Below, piece after piece: positions 1 through 64,000 of a stretch of 64,000 nucleotides of DNA; within the stretch, counting starts at the first letter, position 1; each line of letters starts with the position of its first letter. The DNA is from Prorocentrum cordatum (taxonomy: Eukaryota > Sar > Dinophyceae > Prorocentrales > Prorocentraceae): the NCBI GenBank assembly GCA_963575745.1, contig CAUYUJ010015282.1, positions 1,187,651 to 1,251,650 of the forward strand. Direction: 5' to 3'. The position numbers were made by a program, and so were the translations under genes. The notes beneath the pieces were generated by a model that worked only from the letters and a program-made list of their open reading frames with translations, was not told the DNA's origin and did no database searches.

Positions 1-126
1 TTGGAGCGGTATCCGATCCTGCAGGCTCTCCATTGTTTGAAGCTGACGAGAAATGTCAGGAACTTGCGCGGTACTGGGGGCAGGTGCACAAAGAGACGGC
101 CGTTTCTCGGAATGCTTTGAGGTGCT

Positions 127-2150
127 TTGAACCGTTCATCCAGGAGGCCCCCCCCCCCTCCTGATATTCGCTGGGGATTATCTTTCGACCAGTTCCTGAA
201 TGTGATGGAAAGGGTTCCTGATGGCGCACCTGGGCCCGACGGTGCCCCTTTTTTCTGGATGGGCGCGTGCTGGCGACACTGCCACCAAGACACTCTACTC
301 GCTCTACCTCCACATACTCCATACTGCCCCCCCCCCCCCCCCCCTCTCAACTTGAACGATGCCATGGCAGTATTCCTCGCGAAGGGCGACGAGCCTTCTG
401 ACGCGAGTTTCGTTGCCAGGACTCCAGAGAAGACACGGCCGATTTCCCCCTCGGACACGGACAATAAGATTGTCTCCGCGGCTATCAACATTCCCCTCGG
501 GACCGTTTGCCAGCGGGTGGTTTTTCATCAACAACGGGGGTTCGTCAGAGGCCGTCAGACGCTCGGAAACATCCTGGATTTGGAGTCGAAGTGTCTTCGC
601 TGGCTGGTCCAGCAGAGTACGCAGAAGAGCGGGTATGTCTTTTTCGATTTTTCGACGTGAACGCCGCGTTCCCCAGCCTGATTCACGCGGCCCTCATGTT
701 CACTCTTGGGAAGATGTGTTTTCCTCGGAACGTGATACAAGCGATCCAGGCTCTCTATTCCAACGTGTTCATCGCTGTCTCCTTCAGGGGCAATCGGAAG
801 CATGGTTCTATCCTGGCCAGGGGTATTAAGCAGGGCTGCCCGATGTCGGGCTCGCTATTCGCGCTGGCGCATGATCCCATCTTGCGCATGTTGGCGTGCA
901 AGTTGCCGAGGCCGCTGCGCGAGTTTGGGGCCTTTGCAGACGACTGCGGCATGGCCAGCAGCAACTTGGAGGTGTCATTCCCGATTGCAATTGACATTTG
1001 GGTGCTGGTTGGCGCGGCCCTTGGGCTGTGCATCCACATCAAGAAAACGATTGTCGCCCTGGTCGGGAGGTACACGGAGGGGGAGTTTCGCGGCTCGATC
1101 GCGCGCCTAGGCCGTCTCGCTAAATGTCAGGTTCGCGCTGTCGCTCGGTACTTGGGGATCCAGATGGGGGAAAATGGGTGTTCTGAAAGCTGGTCGTGTC
1201 CGCTGGCCAAGTTTAAGGAGCGCTCGTAGTTGGTCCGGAGCCTAGACCTCGGGCTGGTGCTGTCCGTCTCGCACTATAACATGTTGTGCACCTCTGTCCT
1301 GTCGCATGTCGGCCAATTGCACGCGCCCGCGCCAGCTGTCCGTAAGGGGGGGAGAGGATGCTTCAGGTGATCGTTCGAGGACCGTTCAACGCCATCCCGT
1401 CCCAGGACCTTCAGAGACTTCGGAGCATCGGCTTCCCGATCCAGGCCGCGTCTGTCCGCGCGCGAAGTCAGGCAGCTAGATTTCGAGTTGCCGGGCGCGT
1501 CGGGGCCTTCTCTGACGCGGCGATGCATTTGTCTAGCTTCAGCACCAATGACGAGTGCTGCAGCGCATGGCAGAGTCATCAGATGTGGAAGGGGCAGCAT
1601 CAAGGAAAACTTGTACGACAATTACATGGCACTCACCAGTATCCCAGCAGCCCCGAGAGAAGCCCCCATCATCCAGCGCGCCATGGAAAAATACCGCACG
1701 AGCCTGAACGTCCAGAGCCCCTTCGTCACGATCGAACAAAGAATCGCCGCGCTGAGTGGGCCTCTGAGTAGGAGTGAGGGCCAGAATCTGCGGTGTGCTT
1801 TTCGCAGCGTGTCGGATAAAGTCCCGTTCTGCGTTCTCTCGGTTTTGTTGAAGACGGTCTGCAATTTTTGGACCTGCAGCGGGCGATTCAAGGGTGCCAC
1901 TAAACCTTGTATTGCGTGCGGTCTCGACCACGGGGACTCGCCCAAGCATATTCTCGAGTGCCCGCGCTTTTGTGGGGACAGTCTCTTCCTTCCCCTGCTC
2001 CCCTCTGCCTTCATGTATTGCACGTCTGTCCAGAAATTGCAGTTGTATCGACGTTTCCCGACCCCGATTGAAGCCCTAGGAAGTGTTGCTCTATTCTTTG
2101 GCCTCGTTTACAGTGTGTATCATCACCTCAAGCATCGCCAGTGCACGCCT
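127..2150 (+). pseudogene. Decayed LINE-type (non-LTR) reverse transcriptase, copy A
   Basis: Fragments in different frames line up as one non-LTR retrotransposon polyprotein. Frame 1 (127-660) carries the RT entry region (GAPGPDG, then TRPISPSDTDNKI and QRGFVRGRQ). Frame 3 (about 650-1229) carries FFDVNAAFPSL (motif A), GIKQGCPMSGSLF (motif B), FADDCGM (motif C) and YLGIQMG. A TAG at 1227 is followed in frame by more RT-like sequence. Frame 2 (about 1340-1500) and frame 3 again (about 1560-2150) hold the C-terminal part, with a Cys2-His-Cys finger (CIACG...HILEC, 1908-1962) typical of LINE pol C-termini. The 5' part with the endonuclease is missing or lies left of the window. Poly-C runs (149-158, 330-346) and at least three frameshifts show it is dead. 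Family assignment is firm; clade is not determined. Confidence 0.85.
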
Positions 2151-2277
2151 CAGACTATCTGTAATTGTACCAAAGCTAGAATCTCGCAGCCCGTCCGTCG
2201 CCAGAGTGACCTGTCTGGATACTTCGGCCAGGTTCACGGCGAGCCCCATCCAGGTAGGCCCCTGCGCAGACGGCAGG

Positions 2278-2880
2278 TGCCCCTGCCCGCCGCCGCCGCC
2301 GCTGGGCCAGCTGCTCAGCATGTGCAGACAGGACCGCCCCGCCAAGGTTTCGAATGCAGGTCATATCATACTTAGCCTTCCCCCCGATGCGAGTTCTCTC
2401 CTCCTCCTCCTCTTCCTCGTCCTCGTCCTCATCGTCATCGTCATCCTCCTCCTCCACCTCGTCCTCCTCCTCCTTTTTCCTCGTCCTCCCCCCCCCCCCC
2501 CCCCCCCCCCGTCCTTCCATCATCGTCCTCCTATTGTCGTCCTCCCCCTCATCGGCCTCCATCTCGTCCTCCCATTGTCGTCCATCATCATCCTCCCCCC
2601 CCCCCCCTCCCCCCCCCTCCCCCCCTTCCTCGCCCTCCTCTTCCCCCTCCCCCCCTCCTCCCCCTCCTCGTCCTCATGCTCCCCCTCCTCATCCTCCCCC
2701 TCCCCCTCCCCCTCCTCCTCCTCCTCCTCCTCCTCCTCCTCCTCCTCCTCCTCCTCCCCCTCCTCCTCCTCCCCCTCCTCATCCTCATCCTCATCCTCCT
2801 CATCCTCCTCCTCCTCCTCTTTCCCCGCGTTATCCTTGCATCCTCTTTTCTTCCGCGTCCTCTTCGTCCCCTGTTTACTC
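2278..2880. repeat. TCC-rich low-complexity tract with poly-C runs
   Basis: Imperfect (TCC)n with (GTC)n patches and C runs of 10-20, directly after the decayed LINE. All pyrimidines lie on the + strand, which makes stop-free frames (poly-Ser, poly-Pro, or Glu/Arg on the other strand) that are not genes. Its position after the LINE 3' end means it could be that element's simple-repeat tail, later expanded. Confidence 0.9.
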
Positions 2881-3079
2881 CTCCTGCCGCCCCTTCCTTT
2901 CCAAAGATAACGACAACGCAATCCCTTGGTTCCACTTTGTGCTCCCCGACTTCTCTGATCAAGGCAACTCGCCAGGGCAAAGTTGCTGGGCGGGCTGGTG
3001 TGAATGCGCGAGACTTGAAGAGGTCGTTGCGGGCTCAGGCGGCATGCATAAATCCGCCACCGCGCCTGTGCGGCATTGG

Positions 3080-3500
3080 CTTGTTCAGTGAACGCGGTTT
3101 GGGTCGCGGGTTCTCCACCTCCACCTGGGAGGAATGCAAAAGCAATCCGCCGCAGGCGCCGAAAAGTTTGGTTTGTGCACTGAACGTGGTTTGGGACGCG
3201 GGGGGGGGGGGGGGGGGGGCGCGGGCCCCCCAGCAAAAGATGCCCGCCGCAGGCGCCGAAAGAATTGGTTTGCACCCTGGGCGTGGTCGCGGGCGGGCCG
3301 CGGGCTCTCCACCTGCAACGAATGCAAAAGATGCCAGCCGCAGGCGCCGAAACATGTGGTTTGTACCCTGAACGTGGTTTGGGTCGCGGGTTGGTCGCGA
3401 GTTCGTTGCGGGGTGGGTCGCGGGCTCCCCACCTGGAAGGGATTCAAAAAAGCCCGCCGCAGGCGCCGAACATGGTGGCTTGTACCTTGAACGTGGTTTG
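3080..3500. repeat. Complex tandem repeat with GCCGCAGGCGCCGAA core, four copies
   Basis: Four diverged units of about 85-130 bp. Each holds a CCGCAGGCGCCGAA core (about 3149, 3247, 3339, 3458), then a TGGTTTGT and TGAACGTGGTTTGGG segment, then a variable GGGTCGCGG stretch and an ACCTGGAA-type segment before the next core. A poly-G run sits near 3200-3218. The last unit passes straight into the GGGTCGCGG minisatellite, which therefore looks like an expansion of one internal segment of this unit. Confidence 0.85.
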
Positions 3501-3945
3501 GGTCGCAGGTGGGTCGCGGGTGGGTCGCGGGGTGGGTCGCGGGTGGGTCGCGGGTGGGTCGCGGGTGGGTCGCGGGGGGGTCGCGGGGTGGGTCGCGGGG
3601 TGGGTCGCGGGGTGGGTCGCGGGGTGGGTCGCGGTGTGGGTCGCGGGGTGGGTCGCGGGGTGGGTCGCGGGGTGGGTCGCGGGTGGGTCGCGGGGTGGGT
3701 CGCGGGGTGCGGTCGCGGGGTGGGTCGCGGGGTGGGTCGCGGGTCGCGGGGTGGGTCGCGGGTGGGTCGCGGGTGGGTCGCGGGGTGGGTCGCGGGGTGG
3801 GTCGCGGGGTGGGTCGCGGGGGGTCGCGGTCGCGGGTGGGTCGCGGGAACGGGGTCGCGGGGCTGGTCGCGGGTGGGTCGCGGGTGGGTCGCGGGTGGGT
3901 CCGCGGGGTGGGTCGCGGGTGGGTCGCGGGGCGGGTTGCGGGTGG
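3500..3945. repeat. GGGTCGCGG(GGT) minisatellite
   Basis: About 40 near-identical units of 9-12 bp built on GGGTCGCGGGGT. G-runs of 3-7 recur every few bases on the + strand. The long frames across it (Gly/Arg/Val on +, Pro/Thr/Asp on -) are translation artefacts. Confidence 0.95.
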
Positions 3946-3948
3946 AAC

Positions 3949-3957
3949 GACGACAAC

Positions 3958-3993
<36 letters not shown>
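3949..3993. repeat. (CAA)n microsatellite
   Basis: About 13 CAA units right after the GC-rich minisatellite, a sharp composition change. Confidence 0.95.
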
Positions 3994-3994
<1 letters not shown>

Positions 3995-4872
3995 CATTTT
4001 ACCCGAACGCTCAGTGTTCTCCCCAGTGCCAGGGTTTTCATGCGACGCCAGCCAATACCCCCACTTCGTGGGGGGGCAATGCAAGCTCTACCAAATATCC
4101 ACACGACTCTTCGCCACCACCCACACCCAGCTTCCCGCCCTATGACGTTCGGACACTTCACTTCGTGGCCTGCGGACGACCGTGGCTACTACACTGGCGT
4201 GGAGTACACACCCACAGAAGTTGTTAAGCCTACGTTCGTACACCCACAGGTGTTTTTCGAGGACCTACGGTGCGATTCGTGTGATTTTATGATGCGCGGT
4301 GGTAGAATTCTTAAAAACCCAATGGTTTTTGTAGATTTCGGCGTGCGCGCGCGAAGAAAAAACGAATGTGTCCCGCATGGTATTATTTGACAGGGATGAT
4401 GGCCCTGGCAGGTGCGCAACCGTTGTCGCAGAAGTTTGAAAAAGTTGCTCGCAAAAGCCCGTTTGACAAAATTGTTTAAAAAGTGATGGTTTTCCTACGA
4501 ATCCGCAAGAGCGCGCGGGATGAGATTTTGACAATTTTTTATTTAAAAAACCATTGGGTTTTTGATGTTTTTATGTTGAAATCGTTCCGAAACCTAAGGT
4601 TTTGGAAGGATTTCGTCTTGCACGCGCGAATGTCCACTTTAGCTTATTTTTTGCAAGGGATTCTTGAAATTGGATTACATTTGAACAAGAAATTTCATTT
4701 TATAGTGTTTTTTGCAAGGGAAAACGGGGGGGAACAAAACAACCGGATCCGGTACTAATCCACTTTTCTGAAGCTTTCGCGAAAAAATGATGAAAATGTA
4801 GCTGCGGCCTAGGTTTTGGAGGGGGGTCGTGTACCAGGGGTCCCAACAATAATTATTCTTTAGAAGTAATAA
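3994..4872. other. AT-richer gene-free stretch
   Basis: No gene seen. Composition is clearly lower in GC than the rest of the window. From 4260 to 4640 it has short pieces resembling family R2 (GAATTCTTAAAA; GCGCGCGCGAAG; GCACGCGCGAATGTC) in mixed order, so it is probably an old, scrambled R2 relative. Confidence 0.5.
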
Positions 4873-4877
4873 TGTTC

Positions 4878-4924
<47 letters not shown>

Positions 4925-5000
4925 GCAACAACAACAAACAACACCAACAAACAACAACACCAACAACAACAACACCAACAACAATAATAATAATAATAAC
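4873..5000. repeat. (AAC)n microsatellite
   Basis: Two near-pure AAC/CAA blocks (4873-4950 and 4952-4985) ending in (AAT)n. Confidence 0.95.
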
Positions 5001-5064
5001 CCGCACCGCGGAATCCCACTTCCGCCGCGCACCCAGGGACAGTGAATGACCGTTCGGCCCCCTC

Positions 5065-5067
<3 letters not shown>

Positions 5068-5108
<41 letters not shown>

Positions 5109-5266
5109 ATATATATGTGTGTGTATCATATATATATATGTATATATATATATATGTATATATATATGTGTGTAAATGTATATGTGCAGACATGTGGAGA
5201 GAGGAGGAAAGAGAACGAGAGGGGAGAAGGGGAGAGAAAGAGAGACAGAGAGAGAGAGAGACCAAC
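5068..5266. repeat. (TA)n/(TATG)n and (GA)n microsatellites
   Basis: A TA block with TATG and TGTG interruptions (5068-5180), then a GA/GAGA block (5195-5265). Confidence 0.95.
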
Positions 5267-5334
5267 CAACAATAGAGACATTCCCCACAAAGTGTTTGCA
5301 TTGCTTGGGGTTCTTACCAGTGTTCTCAGGAACT

Positions 5335-5625
5335 GGGCTCCAGTATTGGGTCCGCTGCCTTGTGGTCGCCGTCGCCGCCCCGTCGCTGCCTCGTCGCCGC
5401 CCGTCGTGAGGCCTCCTGTGTCGGGTCGCCGCCGTGTGGTCGCCGTCGCCACCCCTCAACGCGTCGGCGCCGCCCGTCGTCTGGGTTCCTGTGTCGGGTC
5501 CGCCGCCTCAATGTCGCGGTCGCCGCCTCGTCGCCGCCCGTCGTCTGCGCTCCAGTGTCGGATCCGCCACCTCATTGTCGCCGTCGCCGCCCAGTCGCCG
5601 CCTCGTCGCCGCCAGTCGTCTTGGC
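5335..5625. repeat. ~75-bp tandem repeat, four copies
   Basis: Units begin near 5338, 5414, 5487 and 5549 with CTCCAGTGTCGGGTCCGCC-like sequence and continue through GTCGCCGTCGCCGCC and CGTCGCCGCCCGTCGTC. Copies differ by point changes and short deletions. A short TTGCAATCG repeat follows (5629-5675). Confidence 0.85.
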
Positions 5626-6074
5626 ACTGCCTTGCAATCGCATCGCGTTGCAATCGCAGTGCTTTGCAATCGTTCTGAATTGCATTGCTGTGCATGGTTG
5701 CGCCGCACCCATTGCACAGCATAGCTTTCACACGAATTTTTCTTTCGAAAAAAGAATTCGTCCACCGCCCCCCCCCTCACGCCCTCTGCGGATGTTCACT
5801 CGTCATATGATAATACCCCATCGTCTATTCGAATTATGAATTCGTAGCATCCCAGCCAAACGGGTATCCCCCCATCTTCATCAAGTGATACCATGCGCGC
5901 ATATGTTTATCCCAAGTCGTCGGTGTACAGAAATCCCTTGCAACAGGTGTGACAAAGTCCACACGCACCGCGCCGTCGCACGCGCATGCCGAAATCCTTT
6001 ACAAATCACATTTCTTTTGTTCCGGTTTCAAAAGCGAGGTCCCCGGAAACATTTGAAAGCTCAATGGGTTCGCA

Positions 6075-6765
6075 GTTCGATTGTTCAAACAGTTGGCGCG
6101 CGCTCTTGCGAATTCTTAAAACAACCGTTCGACATTCCCATCACATTCGGCCAAACGGGCCTCTCGCGCGCGCGTGGCGAAATCATTCGAAAGCCTTTGC
6201 GCGCTTGCTGTGGGAGCCCGGCCGCTGTCAAATAACACCCACCGTGCGGACCACTCACGCCCGTTGACCGCACGCGCATGTCAAAATCCTTCCAAAACCT
6301 ACATCGCCGACGCATGGACACCATCATCGTCATTGGCGCGGTAAGCATCGGCGCCGTCATCGGCTTTGGCGTCGTCATCGTCACCGTCGTCACCAGAATC
6401 GTTGGTATCATCATCGTGTCTGCCGTCGTAGACGTCGCATGGATACCGCGCCCACCCGAGCCACCGACTCGCATCGACGGTTCCGCGCGTCAGCGCGGCC
6501 TGCGAGACGCGCTGGGAAGTCCCCGGCGGGTCCCCGTGACCGCGTCGGCCGCGCCAGATCAGTTGGCCGCTCTGCGTTAGTTTGCGCGAGCCAGCGCCAA
6601 GCAGTCATCGAAATCGCCGCCGCAGGGGCTTTGCAAACTAAGTCGCGGGTTGTTGGGTTGGTGGAGTGATTGCCAGAGCAGTGGGACTGACAACTTCAAG
6701 TTCGGCAAGGTGAACCTCGTGCATCACATCGAATATGCCACATAGTGTGCACCATCTACCTTGCA
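6075..6765 (+). repeat. Dispersed repeat R2, copy 1
   Basis: About 690 bp that match the reverse complement of 53195-53880 over their whole length in the same order. Shared landmarks are GAATTCTT, the GCGCGCGCATGTCGAAATC motif (twice), ATCATCGTCATTGGCG, CGCGTCAGCGCGGCCTGCG, ATCGAAATCGCCG and TTCAAGTTCG. No terminal repeats or long ORF are seen. A partial extra unit lies upstream (5920-6010). Type of element unknown. Confidence 0.75.
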
Positions 6766-7190
6766 CCACATAAATTGCACCACGCAGCCTGCGCCACATA
6801 CGTTGCGCCACCTAGTTTGCACCGTGCAGGCTGCACAACATGTATTTCACCACATGAATACCATGAGGCAGCGTACACCATATCGGGTGCACCACATAGA
6901 TGTATATACGTACATATATATGTGTAAACCTGCACATATACACATACATACATACATACATACATGCATGCATACATACATACATACAGACAGACAGACA
7001 TATATATATATATATATATATAGATGGTCTGAGCCACGCACCGTATTCCACGTAGTTTGCATCACGCACTTGGCTCCCACACCCATTGAACACACTTTTA
7101 TTATTGCACCACGCAGGTTGCTTACCATAGCTTGCACCACATCGATTGCACCACCTAGCATGCTACAGCACACGGTTTGAGGCCCACATT
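6738..7190. repeat. 14-bp tandem repeat, interrupted by microsatellites
   Basis: Consensus GCACCACNTAGNTT repeats at exactly 14-bp spacing from about 6746 to 6895 (ten units), and again from about 7040 to 7185. Between them lie (CATA)n, (CAGA)n and (TA)n tracts (6900-7022). The first units overlap the end of R2, whose inverted copy near 53190 has a single similar GTGTGCTCCACATG unit, so the array seems to have grown from the R2 end. Confidence 0.85.
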
Positions 7191-7199
7191 GGTTAACAT

Positions 7200-7685
7200 C
7201 TATACAAACCGATCAAGTGGGATAGGAAGAGAGGGACAGAGAGAGAACGAGGGAGAAAACGACAGGGAGAGCGAGAGAGACACGGGGATAGGTGTTCTAC
7301 ATGTGTATAGTTTGATCGATACATATATATATATATACATAAACATACCTATATAGACACACATTCACACACGGAAAGAGAGCGAGTGAGCGAGAAAGAG
7401 AGGGAGGGACATTAACCACACAGGTATTCAGGTGTTGCAAAACGAGGGAACGAAAGAGGAAGAGAGAGAGAGAGAGACAGAGAAAGAGGAAAGAGTGAGA
7501 GAGAGGGAGAGGAAGAGAACAACACAAAAGGAGACAGAGAGAGCGAGCGAGAGAGTGAGAGAGCGAGAGAGAGAGAGAATAAACAAGAAAAACCGAACGA
7601 TCGAGCTATCGGGGGGGGTCGAGGGATGGGGGAGGATGACAAGGAGGAAGAGGAATAGGATGAGGAAGGCGATACGAGGAGGAGG
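7200..7685. repeat. (GA)n-rich tract with a TA block
   Basis: Purine-rich GAGA and GGA sequence (7220-7290, 7375-7600, 7620-7685) with a TATATA block near 7322. No gene seen. Confidence 0.9.
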
Positions 7686-8345
7686 AGGGAGAGGGATCAG
7701 TGTAAACCCCAGACGGATCAATGATATTGCAACAGACCTTCCCTCGAGTTCCATGTTGACCGACCCCCATACAAATATTCATTTCATTGGGGAAAGTGCC
7801 CCAGTGGAAGACAGCTGTTGGAGAGTCCTGAACTGTGCCAGATCACAATTTCTGGGTTTTAGCGCCAAGAATCACCTTTACCGTTGCGTCGATCCTGAGT
7901 CGTGCCAGAAGGCCGTTCCTGGGACATCAACACCGCGAATCAAGGTATCAGTTGCGCCCTGACAGTCCGACACCGTGCCAAAACAAATACGGCTTCTGTA
8001 AAGTGAATTATGCGACCCTTTGACACGGTTGTAAGCTCTCACAACCAATGCGTTCGGCATTACAGCGATTGAGACATAAGAAGCGCTTTCCATCCGTGAA
8101 GCTGGTGCAAGTTTTCGAACGAATAATCGCGTCCCTGAGGCGAGGGCCACATTTTGAAAACCACCCGCTCCACATCTGTGAACCTTCTGCATGTGTTTGA
8201 GACGATTGTGCGCGACAACAAGGCGAGAACCACATTTTGAGAATCACCCGCCCTTCATCCGTGGAACCCTTGCGAACGATCAGCTCATGGATCACAAGTG
8301 GCGAGGAAATCTCGGGCGAATTGCCTGGCCCGCCTTCCTGGGAAG
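7686..8345. repeat. Dispersed repeat R1, copy A
   Basis: Starts after a GGAGGA tract with CAGTGTAAACC and ends near 8340 with CTCGGGCGAATTGCCTGGCC. The left half has short internal units built on TCGTGCCAGAANGCCGTTCCTGGGAC and GCGCCCTGACAGTCC. The right half has ~75-bp units with GCGAGAACCACATTTTGA, CATCCGTGAA and CGACTGTGCGCG. The same order is seen in copies B (8738), C (31985, inverted) and D (59698). Related sequence continues beyond the right end (8470-8520, compare 9345-9400). Confidence 0.85.
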
Positions 8346-8737
8346 CCACGGGGTGCGGCAGTTATTGTAAGGAACAAAAATGGAGGGCCCCGCCCTGGGG
8401 CGGCGCAGCGGCGGCAAGGTCCCGCGCCCTCCGCGCCGTGGCAGAGCCCGCGGGCGGGCTTCTCCTGGCGCCGCTTCCGAGCCGCCCCCCCGCCGGCCGG
8501 GGCGTCCACACGAGGGGAAGGCAAGCCAGCCACCATCGGACCACCCCCACCCACAACTGGGGGACCAGTCAATTTCGACTGCCCTCCTCAGGAGATCGTC
8601 GATAAGATGAGCTCCCCCAGGGAGGGGGTAAGAAACACAGCTGTCCGAGCTGTGGCTGGTCGGGGAGGGGATGGGGCGGGGGGGGAGGGGAGGGAGGAGC
8701 AGGGAGGAGGGAGGGAGAATGAGGGAGGGAGGGAGGA
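8346..8737. other. GC-rich gene-free stretch ending in a GGA tract
   Basis: GC-rich DNA with a block near 8465-8520 (TTCCGAGCCGCCCCCC) repeated at 9345-9400, then GGA/GGGA purine tract (8655-8737) leading into R1 copy B. No gene seen. Confidence 0.6.
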
Positions 8738-9250
8738 AGGAGGAGAACCCCAGTGCAAACCCAAGACCCATCAGCAATATTGCAACAAACCCTCCCACCA
8801 AATTTCCACTTCACAGGCCTCTACAAGTACTCGTTTTCACTCAGGGAAGTGCCCCGTTTGAAGGCAGCCGGTTGAAAGTCCTGCACTGCGTCAGAACACA
8901 ATTCTGGGGTTTTCAAGGCCGAGAATCACCGCTACGTTTGCGCATTGACGATCCTGAGTCGTGCCAGAACGCCGTTCCTGGGACTTCAACTCCGCTAATC
9001 GACGTAATTGTTGCGCCCTGACAGTCCGACCTCGTGCCAAAATACCGTGTTTGGGGCTTCAACCATGAGAATATTTGAAATCCTTTTAAACTCTTCAAAT
9101 CGACTGCGCGCTGCGCTAAAGTGAACGCCACCTGAAACAAAAATCCGTCCTCCATCCGTGAAGCTGCTGCAATCGTTTAAGACGAATCGGCGCGGCAACA
9201 ATGCGAGATCCACATATCCACATTTTGAAAACCACCCGCCCGCCATCCGT
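8738..9250. repeat. Dispersed repeat R1, copy B
   Basis: Begins with CCAGTGCAAACCC after a GGA tract, then GGGAAGTGCCCCGTTTGA, TCCTGAGTCGTGCCAGAACG, GCGCCCTGACAGTCCG and the ACATTTTGAAAACCACCCGC segment, matching copy A in order. It is cut off at 9250 by a (GGA)n tract (9247-9290); the outer block resumes at about 9345. Confidence 0.85.
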
Positions 9251-9499
9251 GGAGGAGGAGGAGGAGGAGGAGGAGGGGGAGAGCAGAAAGGAGGACGAAT
9301 GAGGAGAAATAGGAAAAAGACAGGATGGGGGGGTAACGAAACAGGCCGTTTCCAAGCCGCCCCCCACCGGCCGGAGGGATTCCTCACGCGGGGAAGGGTC
9401 TGGGGCGGGGTGAGATGGAGGGGGAGACGAAGAACGAATTACTCGACGCGGAGATCCCCATATGTGTATCTATTTGCCTGGACCTTTTCCGCTGCGAAT

Positions 9500-9780
9500 G
9501 TGTGCGAGAGAGTCTGGACATGAGTGGGCCTGAGTAAGAGAGACTAAGAATGGGTGGGTCTGAGTGTGAGTGAGTCCGTGTGTGGGCGAGTCTGAGCGTG
9601 AGTGAGTCGATATGTAGGAGTCGGAGTACGTATGGCTAAAGATTTGGTAAGTGCATCTGAATGTGAGTGGTCTGGGTATTGGAGTGTAGGCGTGTGCGTG
9701 AGAAAGAGAGAGTTGCATGAGTGTGAGTGGTGTAAGTGTGAGTGTGAGTCTAATTGTGAGTAGTCCGAATGTGAAATTCG
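9500..9780. repeat. GTGAGTCTGAGTGTGAGT-type short repeat
   Basis: Degenerate 6-8 bp units (GTGAGT, CTGAGT, GAATGT). The reverse complement type recurs at 13190-13510 and 23395-23575, and a shorter stretch at 10885-11055. Confidence 0.8.
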
Positions 9781-9894
9781 ACACATCTGTAAATCACATA
9801 GGGTTCGAGACCAGTAAAACAACTAGGATTCGAGCCCCAGGGGAAGGGCAATCCATAGGCACATACGCAAAACACGCAGGTGGGGTCGGCATGA

Positions 9895-10245
9895 GGACCT
9901 TCTCGGGCCTCCTGGGGCCTCCTGGGGCCTCCAGGGGGCCTCCTGGGATCTCCTCGGGCTTCCTGGGTCTCCTGGGGCTCCCGGAGCATCCTGGAGCCTC
10001 CTGGGGCTTCCTGGGGCCTGCTGGGGCTTACTGGTGCCTCCTGGGGTTTCCTGGCGTTTCCTGGGACTTCCTGGGGCCTCCTGGGCCCCCCTGGGGCCTC
10101 CTGGGGCCTCCTGGGGTTTCATGGGGCCTCCTAGGGCCTCCTGAGGCTTCCCGGGGCTTCCTGGGGCTTCCCAGGGTTTCCTGGAACATCTTGGGGCCTC
10201 CTGGGCCCTTTCTGGGGTTTCCTGGGGCTTCACCAACACAGGCAA
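9895..10245. repeat. 12-bp CCTCCTGGGGCC minisatellite
   Basis: About 28 degenerate units of 12 bp (CCTCCTGGGGCT/C). Looser relatives occur at 33190-33600 and 47335-47420. Confidence 0.9.
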
Positions 10246-10247
10246 AC

Positions 10248-10885
10248 CGCATGAGACATCCTCGGAAACTGCTCCGAACGAGAAGGATGTTGGACACCCA
10301 AACAGGCAACCGTCTGAGACATCCCCCCAATCTGGGCGCGAATGGGCCTGTGATATACCCCCTGGCGCTCCCCCTTTGGGAGTACTGAAACCAGCGCCTC
10401 GCCTGAGACATCCTCGGAAACTGCTCCGAACGAGAAGGATGTTGGTAACCCAAACAGGCGAACCGCCTGAGACATCCCCTCAATCTTGGCGCGAACGGGC
10501 CCGTGATGTACCCCCTGGCGCCCCCCCGTTGGGAGTACTGAAACCAGCGCCTCGCCTGCCTGAGACATCCTCGGAAACTGCTCCGAACGAGAAGGATATT
10601 GGACACCCAAACAGGCGAACCGCCTGAGACATCCCCCCAATCTGGGCGCGAACGGGCCCGCGATGTACCCCCGGGCGCCCCCCGTAGGGAGTACTGAAAC
10701 CAGCGCCTCGCCTGAGACATCCTTACATCCTCGGAAACTGCTCCGAACGAGAAGGATGTTGGGCACCCAAACAGGCAACCGTCTGAGACATCCCCCCAAT
10801 CTGGGCGCGAACGGGCCCGTGATGTACCCCCTGGCGCCCCCCGTAGGGAGTACTGAAACCAGCGCCTCGCCTGAGACATCCTCAC
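10248..10885. repeat. ~152-bp tandem repeat, four copies plus a partial
   Basis: The anchor GAGACATCCTCGGAAACTG occurs at 10253, 10405, 10562 and 10722 (after a short duplication at 10714), with a final partial at 10873, giving a period of 152-159 bp. Each unit also holds GAGACATCCCC(C/T)CAATCT(G/T)GG followed by a GCGCGAACGGGCCCGTG core and GGGAGTACTGAAACCAGCGCCT. The core, reverse complemented, is shared with the satellite at 13700-23340. Confidence 0.95.
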
Positions 10886-11325
10886 AACGTGCGTGTGAGT
10901 CTAAGCGGTGAAGTACCAGGAGTATGATTCAGTCTGCATATGAATGATCCCGCACATGAGGAACCCGAGTATCAGGAATATAAGAGCAAGTGCATACGAG
11001 TCTGAACGAGTCTGAATACGAGTGAGTCTACATGTGAGTGAGTCAGAAAATGACGACCTGATGGTGTGTGTGTGAGGTTCTCCGCGCGGTCAAAGTACTG
11101 ACAAGAACCCCATCCTCAGGAGATGGGGAAACATTGCATAGACATAATTTCTCGGAGGTCCGTGCGGATCTCTCGGATCGGCGTCAGGTCCCCCTGAGGG
11201 CGCCTCCGACGCCGCTCCTGGCGCGCTCCGCGCGCCAGGGAGTGTCCAGCGCCGACCCAAGGAATCCGCGCGGCTGAGAAGAATTATGTATATGCAGTTC
11301 TTTCTTTTTCTAAGAAGGGGGGCGG
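10886..11325. other. Gene-free stretch with GTGAGT repeats and a GC hairpin
   Basis: GAGTCTGAGT-type short repeats to 11055. A perfect 9-bp stem CTGGCGCGC/GCGCGCCAG with a 3-base loop lies at 11219-11239. The block around 11152-11200 (TCGGAGGTCCGTGCGGATC, then GGATCGG and CCCCCTGAGG) resembles 38980-39030. No gene seen. Confidence 0.6.
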
Positions 11326-11610
11326 GAGGAGAAGGGAGGAGGAATAGGAGGGATGAAGAGGAGGAGGAGGCGGCGGAGGAGGAGGAGAAAGAGGAGGAGG
11401 AGGAGAAGAAGGAGGAGGAGGAGGAGGAGGAGGAGGAGGAGGAGGTGTTGGAGGAATTGAAGGGAGTAGGAGGAGGAGGAGGAGGAGGAGGAGGAGGAGG
11501 AGGAGGAGGGGGAGTGAGGTGTGAGGAGTGAGGAGTGAGGAATGATGAGTGAGGAGTCGGGGGAGGAAGAGGAGAAGGAGGAAGTAGGAGGGGGAGGAAG
11601 AGGCATGATG
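11326..11610. repeat. (GGA)n purine tract
   Basis: GGA/GAGGAA units, purine on the + strand, nearly uninterrupted. Open frames across it are artefacts. Confidence 0.95.
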
Positions 11611-12645
11611 GAGGGAACAACAAAGGGTCGGCTTTCCTTCATCAGGTTGGGCCTTTGGGGGGCACTGGTTCGGGCCGTGGGGCCGCCCGAAATGATCATG
11701 GATTTAGGGCTGGTTCTCTGGCAACGTCTACTCCCCCTCTCCTCCCTCCTCCGCTTCCTCCTCCGTTTCCAGCTGGTCCTCCTCCTCGTCCGACATTCGT
11801 TGTCGTCCTCCTCCCTCCTGGGTTTCATATTGGTCCTGTGACAACGCAAACGCCCCCTCCCTCACCCTTCTCTGGCGGGGGAGAAGGATGAGGAGGAGGA
11901 AATGACCGGACGACGCGCTCCCTCCCACCCACCCAACCTCCCATGCCATTCCCCGTTCCTTATCATCCCCTCCTCTTGCTCTCTCCCTCCTGTCCCTTGC
12001 CTGCTTTCTTTTCACCACATCCCTCCCTCATCCCGTCATCTTCTCCACTCCCCTCCCCTGCCCTCCCTCCTTCGGTCCCTCCATCCCGCCCACCTCCCTG
12101 ACTGCCTTTACTCGTTTTCCCCTTCCTCCTTGACTCCACCACGTACAACTGGTCCACTACACCGCCGCCACCGCCGCTGCTCGCCACTCCGCCCCCAGCC
12201 ACCCATATCCCAGCCCTTCCACCCCTGGCCCCCCTCACTCCGCCCATTCTTCCCGCCTGACCCTTCCCAATAAGTCCTTCCCTCGCTCGCTCGCTCGCTC
12301 CCTGCCTTCCCGGCCCTCCCTCCACCTTATCCGTCCATCCTTCCTTTCATGCCTTCCCTCCTTCCGTCCTCCCGTCCCTGCTCCTTCAATTCCTGCCGTC
12401 GGAGCAATATTGGCGTGTTGGTTCGCAAGGGGCTCGCTCTTCTTGAGGTCGTTCCCCATGTGTTCAATACGGAGGTATTTCCCAACCGTCCTGCGTTGGG
12501 TTCCTCCCGCTTTGACTAGAGCGTTGCAGTCGCATGCCCTCGTCCTCCTCCTCCTCATCCTCCTCAACCTCCTCCTCCTCCTCCTCCTCCTCCTCCTCCT
12601 CCACCTCCTCCTCCCTCTCCCCCCCGTCATGCCTCCTCCTGCGCT
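11611..12645. other. Pyrimidine-rich gene-free stretch
   Basis: C/T-rich low-complexity DNA, with (CTCG)n near 12283-12300 and (TCC)n at 12541-12620. A short more complex piece (11640-11720, 12400-12530) shows no recognisable coding sequence. Confidence 0.6.
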
Positions 12646-13035
12646 GCTCCCTGGGAGGCTGCGACCTGCGCAACTGTCTCCAGTTTCGTGGGCTCCCAGG
12701 GGGCACGGTGGAGTAGGGGAGTAAAAAGACCCAGACTATACCTCGCAGCTCCCTGGAGGGTGGGTCTGCGAGCTGCGCAACTGTCGCCACTTTCGTGAAC
12801 TCCTGGGAGGCACGGCAGAGTAGGGGAGTAGACGGACCCAGATTATACATTGTTGCTCTCTGGGTGGCTGCGAGCTGCGCAACTGTCGCCACTCCCGTGG
12901 GCTCCTGGGAGGTCCAGCGGAGTCGGGGGCCACGCGCATCCAGCTGAGTCCTCGCAGCTCCCCTGGAGGCTACGAGCTGCGCAATTGTCGCCACTCTCGC
13001 GGGTTCATGGGAGGCACTGCGGAGATGAGGGCAGC
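12645..13035. repeat. ~104-bp tandem repeat, four copies
   Basis: CTGCGCAACTGTC recurs at 12666, 12773, 12875 and 12977. Each unit also has CTCCTGGGAGGC, GGGGAGTAGACGGACCCAGA and CTCCCTGGAGG segments. Confidence 0.9.
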
Positions 13036-13149
13036 CCCGATCGTTCATATCTGTCGATGTGTTTTTTTCCGTATGGAGCATTCATAAATCCATTCGCTTC
13101 GCGTGAAGAAGGGTTTGGGTACATCTCGGGTGAATAGTATTGGTGTCAC

Positions 13150-13515
13150 GCCCATCCTACTTCACTCACTCACTCTCCCGCCTCCCCCCTGTCGCTCACG
13201 TTCAGAGTCACCTATACGCAGTTGCTCTTCTTCCGACTCGCCCACCCAAATCTATTCATTCATATTCTTCGCTCACATTCGGACCCACTCATATTCAGAT
13301 TCCATCATACACAGGTTCACTCATCGTCTACCCAGTCGCTCACACTCCGACTGACTCGCACTCACATTAATTCGCTCAGCCTCTCGCACACGCAACACAC
13401 TCATATTCAGTCACAGTCAGAGTCACACACACACAGTTTCATTCGTGATCAGGCTCACTCCCACTCAGGCTCACCCATATTCAGACGCACTCACACTCAG
13501 TCCCACTCCTACAGC
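13150..13515. repeat. CACTCACATTCAGACTC-type short repeat
   Basis: Degenerate units, the reverse complement type of 9500-9780; same family again at 23395-23575 on the far side of the satellite. Confidence 0.8.
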
Positions 13516-13699
13516 CAAGCCGCATAATACGGATGCGCAACTTTCAGAAATTATCCGTGCATCCTTCCCCTTTTGCCCATCCTTGGCCCGCGCGTGTCGA
13601 CATGGGCTTACAAGGCCATTGCATCCATATCGTGCCTCCTTATCGAACGGGTTGATTGTAGTCAGACTCGCTCATACACATATTCGCTCGCGCTGTGAT

Positions 13700-15258
13700 T
13701 CCCCAGGCCCCTCGCGACGTAGCGGGTATGGCACTTGGGCTTCCCAGACTGGGGTTTTGAACGAAGTGTTGCACGGGTCCGTGCGCGCTTAGATTGGTGG
13801 GAGAATGTTTGTTCGCGGGAAGCCACGTGTCTATTGCCAGAGCCCCATGTTTGCCGCGATGTAGCAGGCATGGCGTTTGGGCCTGCCAGGGCGAGGGAAA
13901 GGCGACTTGGTGGGTTGCACTAGCCCGTTCACGCCCGCATGATTGGACATTCTCAGGCAGAGCGTCTGTTTTCGGGCAGTCGCTCATTTCTTTCCAAAGC
14001 CCCACGGCCATCGCGATGCAGCAGGCATGGCACTCAGGCTTTCAAAGGGGGGATGGACCTGGGGGGGGGGTGTCGTCGTGCCCGCTCGCGCTCAGGTAGT
14101 GTGACCTCATAGGTAGAACGCCTTGTTGTCGGAGAGGCGTGTACAGTCGGACCGAGGTAGAAGCTCGAGGCTGGCTCGCGGATGACACCCTAGGGTGTTT
14201 CGTGTGTGCTGGCTGCTCTTGTGTATCCTGGGGAGGGTACCATTGTATGTTATGTTCGTTTTGGCCGACGGAGGCTCTCATGTTCTTGGGGGGTGTTCTT
14301 CTGGCCCAGGTCCGATTGTATGCTTTTTTCAGAGCCGCGTGGCCACTTCGATGTAGCAGCCATGGCACTTGGGGCTCCCGAGGGGGGGGGGGGGGGCGCG
14401 CTCGCGCCAATATTGTTGGGACCTTCCAGGCAGAAGAGCGCTCGTGTTTGGGGGGGGGGTGGGGGGGCGCGCGTCACGTGTCAGAGCCCAAACGGTCACC
14501 GTGACGTAGCAGGCATAGCATTGTGGAGTTGGGGGTCAATCGCGCCCAGATTGGTGGAACCATTGCGGTGGAGCGCTTATTTTCGAAGCGGCATTTGACA
14601 GTTATGTCTTTCCCAAGCCCCAGGGTCGTCGCGATGTAGCAGGCTCGGCACCGCCCCCCCCCCCCCCCCCCCCCTCCCCCCCAAATGGGGGGTCGATTTG
14701 GGATGTTGCGCAGGCGCTACGATTGGTGGGACTTCTACCGTAGACGCACTAGCGGTGTGTTAGCTAACGGCGATGTAGGAACACCAAGTGCAGGAAGACG
14801 TGGTCCGTGGCCAAGCCGATTGTAGGAACGCGTGGTTCGTGTGTTCCTACAACTCGTTGTGTCGCTTTCGTTCGACACATTCGCACAGTTGAAATATAGG
14901 AAGCGTTTTTCGTGATTTCCTACAGTTTGTTTTGCGTGAGCTCGGTGTCACAAACACCAGATTCCCAACCGCACCGGTAACCAAGCACGCCGTTGGCGCG
15001 GCCTTGGTTCTAAGATAGCACACCGTGTTTCGGGGAAACATGTGTGTCTTCCCAGAGTCCCATGGTCACCGCGATGTAGCAGGCATAGCGCTAGGGGTCT
15101 CCCAACGGGGTGTCGACCGTGGACGGGTCCTTTCGTGCCCAGGTTCGCAGGGTTTTCAAGTAGAACCTTTGTTTGCGAGGAGACGCGTGCCTCTCTGCTG
15201 CAGAGCTCCATGATCATCTCGATGTAGCAGGCATGGTTGTTGCCCCCCCCCCACACAC
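13700..15258. repeat. ~150-bp satellite array, left part
   Basis: Diverged monomers are anchored by GATGTAGCAGGCATGGC at 13716, 13858, 14014, 14350, 14502, 14632, 15073 and 15220, mostly 130-156 bp apart or multiples of that. Between anchors runs GGGCCTCCCAGGGGG, an ACGGGCCCGTTCGCGCCCAG core, TTGGTGGGACC, then GCCACGTGTCT and CAGAGCCCC. Poly-G and poly-C runs occur at one fixed place in several monomers. The array is interrupted at 15259 by the retroelement and resumes at 22195. Confidence 0.85.
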
Positions 15259-15698
15259 ACACACTTGTGATGACTTAAGTTCGGAGTCACGTATTGATCA
15301 AGTTAATCGTCGTCGTCCCTTCCTCCAGTAGTGCCAGTCGGAGCGGTCCGCAGAGCGTAACTGAATGACCAACAACAAATGAAGCAAAAATACAGACGAA
15401 ATGTTTTCCTCAAGCAATCGTGCGAAAGGTGCCTGCGATGACAGAGGACCGAGAATCTCTGCGGCCCTGAGGCCTTGAGCGGCGCCCTAAACCCTCCGTC
15501 AACGGAGGCTCGAGAAGAAAGGCTATGGTGTGTGTGAGGCGGCAAGAGAAGGCAACTAGAGAAAACATGCAGGAAGACAACCTGAAATCTAGCTACGCAC
15601 ATACTGCATGTGTGGCTGGCCCCAAGACATCCCCTAGCTCGCAAGAGCCGAAAATGATGTCCTCACTGATTGTCAGAATTGAAACGCACACACACACA
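15259..15698 (-). repeat. 3' direct terminal repeat of the retroelement
   Basis: Downstream copy of the 440-bp repeat. It differs from the 5' copy by a handful of substitutions (for example around 15342, 15365-15372, 15412 and 15517) and no indels, so the two were made together or homogenised recently. It begins in (CA)n beside a C run. Confidence 0.95.
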
Positions 15699-15849
15699 AC
15701 CCGTCCAAACAGGTTCAGGGGAGGGAAAATGACAGCTGCGAAGATACTCAAGCCTCAGACGTGAAGCAGAGGCAGTCACACATCTGCAACAGGCATCGCT
15801 CAGAAGACAACGAAAAGGAGAAGCATACATAGGCATCGGGTTCACGGGT

Positions 15850-16269
15850 TTAGTGATGGAGCCACGCACAGAGCCCCACCAGGACGGGCTGCACCACGGC
15901 CGCGAACCAGGCCCATTTCTCACGATCATCGTACGCCGGAATGTTCAGAATGTGTGGAGTCTCAGCGTTCGGATCAGGAACACCAAGGTTACCCGTCACC
16001 AGAGAGCTAGCCCACGATCCAACTCCTGGCCACGTAAGGGCGGCAAATACGCGGAGCGCCAGGAAGGGAACGATGGCTACCACACGTTGAATAGAGAAAG
16101 TGAGAATCTCCTCTGCCGAAGTGCGAGCGAAGCCAATGAAGAGGCACGCCTGGTAAGCCGTCCAGCCGAAGATGACGAGGGGCACGAGCACACAGAAGAG
16201 GCGCACCATTGGCCAGACCACATCGTTCCAAGTTATCAGCAGGGAAGTGTCGAAGAAGGAAGCTTCCAT
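15850..16269 (-). CDS. Retroelement ORF, predicted membrane protein (139 aa)
   Basis: An ATG-initiated ORF on the element's sense strand, the last before the 3' terminal repeat. It starts 16 bases after the stop of the preceding ORF, in another frame. The protein has hydrophobic stretches at about residues 19-49 (LFCVLVPLVIFGWTAYQACLF), 60-80 (RVVAIVPFLALRVFAAL) and 122-137 (AWFAAVVQPVLVGLCAWL), so two to four membrane spans are likely. It is Trp-rich and ends in His-His. No known family is recognised, and no signal peptide, fusion or envelope features can be named. A membrane protein is unexpected in a Penelope-like element. It could be an element gene or a captured host fragment. Confidence 0.5.
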   Translation of the reverse strand: MEASFFDTSLLITWNDVVWPMVRLFCVLVPLVIFGWTAYQACLFIGFARTSAEEILTFSIQRVVAIVPFLALRVFAALTWPGVGSWASSLVTGNLGVPDPNAETPHILNIPAYDDREKWAWFAAVVQPVLVGLCAWLHH

Positions 16270-16287
16270 GGAAAACGGAGCGGGCGC

Positions 16288-16776
16288 TCATTGGAGGACG
16301 ATGTTTTGCTGGTCAGTGTGGGCCCACGAGCCGTTCTTCAGCAAGCCGGCATAGAGCATCTGGCCCACCTTGTTGAAGCTGCTGACGCTGGCAAGCTCGG
16401 CTTGCTGCATACCAAGGGCCTGAAGTTTGGTACCCCACTGTCCGACGGACTTGCATTCTGAAACCTGGGTCCACCACTCCGCGAAAGGAAGGGATGCGCC
16501 CTCGCTCATCGTGATCTCCTGGGCCAGCTGGGCCATGTTGGCGCGCGTGGCGCTGACCCCGAGCCGCTCCAGTGCGGAGCTGTGGGTGGCCGCGTTGATC
16601 GTGGAGCCGAACGTCGGGGTGTCATCGGCAGGCCCCTCCTCAGCGGGCGTGGATGCACGTGGTGGCATAGCTGAGGATCCTGGGCCCAGCGGAGACTCCG
16701 TCTGTCGCAAAGGCCTTGGTGGGGTAAGGAGGGCATCCCGATTCTGCTGCGGCATTCCCAACATGCGCTCCATCAT
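16288..16776 (-). CDS. Retroelement ORF, unknown (162 aa)
   Basis: Its ATG at 16776 overlaps the TGA of the preceding ORF (ATGATG/TGA overlap), so the two are one frameshift apart and may once have been a single reading frame. The product has a Pro/Thr/Ser-rich first half, followed by a compact region rich in Ala, Gln and Trp (AEWWTQVSECKSVGQWGTKL, about residues 100-125). No catalytic motif is seen. Its place between the RT tail and the membrane-like ORF suggests an accessory or structural role, but no function can be given. Confidence 0.45.
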   Translation of the reverse strand: MMERMLGMPQQNRDALLTPPRPLRQTESPLGPGSSAMPPRASTPAEEGPADDTPTFGSTINAATHSSALERLGVSATRANMAQLAQEITMSEGASLPFAEWWTQVSECKSVGQWGTKLQALGMQQAELASVSSFNKVGQMLYAGLLKNGSWAHTDQQNIVLQ

Positions 16777-17276
16777 CTCACGAGTCGCGCGGAGGAGATC
16801 TGCTGACCATGTTGATCAACTGTTGCCTGGATGCTGGTGATGCTGGCCTGCATCTGCTGGATCACTGGGTTGGACTCCAGGGAGCTTGCACCAGGCGCTG
16901 CACGAGAGCCTGATCCTGACGTCGGAGTGCCCGACCCAACGAGGCTGTGCAAGCGCTCCACCGTCTGCTGGAGCCTGGTATCCCCTGGAGCGTTGGTCTG
17001 CAGGACATCGGTCAGCGCCCTGACCAGGCCCCTTGCAGGTTCAGCCGCGCCCGGTGCTGCCGCCGTAGTCGAAGGCGCGGTCCAAGGTGGCGCGGGCGGC
17101 GCTGAGGCTGGGGGCGTAGAGCCGTTACCCTGGGGCTGGGGCTGCTGGGCCTGCGAGAGCGCGTGGCCCACCCGCGTGAGCTCACCCAGGGCCGCGACGT
17201 TGTCCATGACCGAGGTCATCTGGCCAAGCATGCCCGTGAAGCCTTGGCCGCCGCCACCGCCGCCACGATCATATCC
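16773..17276 (-). CDS. Retroelement ORF after in-frame TAG; Gly-, Gln- and Ala-rich
   Basis: This frame is continuous with the RT ORF: the RT ends at TAG (17277-17279) and the same frame stays open for 167 more codons. It begins with a Gly run (GYDRGGGGGGQGF) that continues the Gly/Arg/Tyr-rich RT tail (GGPYGGPYAPRYSGPRQRN). A helical, Gln-rich part follows (TSVMDNVAALGELTRVGHAL; QMQASITSIQATVDQHGQQ), which may form a coiled coil. The low-complexity linker crossing the stop suggests it was originally part of the RT polyprotein. Whether TAG is read through or is a lethal mutation cannot be told. Confidence 0.5.
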   Translation of the reverse strand, partial: GYDRGGGGGGQGFTGMLGQMTSVMDNVAALGELTRVGHALSQAQQPQPQGNGSTPPASAPPAPPWTAPSTTAAAPGAAEPARGLVRALTDVLQTNAPGDTRLQQTVERLHSLVGSGTPTSGSGSRAAPGASSLESNPVIQQMQASITSIQATVDQHGQQISSARLVR

Positions 17277-19673
17277 CTAGTTCCGCTGCCGGGGGCCGCT
17301 GTAGCGCGGGGCGTATGGGCCACCATAGGGACCACCAGCACTCCCAGACTTGCCACCCTTGCCGTGACCCTTGTTGCGCCACGAGCTGAACATCGGCACG
17401 GGTGAGGGCTGGGTCAAGCTCGAAGGCGCACTCAAGGGTGGACTCGATCCTTGGTTTGGAAGGCTTTGAGAGAAAAAGGCTACAAGCAAATCGGGTGAGG
17501 TTCGCAGACTTCTGGAAGTGTAGAGTACGAGTTGAATCGCTGTCTGGCTTATCTCCATGAACTTAGAAGGTGGTGCTATAGAATGCCAGACCCTTCGAAT
17601 ATGCTTCTCATGATAACCCAACCGAAGATACATCAAAACATCAGCAGATACCAAGACCAACCAGTTAAACGCACACACTTTTAAGTTGCGCCATCGTTGC
17701 AAGCGTCCGCGCAGTTCGGCTCGGTGCTGTTGAAGTTGACTAGGGGTGGACGAGCCTAGAAAAGGAAGGATCGACTGCTTAGCGAGGGGCGTGATGTTGC
17801 CTGTGAACGCATATGCCTCATTCTTGTGTATGATATACGTGTGAGCCGAAGTGAGGGTAAGGAATATGGTGGCCTCGAGGTATGGAACGGTGACCGTGCG
17901 TGCATTAGGATATACGGAGTCGGTGAAATCGAACTTTACCGTGCAGCCATAGACGTGCTGGACCATACGTTTAAGACACCGACTGCAGCACACCTTGGAC
18001 GCTAGTATGATGTCATCCACATATCTGCCTGTAGCCACATACCGACGACGCCTGGGGAACTTCTTGTCAGACTGGAATTCCAGATCACTCAGCAGCGTGT
18101 GCAATACGGCCCCGCTAAGGGGGCCTCCGATCGGGATGCCCCGAACTTGTTGAACGACGAGGCCACAGATAACAAACAATATCATACCTAGGAAGCCCTC
18201 AAGAGCCCGACGGATACTTTTAAGAAACCACACAGTACGGTCCCACAGGCGCTGATCCGCTCCACCACCGAAGAAGACGTGAGATCGCTGAGTACGCATG
18301 ACCGTGACACAGCGTTGTTTTTTCTCCGACTCCAGCTGGTCGAGCAAGCGGTCGAGGCAATCGTAAATGCGGTCGAGGGCGATGGCTTCGTAAGCCTGGC
18401 CCGCATCCCCGACCACTAGACCTGGGCTGAGCATGCAGAGGCCACATCCTCGGCAGCAGCACGGTTCGCCCGACGGGTGAGAAGCCAGCTGAGTGAACTG
18501 CGCCACGAAGCTGGGCACTGCCGTGTCTAAAGACGTGAAAGCCCAAACTGGATACATTTGGTTCGCCAGGAAGGTGAGAGCACGGCTGAGGGAGCGATAC
18601 AACATGCGGGATGGAAGGCGGACAAAGCTGCATATGTTACGAAAACAACTGTGTTGAGATTTGGTACATTTATGACGACCTCCATCGGGTACCGAAGCCC
18701 CTCCATCCCAGCACTCCAACTTACTCGTACTGTAAACGTAGGGAAGATGTCCTTGGTTAAGTGCCCCCTCCCCACGTGCTCGCATAGACTTGGGGATGGT
18801 GTAGTCATAGAGCAGGCGATACCAAGATAGCATAGCATCAACCGACGTGTTAACCAGACGCCATCGATCATGGGCATGACGAAGCATACAAAGCCACCGA
18901 GCTAGCTGGTATAAGCTGTTGACCCGCCACAAAGTGTTTGGGTCCTTATCTTCAACCGTAAAGCAGGTCCCGCAGGGCCCTCCAGAGGCTCGGTCCTCAA
19001 ATTGTTTGCGAGTCTCCGTTGCGTCACGATAGCGTCGTTCGTCATGGGTGGGTTGCGGAGTGGGGCGTTGACGAGGGGGGCGATACGGCGGGTAGACGTT
19101 CCGATCCAGGCCTTGGGAGCCAAGCCAGCGTTTACATGATAACATAGTAGTGTCACGATATGGGGTAGATTGTGTGAGTAAAGGTATGCGACCGTTAAGA
19201 GGGACTCGCTGCACATCATCACCACGAGCGGCAGCGGCAAAGTCCGACATGCGGGGGCGACCGAGCTCCGTGAACTCAGTCTGGCGAAAGGCTCGCGTGA
19301 TGTCAGTAAAACGCTTGCGTATTGTGAGCACAGGACGAGGCATCAGACGCATAGAGCGGACCGCCCAGTTGGCCCAAGCTGGCCTGGTTGGGCGGGCCTG
19401 CTGGATGACCTGAGCCAGCCATCGCCGAACACGTTGGGCCTCCCAAGCGTCATCAACTTTAATAATCTTTTCACCTGGCTTGGGAAGACCAACTGAATGC
19501 AAGCGCGAAGCAAGTGCAGACCTCACTCGAATTCGGTCCATCCAGTGGGGAAAAAGAGTACTGAACTCCCACAAGGTGTAGAGGTAGTCTGTGCCGAACT
19601 TACGCCGGCGACGCACGAGATCCCAATCGACTTCATTGGTGGATAAAGCAAGCCATCTAAGGAGTAGGAGCAA
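17277..19673 (-). CDS. Reverse transcriptase of the Penelope-like element
   Basis: About 800 codons open. RT landmarks in order are: FTVEDKDPNTLWRV (residues 238-251), a Cys cluster CCCRGCGLC (405-413), GDAGQAYEAI with the motif A Asp (422-431), QVRGIPIGGPLSGAV (motif B, 509-523), GRYVDDIILAS (motif C, 549-559) and YLEATIFLT (598-606). The YVDD box, the PIGGPLSG form of motif B and the YLE motif separate it from the FADD-type LINE RTs elsewhere in the window. The tail is rich in Gly, Tyr and Arg. The open frame starts after a TGA at 19713-19715 and overlaps the GIY-YIG ORF in another frame; the likely frameshift is near 19665-19680. The first in-frame ATG is at residue 45. It catalyses cDNA synthesis for transposition. 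Confidence 0.85.
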   Translation of the reverse strand: MLLLLRWLALSTNEVDWDLVRRRRKFGTDYLYTLWEFSTLFPHWMDRIRVRSALASRLHSVGLPKPGEKIIKVDDAWEAQRVRRWLAQVIQQARPTRPAWANWAVRSMRLMPRPVLTIRKRFTDITRAFRQTEFTELGRPRMSDFAAAARGDDVQRVPLNGRIPLLTQSTPYRDTTMLSCKRWLGSQGLDRNVYPPYRPPRQRPTPQPTHDERRYRDATETRKQFEDRASGGPCGTCFTVEDKDPNTLWRVNSLYQLARWLCMLRHAHDRWRLVNTSVDAMLSWYRLLYDYTIPKSMRARGEGALNQGHLPYVYSTSKLECWDGGASVPDGGRHKCTKSQHSCFRNICSFVRLPSRMLYRSLSRALTFLANQMYPVWAFTSLDTAVPSFVAQFTQLASHPSGEPCCCRGCGLCMLSPGLVVGDAGQAYEAIALDRIYDCLDRLLDQLESEKKQRCVTVMRTQRSHVFFGGGADQRLWDRTVWFLKSIRRALEGFLGMILFVICGLVVQQVRGIPIGGPLSGAVLHTLLSDLEFQSDKKFPRRRRYVATGRYVDDIILASKVCCSRCLKRMVQHVYGCTVKFDFTDSVYPNARTVTVPYLEATIFLTLTSAHTYIIHKNEAYAFTGNITPLAKQSILPFLGSSTPSQLQQHRAELRGRLQRWRNLKVCAFNWLVLVSADVLMYLRLGYHEKHIRRVWHSIAPPSKFMEISQTAIQLVLYTSRSLRTSPDLLVAFFSQSLPNQGSSPPLSAPSSLTQPSPVPMFSSWRNKGHGKGGKSGSAGGPYGGPYAPRYSGPRQRN

Positions 19674-21760
19674 ACATGCTTGGTCATATATGGTCCGTGC
19701 AGGTGGCGACCGTCAGCATGCCGAGCGAGGAGGACATCATAAAGATCTCGGAACCTATGCTGGTGAAGGTGTTGCCATCGGTGTCGTGCAGCGAGGTGTG
19801 CCGAGAAACCTAAACGTCGTGTGCACTGGGCATCGATACATCGATCATACCATGCTTGTTGAAGTACTGTGTGCTCATGTGCGACGGGTATACGTACACG
19901 GCGTTGCGCACGACGACGGCGTGCTCGAGGATGAGATCGACATCGAGCCCGAAGACGTCCAAGATGAGGGTTCGGTAAATTGTTTGCCTCGGGGCGACTA
20001 TACGCTATACGTGCGCTCTCTAGGGCGTGCGCACGAGATGTATGTGCAAGCGCCACAAAGAACATGAGGAGCCACTTCTGACAGCCAGGGGCCAAACTGA
20101 GGTACCTGCTTAGCTCCTTTGTGGGGGCCCCTTGCGAGACACATCTAAGCCCGCGAAGATGCTCGCGGAATCGACCGACTCCTCCCGAGATGGCCGGTGA
20201 GCCACGGGGCAGCGCCCCTTGACCTATGTAGAGCCCATGAGAGCCCAGTTGGTATATGAAGCTGAGGTCGTGGGGCCCGTGGCCCGAGTTCTGGATCGGG
20301 TCCTGGACGCACCGAGCCTGGAGGAAGACGAACCCGAATAACTCCAAAGCCTGGCAGAGGTCCGCTTCTCCTGGGCGTCCGAACGCAGACTGCAACACAG
20401 GTGGGAGACAATGGCAGAGGCGTCTGGCTCGGTCCCGTGCTTTTCGGCCTCCAGTGAAGAGGCGGCGGAGCCGACAGATAGTTAAGCACGTTGTGAGAGC
20501 AAGCGCGAGTACACTGACATGAGACGACACCCCTGAGACCATCGCACACTCCAGAGCTTCCCGTTGCAGAATGTGGACGGCATCAATGAACGTCTCCGAT
20601 GGAAGAGGACAAAGAGCTTGCCACAGAGCTGCCGAAAATAAGGAGGCCACGGAGGACGAGTACGGCTTGTGCGAGCGAAAGTTAGAGTAGACGGCCAGCT
20701 CCGATGACCAACCTGCAACAGCCTGGATGTCCCGTGCCAGCGCAGATAACAGTTGTGTCCCACCAAGGGTAGTAACTTGCGTCCGTTGAGCCATATGTTG
20801 AGATATCCGTTGATCTGATCTCGACTGCAAGGTACCCGATGCTTGAGCAGAAGTAACACATAGGAAGAGAACGAGCAACCACATACCAGTCCGCCACAGG
20901 GTAAGTGTACAGAGACGACGTGGCGACTGAACCTGGGCATGCCTCGAGGAGCAGCAACCCAGGATTTGCGTTCTAACGCCAGACGTTCTGACACTGGTCC
21001 GTGGAGTAGGCGGGAGGCGATGTGGCGACGGTACCTGGGGCAGCCTCGGGGAGCAGCTGCCCAGGATTTTCGTTCTAACACCACGCGTTCTGACACCTGT
21101 CCGTGACGTAGACGTGAGACGGTGTGGCGACGAAACCTGGGACGGCGTCGAGGAGCAGCTGCCCAGGATTTGCGTTCTAACACCTTGCGTTCTAACACCT
21201 CCAGTGAAAGACGCAGACCAGGAAGATAACCAGGAAGGAGGGTGCATAACGTTGAACTTGCCAGTAGAGAAGTACACAGTCAATCGAACAGATCCCATCA
21301 TGATAGAGCAGACCAAGAGGATGCCCATAAGGTACATGGCCGCGCCAGGGCCTGTCCGTGAGGAAGCGTGCCGTAGAGCTCGTAGAGTACGAAATAGAGC
21401 ACGTAGATGGTTTAATGAACCACGGAGGTTATGAAATTGACCGCGTAGAGTATGAAATGAACCACGCAGGTCGTGAAATGCAACACGTAGGTTACGAAAT
21501 TGAGCACGTAGAGTATGAAATGAACCACGTCGATGGTGAAATGCAACACGTAGATGGTGAGATTGAGCACGTAGAGTAGGAAATGAACCACGCAGGTGTG
21601 GAAATGCAACACGTAGATTATGAAATGAAGCACGTAGGTTATGAAATGAAACACGTAGGTTGTGAAATCGACCGAAATGAACTGAGACACGTAGGTTATG
21701 GATGTCTGGGTGTGGCACACGAAGTCCGAAGATGAACGCTCCACGCTCCCAGAAACACAC
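19523..21760 (-). CDS. GIY-YIG endonuclease ORF of the Penelope-like element
   Basis: The endonuclease domain lies at about residues 500-597 of the open frame (genomic 19970-20262). It shows FIYQL, YIGQG eight residues later, the catalytic Arg in GRFREHLR (R530), the metal-binding Glu in HALESARIAY (E581) and the closing RPEANNLPN. All key positions are present. Before it come a hydrophobic segment (142-165), three copies of a ~33-residue repeat with GVRTQILGSC (about 187-285) and another hydrophobic stretch (MWLLVLFLCVTSAQA, 293-307). Residues 1-141 hold no Met, so translation may begin at M142 (21337), leaving the heptad-like FHNLRVS repeats in the 5' leader. The enzyme would nick target DNA to prime reverse transcription. 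The downstream end overlaps the RT frame. Confidence 0.8.
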   Translation of the reverse strand: MCFWERGAFIFGLRVPHPDIHNLRVSVHFGRFHNLRVSFHNLRASFHNLRVAFPHLRGSFPTLRAQSHHLRVAFHHRRGSFHTLRAQFRNLRVAFHDLRGSFHTLRGQFHNLRGSLNHLRALFRTLRALRHASSRTGPGAAMYLMGILLVCSIMMGSVRLTVYFSTGKFNVMHPPSWLSSWSASFTGGVRTQGVRTQILGSCSSTPSQVSSPHRLTSTSRTGVRTRGVRTKILGSCSPRLPQVPSPHRLPPTPRTSVRTSGVRTQILGCCSSRHAQVQSPRRLCTLTLWRTGMWLLVLFLCVTSAQASGTLQSRSDQRISQHMAQRTQVTTLGGTQLLSALARDIQAVAGWSSELAVYSNFRSHKPYSSSVASLFSAALWQALCPLPSETFIDAVHILQREALECAMVSGVSSHVSVLALALTTCLTICRLRRLFTGGRKARDRARRLCHCLPPVLQSAFGRPGEADLCQALELFGFVFLQARCVQDPIQNSGHGPHDLSFIYQLGSHGLYIGQGALPRGSPAISGGVGRFREHLRGLRCVSQGAPTKELSRYLSLAPGCQKWLLMFFVALAHTSRAHALESARIAYSRPEANNLPNPHLGRLRARCRSHPRARRRRAQRRVRIPVAHEHTVLQQAWYDRCIDAQCTRRLGFSAHLAARHRWQHLHQHRFRDLYDVLLARHADGRHLHGPYMTKHVCSYSLDGLLYPPMKSIGISCVAGVSSAQTTSTPCGSSVLFFPTGWTEFE
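20905..21205 (-). repeat. ~100-bp tandem repeat inside the GIY-YIG ORF, three copies
   Basis: Units share GGAGCAGC(A/T)(A/G)CCCAGGATTT, GCGTTCTAAC and GGTGTGGCGACG-like segments. They stay in frame and encode repeats of GVRTxILGSC followed by an SPHRL segment, suggesting selection or a recent in-frame amplification. Confidence 0.85.
21385..21720 (-). repeat. 21-bp tandem repeat in the retroelement leader
   Basis: About 15 units of 21 bp, read on the minus strand as TTCATAACCTACGTGNNTCAT. If translated they give heptads FHNLRVS; there is no Met before 21337, so the array may be untranslated. Confidence 0.9.
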
Positions 21761-22194
21761 TTGTGATGAGTTAAGTTCGGAGCCACGTATTGATCAAGTT
21801 AATCGTCGTCGTCCCTTCCTCCAGTAGTGCCAGTCGGAGCGGTCCGCAGAGCGTAGCTGAATGACCAACAACAAATGAAGCAAGAAGACCGACGAAATGT
21901 TTTCCTCAAGCAATCGTGCGAACGGTGCCTGCGATGACAGAGGACCGAGAATCTCTGCGGCCCTGAGGCCTTGAGCGGCGCCCTAAACCCTCCGTCAACG
22001 GAGGCTCGAGAAGAATGGCTATGGTGTGTGTGAGGCGGCAAGAGAAGGCAACTAGAGAAAACATGCAGAAAGTCAACCTGAAATCTAGCTACGCACATAC
22101 TGCATGTGTGGCTGGCCCCAAGACATCCCGTAGCTCGCAAGAGCCGAAAATGATGTCCTCACTGATTGTCAGAATTGAAACGCACACACACACA
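21755..22194 (-). repeat. 5' direct terminal repeat of the retroelement
   Basis: Upstream copy of the 440-bp repeat at 15259-15698. On the element strand it begins with (TG)n then CGTTTCAATTCTGACAATC, and ends near AAGTGTGT. Being a pair of direct repeats, they fit the pseudo-LTRs of Penelope-like elements. Confidence 0.95.
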
Positions 22195-23340
22195 CACACA
22201 CCACCCCACCCCCCACCCCACCCTCCCCCCCCCCCTCCTTCAGGGGAGGGGGGGAGGGTCGACCCAGAGTGCTGCAAGTGCCGGCTTTTTGTTCCAGAGA
22301 TTGGCGGGCCTCTCGGGTATAACCTTGGTTCTCGTAGAGAAAGACACGGGTGTCTTGCCAGAGCCCCGTGACCCTCGCGGTGCAGCAGGCAGGGTATTCG
22401 TGCCCAGGGTGGTCGACCTTGCTGGGTGTTGACAGGCCCGTTCGCGGCCAGGTGTGTGAAACCTCTCAAATCGAATGCTTGTTTTCGGGTTGGGTACGTT
22501 TCTTCGTCCAGGGCCCCATGAACGGTGTAGCAGACATGGCAGTCAGCACCCCCAGGGGGTCGACCTAAGGTGTGGCACGTGCCCGCGCTGGCCCAGATTG
22601 GTGAGCCCCCCGTGGTGAACGTTTGTTACCGTGGATGCACGTGTGGTTTTCCAGAGCCCCGTGGCCTTCACGGGGTAGCAGGGGGGGGGGGGATTTTGGC
22701 TGTTGCACATGCTTGATCGCGGCCAGACTTAAAGGGACCTTGTCATATATGATGTAGCGGGCATGACGGTCGCGTCTCCCAGGGGGGGGAGGGGGGGGGG
22801 GGGAGGGGAGGCGACCTGGGGTGTTGTACGGGCCCCAATTGGTGGGACTTCTCACGTAGAACGCCCGTTGCCGAGGAGACGCGTCTCTGTTGTCAGAGCC
22901 CCGTGACCACCGCGTTGAAGCAGGCATGGCATGTAGGCCTCCAGGGATCGACCTGGGGTGTTCCTCGGGCTCGTTCGCGCCAAGATTGTTGATGATCTGG
23001 AGTGGAGAGCGCCTTTTCTGGGGAGCCACGTGACTCTTTCACAACTCCGTGGTCACCGTGATGTAGAAGAAATGGCGTTCGAGCCTCCTGTCGATCTGAG
23101 GAGTTGCACGGGCAAATGGCGTTCGAGCCTCCTGTCGATCTGAGGAGTTGCACGGGCCCGTTCGCGCCCAGAGTGGTGGGACCTCTCATGCGAATTGTTT
23201 TTTCGAGTCAGTAAACAACCTTTTCCCACAGCCTCATGATCGTCGCGATGTAGCAGGCGGGGCACTTGGGCCTCCCAATGGAGAGCGCCCATGGGGTATG
23301 ACACGGGCCCGTTCGCGCCCAGGTCATGGGTTCCAGACGC
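22195..23340. repeat. ~150-bp satellite array, right part
   Basis: Continues the array cut by the retroelement. GTAGCAGGCATGG-type anchors occur near 22381, 22525, 22673, 22752, 22912, 23059 and 23247, with ACGGGCCCGTTCGCGCCCAG cores at 23151 and 23304. A 47-bp exact local duplication lies at 23068-23160 (CGTTCGAGCCTCCTGTCGAT twice). Confidence 0.85.
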
Positions 23341-25380
23341 CAGAATTGCAGGATTCCCAATCACGAATGTCCAGACTTGCTCATGCCCAAAAATCTGTAC
23401 ACACTCAAGCCCGCGCGCACCCAGAGTCGCCAATACTCAGCCACACTTACTCAGGCTGACTTCCACCCAGACCCATTCACAGCCAGGCGCTCATACGCAG
23501 ACTCATTCATACTCAGCCGCTCGCATTCAGACTCGCTCAAGGCCGGACCCACTTCGACTCAGACGCTCAGAAGAGAACGCGCTTGAACAGTTGTGCCCAT
23601 CTGGGGATCTCCGCCCCGAACAACTCTGCATCGCCGGGCAGTCGGAGGGGGCAGCGGCGGAGCGTCGGGCCAGGGGCAGGCGGCGGAGGGGAAGGGGGCG
23701 ATAGGGCGCGGGGGGGCGCTTTTTCGTTGCAGCGGCCCTGGGGCGTCGTCCCAAAAGCTCGCGCAATTACGGTAGAGGGGCAGAGCCGACGGATGCAGGA
23801 GAGGCTGGGTGGGAGGGGGAGTGAAATTGAAGGGGGTGAGGGAGGCCTGAGCATGGAGGGGTAGGGGAGGGAGGGAGGGATCAGAGAGGGCAGGGAGAGA
23901 GGTGAAGGAGGGAGGGGAATGAGGGAACATCGGAGGGAGAGGACGGGGAGGGGGAGGGAAGGGGAAGGAAGAAGCGGGAAGGAAGATGAGAATGATGAGG
24001 AGGACGAACCCCTCTCCTCCACATTGTGATCGTTTTTTATTCATTGTTTTGCCGACCGGCGCGGACCCTCGGACCCGCCCTCCCCCCCCCCTTCCCCCCC
24101 CCCCCCTGGAGTGGATCTTGGCTCTTTTTAGGCGTCTGTTTCGAGCAGGCGGAGTCTCCCCCATAGGACACACTGTTGCAAACAGTCGCACTAAGCAGAG
24201 GTCTGGAGCCAGGCCCCCGCCCCTCCCCCCCCCCACTTCCGCCCAATGTCGAAACGCAGGATAAAAAAACGCTCACATTCTCATCCCCACCACCACCATT
24301 CCAATCACGAGGGGCCCGCTCGAGCTTAGTCAAAGCAGTGAGCAGCAAGCTCAGACAGCATAAGCGAATCAGCCTGCGTCAAGCGTTAGCAGCAGGAGTA
24401 ACCAGCAAAACGACCCCCACTCCCTCTCCTGCAGGCCTCCCCCTCTCGACTCTCCATGCATGCTAGCTGTGAGAGACTTGCCAGCTAAATGCAGATAGGT
24501 GTAGTTCCGGCGGAGGCCGTGGCGACAGCGACCACTCCCGCACCTCCCCAGCATGACCACCCACCCTTTCCCCCCCTCGACCCCCAGTGGTCGCTCTCGC
24601 TCGCTCGAGGCCTCCCCTCGCCCTCCTCGCTCCTCGTTCCCCGAAGGGAAGGGTCGGTCCAGTAGTCTCTTCAGCCCCCCTTCAGCTCTCGTGCTCGCGG
24701 GCTGGCCCCGTGTGGGGCTGCGTGCCTCCAGGAGACGGCAGCTGGGCCAGTGCCCCCCATGGGGCGAGGGCGTCTCGCAGCAGCGGTGGCGTGCGTCGAA
24801 GGCGCAGCCTCCATAGCAGAGTCCCAGCTCGAGGCCACGCAGGCTGCTTCAGCGGGATCGGACCCTTCGAGCTTCTCAGTCGAGCGTCCTATTTTGCCTT
24901 CTACCATTTCCACCACCATCGCCGCCATCGCCACCATCTTCCCTCTTCCTGATGAGCACTCAGTATCCTCCCCCCCCCCTCCTTCTGCATGCCTCATCTT
25001 TCCCTCCTCCCGTTTCTGCCCTCGTCGTCGTGATCGTCGTCGTCGCCGTTTTCATCCTTCTACCGCCGCTTTCGGCTCTCCGCCGTTGCGCTCGCTGCCC
25101 TGCGCCTCGCTGCCCTGCGCCCACGGCGCGCCAAAGAGGGACCCAGTTTGGGCCTCCCACGTGCTGGTCCTACTAGGCGCTGTTTGCTGCGGCGTGCACC
25201 ACGGCGGCCTTGCCACCAGCGCCCAGCCTGTTCATCTTGCGGCCCAGCCCGCGCCCAAACCAAGGTCGTCATCTCAGGGGGTCTAACTACGACCACGCCC
25301 CCCAGCGCCAGCTGGTCTGTGCCGGGACTGATGGCCGCCACGATGCCGAAATCCCTCCTCTCCCCTCACCCCCCTGTCTC
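23341..25380. other. Gene-free stretch with short repeats and purine tracts
   Basis: CACTCAGACTC-type short repeats (23395-23575), a G/A-rich block (23640-24000), then mixed GC-rich DNA. Several medium open frames exist on both strands, but none shows a recognisable motif. Confidence 0.5.
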
Positions 25381-25700
25381 ATGCCCCCCCCTCGTCCACG
25401 ACGCTGGCGACGACGGCGGCGGCACGACGACCTGGACGAGGACGAGCACGGCGATAACGGCGCCGACAACGAGAGTGGCGACCGCGTCACCGACAGACGG
25501 CGCCGACGATGACGACGATGACGGCGACGACGGCCGGCGGCGGCAGCCCGAGGCGATGACGGCGCCGACGACGAGCGCCTACGACGACGCCGCCCAGGAC
25601 GACGACGGCGCCGACGGAGGCGCCAACAGCGGCGCCAGTCGGCGGCGCCGACGGCGGCGGCCCCAGGCGCCGCATTCTCTGGTGGCTGGCAGCGCCGGGC
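25381..25700. repeat. (GAC/GGC)-rich imperfect trinucleotide tract
   Basis: GACGACGGCGCCGAC-type repeats; open in several frames, not a gene. Confidence 0.85.
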
Positions 25701-25779
25701 AGCTGCGCTGGCCGGGCGCCGCGGCGGACGCGCCCGCGCCCACAGGAGGCAGTCGGCCGAGCAGGCCATGCAGGGGGGT

Positions 25780-26135
25780 GGGAGGGAGGAAGGAGGGGAG
25801 GAGGAGGAGGAGGAGGAGGAGGAGGAGGAGGAGGAGGAGGAGGAGGAGGAGGAGGAGGCGGAGGAGGAAGGAGGAGGAAGGAGGAGGAGGAGGGGGGGGG
25901 TGTAGACGGAGGGGGGGGGAGAGAAGAGGAGGTGGAGAGAGGAAGAAGGAGGAGGAGACGACGGACGAGGAGGAGGACGGGGGAAGTGAGCAGAAGATGG
26001 TGGAGGAGGGGGAGGAGGAGGCGGAGGAGGACAAGGGGCAGGAAGAGGAGGAGGAGGAGGAAGGCGGAGGAGGATGAGGACGAAGGCGAAGGAAGATAAA
26101 AGAGGAGGAGAGGGAGGAAGGATGGAGGAGGACAG
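25780..26135. repeat. (GGA)n purine tract
   Basis: Long GGA array (pure from 25800 to 25855) with G runs; purine on the + strand. Confidence 0.95.
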
Positions 26136-26575
26136 TGCTTCTGAACGCCCTCCGCCGATGGACACGTGATTTGTCCTGCCCCCCACGACCTGTGACCAAG
26201 CCGTTTTGGCGTTCTCTTGGCATGAGGATTTGAAATCCTTGTCTTTCGAAAAGGTTTGGAGGGAGTTCCAATGAACGAGTTGGCGAGACTTCAGGTTGCT
26301 GCCGACACCAGTTCCCTCCCACAGGTGTTAGACATTGAAGCTTTGGGGTGTGATCCGAAGTCGTACAACCACGGGTCTGTCTATGTATGTGCGTAGACGC
26401 ATAGATTACAGATGCATGATTTGTACACATCTATATGACTACATACACATACATTCATGTGTATGCAGATGTGCATTATCAATATGTGTCTAATCGGCCA
26501 CCTGCTACCACCTAGACCGACTGGAAGATACGTTAGGCGCCTATGTCTCACTCGCTCTCCTTTCGTTCCCTCAAT
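26136..26575. other. Gene-free stretch
   Basis: Contains GCATGAGGATTTGAAATCC near 26220, similar to a segment at 9063-9085 next to R1, and a CATA-rich patch (26435-26490). No gene seen. Confidence 0.4.
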
Positions 26576-28200
26576 CTAACTCCAAGGAGAGAGACAGAGT
26601 GAGCTGAGAGGCTTAGATATTCGATGAGTGCCTGACGCTCCCGGCAATTGGTAATTAGCAGGCATGGAGTTCCGAAGGTATGTGGCATGGAGGGCGTTCC
26701 TGGCTCTGGAGGTCTCCCGATCCCTCTTACTACCCAGCTCCAGGACAGGCTCAGCTCGTTCCCCCATGTCCTGGTGCACCCTGACTGTATCCTCATCCAT
26801 CATCAGCCTGTCAAGCCCAGTATTGCTCGGAGTCAGGGGCTGGTCTGGGGTGTCGTGGCGGCCGCCGCTACTGCTCCCGCCGCTGCTGTTGTCACGGCCC
26901 CCTCTGTCAAGCTGACGGACTGACGGACGGAGAAGATCCTTCAGCTTCAGGCGTTGGAGGGGGTGTTCGATTGGGGTGAACCAGTCATGAACCGCGCTGG
27001 TGTTCCTGAGGGGGGGGGCGAGAACGCCTGATTCGTTGCTTTCTTTTCTCTGTAGGCCCCTTACTGTTGATAGGCTACGACCATCAGATCCTTTACTGCC
27101 AGTGCCAGTGCTAGAGATCGGAGGAGGAGGCGGAGGAGGAGGCGGAGGAGGAGGAGGCGGAGGAAGAGGAGGGAGGGGCAGGGGAGAGGGGTGTGCTGGA
27201 GAAGAGATGGGAGAGGATGGGATAGAAGGGACGAGGCTGCAACAGGCAAGAAGGGGGGAGGCGATCCCCGTCCCTCCCCCTCCACATACCCTTCCTCCCA
27301 AACTGCCATCTCCCCATACTCTATCCTCTCCCCCCTCTTCTCCTTCCGCCCTCCCGTCCTGGGAGGGCTGGTCGGCCCCATCGGCTTTGGCACCCCTTAT
27401 CGAGAGATCGTCCACACGATTGGCTCCCTCAGGGGAGTGTGGAGCGCAGCTCCCAAAATTGTGGCTGGTCGGGAGAGATAGGTCCAACGGGGCTTCGGCC
27501 CGGTGCCCGAATGCGTCCGAAGCTTCAGCTGTTCGCACTGATGCCGCACGCCGTGCAGGGATGCTCCCGTGCGGTCTGGACCAGGCTTGAACTTCGAGGT
27601 AGGAGAAGCAGAATGTGGATGAGGGGGACCCAGAGCCCCCCCAGCTTTGGACACAACGCAGAGATTCGTAGCTCTTTTCGGCCTCGGGGGGGGGGGGCGT
27701 CTAAGACGACTTGGCATGAAAACTGGTCCCGAGGAACGGGCGCATACTTGTAGGGGTCCATGTCACAACGTCTGAGGTCTGGGGAGGGGGAAGGAGGAGT
27801 GCGAAGGGAGCTTGAGGATGGCATTTGTCGAGGGTTCGTGTGGGTTTCACTGGACTCCTCACGGGGGCTTTGCAGGAGGGGGTCAGGGGGGTCACCATCC
27901 TGATGTCGCGCGAGCCACGGAGCCTGCCGACCTCGTTCGACAGGTCGAGGTGCGAGCGCGGCTTCGGCGCTTCCCCGCTGGTCGAGGGGCACCCTTCCCC
28001 ACGTACGTAGCTGCTGTCCGTGATGAAGCCGATGTCCCTTCGGTCCTTCGCAGCGTCTCCACCAGGGCCTGCAGCTCGCCCCGGTTGATGCCCTGTCTCG
28101 GCCTTGGTATGCCTCCCCCTTGCTGCACCTGCGGCTGCTAGGATACCCTGCGTCCTCTGCCGAAGGACCTCTCCACTCATCACCACCAGAAGCGCGACAT
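26576..28200 (-). pseudogene. Possible decayed or multi-exon coding region, function unknown
   Basis: Three minus-strand frames look less repetitive and more protein-like than their surroundings. They are 27720-28140 (MSGEVLRQRTQGILAAAG..., with DRRDIGFITDSSYV), 27600-27780 (DMDPYKYAPVPRDQFSCQ) and 26576-26960 (TPSNTGLDRLMMDEDTVRV). They lie in a consistent order but in different frames, split by a GGA/TCC tract at 27115-27190. No family is recognised. Exons separated by introns, a dead gene, or chance are all possible. Confidence 0.3.
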
Positions 28201-30366
28201 AATCATACACAAGAGAAGTGAGGATTCGGTGAGTGAGGAGCGATAGCGATGAGTGATGAGTAGGGAGTGGGGACGGGGTGAGGTTTGAAGAGGAAATGAC
28301 AAGAAATGAAGAGTGAGGAAGGCAGAGTGAGGAATGAGGTACGTGCGCCGTCCTTGCCATCACCCTGGTCGAAGTGCCGCTCGCCCCGTGTGTGATGTAT
28401 CCTCCCTCGCTGCCAGTACATCTAGTGTTTGTCATCTTTTCTTACGCCGTCGGGTCGCACGACGCGCGCCAGGCAGCTGGTGCGCAGGAGCAGGATCATG
28501 GAGGCGGGCGTCGCCGCTGGTTTAGAGCCGCTCCGTTCCGAGCCTCCGAAGCGGTATGTTGCCAGCTCAAATGCTCCGAGCCTCATTCAGCAGAGGAACG
28601 CGCCGGGGTGGCGCCGCCCCCTCCGAGCGCCCCAGATCGACCTCGTCAGTGACAGCAGCCGCGAGCCCCAACACACGGCGCGGCGCGCCGACGAGTCTAG
28701 GCTGACGCCCGCCATGCCACCCCCCCTAACCCCTACACGCCCGGTGCCGAATGGCATCGAGCGAGGAAAGGGTTTAGTGTTAGCCGCTACAAGGTGGAGG
28801 GTATCGTGGCAGCAGGTTGGGGATCGTTGGGGGGATACAAAGGTGGCGTACGGGCACGCGCGGCGATTCCTGATCCCCTATGCCGTTGCCCCCCCCCCCC
28901 GTGCAGCGCATTGCTCATTCATGTGTGCTAAGCGGCCCAGCAAGCGTGTAGCCGAGTGGCAATATGTGTGTGTGTGTGTGTCCGTTGCTGGCCGATACGG
29001 TGGCGTGCCAACATCCTAGTTACCATGCTCGCAGTGGTTACGCGTTTTCTCAAGTATGTCTCTGCAACTTCGAGTAGATGAATATACCTATACTGTTGCA
29101 CAGGTGTCTGAGTCAATATAGCTGCGCCAGGTGGTGGTTCAGCTCAAGGCTGGTAGGTGGCAGCGTTTGATCGTGGAAGTGTTGCAACTGTGACCAACTG
29201 CGTAGCATTTCTGACAGGCGGTACTGCCACTGAGGCCAGACGTCCATCGTTGCACGGAGCCGAGCACCAGTCGATCTGGCAACGGTTTGGACGCGGTCGG
29301 CTTATATTATGTGCCCAGCCGGCTTCTTCTTTGCATACTCTAGTACGGCGCTATGTGGAAGTAGCGAGGGAATGCGGAAACTCAAGCAGGTGAGCAACAG
29401 CAAGCAGGAGTACGAGGTAGCAGATCTGGTCCGCCCCCTTCCTCCTGCTCCTCATATCCCCTCCTTCCTCCTCGCTCGTCGCTTTCGCCTTCATTCCCTC
29501 CTCTCCACTCCCCTTCTTGCTCCGCCTTTCCCATCCCTTCCTCTCCCTCTCCTTCCTTCCTTCCGCGTAGCTCAAAACACCTCAGTGTTGATGAACAGAT
29601 CGGGCTCGACTTCTGATGGGTGCAGCGGGACAGTCTTTCGACGGAGCCTGCAACGATATAACATGGGCGACCGCATCCCAGACAAGGCGGATGGGGAGCG
29701 TGGGCGAGAGCGAACAGGGGGGGCGGGGGAAATGCCCAGAAGCAGGAGCAATGAAGAACACGAATAGGAAGCATGGACACGACAGAAGCGGAAGAGGTGA
29801 AAGCAAGTTTGGGAGCGAGAGAGGGAAAGAGAGAGAGAGAGAGAGAGCACGTCAGGGGACAGAAGCGAGCGACGGCGAAGTGAAGGAAATAATAAAAGAA
29901 ACAACGGGCCGTGTTGCAAAATGAATTGCGGACTGCCCACCTGCGCCGACAACGGTCTAAGAACAAATGACCGGCCCATGCTACGCGACGGCGTAATCGT
30001 TGCGTGCGGCATCACAGGCGCCGCCGTCGTCTTCTGTACAACCCGATTCCAAGCAAAATCAACACATCTTGGTCAGCGCCAGAACTCTGACACAGTGCAC
30101 GACGAGGGAGTGCACACCGCGCATGCAGCAGACTACGTTTTTATGTAGAGATCCCGCTAGCCCCGTGATGAAAGGTGCTCGACACTGGTGGGACTGCCAA
30201 ATCGGACATAGATGCGAATTTGCAACTTTGCCATATTACTGTAGTGCGTCAGTCGTCTCCTCCCAGCTCCTATTTAGGAACTCGTCCTCTGGAGACGCGC
30301 ACTCGTCCAGTTGACTAGCAGTTCCCACGTGGTCAGACTTCAGCGGCATGTTGCCGCTCGCCATTT
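28201..30366. other. Gene-free stretch
   Basis: Mixed-composition DNA with a GT repeat (28966-28982), a pyrimidine-rich block (29430-29570) and a GA block (29815-29850). A plus-strand frame at 28490-28830 is weakly protein-like, but no domain is seen. Confidence 0.4.
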
Positions 30367-30774
30367 TCACACCGCGCGCGCATCCAAACTAAGCACTCGA
30401 TCGTACCTCTCGCTGATTGCCTGCCACCTGCCCCTTCTCACGAACTCGCACGATGTCTCCCACTTGAACGTTCTGTAGAGAGAATTGTGGGCGCTGAGTG
30501 CTGGCTCGTTTGATTTCTCCACCAGTCGTGTGAGATGCTGCCCGTGTAGAAGGTTCAAGTTTCGTTTCGAGATCGCATCCTTGGCAACCCTTCTGGAATC
30601 TAAGAAAACAGCAGTCTGTTTGTGGTTTAAACTTATTCCGTCAACATGGATGGTTTCGCTACTCGAAGGTAAGAAATCTGCAATGTGGTGCGCGCCCCAC
30701 TTGACGGTGAAGCTTTTGAGGATGAGCGTGTGCCCACGAGCACCGCCCCCTCCCACACCCGTACACCCATCCAA
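30367..30774 (-). pseudogene. Possible coding fragment with an RRM-like stretch
   Basis: A 136-codon frame after a TAG. It contains TLILKSFTVKWGAHHIADFL, an IHVDGISLNHKQTAVFLDS stretch and then RRVAKDAISKRNLNLLHG. This beta-alpha-beta-beta-alpha-beta pattern resembles an RNA-recognition motif as found in some LINE ORF1 proteins and splicing factors. GC is lower than the flanks. No ATG, partner domain or continuation was found. It may be a retroelement ORF1 relic or an exon. Confidence 0.3.
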
Positions 30775-31506
30775 ATCCTAGTCGGTGGCACACAGATTCT
30801 GTGGCTGTCCCGCATCCCGCAACCTCGTGGCCCTGATGTGACGAATGACCATCACTGCTGCTACCACCTGCAAGGGCCAGCACCTCTTGGTTTCTATCAC
30901 GCCAGAGCTATTCGTGACGATCGCGCCAGGTAGCCTCCCTTTCGCTACATCTATCGATCCGCCAAAAGCCGCTTGCGGAGATCCCTCCGCACATTCGATT
31001 TGGATGCTTTCGAACGACCTGCTGCGGAATCAGTCGATCTCGGCGCTGCGCGCGCGCGGGGCCCTCCCCTTCCCTTTCCTTTCTCCTCCCCCCTCCTCCC
31101 GCCTCCCCCCCTTTCCCTCCTCCTCCCTCCTCCCTCCGCGCCCCTCCCCATCCCTCACCTGCTCCCCGCTCACCTTCCTCCCACCCGCCCTCACAATCCT
31201 TCCCCCAGTCCCACCGCTCCTCACCTCCTCCCCCTCCCCCTCCTCCCTCCTCCCCCCCGCTCCTCCTCGCTCCTCATCCCCCCCTCCTCCCCCCCTCCCC
31301 TCCTCCCTCCTCTCTCCCGCCCCCCCTCCCCCCGCCGCAGGTAGACGGCTGCGACGACTTGGACGAGCAGTTGCCAGAACCGGGCCTTTGGGACGTAGTG
31401 CTGTGCGACGAGGCACTGCGCGCGCAGCAGACTCCGTTGCCACCGCCAATGCGACCGCCGCCGCCACCACCCCCGCCGCCGCCGCCACCGCCGCCGCCCC
31501 CGCCGC

Positions 31507-31540
<34 letters not shown>

Positions 31541-31984
31541 AATGTCGTCGTCGTCGTCGTCGTCGTCGTCGTTGCCGTCATCGTCGTCGTTGTCGTCGTC
31601 GTCGTCTTCGGCGTCGGCCTCGGCGTCGGCATCGGCATCGGCGTCGTCGTCGTCGTCTCCACATTATCCTCGCTCCGTCCTTCTCCTCCCTTCCTCTTTG
31701 TCCCTCTTCTCTCCTCTCTCCCCCTTCATCCTCCTGCCTCCTGCTCCTCCTTCTACTCCTCCTCACCGTTCCTCCATCCTCCTTCTCCTCCTACTCCTCC
31801 TCCCCGTTCCTCCATCCTCATCATCATCATCAGCATCATCATCATTATCCTTCCCTGCTCTCTCTTCTCCCTCCTCTCTCTTCTCCCTCCTCTTCCCTCC
31901 TTTCTATTCCGCCCTCCATATTTTCCTTACGGATAACTCTGCCCTGTCGCACCCCAAGGCGTTCTGGTAGGGCGGGCTGGACAT
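30775..31984. repeat. Low-complexity block: C-rich, then GCC/GTC, then TCC
   Basis: C/T-rich (31065-31340), GCC/GTC trinucleotides (31440-31660) and TCC (31680-31905). The long poly-Ser, poly-Pro and poly-Val frames are artefacts. Confidence 0.85.
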
Positions 31985-32640
31985 TTCGCCTGAGACTTTT
32001 TCGCCATTTGTCATCCTGAAACTTGAAATTCGCACCAGTTTCATTGATTGAGGGCGGGTCGCTCTCAAAATGTCGTTTTCGCTTTAGCGCCACGCATATT
32101 ATTTGTTTTATGAATGTGCGGCAGCTCCAAGGATCGAGGACGGGGTGTTTTCAAAATGTAGTTATCGCCTCAGTGCCGCGCATATTCGCTCGAAGGGTTT
32201 GCAAGAGTTTCACGGTTGGAAAACGGTTCCGCTCAAAATGGCGGTTCTCGCCTCAGCGCCGCGAACATTAGTTCCAACAGTTTAGGATGACGGGCAGTTC
32301 TTTTTCGAGTTGCTCTCGCTTTCGCTCCGTGCACATTCGTTTCGATCGTTTGCAACCGTATCAAGGACTTTTGTGGTCGAAGTCCCAATGCTGTTTTTTT
32401 GTGTGGCAAGCTTTTGAAATTCAAGGACACAGTAGACACCTTGACTCGCGGTGTTGAAGTCCGTGGAATGGCGTTCTGGCGCGATTTAGGACTGTCAGGA
32501 CGGAGCCGCCACGTTGACTCGCGACGCTGAAGTCCCAGGAGTTGTGTTTTGGCACGGTTGAGGATTCATAGACGGTTTTTTTTGTGTTTTGGCACGGTTG
32601 AAGTCCAGGAGTTGTGTTTTGGCACGGTTGAGAATTTTCA
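31985..32640. repeat. Dispersed repeat R1, copy C (inverted)
   Basis: Reverse complement of the order in copies A, B and D. It begins with GGACATTTCGCCTGAGAC (compare the 60495 end of copy D), then TCAAAATG...CGCCTCAGCGCCGCG units (32060-32290), then GTTGAAGTCC...GGCGTTCTGGC units (32450-32630), the last locally triplicated (GAGTTGTGTTTTGGCACGGTTGA). Confidence 0.8.
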
Positions 32641-33870
32641 GCAATGGGTATACATATGTATATATATATATATATATAGATATGGAGCAGGCTGTGATCG
32701 TGAAAAAGGGGATGGAATGTGACGCTGTAGAAGTCTGCGGGTGAGGCTTTGCAGGAGTTTTGGTGGACGTCTTGAAGCCTCGTCAGAGTTTCCTGGGCGC
32801 TTTCTGGCTGTTTCCTGGACGCCGCCACGCGCGTGGGATGCATTCCGGTGTCCGTGTGCGTGAGAGGATTGGCCGCCGCGCAGTCGCTTATCCGTGCATG
32901 GGGCTCATTGATCCTGCGCTTCTCGGGAGTGTGTGCTGAAATATGTTGCGCGTCGCGCATAAAGCGAAATGTCCCAGAGTGGTCGATATAGCTTTCTCAT
33001 TTTGGACCCCGGGAAATCAGGAAGAAGGAGGACAATGATGACATAGATAACGACGGCGGTCAGAGCGAGGAGGAAAAGGAGGAGGTGGAGGAGGAGATCG
33101 ATGGCAACGCGACGGATTGTGATGTTGTCTGGGAACTGTTTGAGCTCCCTCTCGTGCATTTGGAAGGTGTCTTTTGGGATTCTCCGAAGCCTTCGGGGGG
33201 GGTTCAGATCATTTGGGCATGTTTCAGCCTCCTCGAGTTTCTGGGGGCATCTTCCGGGCTTGCTGGCGGCCTAGGTGGCGGCCTCTTGAGGCGTTGTCAA
33301 GGCCCCCGGGGGCTTTGAGGGCCCTTGGGGGACATGTTGGGGGCCTCCTGGCGTCAACTGGGGGGTCTTGGGACCCATCTTCTCGGGGAGGGCTCTCAGG
33401 GCCGCTGCGGGTTATTCTTTTTGGACCTATCGTAGGCATCTCCTGGGGCCACGTTCCGGTTTCTGTTTTGTAGTCTTGGGTGCCTTTTGGGCCGTCCTGG
33501 GACCATTCTTGGCGGTTTTTGGGCCGTTTTGAGGGTCTCTTGGGCTGGCTTTGGCCAGTCCCGGGTGCCCCTTGGGCTGTCTTGAGGGTACAGACGCCAG
33601 AGAGCCGAGAACGCGAAAACCATGCACGAATTCATGGAAGTTCATGTTTTTGGCTTCTTGAGGCCCTCAGGGGTGTCCTCTTGGGGCTTTCTTTCGGCGT
33701 CTTGTGCCATCTTTCGGTGTTCTTGAGGCCCATCCGGCGCATTGCAGATCTTCTCGTCGCCCGTTTTCTAACCCCGGCAAGCGGGGGTCGGCGGACCCTC
33801 CCTCCTCCTCAGTCATCCTCCTCATTCTCCGCCTCCTCCTCCTCCTCCTCCTCCTCCTCCTCCTCCTTCC
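32641..33870. other. Gene-free stretch with G-rich minisatellite and TCC tract
   Basis: TA block (32655-32680), mixed DNA, loose 12-bp CTTGGGGGCC-type repeats (33190-33600) and a TCC tract (33826-33868). No gene seen. Confidence 0.5.
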
Positions 33871-33874
33871 CCTT

Positions 33875-33910
33875 CTGTAGCTATTTTGGTTCAGACCGTT
33901 TCGGCTCAAG
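33875..33910 (+). other. Two tandem spliced-leader relics
   Basis: CTGTAGCTATTTTGGTTCAG (33875-33894) matches the dinoflagellate SL with three C-to-T changes and one missing A. It is followed directly by ACCGTTTCGGCTCAAG (33895-33910), an SL copy with an internal deletion. Tandem relics with the older copy truncated are the known signature of an mRNA that was trans-spliced, retroposed and trans-spliced again. Confidence 0.75.
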
Positions 33911-33984
33911 GCAGCTGGCCGCGTGCTGATTTAAGCAATGTCTGAAGTCTAATTTTTCGTTGCGGAGCGACACACAGCCCGACG

Positions 33985-34302
33985 AGAAGATGGAGCACCA
34001 CCAGGCCCGATCTTACGGCGGCCTGCCCGTCCTGCGGGGGTCCCCATCGACCGAGTGCGCGCCACTACGTTGCCGAGTGCGCCGCCCTGGCGGGTTTCCG
34101 GCAGGAGCTGAACGACGCGTACCACATCCCACCTGGCTGGTGGGCACGCCAGCCGCGGGCGACGCTGAAGACGGGATGGATCACTTTCCCGGCTCACGCG
34201 TCCGCGGCCCGCAGAGCGGAGCTCCAGGTGGCCGTCTGCCGCATGGGGCTCGTTGCCATGGCGCAGATGGCAGAGGATTGCGAGGTGTTGAAGAGAGCCT
34301 AG
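33985..34302 (+). pseudogene. C-terminal fragment of a LINE polyprotein
   Basis: The frame ends at TAG 34300-34302. It shows TAACPSCGG and then RHYVAECAALAGFRQEL, a Cys2-His-Cys finger of the same kind as in LINE copy A, followed by a helical tail (HASAARRAELQVAVCRMGLVA). No RT core lies upstream. It starts within 80 bases of the SL relics, so it may be part of a retroposed transcript. Confidence 0.6.
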
Positions 34303-35910
34303 GGCATCCGAGCGACTTCGTCCCGATGTTCGACTTTTACGGCCTGTTTTTCGACCTCCTCCTCCTCTCCATGTTCACGTTCCCCCAGGTTCTAACTTTC
34401 GTTCAGTTGCTCCTGATGTACAACTCGCCCTCGTGGCGTACAACTGGATGTTCGACCGACGTCCTCTTGATCGCGCTTCGCCGCAGCAGTGCATGCGGCT
34501 GCGATTGCAGCTTGCCCTTCATCTCTCGGCTGCGCAGTTCTCGCTCCAGCATCAGACCCAGAATGCACGGCCCGCGCCGATGCCGCGGTGATTTCTCTCG
34601 CCCTGCACCGTTCCCTGGAGCGCGACTTCGGCGTGCCATGCGAGCCCACGCTGCAAGAGGCGCTGCGGAGCGCGGCTGACCTGAATGTGGGTTCCTGCGG
34701 ATGCGCTCTACTACACGGACGTGCTCAAGGACAAGGGCGGCAGTGCTTGCCATTGCCGTTGGCGTCCCCAGCCGCCTGCTGAGGATCGCGATGGCCAGGA
34801 AGTTGTCCAGGGTGATTGAAGGTGATTGAATGTTGGTTCCCGCCTGGGGGTGGAGACGATCCTGCACCTGACCATGCACACCGCGTTGCTCCTGTGCAAG
34901 GTGATCCATGTGGCGCTAAGGTGCCATTCGCTCTGGCAGAGTCCTGGGCTGATCATCCCAGTTGTGGATGCATCTAACCTTGACGAGCTTTCTCTGTGTG
35001 TGGGAGCTGCGCAGATGACTCTACGTGCCCGTTGTATTCGGCGGACGGTCTGCCTGAGAGGTTCTCAGGTGCCTCTTTGACCTGGGCGCTGACCGAAATT
35101 TCGACTGGTTGGAATATCATAGGCGATGCCGTGGTCAGCGATTTGGGGGAACGCGCCAGTGTTGGCCAGATCTGTGGCCCGTGTGAGCCCGAAACCGTCG
35201 TGTTCCCCGTTCTCGCCGCTGCGAACAGCGACGACGTAGAGAATCTTGGCCCGCGTCTACATAGCTGGGGCGATGGGCTTGCCCGTGGCAGGCCCTGCTG
35301 ATGATGTGGATGCACTCGCTGGGGCTCCTTCAGGCAGTGATCAGCGCGCTTTCCTCGAGCAGCTGTCCGCGATGGCTAGCGCGATGGCGGCCTTGACAAG
35401 AAAGACCTCACGAACGCCACTGCGGTATGTGCCGTGGGTCTGGCGCTCCAAAAGGATCAACGACAGCTTGAAAGCGAGGCTCGCCAAAATGGGGGCCACG
35501 CGCACCGCCCCTGTCCGCGACGTGTCCGTCGGCCCGTCGGGCGTGTCCAGGACGCTTCCACCCAGACCGTCGCGGAGTAGCATTGCAGTCGGGGTGCCAC
35601 CATCCAAACCGAGCTTCATGGTCTTCGCATTGACGCTGTTCTTGCTTATGATGAGAGTTGGCGAACACATCGGGAAGGATGCCTATATCATTTCAATATC
35701 CAGCTCAAGAGCTGCACTGATCTCGCCGAGGCTCTGAAATACCAGATCGGCGAATGGGAAAATATGTAAGACGGAAGGCGTTCAGAAAGTCCAACAAGGT
35801 TTTCCGTTGGGACGACCATGGAAGCGATCCGGGTGAGCGAGACGACCGCGACATTCTACAAACCATCGCAGAGATGCCCGACTCCAAGTTGTCTGACAAG
35901 ACGTAAAAAG
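34303..35910 (+). pseudogene. Decayed coding region, function unknown
   Basis: Protein-like stretches follow one another on the + strand in shifting frames: ISLALHRSLERDFGV near 34600, DGLPERFSGASLTWALTEIS near 35045-35110, DQRAFLEQLSAMASAM near 35340, then LDKKDLTNATAVCAVGLALQ with QKDQRQLESEARQN near 35393-35490. After a TAG at 35578 comes TIQTELHGLRIDAVLAYDES (from about 35602) and LKSCTDLAEALKYQIGEWE. After a further shift comes RKSNKVFRWDDHGSDPGE ending at a TAA near 35905. Composition and order suggest one old gene or retroelement ORF1, broken by several frameshifts. No family recognised. Confidence 0.35.
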
Positions 35911-37300
35911 AGACACGACGAGAAGTAGATCACACACGACGGAGAATGGACCCGCCTAGCTGAGGTAGCATGTCCCCCATCCGCTGTCACAGCATATGGT
36001 GCGACTCAGCTCTGGGCTTTATCTCTCCCTTCCTCTCCTCCTCCAGTCCGTCTCTCATTGTTTCTGCCAGTGGCAGAAACGCGGGCAGTTGGCATTCGAT
36101 TCTTACACGTTCACCCTTGGATGGCTTGCGCGGGATGTCCCTCCTGAAGGGCAGCGGGCTATATTTCTAAAGTGCCGCTTCCTTGCTGTCTCCTCCTGGG
36201 TCGTTGTGCCTTCCGTTGTCCGCCCTTCCCTTGCTGGCCAATGTCGCTCCTCCTTGCCCTTCCTCCTCCCTCCTCGCTCCCCCCCCCTGCTTGGATAGCA
36301 GGGCCCTGGGGGGCACGCAGGGGTAGCCGTGACGCCCCCCGCTCGGTGTGGTTGGCACCGCCCGCGCCGACAGGCTGCGAGCAGAGCCGGCCACCAGCCG
36401 CAGCATTGGCGGAGGCGGGGCCCCCTCTGTCGGGGCCCGGGGAGGGCGGCCTGCCCGGTGGGGCCAGATCTCGGACCGCGTAGTTGGGATCGTTCGCTTC
36501 GATGCTCCACCCGCCCCTCCTATTTGGAGGAGGGCGACGACGACGGCGGATGGGATAGCAACGGCCCAGGATGCCCCCCGTTGCCTGCCCCCCCCGCCCA
36601 CCCCTGGCTCGGGGGCCGAGCTCCCGGCCTTGGTAGCCATCGCGCTGCAAGAGGGAGCGCGGAATGCGGAAGGAAGGGGCTTCTCTGGCCACGCGCGGAG
36701 CCCCGGCCGCCAACAGGCCCCCCAGCCCAGATCGAAGGAGCGGCCCGCGAACCGGAGCCTTTCCTGAGCCCAAAGCGGCGTTCGTTCTAGCGTGCTGGCT
36801 GCACTTGCTTCACCACCCTCTCTAGGGCCCCCCCCCGTCGTCCAGTCGTTCCCCTTCGGCGCGAGGCCTGGATCCTTGAGCCTTGCGCCGGGTCCTCCGC
36901 CTGGCTCGGCGGCCTTGCCCTGATTCGGGGGGCGTCAGGTAGCGCGCGCGCCACTGGCGTCTGGGTGGTCTATTGTTGGTGTCTGGGGGGCCAGTGGCTT
37001 CTCCTGGGCGCTGGCTCTCCAGATGGCTGCCCGCGAGAGTGGGCGCCAGGCACGGGCGTCTGCGTCGGTTCTCTCGAGCCCACGCCGATCGTCCTCGCCG
37101 CAATGCTCCGCGATGTTTGCTCATCGTTCCTCGCTCAAGCACATTCGCCGAGGCGTTTCCAGAGCCAGAGTCCGTAGGCTGCTTCGAGATATACTTGGTG
37201 CAAGTGCAACCGTTGCAAAGGATTACGGTTTGACGCGTGCCCAGACGGGGGGGACCATTACTCGGGGGTGGAGGTTTCCTGAAGTTCGGCCCCCTGGAGG
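35911..37300. other. GC-rich gene-free stretch
   Basis: Medium open frames exist on both strands at 36160-36790 (Gly/Pro/Arg-rich either way), with no motif and no way to choose a strand. No gene is called. Confidence 0.4.
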
Positions 37301-38367
37301 TGCTCGTCGCGGTAATGGGTTGGCTGGAGTCTGCTGAGTCCTGGGCTGGGAAGGGGCAGCAGCAGGATCAAGCGAATGTTGCGGGCGCAATGGCTGCTAC
37401 TTCCAATCTGCATCATCGCGCTTGCCTTATGATTCCTGGCAGCCCGCTCAAGCAGAACCATCGGCTACTACTTCTCTCAGATTTTCAGCAGACAGCCAAC
37501 CTTTTCATCCGTACCGGGGACCTCGAGGGCGACAAATCTGAACGCAAGTTTTTCGGAGCCCACACTATGGCTGATATCGAGCGACCTCCCTCAGCAACAA
37601 GCCACTCCAGCGATTCGGTTCGCAAGTTGAAAGAACATACCACGTGCAGGCACTTTCCACCAGAAGCTTTCAGATCAATTGCAGCAGCGAGCGGCGTGGG
37701 CGAAGCAGGTGTCTGCGGACTTGGGAGGCCGCAGAGACTGAGCAGGCCCGCCTGGCTCGTGAGTTTCACGCAACGAACCACCGGCTCCTGAGACCGACGA
37801 GCAGCAGGACGCCATCCCCACTAAGATTTCCAATGGTGACCTCGTTTCAGGTAAGGTCACCAGCGTCACTTTCTCGCTCGGTTTCCTCGGCAAAATGTTG
37901 GATGACGAGAACGGGGTGGATAAACGTGCCCTGCAGGATTCCAAGAAACCTTCGCGTGAGCTTCAGTCTGGGATTCGCAAGGCATGCAAGCAGCTGTTCG
38001 GACAGTCCACGGACGGTCCAGACTCGCGAGGCTCGAGCAGCTCACCATCGCATGTGCTCGAGGCCCCAGGAGAAACGCCGCAAGGAGCTGGACGGAGATG
38101 CTGTCCACTCTGTTCCCTCCGAGGCTCCCGCGGCAGCGCCCTCTTCTGATCCTGAATTGGGCGGCGGCGCCCCGCGTGCAAAAGCTGCCTCAGCTGCCCC
38201 ATTCGGCCGCGGGCGCCGCTGCGCCTGCCGCCGCTTCAGTCGAGGTCATCCCGCCTGGCGACGATCAGGAAGCTGTAGTACGCAAGGCCCATCGCCAGGC
38301 CGCGGCTGCGGTCCTATTCTCCAAGGAATCGAAGCAGAGCAGCAACGCCATGCATATAAATTATTGA
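37300..38367 (+). pseudogene. Decayed coding region, possibly retroelement ORF1
   Basis: Protein-like segments in shifting + frames: KLSDQLQQRAAWAKQVSADL (about 37667-37725), KISNGDLVSGKVTSVTFSLG and FLGKMLDDENGVDKRALQDS (about 37820-37940), SRELQSGIRKACKQLFGQ, then an Ala/Pro-rich part and GDDQEAVVRKAHRQAAAAVL ending at TGA 38365. Gln/Lys-rich helical character would fit a gag-like protein, but no domain is identified. Confidence 0.3.
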
Positions 38368-38439
38368 CGCTGCGCGTATCCCCACCAGCCCATCCTACAC
38401 CAGGCACTCGAACGAAGAGCGCCGATGATCGGCAGCTGT

Positions 38440-38605
38440 TCTCCTCCCCTCTTCCTCCTTCTCCTCCGCCTTCTCCTCCTCCTCCTCCTCCTCCTCCTCC
38501 CTCTCCTCCTCCTCCTCCTCCTCCTCCTCCTCCTCCTCCTCCTCCTCCCTCCTCCTCCTCCTCCTCCTCCTCCTCCTCCTCCTCCGCCTCTTCCTCCTCC
38601 CTGGT
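38440..38605. repeat. (TCC)n tract
   Basis: Nearly pure TCC; frames give poly-Ser/Pro/Leu or, on the other strand, poly-Glu/Arg. Confidence 0.95.
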
Positions 38606-39934
38606 GGCGTATTGGAAGTGTCTTCGAACGTTTTGGTGGGCTCTTGGGCCTTGCGGGCGGGCGGGCGGCGCTCCGCCCGCCCGCGCGCAGGGCCCAAGAG
38701 GGGGTCCAAGACGTCTCTCGGAGCCATCTTGGAGGAGATCGATCAACGAACGGGGGGTTCCTAAATTTCAGCCCCCCCCGTCAGGAGCCACGATCCTCGT
38801 GAGGGGTGTCGAATTTTAGCCCTCCCAGGGGTCGATCTTGGACGCTCTGACCGATCGCGGCCCCCCTGTCCAGGTCAGTGGGGAGGGGGTAGGGGGAGGG
38901 GTAAACCCCTCCCCGAAGGGGAGGAAGGAGGGGTGGAAGAGGAAACGCTCTAAACCACCGACGCCCAGAGGGCTGGTGGGACTTTCGGAGATCCGCGCGG
39001 ATCGCCTGGATCGGTGCTGGACCCCCTTCCCTGGCTCGCGGAGCAGCAGTGGTGCCAGAGGCGCCGCCAGGGGGGCAGTGCGGACCTCCAAAAGTGTATG
39101 CTCACGCCGTTTGTTTTTCCTCGAAAGGAAGCCCCGACCCCACCCCCGCACGTGCAGCCGCTGCCAGAAGGGGGGGGACATGTTTTCTGATTCCGTTTAT
39201 TCATTTTGTTGCCAGAGTGTTCGGTTCTTGCTGCCTCGTGATCTGGGAATCGCCTGGGTTGGGCCATGCATGTGGCCCGCAGCATCGCCACCCTCCGGAG
39301 GTCTCCTGTCGAGCCCTCTCTTCATTCCTGAGCCTCCCCCTCCCGCGCCTGCTCCCGGGACAGGCGCCTCTCGCCCTGAGTTTTGAAACGGCCAACATTT
39401 TCTGGTGGAGGTCGGCCCAGTGGCACCTTCGGGACACTTTTGCGCATCTAGTGATTTTGCGGGAGCGTCATCTGCTGTCTGGGGAAAGGTCTTCACAAGA
39501 CCAAGAAATAACAAACCCCAGGGTGGGACCGTTCGCTGCTCGCCGTCGGAGGGTGGGTGTGGGGGTGGGCGGGGTGCTCACGGTGCATGTGTTTGTTTGT
39601 TTTTGTGTCGAGCTCGTGACGCGCTCGCTCGGGACCCGGCTGTCCTGTATGTTTTCGACCCCTGCCCGCCCACTCCTGGGTGCGGGCGTGTTTTTCTGGC
39701 GGATGACCGCGGACACTCCTCTTTGGCCATGGCACACGCCCGCCCGACCGACCCCGGTTTCGAAGCCCAGGCTGGTTTGGTCGGGGTGCGCCAGACTTTG
39801 TCGCGCCTTGCATTGGCGCGTTCACGGCTATCGGCAACCGCGGTTGGGTCGACATACCCATCGCTGGGGTGGTGCGACCAGTGGGCGGGCTGGCGCATGT
39901 GGAGCGCCGTGTTTTTTTCTGCGCGAGGTGAACT
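38606..39934. other. Gene-free stretch, probably intronic or intergenic
   Basis: Holds a palindrome GATCCGCGCGGATC (38989-39002) inside a block that resembles 11152-11200. The + frame is open through much of 39049-40020, but the reading has no recognisable domain. Confidence 0.4.
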
Positions 39935-40133
39935 TGCCCCTCCTCCTCCTCTCCTCCTCCTCGTCCTCCTTCTCCTCCTTCTCCTCCTCCTCCTCTTCCT
40001 CTTCCTCCCCCTCCTCCTTCGCTCCCAATGACGACGGCGACAACGACGACGACGACGACGACGATGATGACGACAACGCCGACGGCGACGGCGACCGCGA
40101 CGGCGACGGCGACCGCGACGGCGACGGCGGCGG

Positions 40134-40165
<32 letters not shown>

Positions 40166-40620
40166 GCGATGACGACGACGACGACGTCGGCGTCGGCGTC
40201 GGCGTCGGAGCAGGCGCATCGGGTGAGGAACGCCGCAACGCTCCTGGGCCAGGCCTTGCGCGGCCTCCGCGCGCGGTGCAGGACTTGCCCTTCGGCGGGG
40301 GACCGGGCCTCGTCGTCCTTGATCGTCTTCGTTGCTCGTCGATCCCCGTCGTCATTGACGCCGTCGACCCTCGTCGTCGAGCGTCGTCGACCGTCGTCGT
40401 CGATCGTCGTCGAGCGTCGTCATCGGCGTCGTCGGCAAGAGCATCCCGCTTGCGGAGGTCGTCGTCGCCGATCGTCGTCGTCGTCGTCGTCGTCGCCTTC
40501 GGTCTTCACTGCCGTCGTGGCTGTCGCCGTCGTCGCCGATCATCGTCGTCGCCGTCGTCGTCAATCTGCGATCGTCGTTGTCGTCGATCCGCGGTCGTCG
40601 ATGTCGTCGTAAGGGGCAAG
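39935..40620. repeat. TCC tract followed by GAC/GTC trinucleotide tracts
   Basis: TCC (39935-40020), GACGAC (40030-40200), then GTCGTC (40340-40615). The switch from GAC to GTC on the same strand gives a large imperfect inverted repeat that could fold. Confidence 0.9.
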
Positions 40621-40820
40621 GGTGGAGAAGGAGGAGGAGGACGACGACGACAACGAGATGTTCAGTGGTTGTCTGAGGTTGTCGATTGTCTCCCGAAGTT
40701 TTCGGAGCATTTCGTCGAATTCTCGATGGTTTGCGGGGGTGCCCAGACGTTTCCAAATTTGGAGGGTCGCGAGTCGCACCGCAGGTCGAGGAGAAGAGGG
40801 AAGAGGCGCGCACGGTGCAG

Positions 40821-41175
40821 GATCCTGCTCTCCGGCACGCCCGTGCAGAACTCGCTCCAGGACCTCTGGTCCCTGATGGACTTCGCACAGCCGGGTCTCC
40901 TGGGCAGCCAGGCGACCTTCTCGAAGCACTTCGCGGAACCCATCGCGCAGGGCAGCGTGCGGGGCGCCGACGCCTTCGCGGCGGGGCTGAAGAGGCACCT
41001 GTCCGAGCAGCTCTGGCAGCTGGTCAGCCCGCACCTGCTGCGCCGCACGAAGCTGAGCGTGGGGCTCCTCCCCGCACCGGGGCCCGGCGGCGGCCCGAGC
41101 GCTGCGCTGGCCGCCGCCGGCGACCCGGAGGGCGCCGGCGGGCCCCTGCCGCCCAAGCTCGAGACGGTGATCCGC
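40821..41175 (+). CDS. SNF2-family ATPase/helicase, exon with motif III
   Basis: The frame reads RILLSGTPVQNSLQDLWSLM, then DFAQPGLLG...FSKHFAEPIAQG, LWQLVSPHLLRRTK, a Gly/Ala/Pro-rich insert and LPPKLETVI. This is the end of the first RecA-like lobe of SNF2 remodelling ATPases; the PGLLG and PI.QG spacing is closest to the ERCC6/Rad26-like group as I know it. The exon begins after a GTGCAG acceptor at 40820, within a codon. Its 3' end (41170-41190) is uncertain because donor sites in dinoflagellates vary. The ATP-binding and DEGH-box exons are not found upstream, so they lie outside recognised sequence. The product would be a nuclear DNA translocase in repair or transcription. Confidence 0.75.
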
Positions 41176-44100
41176 GGGGCCGCCGCCGCCTCCGCCGACC
41201 TACCGCCCGCCCCCGCCGCAAGGGCCCCCCCCCCAAGGGCTCGTCGAGGCGTCCCTGATCGCAGGCGATGTTTCTCCCCCAGCCCCCGGCTTTTCGACGA
41301 AAAATGAGGCCGCTCAGAAAAGGAGGGAAACCGTGGGATGCACGCCATGGCGGGCTATTCGGACGCACCCCTATCGAGGGCGGACGCCCACCCATCGTAT
41401 ATCCTAGGGTTGGGCCCCAAATTTCAAGTCCATTCGAAAACCGCCCAAAGCCTGGGATAGGAGTCGACATATCCCCTGTTACCTGAAAAGAGCGCGGCGG
41501 CGGGCCGCTGCTGTTCCGAGCCTGGGCCTCCGGGGGGCACCTGTGACCCTCAGCACTTGGTGCCTGGGGCAGAAAAGAGGCGCAGCTCCAGGGGCACAGG
41601 CTGCGGGAAAGTCATGGCGTCGCATGTTGTCTGCGTCCTCCTCCTCCTCCTCCTCCTCGCCCTCCTCCTCCTCCTCCTCCTCCTCCTCCTCCTCCTCCTC
41701 CTCCTCCTCGTCCTCCTCTCCCTCGCCTCTCTCCTCCCCTCCCTCCTCCGCCCCCCCTCCCCGCCAGCGTGCCCCGGCGCCACGCGGCGGGGCCGCGGAT
41801 ATGGCTGATGCCCGCCGAGCGCCAGCTCACAGCGTACCGGGTCCCCGCCCCCGCCGACCCCCCCCCTTTTCAGAGGCAGCGATACGGGGGTTGGGCTGAG
41901 GGGGGGATGCATCGACCCCCAATCGCCCATTGACCATTGATCGTCGATACGGGCCCGATGGCCCACCCGCCCAGGACCGTACGGATTCGCTCTCGGTGGC
42001 CTATCGCCGATTCATCAGCGATGTCTCGCCGACTCCAGGATGATGTTTTCCCCCCTGCGCCAGTCCCCCCCCGATCGTTGCCCCCCCCACCCCCCGCTTT
42101 TGGCGCGCGCCGGCACGGCGTCCGCCCTGCGCGCGCGGTGCCGACTGGGAGTTGTGCGGGGAGCTCGCCCCGAGACTCGGCGACGTCGAGCCTGGGCCTT
42201 CTCTTCCCTCTCGGCTTCAAGAGGCCGCTTCTCGGTCTGCAGCGGGAAGAGCCCGTCCCCGGGAAAGGGGTCGCGAGGCACGGGGCCTCAAGATTCGAGG
42301 GCATCGAGTCGTCGGAGGTTTTGAGGTGGGCGCGTGGGGGCAGCGACAGCCTGGCAACCGTTGAATTGTCCTCGGCTGGTCTCGGATCCTAGCTGCCCTG
42401 ATCCGCCCGTGTTGAAACGCAGCACGTAACTACCGTGTTCGTAACGTCCTTGTTAATTAACACGCTGGGTGTTGACTCAACGTGTTGGCCCACGTTTTGG
42501 CGCACGTATCTCGCGCCAAACGTACGGTCTCAATCTCCGTGTTGAGCTCCGTGTCAGCACGCTCGTGTTGTGTGTTGCGTTGTTATCGGGACAGCTAAAC
42601 CTTTGATGCCCCAGAGAGTCTGCATGGAGCTTAGGACAGCCTCGGATGATCTCGCGCGCAGCGCGGGCGGCTAGGTGAGGGGGGGGCAGAGAAGGTTCCC
42701 CATACTGTCGAGTTCTTGATGGCAGCGATCCAAAATTTGGTGACGGTGTCGACCCAACACATGCCCTGGATGCGAAATGCTGAAGTCTGTGATCTTCCTT
42801 TTGGCGATGGCGCCTTTGGTGAACCAATAAGTGCCCGCGGTGCGAAATCGAAATGTGGCAAGGGGACGACATAATATTCGCTCGCCAGCGGAAACCTAGG
42901 TTTCGCATTGTTCAATTGTGGCAGTGGCGTCCCCAAGAACTACCCGCGGAACAAACTAAGCGAACTATAAGAAAGTAGGAGTGGGTTCGACACCAGTGGG
43001 GAGGAGTGAGGAGAAAGAGAATGGACGTGAGGGGGGGCGAGGGAGGGAAGGACAGAAGGAAAAAGAACACACATTGTTGTGCTGGCTTCGCTTGGCGCAG
43101 GGCGTGTCAAAGCGGAAGCGGGTATGAGTCGACTTGAGCCAGATCGACTGGCGGGGTGGCCTCTGTCTCACGTGCGGGCGCAGAAAAGGGGTTGAAGGTG
43201 CAGCTGGATGTGCATTGAGATTATCCAGAAGGAGGGGCCGGCGGAATGTCTGAGTGATGTGATGGTGTGTTGGATTTGCTGCCTTTTATGTATGTTTTGT
43301 GCGTTCGCTTGCTCGAAGGTCATCTTGGACAAAATCGGTATCGTCAGAGACGCCATGTCCAAGGCAGAGCATCGTTCTCTCCCTCTCTCTCTCTCTCTCT
43401 ATTTGCTTATAGCTCTATCTCTCTGTAAACATGTATATAGGTAGATCGTTCCTTATGCATCTCTCTCTCTCTCGTTCTCTGCAACGTTTGCCTTCTTCCC
43501 CCTCTGTGCCCATCAGTCCATCATAGCGTTTCTTCTCCTCGCCATGTTCATCTCCCCCGTGCTGTTATGTTCGGCTCGCCGCCTTCTCTTCCACATCTGT
43601 TCTCCTCCCTCGTCGCTCCTCCGTTCTCCCTCCTCGCTCATCCCCCCTTCTGTCGGCGGCGAGCGAGGGGGGGGAAGTAAGAAGGAGAAGGCCTTTTCAG
43701 AAGGCCGCGGGACTTCTCAGAAGCCCTCGTGCCCCTGATCCTCCCCCCTCGTGCTCCCTACTCTTCATCCTCTGCTCCCTTCTCCCCTTGCCTACTCGTC
43801 CCTCTTCCTGATCCTGGAGAAGTTCACTCGTGTCCTCCTGAACAGGCGAAGCGCGACGGCCGGTCAGGCTGGTCCCTCGGCTACCCCAGGAGGGGTGGGG
43901 GAGAAAGAGGGAGGGAAGAGGAGTAGGATGAGAGGTGGTCTGATGTGTCGGTGGTTGTCGGGAGCTCTTCTTTTCCGTGCTGTTTTTAGAATCATCCGGT
44001 TGGTTTGTTGGAGGTGCCCCGAGCTCTGGCCAAAAACAGGCAAGACCAGGAACATGTCAGCGTTTTCCCTCTCGTCGCTCCGCCCTCCCGGTCAGCACTG

Positions 44101-44482
44101 CTTTGGCCCGGCCCGTGGATTCTGACACCTGGAGTTCCCCAAAGCTCCTATGGGAGGCACCTGGAGGCCCGCAAGAGTCGAGACCTCTCAAGTCGGGTTC
44201 GAGTAGACGGGGTCGGAGGATCGCGCCGCATCGCTAATGCATGTATCAGCGATGCGGCTCGGTTTGGGGCCCAATTTTTCTCCAAGCCATCGTCGCTGAC
44301 GCGTCGCCGACGTCGCCGATGCACCGGCGATGCATCGGCGATGCACCACGAGCTTCCGACCCCATCTATTCCGACCCCATTTGGGAGGCCTCTAGAGAGG
44401 CACAGGACCGAAAGCGTCCGAATACATCGCCCCTCGATCCACCGAGCACCCCGTCCTCGCCCCGAGGCCAGGCTCGGCGTAG
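41176..44482 (+). other. Presumed intron(s) of the SNF2 gene
   Basis: Contains a TCC tract (41636-41745), GC-rich DNA, an inverted repeat CGTTTTGGCGC...GCGCCAAACG (42492-42521), CT repeats (43378-43478) and a 10-bp GGCGATGCATC repeat (44300-44345). The SNF2 segment joining the two recognised exons (about 20-60 residues) is missing and may lie here as a small exon. Confidence 0.45.
42631..42936 (-). pseudogene. Possible coding fragment inside the presumed intron
   Basis: Minus frame reads PQLNNAKPRFPLASEYYVVP, then RIQGMCWVDTVTKFWIAAIK and NSTVWGTFSAPP. Residue mix is protein-like and GC lower than around it, but no family or ATG context is recognised. Possibly a retroelement relic. Confidence 0.25.
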
Positions 44483-44552
44483 ACGTGTTCCGGGCCATCG
44501 GCCTGCTGAGGCAGTTGTGCAACCACCCAGCCCTGGCGGAGGGCTCCTGGAG
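44483..44552 (+). CDS. SNF2-family ATPase/helicase, exon with the CNHP motif
   Basis: Following an AG at 44481-44482 the frame reads DVFRAIGLLRQLCNHPALAEGSW. LRxLCNHPxL is the conserved junction between the two lobes in SNF2 ATPases, normally 50-90 residues after the LRRxK motif of the exon at 40821. Same strand and correct order support one gene. The exon end near 44550 is not certain. Later exons (helicase C-terminal lobe) were not recognised before the next gene at 45849. Confidence 0.65.
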
Positions 44553-44665
44553 GGAAGGCTGCCGCCGCCCGCGGCGCCCCGCGTCCCTAGAAGGAGGACG
44601 AGGACGCGGATGGACGTACACCAGCCGCCGCAAGTGCGGTGGTGGATACTTGGAAATCTCATGTT

Positions 44666-44938
44666 GGTAAGACTTCGGGTTGCGCGCAGACAGGCCCCCC
44701 AGGTAGTCCCGGCTGGCCGCAGTAATCCCCCCGAGCAGTCCCAGCTTACCTTTACAGGCTCCCCGAGTAGCCCGTGCGGAGCGCCCCAGGGGCGCCGCCG
44801 CAGGCGGCGCCAGGGTGTTGAGAGGGCCTCAGACTGCTCGGCGGGCGTGTTGAGGCAAGCTGGGACTACTCGGGAAGGCCTGCTGAGGCCAGCCGGGACT
44901 ACTTGAGGACTTGTCTGTGCACAACCCGAGGCCTTACC
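44666..44938 (+). repeat. 273-bp foldback (inverted-repeat) element, possible introner
   Basis: The first ~57 bases (GGTAAGACTTCGGGTTGCGC...) match the reverse complement of the last ~56 (...CAACCCGAGGCCTTACC) at about 80%. Similarity continues inward through AGTAGTCCCAGCTT. The middle holds two strong hairpins, GCGCCCC/GGGGCGC and GGCGCCGCC/GGCGGCGCC. GT stands at 44667 and an AG at 44943-44944, so the whole element could be removed as an intron. Confidence 0.75.
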
Positions 44939-45149
44939 ACGTAGAGCAGAATGCAGAATCTAACAATCATCAATCAGGATCGTTGCCTTGCAGGTAAATC
45001 GTTAAACATGTCAAGTAGATGGGTGGTTGCAGTCCCACTGGACTCGGCGCGGGTAAACGTGAATCGGAGTGAGTGTTTCCCGCAGGGGGTGTTGCTGGTG
45101 CCATCTTCTGCTGTATTGCAGTGCCCATGGTGAAGCAGTCTTGTATTGC

Positions 45150-45690
45150 CTCCCGCCCAGGCAGTACCTCACTGCCCAACCCAGTCTAGTCCTAGCCAGG
45201 TCAGCCCTTGCTTGTCAGGTCCACTCAGTGAGCCCAGCGATCACAGACCAGTCGAGTTCAGTCCAGTGCGGCCCAGAGCAGACAGCTTAGCCCAGCTCCC
45301 TCCAATCCAGCTCAGTCAATTCCAGTCCAACCCCAATCAGAGCCCAGCCTGGACCCTTCCAGTCCAGGCCAGGCGGACCAGTGATGCTACTCCACTGAAG
45401 CCCAGTCCATTGTAGCACGCCCCGTCAGTCAAGCCCAGTCCAGTCCCGACTTGCACAGTCCAGTCCCATCCATCCCACTCCAGCCATTTCAACCCAGTCC
45501 AGTCCACAAGAGCAGCCCTGGGTCTAGCCCAGTTCTGCCCACAGAAGCACAGTCGAGAATATTCCAGCCCAGCCGAGTCCAGTCCATTGCGGGCCTGGTC
45601 GCGCCCAAGTCAGCACAGACCAGACCCGCCCAATCCAGTCCAACCGAGCCTAGCCCAGCCGAGCACAGATCATTCCAGGGACCAGTTTTG
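45150..45690. repeat. CCAGT/CCAGC pentamer-rich tract
   Basis: Degenerate 5- and 10-bp units (CCAGTCCAGC, CCAGCCCAG) over about 540 bp, just upstream of the kelch gene's SL relics. No gene. Confidence 0.85.
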
Positions 45691-45760
45691 AGTCGATCAT
45701 GGTTCGAAGGAAACTAGAGTGTTTCAGCGTATTCTCTCGGATGTCATGCGGACGAGCAGG

Positions 45761-45833
45761 TCCGTCGCCATTGGGTCAAGCCGGATTAGGCTGAGGTGTT
45801 AATCTCGGCATCGGTCAAGCCTGCGGCGTCAAG
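45761..45833 (+). other. Spliced-leader relics upstream of the kelch gene
   Basis: TCCGTCGCCATTGGGTCAAG (45761-45780) matches the dinoflagellate SL with two substitutions and a 2-base deletion. CATCGGTCAAG (45809-45819) and GCGTCAAG (45826-45833) look like shorter, older copies. The start codon of the kelch gene follows 15 bases later. Confidence 0.65.
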
Positions 45834-45848
45834 CCCCAGGCGGCGGCC

Positions 45849-47108
45849 ATGGGCAGGCGCTACGCAGCCGCGGATGCTTTCGCAGACCCAGCGGTGTGCC
45901 TGGAGGTCGCAACCTTTTTTGGTTCTGTGGAGGCCTTCGCCACCCTCTCCGCTTCCACGCTGCCAGCGTGTCGACAAGCCTCGCGGCTGCTGCGGATGCC
46001 ATACTTGTACGCGCTTGTCGGTGGTGGGTTGAGGTGCTCATCTGCAACGCCCTGGCTGGGATCGTGCTGGTCGGGTGTGCGCATCAATCTTGGGACAGGC
46101 AGGCCCGAGAGGCTGCCGCCCACTCTGAACGGTGCCGCCAGGGTAGCAGGCGCTGTGCGCGTCGTGGAGGCCGATGGTCACGTGTTCGTCCTGACAGAGC
46201 TTATTCTAAGGCACAAGAAGGGCTTTGCGCTGGAGGCCTTCGACCCCCGCAGGCGCACGTGGGAGGAAAGGATCCCGAGGCGTCAGGGAGAGCCCGACCT
46301 GCTCGTGCAGGGTGACGGCAGCCTCTTTCTGTCCTACAACTCCGAAGTCGAGGGGCCCAGGGGCAGCACCTTGGAGCTCAACTTCTGCCGCTACGACGTC
46401 CTGTCCGGGGAAGCCGAGGCCCTGCCCCCCATCCCCACGCTGCGCTGCGGGGGCGGTCACTGCGTGCTGGAGGGCGCGCTGTACGTGGCTGGGGGCTACA
46501 GATTCCCCGACGGTGCGGGAGCGCTGCCGGCGCTCGCGGACTTCGACCGCTTTGTCCCCGCCAGGCGCGCTTGGGAGCGGCTCCCTCCGATGCCCACGCC
46601 GAGGTTGCTATGCCGGGCCGTGGCGTCTGGCGGCTGCGTCTACACCGTGGGGGGCCTGGGGCCGCAGGGTTGGAGCGCGTTGGAGCGGTTCGATCTGTTG
46701 GAGGGCGCCTGGACTTCGCTGGCGGCTCTGCCGACGCCCCGCAGCCCGTCTGCGCAGGTGCTGTCATGCCAAGGTTCTATATATGTCTTTGGCGCCGCCG
46801 CCGGCACGCCCTCCAGGGAGCTGCTGGTGGAGCGCTTCGACCCCGGCGCGGGGCGCTGGAGCCGGCTGCGGAGCCTCGACGGCCACGAAGGTGAATCTGG
46901 TATCGAATCGGGAGTGAAGGCGGTGTGCTACCAGGACCGCGTGTTCACCATGCGCGCGCAGGCCGGGGGGCGCGCGAAGAGCGCCCGCGAGCCGCTGCAG
47001 GTTGTCGTGGAGGAGTACTGCGAGCGGCGGAGCGCAGACCGCGAGCTCGCCAGGCTAACGGCCCTCCATGGGCATTCGGGCCTGGCCGTGGCCACTGGGC
47101 CGGAGTGA
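45849..47108 (+). CDS. Kelch-repeat beta-propeller protein
   Basis: Intact, intronless 419-aa ORF. About five or six kelch blades run from residue 97 to 370. The clearest are ALYVAGGYRFPDG...RAWERLPPMPTPR (210-252), CVYTVGGLGPQGW...GAWTSLAALPTPR (263-298) and IYVFGAAAG...GRWSRL (311-340), each with the expected Gly-Gly (or Gly-Ala) and Tyr/Trp spacing. Residues 12-60 (CLEVATFFGSVEAFATLSAS...) may be a degenerate F-box-like helical domain, which would make it a substrate receptor, but that is weak. No signal peptide or membrane segment. GC-rich codon use throughout. SL relics upstream indicate a retrogene. The 3' end is embedded in a local duplication (47082-47698). Confidence 0.85.
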   Translation: MGRRYAAADAFADPAVCLEVATFFGSVEAFATLSASTLPACRQASRLLRMPYLYALVGGGLRCSSATPWLGSCWSGVRINLGTGRPERLPPTLNGAARVAGAVRVVEADGHVFVLTELILRHKKGFALEAFDPRRRTWEERIPRRQGEPDLLVQGDGSLFLSYNSEVEGPRGSTLELNFCRYDVLSGEAEALPPIPTLRCGGGHCVLEGALYVAGGYRFPDGAGALPALADFDRFVPARRAWERLPPMPTPRLLCRAVASGGCVYTVGGLGPQGWSALERFDLLEGAWTSLAALPTPRSPSAQVLSCQGSIYVFGAAAGTPSRELLVERFDPGAGRWSRLRSLDGHEGESGIESGVKAVCYQDRVFTMRAQAGGRAKSAREPLQVVVEEYCERRSADRELARLTALHGHSGLAVATGPE

Positions 47109-47115
47109 GCACTCT

Positions 47116-47698
47116 TTCCAAGCCGTGGCCACTGGGTCTGAGTGGAGCTCTGCCCCGTGTTTCTCCCATGGGGGTCGTGTCGCAGCGTATCCATGACACC
47201 TGCGTCCTCCTGATTTGCAGCCCCCGTGTATACGTTGGGAAGGCCTTACGGCCAGTGCCGCCGACCCTGAAGGGAGACGGCGGCGGCGGCGGCTACGACG
47301 ACGACGATGCCACTGACGCTCTGGAGCCCTTCTTCGGCTCTCTTGGGAGCCCATTGGGCTCTTTTCGCGGGCCTCTTGGGGGACTTGTTAGGAAGCTCCG
47401 TGGCCACTTGGAGCCGCCTGGGAGCAGATCTGAGGCCTCTTGGAGTCACGTAGGAAAACACCGCAGCACCCCGCAACAGCAGATAAGAGTGAGGAGGATG
47501 CCTCTAGGGGGGGGGGTCTGGGATGAGGGGCGGATGGTTGTAAAAAGGGGGGAGGCGGGGGGGAGGGTTCCTGAGGTCCTCGTCTCCAGGCCGTGGACAC
47601 TGGGTCTGAGTGGAGCTCTGCCCTGTTCTTCTCCCATGGGAGTCGTGTCGCAGCGGCTCCACAATACGTGTGCCCACCTGATTTGCGGCCTTCGTGTA
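47116..47698 (+). repeat. ~108-bp direct duplication downstream of the kelch gene
   Basis: 47123-47230 and 47591-47698 match at a constant offset of 468 (CCGTGG(C/A)CACTGGGTCTGAG, CTCCCATGGG and GTCGTGTCGCAGCG). The last codons of the kelch ORF (GGCCGTGGCCACTGGGCC, about 47084) are a third, shorter copy. A CTCTTGGG-type G-rich stretch lies between. Confidence 0.85.
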
Positions 47699-47819
47699 GA
47701 TATTCGCTGCATTCTGGTTCAATCGTGGCACCTGGCGCTGTTGCACCCAGTAGAGCTGGTTGGAGCATTAATTCGGAGCCTATGCTAAGGCTCCCTGTTT
47801 TATACCATGCTTGCACGGC

Positions 47820-49299
47820 CCCCTGCGAGGTCGCATTTTCCGCGCGTGTCGATTGAATATGTCGAAGCGGAGCGCTGTGAACAGTTGTTGCCCGTGAGGC
47901 ACACCGCGTCGCTACCAGTGCAGTGTGACTTAGCCTGCGTCAGTTTGACAGGCAACCCAGGGATAGAATTTGAAGTCACAGGGGCGTCCGAAAAAAAGCC
48001 ACGTGTCCGCTGCTCAAGTGGGTCTTGCTCCCCTGGTACCCTCCCCCAAGAGACCTGTTGGGGCCCTCGGTATGGGCTCGCCTGCCTGGATCGCCTTGCG
48101 TTGTTTGCTTCCATGTTGTCTGTGCGTCGAGGGCGCTCGGGCACTACAAAAAAGTTCGGCGCCAGCTCACCGCGTACACATCATTGCAGGGTCTGGAGCT
48201 GAGCAGGATAAACAGAATAAGGAGGATGACTCGGGAAACATGCAGAAATCATGATGCGTTGAGAACTCTGTGCGCCTCTGTCCTGCTTGATTGGTTTGCT
48301 CCCTTCTGGCACAGTCTACTTCCCCTGCCTTCGTCTGCGTCGCGTGCCATCTGTTTTTCTCTGCCGTCAGCGCTGCTTTCCTTGCCTTCCTTCCTGCGTC
48401 CTCGGCGTAGCATCCTCGCCAGCTCTACTCTCACCACCCCTCGCCCCGTTCTTGCATCCCTCCTGCCTTCATGGCCGTTCCTTCTTCTCGCTGTCTTGTC
48501 GTTTATGATAGTTGCCATTGCTTAAACTGAGCTGAAAAATGAAACAGGTGTGCCACATCTCTACATGTCTACATGCCCCTTGTCAGGCCGACCGCTCCAA
48601 CTCTGTCCCCAAGATTTTTGGGCACTTGAAAGAGGCATCTGGCTGAATGTCAGCCAGACCTGTCCTGTGGACCGACGATTGTTGCAAGTGAGAGCGGTTC
48701 CAGAATACCAGTCTCCATGTCCTTGTTTCAGCTGAGACGCGGGCCGCCCGCAGGTGTGCAGGCCAGCCGTCCCAGCGCTCTGCAAGAGGAGAACCCCTTC
48801 TTGCGCGAAACGGGTGTGGAGTCGCAGCAAGTTGGTACATGATCTCAGCCCCCCAGGGAGGGCGTGGGAGAGGACTGGAGTCACCCTGGAGTCGGAGAGC
48901 TCCACTGACTTGAACCCCTCCGCCTCGTGGCCCCGCTCTGCCATCGATCGTCGGCGCTCTGGCCCTCTTCCAGGGCGTCGCGTTCCGTCTCCACCCCCTT
49001 GCGGAGGCAGACGGCCAGGGGGGGACCAGGGAGGCATGAGGCAGTTGCAGGAGAAGGAGGAGGGAAGCAAAAGGCGGGAGGAGAAGGAGGGGGGACGGAT
49101 GACTGGGAGGACGGTGGGGTGATGATAGAGGAGGGATGGGAAAGCGGAGGGGGGGGAGAGAAAAGAGGATGCAGGAGGAGGAGGAGGTGGCAGGAGGATG
49201 AGTTTTCTGCCTCATCAGTGTACCCCTGGCCCCCATTTCTCCCCACTCTTCCTTCCCACCTTTCTCCTTGTCCTCACTCCCTACTCCCTTCCTCATTTG
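47820..49299. other. Gene-free stretch
   Basis: Mixed DNA, then a C/T-rich region (48290-48480), then G/A-rich DNA (49020-49190). No recognisable coding sequence. Confidence 0.45.
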
Positions 49300-49321
49300 C
49301 CCGTAACAACGTTGGCTCAAG
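49300..49321 (+). other. Spliced-leader relic
   Basis: A 22-base stretch starting CCCGTAACAACG and ending TTGGCTCAAG matches the dinoflagellate SL at 17-18 of 22 positions, with the last ten exact. The partial TCGCTCGG that follows resembles the CGCTCGGCTCAG after the relic at 61823. Confidence 0.65.
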
Positions 49322-49479
49322 TCGCTCGGTTGTCCGCGGCAGCAAAAGGATACCATTCATCCGCGGCTGTTTCCATTCATTCGCATGGTCAGCCCCAGGC
49401 ACGTGCTTGGTGTAGTTCGCCCCCCCCCCCACACACACCAGGCCTCCACTCGGGCCCTGAAGTTCGCCTTCCAGCGCAC

Positions 49480-50440
49480 TTCTGCCACCACGCTGTGCAC
49501 ATCCTCCAACTAGACATTCAGCTCGGCGTCAGGCGTGGGCAACACCGCGGATATGCCGCTTATGCCGGTCCGTCCGAGTGGACAGGGGAGAGGCAGTGGA
49601 GTCAAGCGACGGCTGAACAGCGCAGGCAACGTAAGCGCATCCAGGATCATGTCCCCACGACCCCTCGACCAGGGAGGCATAGATGACCCCTCGACCAACG
49701 CCAAGGTCACATCCACATCTAACGCAGCAGAGCTCCGCAAGTGCCAAGCGATTGTCAAGTGTACGCAGGCCAGGCTGGACAAGCGCACCTCTGCCCGATT
49801 CGATAGAAAGTCCCAGCCCCACGGTACGTAGGCCATGGAGGTGGACGCCGGCAGCGCGTCCGATTCGGCTCGTGTCAAGGAGCTGGAAATCTCGTCCAGT
49901 CTGCGGACCCGGGTCCTGTGGGGCCGAAGCCGATGGTGATCGCCCACGGCACAGTGTTCATGGCCCTGGCTCGTCCGCTGTTCGGTGCAGGCCATTGAAG
50001 GCGGTAGTGCGGATTCCCTCCATGTGCCGAGAGCTTGCTGAAGGCAGAGGCCAGGTGCGAATCCGATTCCCATATCAAGTGCCCTGGCCCGGGCCGTGGA
50101 ACAGCCTGGGCGGGGTGATGGTGGGGGAGCATGGGCATGCTGCTGCCGTGCACGGGGCGGGTGGCGAGACATGATCCGAGAGGGAGGGTCATCGGATGTC
50201 GCGGTCGGGCCCGTTGTTTCTTTTGTATTGGGTGTGGCGTTGGGGCGGCTCCGGGGTCCCCAGAGCTCGAGGCCCGTGGGCAGGTCTGCCCAGAGGCGCC
50301 TCTCGGACGCAGCCCTGCGGCGCGCCCGTGTCTGTCTGGCTCGTGGGTGGAGAGCTTGCACGCCCAGCTACAGCGGGCCAACCAGCTTGCTGCCAGACTC
50401 GCTGGATTTTCGGAGGCTCGGAGCTGGTGGATTCCCGCTC
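49480..50440 (+). pseudogene. Decayed coding region downstream of an SL relic
   Basis: In one frame 49535-49831 reads as a basic N-terminal part with NAAELRKCQAIVKCTQARLD. After a TAG the same frame continues ARVKELEISSSLRTRVLWG (about 49868-49924). Further possible segments in other frames reach 50440 (SLHAQLQRANQLAARLAGF, 50350-50407). Helical, Lys/Arg/Gln-rich character suggests a retroelement ORF1 or another retroposed cDNA. No family recognised. Confidence 0.35.
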
Positions 50441-51820
50441 TGAGCTGTTCCAGATGTCTTTCTGTCCAGGCCAGGTCCCATGTGACGGCGCCTGTCCCTG
50501 TGCCAGTGTCCAATGTCCACTCCCCTCCTCGTTCATCCGACCTTTCTTGTCACACCCTCTCTTCTCTTTGGCTCCTCCCTTGCTCCCGCTACTTCCCCTC
50601 ATTATTGCCCCCCTCACCCGTGGCGGCATCCAGGCTCTGGACGACTGGGTGACATCTTCGGAGGCCTCAAGGCGCCTTTCCTCCTCTGCCCCCTCCTCTT
50701 TGGTATTGAGCCGTGCTTTTGGCTGTCGTCGCACGCCTCGATCGAACCCAGGCTCGCAGCGACACCGATGGGCGGTCCAATATGACCTCGGGCATTCACT
50801 GGCTGGAAACTGTCGCTCCAATCGCGCGGGTGCAGTCGCGATGAGAAAACGTCGACGTATGGAGGGAGGAGGGGGAGGTGGGAGTGATGAGGGATAACGA
50901 AGCAAGGGGGAAGGCAGCGAGGAGTGGGAGGGATAGTGGACGAGGGGGATGGAGCAAGGAGGAACGAGAGTTGTTGAGGAGGGAGGACGGAGGAAGGGAG
51001 GCGGAAGAAGGTCGGAGGAAGCAGATGGATGCCCCCTCTTTTTCACACCTCACCCCATACCCATTCCTTCCTCATCGCTTTATCCTCTCGCTGTCCTCTC
51101 TCCTCCTCACCCGCTTCCGTTATTCCTCCGCGTTCTCTTCTCCATCCTTTTGATTGTTTTCTTCCTCTTCCTCACCTCTCTTTCGATCGCCTCCTGCTAG
51201 CAGTCTCCTTTCTCCCCTGATGCTGCCTTGGTTTGCCGCCGCCTCCCCCGCGTGCAGTTTTCCACGCACGATTCCGAACATCGGAATTCTGCGTGTGCGT
51301 GTGTGCATCTGTGCCTGGGCAGGCCGGCGCGCGCCTCTCGCTCGACCTGCTCTGTGCCGTGCCGTTGCGCGCGTGGCCGCGACGTAAAACAGTGTGTGTG
51401 TGTGTGTGTGCGTGTGCATGTATACAAGCATGTATGTGCGTATGTGCGTGAGTGTGTGTGTGTGCGCTTGTGTGTGCGTGTGGTTTTCAGTCAGGAGGTT
51501 TCCGGTCCTTCAGGTATTGTGCCCTCGTTGCCGCGTTGGTCATGTTTCAGGGCCGACGTGGTGTTCCCGTCGTTCACACTTGCGCTCTCGCCCCAGAGCG
51601 GGCCGTACTTCTGTATCCAATTCTTGCCTCCTCTTTGCCGTCCCCTCTTGGCCCCCTCCTCCGCTAATCTTTCTGCTCCTCCTGCTCATGATTCTCATCG
51701 CCTTCATCCCTATCACTCCGCATGGCTTTCCCGCTTCGTCCAACTAATCCTCCTGCTCCACTGTACAAAGCATGAGGGGGTTGGGCCTGTCTTGGTCTCT
51801 TTCCTAGTCATTATTCAAAG
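50441..51820. other. Gene-free stretch with purine, pyrimidine and GT tracts
   Basis: GGA-rich (50860-51010), C/T-rich (51040-51190), GT-rich (51389-51485) and C/T-rich again (51640-51740). No gene seen. Confidence 0.5.
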
Positions 51821-53110
51821 GATATTCGCCGTCGCACCGTCGGCTTTGCTTGGCTGGCGCGGTGTATTCATCTATCGACATTCCCCCCCGGGGCCGTCGC
51901 ACCCTCGGCTTGGCTAAATTGCTGGCATTCATCTGTCGATCTATCTGTGACCCCCCCGCCGCCGTCGCACTGACGCGTATTCGTTTTCATTTTGTTCTGA
52001 CCATTTATATATTTGGCCCCAGGCGCCGTCACACCGGCTTGTCTGCGCGTTTATGCGGAAGCCTGCCATATGTCACCAAGTGCGCTCGGTATTTCCAGTG
52101 GGTTTCTTTGTCAAGGGTCCTGGACGGAACATGTTTGGGCACGCTGCCAAGTGATTCTCCATCTGAGCGCGCGCAGGAATGTGGGGTGGTTCTTTGGGCG
52201 ATGGGAATCGCAGGAGGGTTTCGGGACGGGCCCTGGGACCATCCAGTATCACGCTGGGAATCAATGTCCAAAACAACGTTTTGAATGGGACGGCGTCATC
52301 TTGTTTTGAGGCCCTGAACGCAAGTGACACAGCTGGTGCTCCTCAGCCGATTTACATATCGGGTGACGCATTCGCCCGTGCACCTGAGTGGTGCATGCCT
52401 GCTTCATACGGGAAACGCATTGGGTTGGACCCAGAATGCACCTGCATGGTGCCCGCGTCACACGGGGAACGTCCTGAGAGTGAAATGCTGCGCCCCAGGC
52501 TGGGGACTTAGAATTTATCCGGAATGCCAGTTTTTCTCAACCAGTTTTCCGTGGTGACCGTCGTCTTAGTGACCGTGGAGGCCGTGGCGGCTGTAGCGGC
52601 CATGGCGGCCGCGGTGGCCGTGGTGGCCATCGCGATGACCGTTTTGGCCGTGGTGGCCGCGGTGTCGTCTGTAGCACCTTGGGAGACCATGGGGGGGCCC
52701 TGATCACGCTATCAGTTTTGAGACCGTCGTTAGTTGCCGCACTTTTGGTAAGTCCAGCGCAGGCGGGGTTCATCTGTCAGACCACCCTCCGTCGCCGTCG
52801 CGCCGCGCGGGGGGGGTTTGGAGGCCGAGCTGTGCATCTGTCGCTGCCCCGCCAGTGACTGTCGCGCCGTTGGCCAAGCCAATGTATGCAATTATGTAAA
52901 GTCCATCTGCCTGGCCAACCCCTGTCGCCGTCGCACCGCGCGGGGAGTTTTGGAAACAAGCAAACTGTTTCTATCTCGCGGCCTCGGCCTGGCTGGTCGC
53001 TGACGCACTGTTGGCCAACCTGCGTGGTTATGTAATTCCCATATGTCTGGCAGCCCACCGTTGCCGTCATCGCGCGCCACACGTGCTTGAAGTTGATTGT
53101 CCATGGCGCG
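51821..53110. repeat. GCCGTCGCACC-centred repeats and a GGCCGTGGT minisatellite
   Basis: GCCGTCGCACCGTCGGCTT-type units at 51830-52040. A 9-bp GTGGCCGTG array at 52570-52670. Three diverged ~125-140 bp units at 52745-53110, each with TGGCCAACC, GTCGCCGTCGCACCG and a TTTGGAA or TTGAAG segment. Confidence 0.65.
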
Positions 53111-53194
53111 CCAGCGGCACGTCGCCCCAACTCACTTTACGGATTTATGTTCGCCAACGTGGGCCCAAGCCGTGCACTTCTAGTCATACTATAC

Positions 53195-53880
53195 GCTGTG
53201 CAGTTCATGTGGAGCACACTACGCGATGCAAATCATCCTGTCGAACTTGAACTTGCCAAGTCCATTGCTCGCGCAATCATCCCATCCACCTGGCCGCAAC
53301 TTGGCTTGCAAAACCCATGCGCCGGCGATTTCGATGCTTTGCTGTCTGGCCAGCGCTGGCTAGCGCAGGCCAGCGCTGGCTGGCGCATCGCTGCGGCCGC
53401 GCTAGCGCGCGCAGGCTCGCGCGCTGAGCAGCCTGATAGTCTGGCGCGACCGAAGTGGCCGCGGTGGTGCTGACCGGTGGGGACTTCCCAGTGCGTCTCG
53501 CAGGCCGCGCTGACGCGCGGGCACTTCATTTCAAGTCGGTGCCGCGGGCGATCACGGTATCATGGCGACTTCGACGACGGCAATTGCGGTGATGATAATA
53601 GCAATGTTGAGGATGGGGATGACGATAACGACGGAAAGGCGCCGATGCTGATCACGCCGATGACGATGATTGTGTTCACGTGTCGATGATGAAGGATTTC
53701 GCAAGATTTCGACATGCGCGCGCGGCCGACGGGCGCGAGTGGTGCCCCCCACCCCCCAGCATGCGGGCAAGGGCGTTCGAGAGATTTCGACATGCGCGCG
53801 CGAAGGGCCCGCTTGGTCGAAGTGGATGTAGCAGCTGCAGCAAATCATTTTTGGGTTCAAGAATTCGAAAACGTGGATGG
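53195..53880 (-). repeat. Dispersed repeat R2, copy 2 (inverted)
   Basis: Reverse complement matches 6075-6765 through its length. Copy-specific changes include an amplified segment at 53345-53395 where the palindrome GCCAGCGCTGGC occurs twice. A CT-rich microsatellite (53905-53935) lies beyond the outer end. Confidence 0.75.
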
Positions 53881-54239
53881 TATACCTCTTCAAGATGGAG
53901 CTCTGTCTTTCTCTCTCTCTCTCTCGACCTATCCTTGCACATTTTGGCCCTGGCCCTTGGCAGTTCTTGTAGCTAGAAGCAGCATGGAAGGTCAATCTGT
54001 TACAGAAAACAGGGCCTCGCCTGAATGACAGGCCCACGACACATCCGGCATTCGTCTGTCAAAGTGGGGGCGTCTTGCAGCCGAAGGGAATCAGTGATTG
54101 TAGGGACTTCTGAAGGGGGGACGTGGTCCAGGAGGGTGTATTGCAGCATTGTTGATGCCGCTGGGTATCCCCCTGGTCCCCCATCCCTCCTCCCCTTCCT
54201 CGCCTCGCCGCGCTACTCGCGGTTGTCCCACTCTCCCAC
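53881..54239. other. Gene-free stretch
   Basis: CT microsatellite, then mixed sequence and a short TCC-rich part just before the LINE. Nothing recognisable. Confidence 0.4.
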
Positions 54240-57200
54240 TCTCCCTCTTGCACGGGGACGGCATCAGCGACCACGCCCCTGTGCTGGTCAAGTGGATTTG
54301 GCGCCAGCTACGTCCCGGGGGCCCATCAATGCCTGCTCCGATCCACCCCGACGTTGTCAATCCGCCAGTGTTCAAAGACCAGCTGGCCCAATACGTTGCA
54401 GTGCTAAACCTTCCGTCGCGGACGCCGCCTGGCATGTACCAGGTCTACGTGCGGGCGATGCAAACGGCGGCGGCGGAGACACGTGATGTGCAGGTGCGGG
54501 GCATAGTAAGGTCGAGGCGATGCACGGCGATGACCTCAGGCTTGTGGCGCGGGTGGTGGTTTGCCAACATGTCGCGCTTGCGAAGAAGTTTTTCCTCCGC
54601 CACCCTTGGCTACATGAGCTGGTGGACGCGGACGTGACGAGGCACATGGTGGTGCTGAAGGCCAACCCAGAGATCCACATGCGCTTCGTGAAGGCGCAGA
54701 GGAGCGAGGCCATGGCCAAGAACGAAGATATCCAGACCGACCTTGAAGCTGAGGATGGGAACCTCCGGGTCTCTGACCGCCGTCGGCTCCTTGGACAGGG
54801 ACGTGCCTTTCAACGGCGTGCTGCCCAGTGGTCGGTTCTTTTTCTTCGACGGCATCTTGTGGAGGTGGAGCTCCAAGATGGCAGGCTCGTCGCGTCGACG
54901 GTGGAGATCCATGAGGCGCTGGCGAACCATTTTGGTGGGGTCTTCTGCCCCACCGTTGCTGCTGAGAGGAAGGCTACGGCTGCGGCGTTGGATGGCGATG
55001 AGGTGACACCAGGCGGCTTGACGCGAGCAAGCTCCAGTCCCTCAGCAGGCGGCCCAGCAGCGGCGAACTCAAGCAAGCCCCAGTCCCTCAACAGGGAGCA
55101 GCGCTCCCGTGAGCGCGACGCCAAGGCCGTCCTTGCGAAATACGGCGTGAACGGGGTGGAGTGGGGTTCGCTGGCTCCTCCCTCGCTCTTGAATGTCGAG
55201 GAGGCCCTACGAGCACGTCCTGCAGCGCCTGGTGCAGTGCTCTGGCGTGGCTGAAGCAATCGGCGGGCTGCAGCGTGCTGCTGGAGGCGCAGAGGTGGCT
55301 GGCGCCGGGCCGTCCCATGCACAGAGGTTTCAACATGAGCATCTTCATTGTCCCGCCTAAAAAGGTGCTGGATGGCGACGGCCTGGAGGTAATCAGGAAG
55401 CCGAATGAGACGCGGTCTCTCATGTCCCGTTCCACGGGCCCGAAGGCCATCACCTCGGCGGTCAACTGCACGCTGGAAAAGCATGATCGATCGTGGAGTG
55501 TCGAAAGCCCAACGCGGCTTCATCCCTGGAAGGAACTTCGTTAAGACCTTAGTGGGAATCGACGCCATGTCCCGAGTGGCGCCCATGTGTGCCATGGAGC
55601 AAGCCCGTGGCTGGGAGGCGCCTGCCCTCCTGAGCTTCGGATTCGCGCACGCGTCCCCGTCGCCCCCCCACGACTTGGATGTGGGGGGGCATTGGAAGCT
55701 TGGCGGCTGCCACCTGGCCTGGAGCTCCTGCTGCGGGAGACCTACGCCAACGTGGAGGCGGTGGAGGCGGTGGAGGTGGAGGCGTGGTATCCTGTCATCT
55801 TTGTTGTCCTCTGCGGGGTCTTGCAAGGCGACCCGCTCTCGGGATCGATGTTCGCAATTGGCGTGCGGCCGTTCGTGGAGGCACACATGCTGCAGCAGCT
55901 GGAGTCCAGAGCGCCAGGCCTGTCGCGATAGTGTGCCGACGACGTCCAGGCCCTCGCCTACGGCAGGAGGGGTCTCGACACGCTGGCGCGGTTCTTCCGC
56001 CTTTCGGAGCGCCTCGCTGGTCTCCTGATCCGGCCCAAGAACTGCGCGACCCCCTCTTTCTGGGCCTCTTTCTCGGCGGAGGTGGAGGAGCTGATGAGAG
56101 AGTGTCTTGCGGAGGAATGCGGCTGGGGCTCTTCCGGCGTGGCGCCGTACGTGGAGCTGCTTGGCTGCCCCATTGGTCCTGGCAACTCGCTGGAGATCCA
56201 AAGGGCCGCGCCCCTCGCTCGCCTCCGCGAGAGGGTACTCGCGCTGGCGGCGTCGCCACTGGCCATGACGGCCGTCTTCCACGAGTATGGTCGCCGCTGT
56301 CTACCTGTGCTCTCTTACAAGGCGCAGCTCTGGCCGACGCCGCTAAACATGATTGCGAACGAGCGTGTCCTGCTGCGCCGCCTGGCGCGATGTCCGGGAC
56401 GGCTCTTCAAGAAGAACATGTTCTACGACCTGGAGGTTCTGGGCGGGCCCCGCTGCGCGCCGATGGGGGACTACCTTGCTGCGTCCATCATGCGCGCGGG
56501 CGCGGCGACGCTGAATCGGTTGCAGGTGACGGGGCGCCACCTGCGTGAGGTGGCCCAGCGTAGGCTCCTGCTCGCGCGCAGCCTGAAGGGCCAGCCCTGA
56601 CCCGACTCGACTGGTGGGAGGGCCCGCCCCTGCCGTTACGCTCGAGCGCGCAGCGGCTGCTGGGCGTGAGCTGCTCGAAATGAGCAGCGCCCCCCGGACG
56701 GACGGAAGAGACGTGTCCAGCGTGAATGTTGCGACGGCCTGCGGGCCTCAAGGGGCGGGAGTCTTCCGAGTCTGGTCCACGAACCGTTCCCCAAGTGGTT
56801 GGTTTGGTGTTTCCCCCCAGGAGGCTGCTGCAGAGGCTTGGAATGAGGTTGAGCAGGTCCTGGTGCGTGCCCCCCTAGCTGGCGGTGCGCCTGCAGCAAG
56901 ACCTGACTCGGAGGTTGGGTCGCAGACGCCCGATTCCAGAATCAGGACCGACGGTGCTGCTCGGGCTGCGACTTGCACGACAGCCTTCAGTATTACTTAT
57001 GCTGTGCGCCTTTCAGAGAGCTGCAGCGTCTGGCTCTATGCCACCCGTCGCCCGATGCCCCTCTTGGCAGATTTGCCCTCGTCGGTCTGTCGATGGATTC
57101 GACTCGAGGAACGGCGCTGATGTTCCACTTGTACCGCCTTTTTCACCAGGAGAGGCGCGCTGCCAGCAGCGTGTCGTTCGTCCCCTCGGCCGCTCGCTCG

Positions 57201-57329
57201 ATCGAAAAAGCTGTTCGGCAGGCTCCTGACCTCCCCCCTGGAGACGATTATGGCTTTCAGTCGCGCCGTGCTGCAAGGGAAGGGTATTGGACTTTCCTGA
57301 GGACGCTCCGCCTCCTGCTCCCTCCATAA
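54240..57329 (+). pseudogene. Decayed LINE-type retrotransposon polyprotein, copy B
   Basis: Begins inside the apurinic endonuclease domain at its last motif (GDGISDHAPVLVKW, 54256-54298), so it is 5' truncated. A linker region (54520-55230) follows, then FNMSIFIVPPKKVLDGDGLE and PNETRSLMSRSTGPKAI (55330-55455), QRGFIPGRN (55511), GVLQGDPLSGSMF (55817, motif B), CADDVQAL (55932, motif C, directly after an in-frame TAG), YVELLGCPIGPG (56149) and a C-terminal part with YLCCAPFRELQRL (56991) ending near 57327. At least four frame changes plus the stop make it inactive. The RT is FADD-type, unlike the YVDD RT at 17277. LINE copies A and B differ enough to be separate families. Confidence 0.85.
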
Positions 57330-59100
57330 TGTCCCCTCCCTTTCCGGATTCCCGCCTCCTCCCCCGGCCTGTCTCAGTGGGCTGCGGAAGGGGTGTGTGA
57401 AGCGGGAGAAGGAGGAAGAGAGGAGAAACAGTTTGAACACTATGAGGACGAGGGGGGCCGTGGATGTAGATCGAGGTGAATGCCGCTGAGGAAAATGAGG
57501 GTGTTCAGGGTAGGAATGGCAACAAGACGAGCAGGTAGAGGTGTGGTGGCAGGTGGGCTTACCGGCATTCATTGCAGACTATATCGATGCAGTTGGAAAC
57601 GTCAGGCAGCTGATGCCGTCGCAGATCCGAGCGAGCAGAAGTGGTTCTACTTGGACCGCACTGGCCAGGAACTGGTTTGCTTATGTGATTGGTTTAGCAT
57701 TGTACGTCGGGGGTCTTGAACGGAAACGTCCCAGTCAAGGTTTGTGTTCACGCGTTCCGTGTAGTTTGCGCTCGGCTCTCCTGAGGCATCTCGTCTGTTT
57801 GCCAGATTGAAGTATCGAGTATGCTGTAGTTTTTTGCTGCTGTCATCCTTTACCTCTTCATGTACCGCCTCTGCCGCCACCTCCCATCTGCTTCCTCATC
57901 CTCCCCATCCGCCTCCTACTACCCCTTGGGCCCTGGGCTCGAGTAATGTAACGGCTTTCCCAGCTGTCAGCCGCCGTAGCGAGCGAGAGTGTTTGGACGA
58001 TGGGATATGAGACTAGGCAGGAGGAGGAAGGATGAGGGGGAGTTAGGAGAATTTCATGAGAGTGGGGGAGGGAGAGAAGGAGGCGAAGAAAAAGGAAGAT
58101 GTCGAGGAATCGGAGGATCTGGGAGACGAGCAGGAGGCAGGAGGGATGTAGCTAATCACATCCAAGCATGTTGGCTACGCCTGCTGGATCGATCGCTCAC
58201 CAGGAAAGCAAAGCATCGAGCACCGCTCCGTCGATGCGAGGGCGCTTCCTTTTCAATAATCTGCCTTTCCAGCGGTCTGGGAGGAGGACGAAAAGGGCAG
58301 CTGGAGTAGGGAGGCAGGCAGGGTGGGGGGGAGGAGCTCTGACGGTGACAACGTGTGGTGGCGCCTTGCCGGGCAGCTCTCTTGGGGACACGGCCGCCGC
58401 CATGAGAGGCCCTCCTAGGGGAAGGGCCACAATAAGAAAGGGAGGGAAGGAGGGAGGATTGAGGACGGAGGGCAGGAGGCAAGGGATTTGGGAGGGAGGA
58501 GGGACGAGGAGGAGTAGGGCCGAGGAGGAGGGACGAAGGTGGAGGGACGAGGGGCTGAGTGAGGAGGAGGGACGAGGGTTGATGGACGAGGGAGCACGAG
58601 GAGGGGTAGAGATGAGGAAGGAGGGAATAACGGGCTGCTCGGAGGTTTATGACTCCCACCCCTTTGTTTTTAAATTCAGACTGGCCAGGATGGAGGGGAG
58701 AACGGAACAGGGACGAGGATGGAGGAGAAGAGAGGCTTGGAGGATGGAAAAGAGAGGAAGGAGGCAGAAGGAGGAGTGCATGGCCGTATGCAGTTCATCG
58801 GCCCAGGACGGCGTGGATCTGATGTTTTCTTGCCCAGGTCGTTGCACACCGACATGACCGCTCGCACAGAAGGCGCAGAAATTAAGGCATCGGGTTGCCA
58901 GTAGGTGCCCCGATGGAGGGTTTCGGGGACGTTCAACGAAGTTTGAGATCAACGAGCGAAGTGTCTCTGGACCTCTTTCACCAATAGGCCTTGCCATTTG
59001 AAATGGCTGTATTCGCCCTGAGGGTACTCGTGCTGCCCCTCCACCGCTACCTCCTGGCGTCCCGACCCATGGAGCGGAGCGACGAGTTATCCTTTCGCTA
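57330..59100. other. Gene-free stretch with purine tracts
   Basis: GGA/GAGGAA-rich from about 57990 to 58770, mixed sequence elsewhere. No recognisable coding sequence. Confidence 0.5.
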
Positions 59101-59104
59101 GGCA

Positions 59105-59162
59105 TAGCGTGTCGCCGGGGCCGCCGCCGCCGACGACGAGGACGATGTCGACGACGACGACC

Positions 59163-59205
<43 letters not shown>

Positions 59206-59260
59206 CGCCGCCGCCGCCGCCACCGCCGACGACGACGACGTCGACGACAACACGACGCCG
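59105..59260. repeat. (GAC/GCC)n trinucleotide tract
   Basis: GACGAC and GCCGCC units, followed at 59455-59590 by a 33-base direct repeat (GTGTGAGCGGTGTGCCGAAG at 59461 and 59550). Confidence 0.9.
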
Positions 59261-59649
59261 CCGTTCCTTCCGCAGCCACCTTGGCTGAAGCCATTCTAGT
59301 CCAGCGCTCCAAGGCTCTCCGTAAGCTGTTTTGCGTTTGGCGTGGATGTCTCGAGAGCCGCCCCCTGTGCCCTCACAAGGCGCTCGGCGGACGTCGAGGT
59401 GGCCGTGTTGTCGGGTGTTGAGGCGCGCTCTCCGACAAGGGGAGATATGAGGCACGTTCTGTGTGAGCGGTGTGCCGAAGTGTGCAGGGCGACGTGATGC
59501 AAACGTGTTCATTGGGTCCGTAGGTGGAGCTTTCTTCTGGGGAGCGATCCGTGTGAGCGGTGTGCCGAAGTGTGCAGGGCGACGCCATGCAAACGCACAC
59601 TGGGGCCGCAGGTGGGGCCCCCTGTGATGCACGAGCCGTGCACTGGCTG

Positions 59650-59697
59650 CGCACGAGGAGGAGGAGGAGGAGGAGGAGGAGGAGGAGGAGGAGGACC
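59650..59697. repeat. (GGA)n tract abutting R1
   Basis: Fifteen GGA units ending at the exact R1 start, as in copies A and B. Confidence 0.9.
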
Positions 59698-60510
59698 AGT
59701 GTAAATCCAAGGCTCATCAACGATGTTTGGACACACCCTCCCTCCAAGCTTCCTCTTCATATACCGCATACAACGGTTCACTTCCACTGAGGGAAGTGCC
59801 CCGTTGGGAGACAACGGTGCGAAACTCCTGTAGAGTGCCAAAATACCATTCTCAGGACTTCAACGCCACGGGTCAAACTGACGGTTGCGTCTTGACACTC
59901 TGAATCATGCCAGAACGCCGTTCTTGGGATTCCAATACCGCGAATCAGCGCAACGGTTGCGCCTTGACAGCCCTGGATCGCTGGAAACACACAATTCAGG
60001 GAAGGGTCGCCATGATATTCCGCGCGGCTCTTGCACATGTTTGAAACGACTTTGCGCGGCGCTAAGGCGAGAGCCGCATGTTGAAAACAACCCACCCTAA
60101 ATCCGTGAAATTCTTGCACATGTTCAAGACGACTATGCGCGGCGCTAGGGCGAACGCCACACTTTGAAAACGACCCGCCCTCAACTCGTGGAACTTTCAA
60201 AACAAAGTAAGATGAGTGAGCGCGGCGCTTAGGCGAGAGCCACATTTTGAACCGCCCCCCGCTATCAATCCGCGAAGCTCCTGCAATTTGTTAAGATGAA
60301 TTTGCGCAGCGCTGAGGCGACAGCCACATATTGAAAACCATTCGCATTCAACCCGTGATGAAAATCTTCTGCAAATGTTGAAGTCGTTTGTGCGTGGCGT
60401 TGAGGCGAGAGCCACATTTTGGATGCGGGCCGCCCTCCTGTGAAGTTGTTCCCGGCTTCTAAGCTTCAGGGTCATATATGGTAAGGAAGTCTCAGGCGAA
60501 ACGCCTGGCC
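59698..60510. repeat. Dispersed repeat R1, copy D (longest)
   Basis: Starts CAGTGTAAATCC after (GGA)n, then GAGGGAAGTGCCCCGTTGG, the TCATGCCAGAACGCCGTTCTTGG unit and GCGCCTTGACAGCC. Five ~75-bp units follow with GCGAGAGCCACATTTTGAA, CCGTGAA and TTTGCGCGGCGCT (60050-60425). It ends at GTCTCAGGCGAAACGCCTGG (60492-60511). Confidence 0.85.
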
Positions 60511-60511
60511 C

Positions 60512-61822
60512 TCCCTTCGACATGCCTCGGAGTGCGTTATTCATAAGAAAGTGGAATGGAGGAGGGAGGAGGAGACGCGCGTCGGCTTCCGTCTGCACAG
60601 CGTGGTCTTCGTGGAATCGTGCGCACTCTAGTTCGAGGCAGTGTGGATTCGGCACGTGTCGGGCAGTTTGGTTCGACGATGGAGCAGGCCATTTTTTGAG
60701 TGCACCGATCGGGCTCAAATGTCATTGGTGTTCGAGTCATTGCGGGATCTGACCAGTCCAGCGTATGGTCGGAGTCACCTCTTGGTCATCGACGGGCCTC
60801 AGAGAGGTGATCGATGTTCTTGCGTGCATACGTATATGTTCTCTTCACTTCGCTTTGCTGCTTAACGTGTTGTTCCGTGCGGAGGTCTGGAGTTCTGCAG
60901 CGGTGCCACCTTCACGTGTCTGACACTGGAGTCATTTAGTCTCACTCCTCGGTGGAATTCATGTTGTCTTTGTGGTGTGTTCCTGGACATGTTGACTGAC
61001 GTTCTACCCAGGGGTACGGGAGGAGCCGTAATGGCATGGCCGTGACCTTGACCGATCCCGCAGTTGGGCGTACGTCAACCGTGTATGTGATGCCTGGAAG
61101 GAGTGCTCATCGTGTACTGCTACACGTTAGAGGGACTCGTCTGTGGCTTCTTCGTGTTCCACAGGCTTCTCGGCTTTTACCGTGCGCGGGCGTCGCTGTG
61201 CCTCGAAGTCGCGTCGCTTAAGAGGGCTTGGGTGGCATTGTAGCATCTGGTATATCTACGCGACGGGTGCAATTCCTGCAGTCTCCCTCACTCGCCTCCC
61301 TTCCCAACATTTTGTCCTACTCCTCATTATCCTCCTTCTCCTTCTCCCCCTTCCTCTCTCCCTCCCTCTCCCCCTCCACCCTCGCTTCCTCCACCTTCAC
61401 CTCCTCCACCTTCTCTACCTCCGCAGCGACTTGCACCCCCCCATCTCTTCCACCTCCTCCTCGTCCCTCGCTGGGATTGACCACGCGTTCGCCCCTTTTT
61501 CGGCGCGTTGTCATCCTCGCCTCCGACCGAGGTCGGGGCCGCGATCCGTTGGCGCAGATGGGTCGTTCTCCGACGGACTCTGGCAGGCGGTTACAGTGTT
61601 CGCACAGCTGGTCGAGAAACTAAGCGCAGCGGGTGGTAATCCCCGAGACAGATCCTCCTCGGACCCAAGCATTGGAGGGGTCAGACATCCACCAAGAGCA
61701 CTAGAACGGCGCAGGACTGTGTAGAAACACGAGAACATGGTGCAAGACAGCGACAACAAAGTGCAGACAGTGCCATCTCAGGGCACGCCTCAGCTGAGCT
61801 TCAAGATTTCCGCTGTCCAGGG
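60512..61822. other. Gene-free stretch upstream of the vWF-D gene
   Basis: Mixed sequence, then a C/T-rich tract (61315-61480). A short + frame near 61551-61630 (SDGLWQAVTVFAQLVEKLSA) is protein-like but isolated; it may be a relic of a retroelement N-terminus. Confidence 0.4.
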
Positions 61823-61857
61823 GCCGTCGCCGAGTTGGCTCAAGCGCGCTCGGCTCA
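61823..61857 (+). other. Spliced-leader relic upstream of the vWF-D gene
   Basis: Exactly 22 bases (61823-61844) align to the SL without a gap. It starts GCCGTCGCC and ends TTGGCTCAAG, with four mismatches. A second partial copy (CGCTCGGCTCAG, to 61857) follows. The ATG lies 55 bases downstream. Confidence 0.75.
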
Positions 61858-61911
61858 GCTGCTTTGGGGGGCCCAGCCTCGTCCGTCACCGCACCTCTCG
61901 ATACGCAGACC

Positions 61912-63624
61912 ATGATTGCATACACGGTGCTCCTGTCGGTCTTCCTGCAGTCGGGGGCGGAGCTCCTGCCCAGCCCCGACTCCTGCCTCATCCAGATCAC
62001 CTCGGCGGCCGAGAGCGCCGAGCGGCAGAGACCCCAGACCACGGCGCCCCCGACGGCGGCCCCGACGCCGTCCCCGACGGAGGCGACCGGGCTGCCCTGC
62101 CCCTGCCTGAAGGACGCTTGCTTCGAGGCCTACGACCGGGATTCCGACCTGTGCCTCAGAGAGGAGGAGTGTGCTGTCCAGGCGCCGCTGACGAACTGCA
62201 GCAGCACGACCTGGGATCTGGACGGGGACGGCTGCGTCAACCTCTCCGTCGAGTGGCCGCTCATCTTCGACATGACGAACGGCAGCGTCTGCCCCGTGGA
62301 GGCGAGGGCGGACCCGCCGGAATGCGGGGAGGGGTACTACCTCGACGGGAACCCGGTGGCTTGCATCCAGTGCACAACGGGCGCGACGCGTCGGCGACGC
62401 TCGTTCGAGTGCTCCGCCTGCGAGTCAGGAGCTTTCGACGCCGGTGACTACGACGACTGCCGCGACGGCAGCTACCTACCGTCTGATGTCGGCGCGGGAG
62501 ACATCAATATCCCAGTTACTCCGATTGACCCGCCGCTGGTGCCCGGCGACTGCATCGACATCTCCTCCATGTCCGAGTCTGGCGCATGCAACCAGTCCGT
62601 CGAGACGGTGTGCGTTGAGAGCGTGGGTCCTGGCAATGAGGTCACCCTCAAGACGCCCCTGCAGAACAACTACACCAAGTACGCAGGCGTCATTATCTCG
62701 TGCACGACGGTGGACGGGACGGAGCTCAGCCGCAAGCACGATTCTAATGGAAATTGTGGATGCAGGTCGGCGACCTGCGACACGACAACTATGTGCTCCA
62801 TCGGTCCCGACAACTGCACAGCCACGTGCATCCCGACCGGCCCGTACCCGATCCATCCGACCCCGGCTCCGACCGTGGGCGCCAAGGGCGACCCGCACCT
62901 GGTCAACCTGCAGGGCGAACACTTCGACATTAACCACGGCGGGGACTTCGTGCTGCTGCGGTTCCCACAGGACTCCGCGAAGGACGCCGAGCTCCAGGTG
63001 TTGGCCACCGTCCAACCGGAATTCAAGAAGCCGTGCACCACGTACATCACGCGGGTCGAGCTCTCCGGTTTTTGGTTGGGCAACGTGTCCGTCCAGGTGC
63101 GTTCCTACCTCCAGGCCCACCCCGGCCACGAGGGCGCCCACCTGGGGGCCCGCATCCTAAGCCCTGGGGGCGGAGCGGCACCCTGGCAGAGCATGGAGGC
63201 CTTCCTTGCCGACGGCCACGACCTGGTGCTGTCTACGCCGCACAGCAACTTCCACGTGTTGCTGTCCAAGAGCCAGTGGTTCCCCAAGAAGGAGATAGTG
63301 GTAGGCGCGCCCACCGTTGCTGGGATGTTTACGCTGAGCGTCCAGAACCGCAATGCCCCGTCGCCCGCCAAGATCGTAATCCGCCAGGACTTGCCCGAGC
63401 AGGAACACCTGAACCTGGCGGTCAAGCGCGTGTCTGCGCTCGGCAGGGTAGACGTGGGCGGCCTTCTCGGCTTCGACGCGCACCCAGCGAGCCTGGAGTA
63501 CGTCTCGGGCAAGTGCGAGCACCACAGGGCGACGGAGAAGTACAGCGTTGAGAGCCAGGAGGACAATGAGTACTATTACAGGCCCGTGTGGAAGCAGCGG
63601 TGGCGACAGGAGCCTCACGGCTGA
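61912..63624 (+). CDS. Secreted cysteine-rich protein with vWF type D-like domain
   Basis: Intronless ORF; the ATG at 61912 is chosen because it opens a clean signal peptide (MIAYTVLLSVFLQSGAE). About 570 aa. After a Thr/Pro-rich linker (ATTAPPTAAPTPSPTEA-like) comes a Cys-rich region (residues ~62-170, with DLDGDGCVN and a CSAC pair) and a second Cys-rich part (~210-310). A vWF-D-like domain follows from GDPHLVNLQGEHFDINHGGD (326-345) to VGGLLGFDAHP (515-525), which are its usual first and last motifs. Several NxT/NxS sites occur. Likely extracellular or thecal, calcium- or partner-binding; no enzyme motif. An SL relic 55 bases upstream marks a retrogene. The last ~12 codons before the stop adjoin the LINE fragment, so the native C-terminus may be lost. 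Confidence 0.85.
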   Translation: MIAYTVLLSVFLQSGAELLPSPDSCLIQITSAAESAERQRPQTTAPPTAAPTPSPTEATGLPCPCLKDACFEAYDRDSDLCLREEECAVQAPLTNCSSTTWDLDGDGCVNLSVEWPLIFDMTNGSVCPVEARADPPECGEGYYLDGNPVACIQCTTGATRRRRSFECSACESGAFDAGDYDDCRDGSYLPSDVGAGDINIPVTPIDPPLVPGDCIDISSMSESGACNQSVETVCVESVGPGNEVTLKTPLQNNYTKYAGVIISCTTVDGTELSRKHDSNGNCGCRSATCDTTTMCSIGPDNCTATCIPTGPYPIHPTPAPTVGAKGDPHLVNLQGEHFDINHGGDFVLLRFPQDSAKDAELQVLATVQPEFKKPCTTYITRVELSGFWLGNVSVQVRSYLQAHPGHEGAHLGARILSPGGGAAPWQSMEAFLADGHDLVLSTPHSNFHVLLSKSQWFPKKEIVVGAPTVAGMFTLSVQNRNAPSPAKIVIRQDLPEQEHLNLAVKRVSALGRVDVGGLLGFDAHPASLEYVSGKCEHHRATEKYSVESQEDNEYYYRPVWKQRWRQEPHG

Positions 63625-64000
63625 GTCCGAGGTGGAACTAGACCGTGGGCTAGAGCTCACCAAGCAGTTCGATGCTGAAGTCGGGTTCGTGGAGAACGAG
63701 TCGAAGAGGCAGCACTGGTCCGTGCTGCAGGAGAGCAACTCTGTGGAGCACCTGGGCGTCATGTGCGACCCCGCTCGGGCTCGCATCCCGATCACCCCCG
63801 GCGGAGGATGGTCAGAGCTCGAGGCGGGAATCCAGATCCTCAAGACCTTCCCTGGACGTGCTGACGCGCGGGAGCGTATCGCCCTTGCCTACCTCCGCCC
63901 TTTATGGATGTGGGCCACGCCTTTCCTGGAGCCTGTTCCTCAACCTCTCGTAGGAGCTCTTTTCCAGGCAATTCAGAAGACTCGCTGTTCCTGGTGGTGT
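63599..64000 (+). pseudogene. LINE-type reverse transcriptase fragment, copy C
   Basis: A different frame from the vWF-D ORF, open to the window end. It reads GDRSLTAESEVELDRGLELT, KQFDAEVGFVENESKRQHW, VEHLGVMCDP, then ARERIALAYLRPLWMWATPF and a FQAIQKTRCSWW end. This matches the part of non-LTR RTs just after the catalytic core (the vGxvxNxxK and the YLG-like HLG motifs, then the thumb). The catalytic FADD part is absent upstream, so the fragment is 5' truncated at or near 63599, where it meets the 3' end of the vWF-D gene. Confidence 0.7.

Follow-up and report, generated by a model that had tools for sequence, protein, structure and literature searches.

A divergent, probably Penelope-like retrotransposon with a GIY-YIG domain ahead of its reverse transcriptase

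The window, that is the whole 64,000-nucleotide stretch of DNA analysed here, carries on its minus strand two direct repeats that enclose a GIY-YIG domain followed by a reverse transcriptase (RT). The features of this element, which is known from one insertion, with neither a second copy nor an empty site seen, are listed in Table 1. The preliminary description of this DNA had put the length of the repeats at 440 bp, and this is exactly what we find. The repeat has a (TG)n tract at its beginning and at its end and sits in an AC/G-rich tract of the host array, and this one copy has (GT)n/AC tracts on its flanks. Rfam at the gathering cut-off gave no match in the window, none of the 10 matches obtained up to E 5 between positions 15000 and 22600 was a hammerhead ribozyme, and a spliced-leader scan, which bears on the proposed dinoflagellate host, returned 0 sites. 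The 21-bp repeats that follow the 5' repeat had been taken for a coding leader of 140 codons; since they show neither a third-codon-position excess (0.257/0.414/0.337) nor an in-frame codon-usage signal, a coding leader is unsupported. The protein shared with relatives starts near 20884-20830.

Table 1. Features of the element, in the order of its minus-strand reading
Feature	Position	Strand	Basis or remark
5' direct repeat (pseudo-LTR), 440 bp	21755..22194	-	starts in (GT)n tract; 429/440 (97.5%) identical to 15259-15698
Tandem 21-bp (63-bp) repeats after 5' repeat, probably untranslated	21376..21690	-	no codon-position or codon-usage signal
Three 102-bp tandem repeats in leader	20912..21217	-	
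Conserved N-terminal region	20263..20884	-	hydrophobic start MWLLVLFLCV, then stretch common to P0001 and P0002 (alignment)
GIY-YIG endonuclease domain	19979..20263	-	no cysteines between GIY and YIG motifs
RT ORF	17280..19712	-	Pfam RVT_1 weak; motifs A, B, C
DKD motif of RT	18959-18927	-	
Cys/His cluster of RT	18713-18645	-	
CxxC ahead of RT motif A	18455-18444	-	
RT motif A DAGQAYEAI	18413-18381	-	
RT motif B GIPIGGPLSGAVL	18140-18102	-	
RT motif C GRYVDDIIL	18029-18003	-	
CxxC after RT motif C	17987-17976	-	
PYLE motif of RT	17888-17859	-	
In-frame stop between RT and tail	17277..17279	-	absent from P0003, the only relative reaching it
First part of polyprotein tail, Gly-rich and further on coiled-coil-like (by eye)	16773..17276	-	P0003 1036-1187, E 2.7e-12
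Second part of polyprotein tail, in another frame, with conserved WW..QWxTKxQxxG region	16288..16815	-	P0003 1199-1359, E 2e-13
Separate small ORF, hydrophobic segments, putative membrane protein	15850..16269	-	hydropathy
3' direct repeat (pseudo-LTR), 440 bp	15259..15698	-	ends CACAAG(TG)n; alignment to 5' repeat

Three database relatives (P0001, P0002 and P0003) span both domains, and in all three the GIY-YIG domain is directly seen to precede the RT in one continuous frame; P0001 stops before motif B, and P0002 and P0003 run through motifs A, B and C. Because these relatives are continuous, the order of the two domains is real and it is the window copy that is broken. The placement of GIY-YIG upstream of the RT in a single element, as first proposed, thus holds, and the possibility raised with it, that the two domains belong to separate elements, fails because 3/3 relatives join them. 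The copy had also been called nearly intact, which does not survive comparison with the relatives: besides the in-frame stop, it has a frame change near 19700 between GIY-YIG and RT, where the three relatives are continuous, and another in the tail near 16800, where P0003, the only relative that reaches this region, is continuous. Three ORFs had been described downstream of the RT; two of them are parts of one polyprotein tail, as judged from their matches to P0003, and only the third is separate. The frame of the first part of the tail is not singled out by codon usage. The separate ORF has a codon-usage score (0.061) above those of 300/300 base shuffles (largest 0.058), and neither a family match nor a relative was found for it.

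The assignment of the GIY-YIG domain follows from its invariant catalytic residues and, weakly, from its fold. It contains FIYQLG, YIGQG, the R of GRFREHL, the E of ALESARI and a terminal N, and 4/4 rows of the alignment agree in Y, YxG, R, EH, E and N, in agreement with the initial claim that the catalytic Arg and Glu are present. Neither Pfam nor NCBIfam has a match to the domain, and its score against a GIY-YIG profile of Penelope-like elements (PLEs), made from 60 of the 100 references with a YIG.T.R motif among 120 listed PLE proteins, is not beyond shuffles (7/200 reach it). Structure prediction gave poor models (mean pLDDT 43.8 and 44.7): the low-confidence model of the domain has the right topology, with weak but specific structural matches, and the long model has no RT among the 50 matches listed. 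Cysteines between GIY and YIG are absent from 4/4 rows, compared with C.C or C..C in 97/101 canonical PLEs (the references with YIG.T among the 120). The ORF of the N-terminal region that precedes the domain is 57% identical to P0001 and 34% to P0002 (BLASTP). No CxC motif occurs between GIY-YIG and DKD in P0001, P0002 and P0003, nor before DKD in the portions retained by the window RT ORF and P0004, and by eye there is none in the window GIY-YIG ORF.

Motif C bears out the YVDD-type RT first reported, and the match of the RT ORF to Pfam RVT_1 is weak and fails the gathering cut-off (E 0.0018). The window also contains a LINE-like RT. In hhalign comparisons the RT profile of the family scored 49.2 (80.5%) against PLEs (18 rows, from the 120 listed proteins), 38.6 against group II introns (3 rows), 26.9 against the LINE-like RT (1 row) and 25.9 against telomerase (2 rows); the whole-alignment comparison with PLEs gave 61.9%. 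It counts against a PLE-specific signal that 3-row PLE subsets (20 drawn) score 26.9-55.2, with a middle of about 41, and so overlap the group II value. A low-threshold colinear alignment to PLEs pairs VEDKDPNTLW with ADKGNATV, FRNICSF..LPSRMLY with LRPIVS..GSPTY.LAK, motifs B and C with their counterparts, PYLE with PFLD, and LGYHEKHIRR with NGY....I. In PLEs a DKG motif precedes the RT core, and the DKD of the family lies at a matching distance (68-69 from DKD to Y.Y.T.K in 4/4, versus 68-72 from DKG to LYGLPK in 11 PLE rows), but the segment ahead of motif A is by itself not beyond shuffles, 12/200 of which reach its score. For the segment after motif C, 0/200 column shuffles reach the score against PLEs (21.5 versus 21.1 at most), yet group II introns reach 21.8 there, over 8 columns at motif C, compared with 15 columns at the GY motif for PLEs. 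The B-C interval (38, versus 36 in 13 PLE rows) is not PLE-specific, since it is 32-40 in group II introns, and the distance from C to PYLE/FLD is 48-49, versus 42-44 in 14/18 PLE rows. Two properties set the RT apart: its A-B interval is 89 (3/3), compared with 50-63 for 12 rows of canonical PLEs and 50 for the 3 rows of group II introns, so that about 39 extra residues separate the two motifs, and CxxC pairs lie inside the RT before motif A (5/5) and after motif C (3/3), but in 0/98 animal PLEs (those of the 120 with both RT motifs).

Our best reading is that the element is a retrotransposon with a DNA-cutting domain ahead of the copying enzyme, divergent and PLE-like in its working, whose details match no described PLE branch exactly, Naiad and Chlamys being compared by their reported features. 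It probably represents a divergent Penelope-like lineage in which GIY-YIG precedes the RT in a single polyprotein with a Gly-rich, coiled-coil-like tail. Canonical Penelope/Poseidon PLEs (the 120 listed proteins) resemble it in RT motif order, partly in spacing, and in the positions of DKG/DKD, PFLD/PYLE and NGY/LGY; they differ in their C-terminal nuclease, in the cysteines before YIG and in the shorter A-B interval. Pseudo-LTRs as in this element are described for canonical PLEs in two papers (PMC11167929, PMC3846280), the first of which also reports a hammerhead in an Anolis PLE.

Two narrower readings of the ancestry overlap with this one. The element may be an ordinary, if divergent, member of the Naiad/Chlamys group, most likely of Chlamys, comparable to those of brown algae and other protists, which we regard as quite possible although we lean against it. 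The preliminary description had classed it as Naiad/Chlamys-type, and the part of this that stands is the nuclease-first order, with an N-terminal GIY-YIG in one ORF with the RT (3/3 relatives). Other likenesses are the direct repeats, the simple-sequence flank of this one copy, the longer A-B interval, which is the kind of change that an insertion-in-fingers domain would bring, and, as for Chlamys, the lack of CCHH-type cysteines between GIY and YIG. Nuclease-first PLEs are not known to carry a canonical hammerhead, and the absence of a hammerhead match agrees with this. However, Craig et al. in 2021 are said to have characterised PLEs with an N-terminal endonuclease (Naiad, Chlamys) by a CxC in the linker, which is absent from 3/3 relatives with a full linker, and the CxxC pairs before A and after C, the long Gly-rich tail and the extra membrane-type ORF are not known from these groups. 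Chlamys elements are reported from Ectocarpus (PMC12477816), a stramenopile and thus a protist of the stramenopile-alveolate-rhizaria (TSAR) group, to which the host of the present element would also belong if it is a dinoflagellate.

The second narrower reading, which we consider rather unlikely, places the element in a retroelement lineage of its own, close to the telomerase/PLE split, to which the N-terminal GIY-YIG was added independently. PLE-type RTs are regarded as the closest mobile relatives of telomerase. In the RT tree, proposed earlier as a check, the family was not joined to PLEs and had telomerase as a weak neighbour (74/56), in a tree with long branches, 75 columns and two telomerase rows; topology tests gave a p-AU of 0.324 for the family with PLEs, a grouping that is neither established nor rejected, and 0.133 for the family with group II introns. 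The family stands next to telomerase or PLEs, neither with firm support. The trees used 14 and 8 of the 18 PLE rows, and the 8-PLE tree omitted P0001, which was 28% filled in the 14-PLE tree, and the LINE-like RT, whose branch length was 10. The sequence of motif B, GIPIGGPLSGAVL, is similar to GIPQGLNISGVLC of Tetrahymena, and the Tetrahymena and Candida rows share with the family motif A (DxxxxYDxI/DxxxAYEAI), motif B (G(I/V)xxGxxxSG) and, by eye, a long A-B interval. The CxxC pairs beside A and C, foreign to the PLE references, also speak for separateness, whereas the DKD, PYLE and GY motifs are PLE-like and at PLE-like spacing, and the hhalign score with telomerase is low. Telomerase is not known to have either a nuclease or flanking repeats. 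A fuller version, in which an undescribed lineage near this split has its own N-terminal GIY-YIG, a membrane protein, a tail of gag-like character and an RT whose CxxC pairs around A and C bind zinc, is speculative and in our judgement improbable; if it were true, a nuclease would have come to precede a telomerase-like RT on more than one occasion.

An LTR retrotransposon or DIRS-like element, with the 440-bp repeats as true LTRs, would also place a coding region between two direct repeats, but is very improbable: Pfam searches up to E 10 with 5 ORFs of the window and with 4 relatives detected none of the domains protease, RNase H, integrase and tyrosine recombinase, the repeats end in TG tracts and not in TG..CA, and RT motifs B and C (GIPIGGP, RYVDD) are not of a form known from LTR elements. 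That fragments of a GIY-YIG domain and of an RT lie side by side by chance, as their different frames in the window could suggest, is hardly credible and is refuted by P0001-P0003, which have both in the same order and in one frame, unless all three are chimeric.

For the divergent, nuclease-first PLE-like element that we favour, we propose a cycle in which the 5' repeat would drive a transcript that is bound by the polyprotein, the GIY-YIG domain would nick a GT/AC-rich microsatellite, and the freed TG-rich 3' end would pair with (UG)n at the transcript end and serve as the primer for target-primed reverse transcription. The direct repeats would stem from a second, partial copy made in tandem. 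Any roles of the tail, the possible zinc sites and the putative membrane ORF are inferred, as are these steps. What is known of PLE-type elements would be widened by a nuclease-first lineage with a long tail and a new arrangement of cysteines embedded in its RT. Should the host prove to be a dinoflagellate, alveolates would also join the groups with PLE-like elements; according to a paper of 2025 (PMC12477816), PLEs were unreported from the TSAR group before Ectocarpus. The terminal TG tracts of the repeats suggest that integration primed at microsatellites is directly testable.

The GIY-YIG domain precedes the RT in this element, as the preliminary description proposed, and the order is real, being carried in a single frame by P0001, P0002 and P0003, three of the four relatives obtained when the RT ORF was used as a query against 5.8 billion proteins (7995 candidates scored). 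P0001 (1037 AA) ends before motif B, P0002 has 1100 AA, P0003 (1363 AA) reads past the RT without a stop, and P0004 (474 AA) holds the RT only; together with the window element they are called the family here. The GIY-YIG ORF of the window is 57%, 34% and 29% identical to P0001, P0002 and P0003, respectively (BLASTP), and all three alignments stop at its residue 701, where the RT frame takes over, which places a frame change at the GIY-YIG/RT junction of the window copy. Ahead of GIY-YIG, P0002 residues 64–247 (window about 20884-20300) form a conserved, predicted helical region without a Pfam match; the structure model is poor overall, and this region is one of those predicted better.

Features of the element, its flanks and the rest of the window
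Feature	Position	Strand	Remarks
5' direct repeat	21755-22194	minus	exactly 440 bp
Tandem repeats between direct repeats	21376-21690	minus	
Second tandem repeat set between direct repeats	20912-21217	minus	
Long ORF with GIY-YIG domain	19523-21793	minus	
RT ORF	17277-19712	minus	
Tail ORF, first part	16773-17276	minus	frame differs from second part
Tail ORF, second part	16288-16815	minus	frame differs from first part
Small ORF	16269 (ATG)-15850 (end)	minus	
3' direct repeat	15259-15698	minus	exactly 440 bp
Related units containing CGATGTAGCAGGCATGG	13700-15250, 22320-23280		flank the element, which interrupts the array
Second RT fragment	468-1229	plus	RVT_1, E 1.3e-12; motifs DVNAAF, GIKQGCPMSG, FADD
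Kelch-repeat protein gene	45795-47108		E 3.6e-20
Open frame with partial SNF2 domain near 3' end	38905-41307		E 2.5e-16; preceded by long simple repeats

Beyond the RT, P0003 continues in a Gly-rich, coiled-coil-like tail that matches both the first (E 2.7e-12) and the second (E 2e-13) tail ORF of the window (BLASTP). Because P0003 reads through from the RT into this tail, the window copy is, as judged from these alignments, one broken polyprotein gene that, compared with P0003, changes frame twice and contains one in-frame stop; as a single copy is seen, these interruptions may also be programmed recoding. Truncated copies were looked for elsewhere in the window and none was found. The small ORF contains hydrophobic segments and has no significant match in P0003 (BLASTP). 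In codon usage it resembles the RT and GIY-YIG ORFs (0.061, exceeding 300 of 300 base shuffles), in a test that is weak because the first tail part scores lower in its own frame (0.009) than in another (0.048).

Motifs A, B and C are readily recognised in the family RT. PLE references came from a search with a bait sequence, which gave 4364 proteins with E-values up to 0.001, of which 120 were listed. The family RT profile scored best against PLEs (49.2, 18 rows), followed by group II introns (38.6, 3 rows), the LINE-like RT of the window (26.9, 1 row) and telomerase (25.9, 2 rows); since PLEs reduced to 3 rows gave scores of 26.9-55.2 in 20 draws, overlapping group II, the profile score alone is not decisive. 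At the sequence level, what speaks for PLE kinship is colinearity beyond the RT core (family/PLE pairs VEDKDPNTLW/ADKGNATV, FRNICSF/LRPIVS, PYLE/PFLD and LGYHEKHIRR/NGY), together with motif intervals close to those of PLEs. The score of the pre-A segment was reached by 12 of 200 shuffles; the post-C segment narrowly outscored 200/200, and scored about equally against group II (21.8) and PLEs (21.5), in different columns. In a tree of 75 RT columns, in which branches are long, the family stood apart from PLEs and weakly beside telomerase; neither its grouping with PLEs (p-AU 0.324) nor that with group II introns (p-AU 0.133) was rejected.

The family RT has several unusual features. A CxxC lies directly before motif A in all five members and directly after motif C in the three that reach that point, and at neither place in any of the 98 PLE references having both motifs, from the 120 listed. 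These pairs and an invariant upstream C...C....H cluster (C334, C349, H354) suggest putative zinc sites. The A-B interval is 89 residues, whereas 12 canonical PLE rows have 50-63; an insertion-in-fingers domain would shift it in this direction. The long tail and the putative membrane-type ORF are further unusual traits of the element.

The element probably works like a PLE with its nuclease in front. The proposed Naiad/Chlamys-type assignment stands for the nuclease-first order but not for the linker: a CxC between GIY-YIG and RT, reportedly a Naiad and Chlamys trait, was looked for in the full linker of P0001, P0002 and P0003 and in the linker parts present in the window copy and P0004, and is absent. 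For this reason we do not file the element as Naiad or Chlamys.

The two direct repeats are identical at 429/440 positions, and the repeat opens with a TG tract and closes with CACAAG(TG)n. On both sides, the sequence outside the element consists of G/C-rich and (AC)n tracts in an array of related units. Because the insertion lies in such simple sequence, no target-site duplication is definable; the TG ends suggest that the transcript end would pair with a nicked TG microsatellite.

A spliced-leader scan of the window, which bears on the dinoflagellate host named in the preliminary description, was negative. The second RT fragment appears LINE-like by its motifs and, with the Kelch and SNF2 domains, makes the window look like eukaryotic DNA. 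The window also holds a perfect 44-bp tandem duplication (23070-23157) and four copies of a 157-bp unit with 91% matches (10252-10873).
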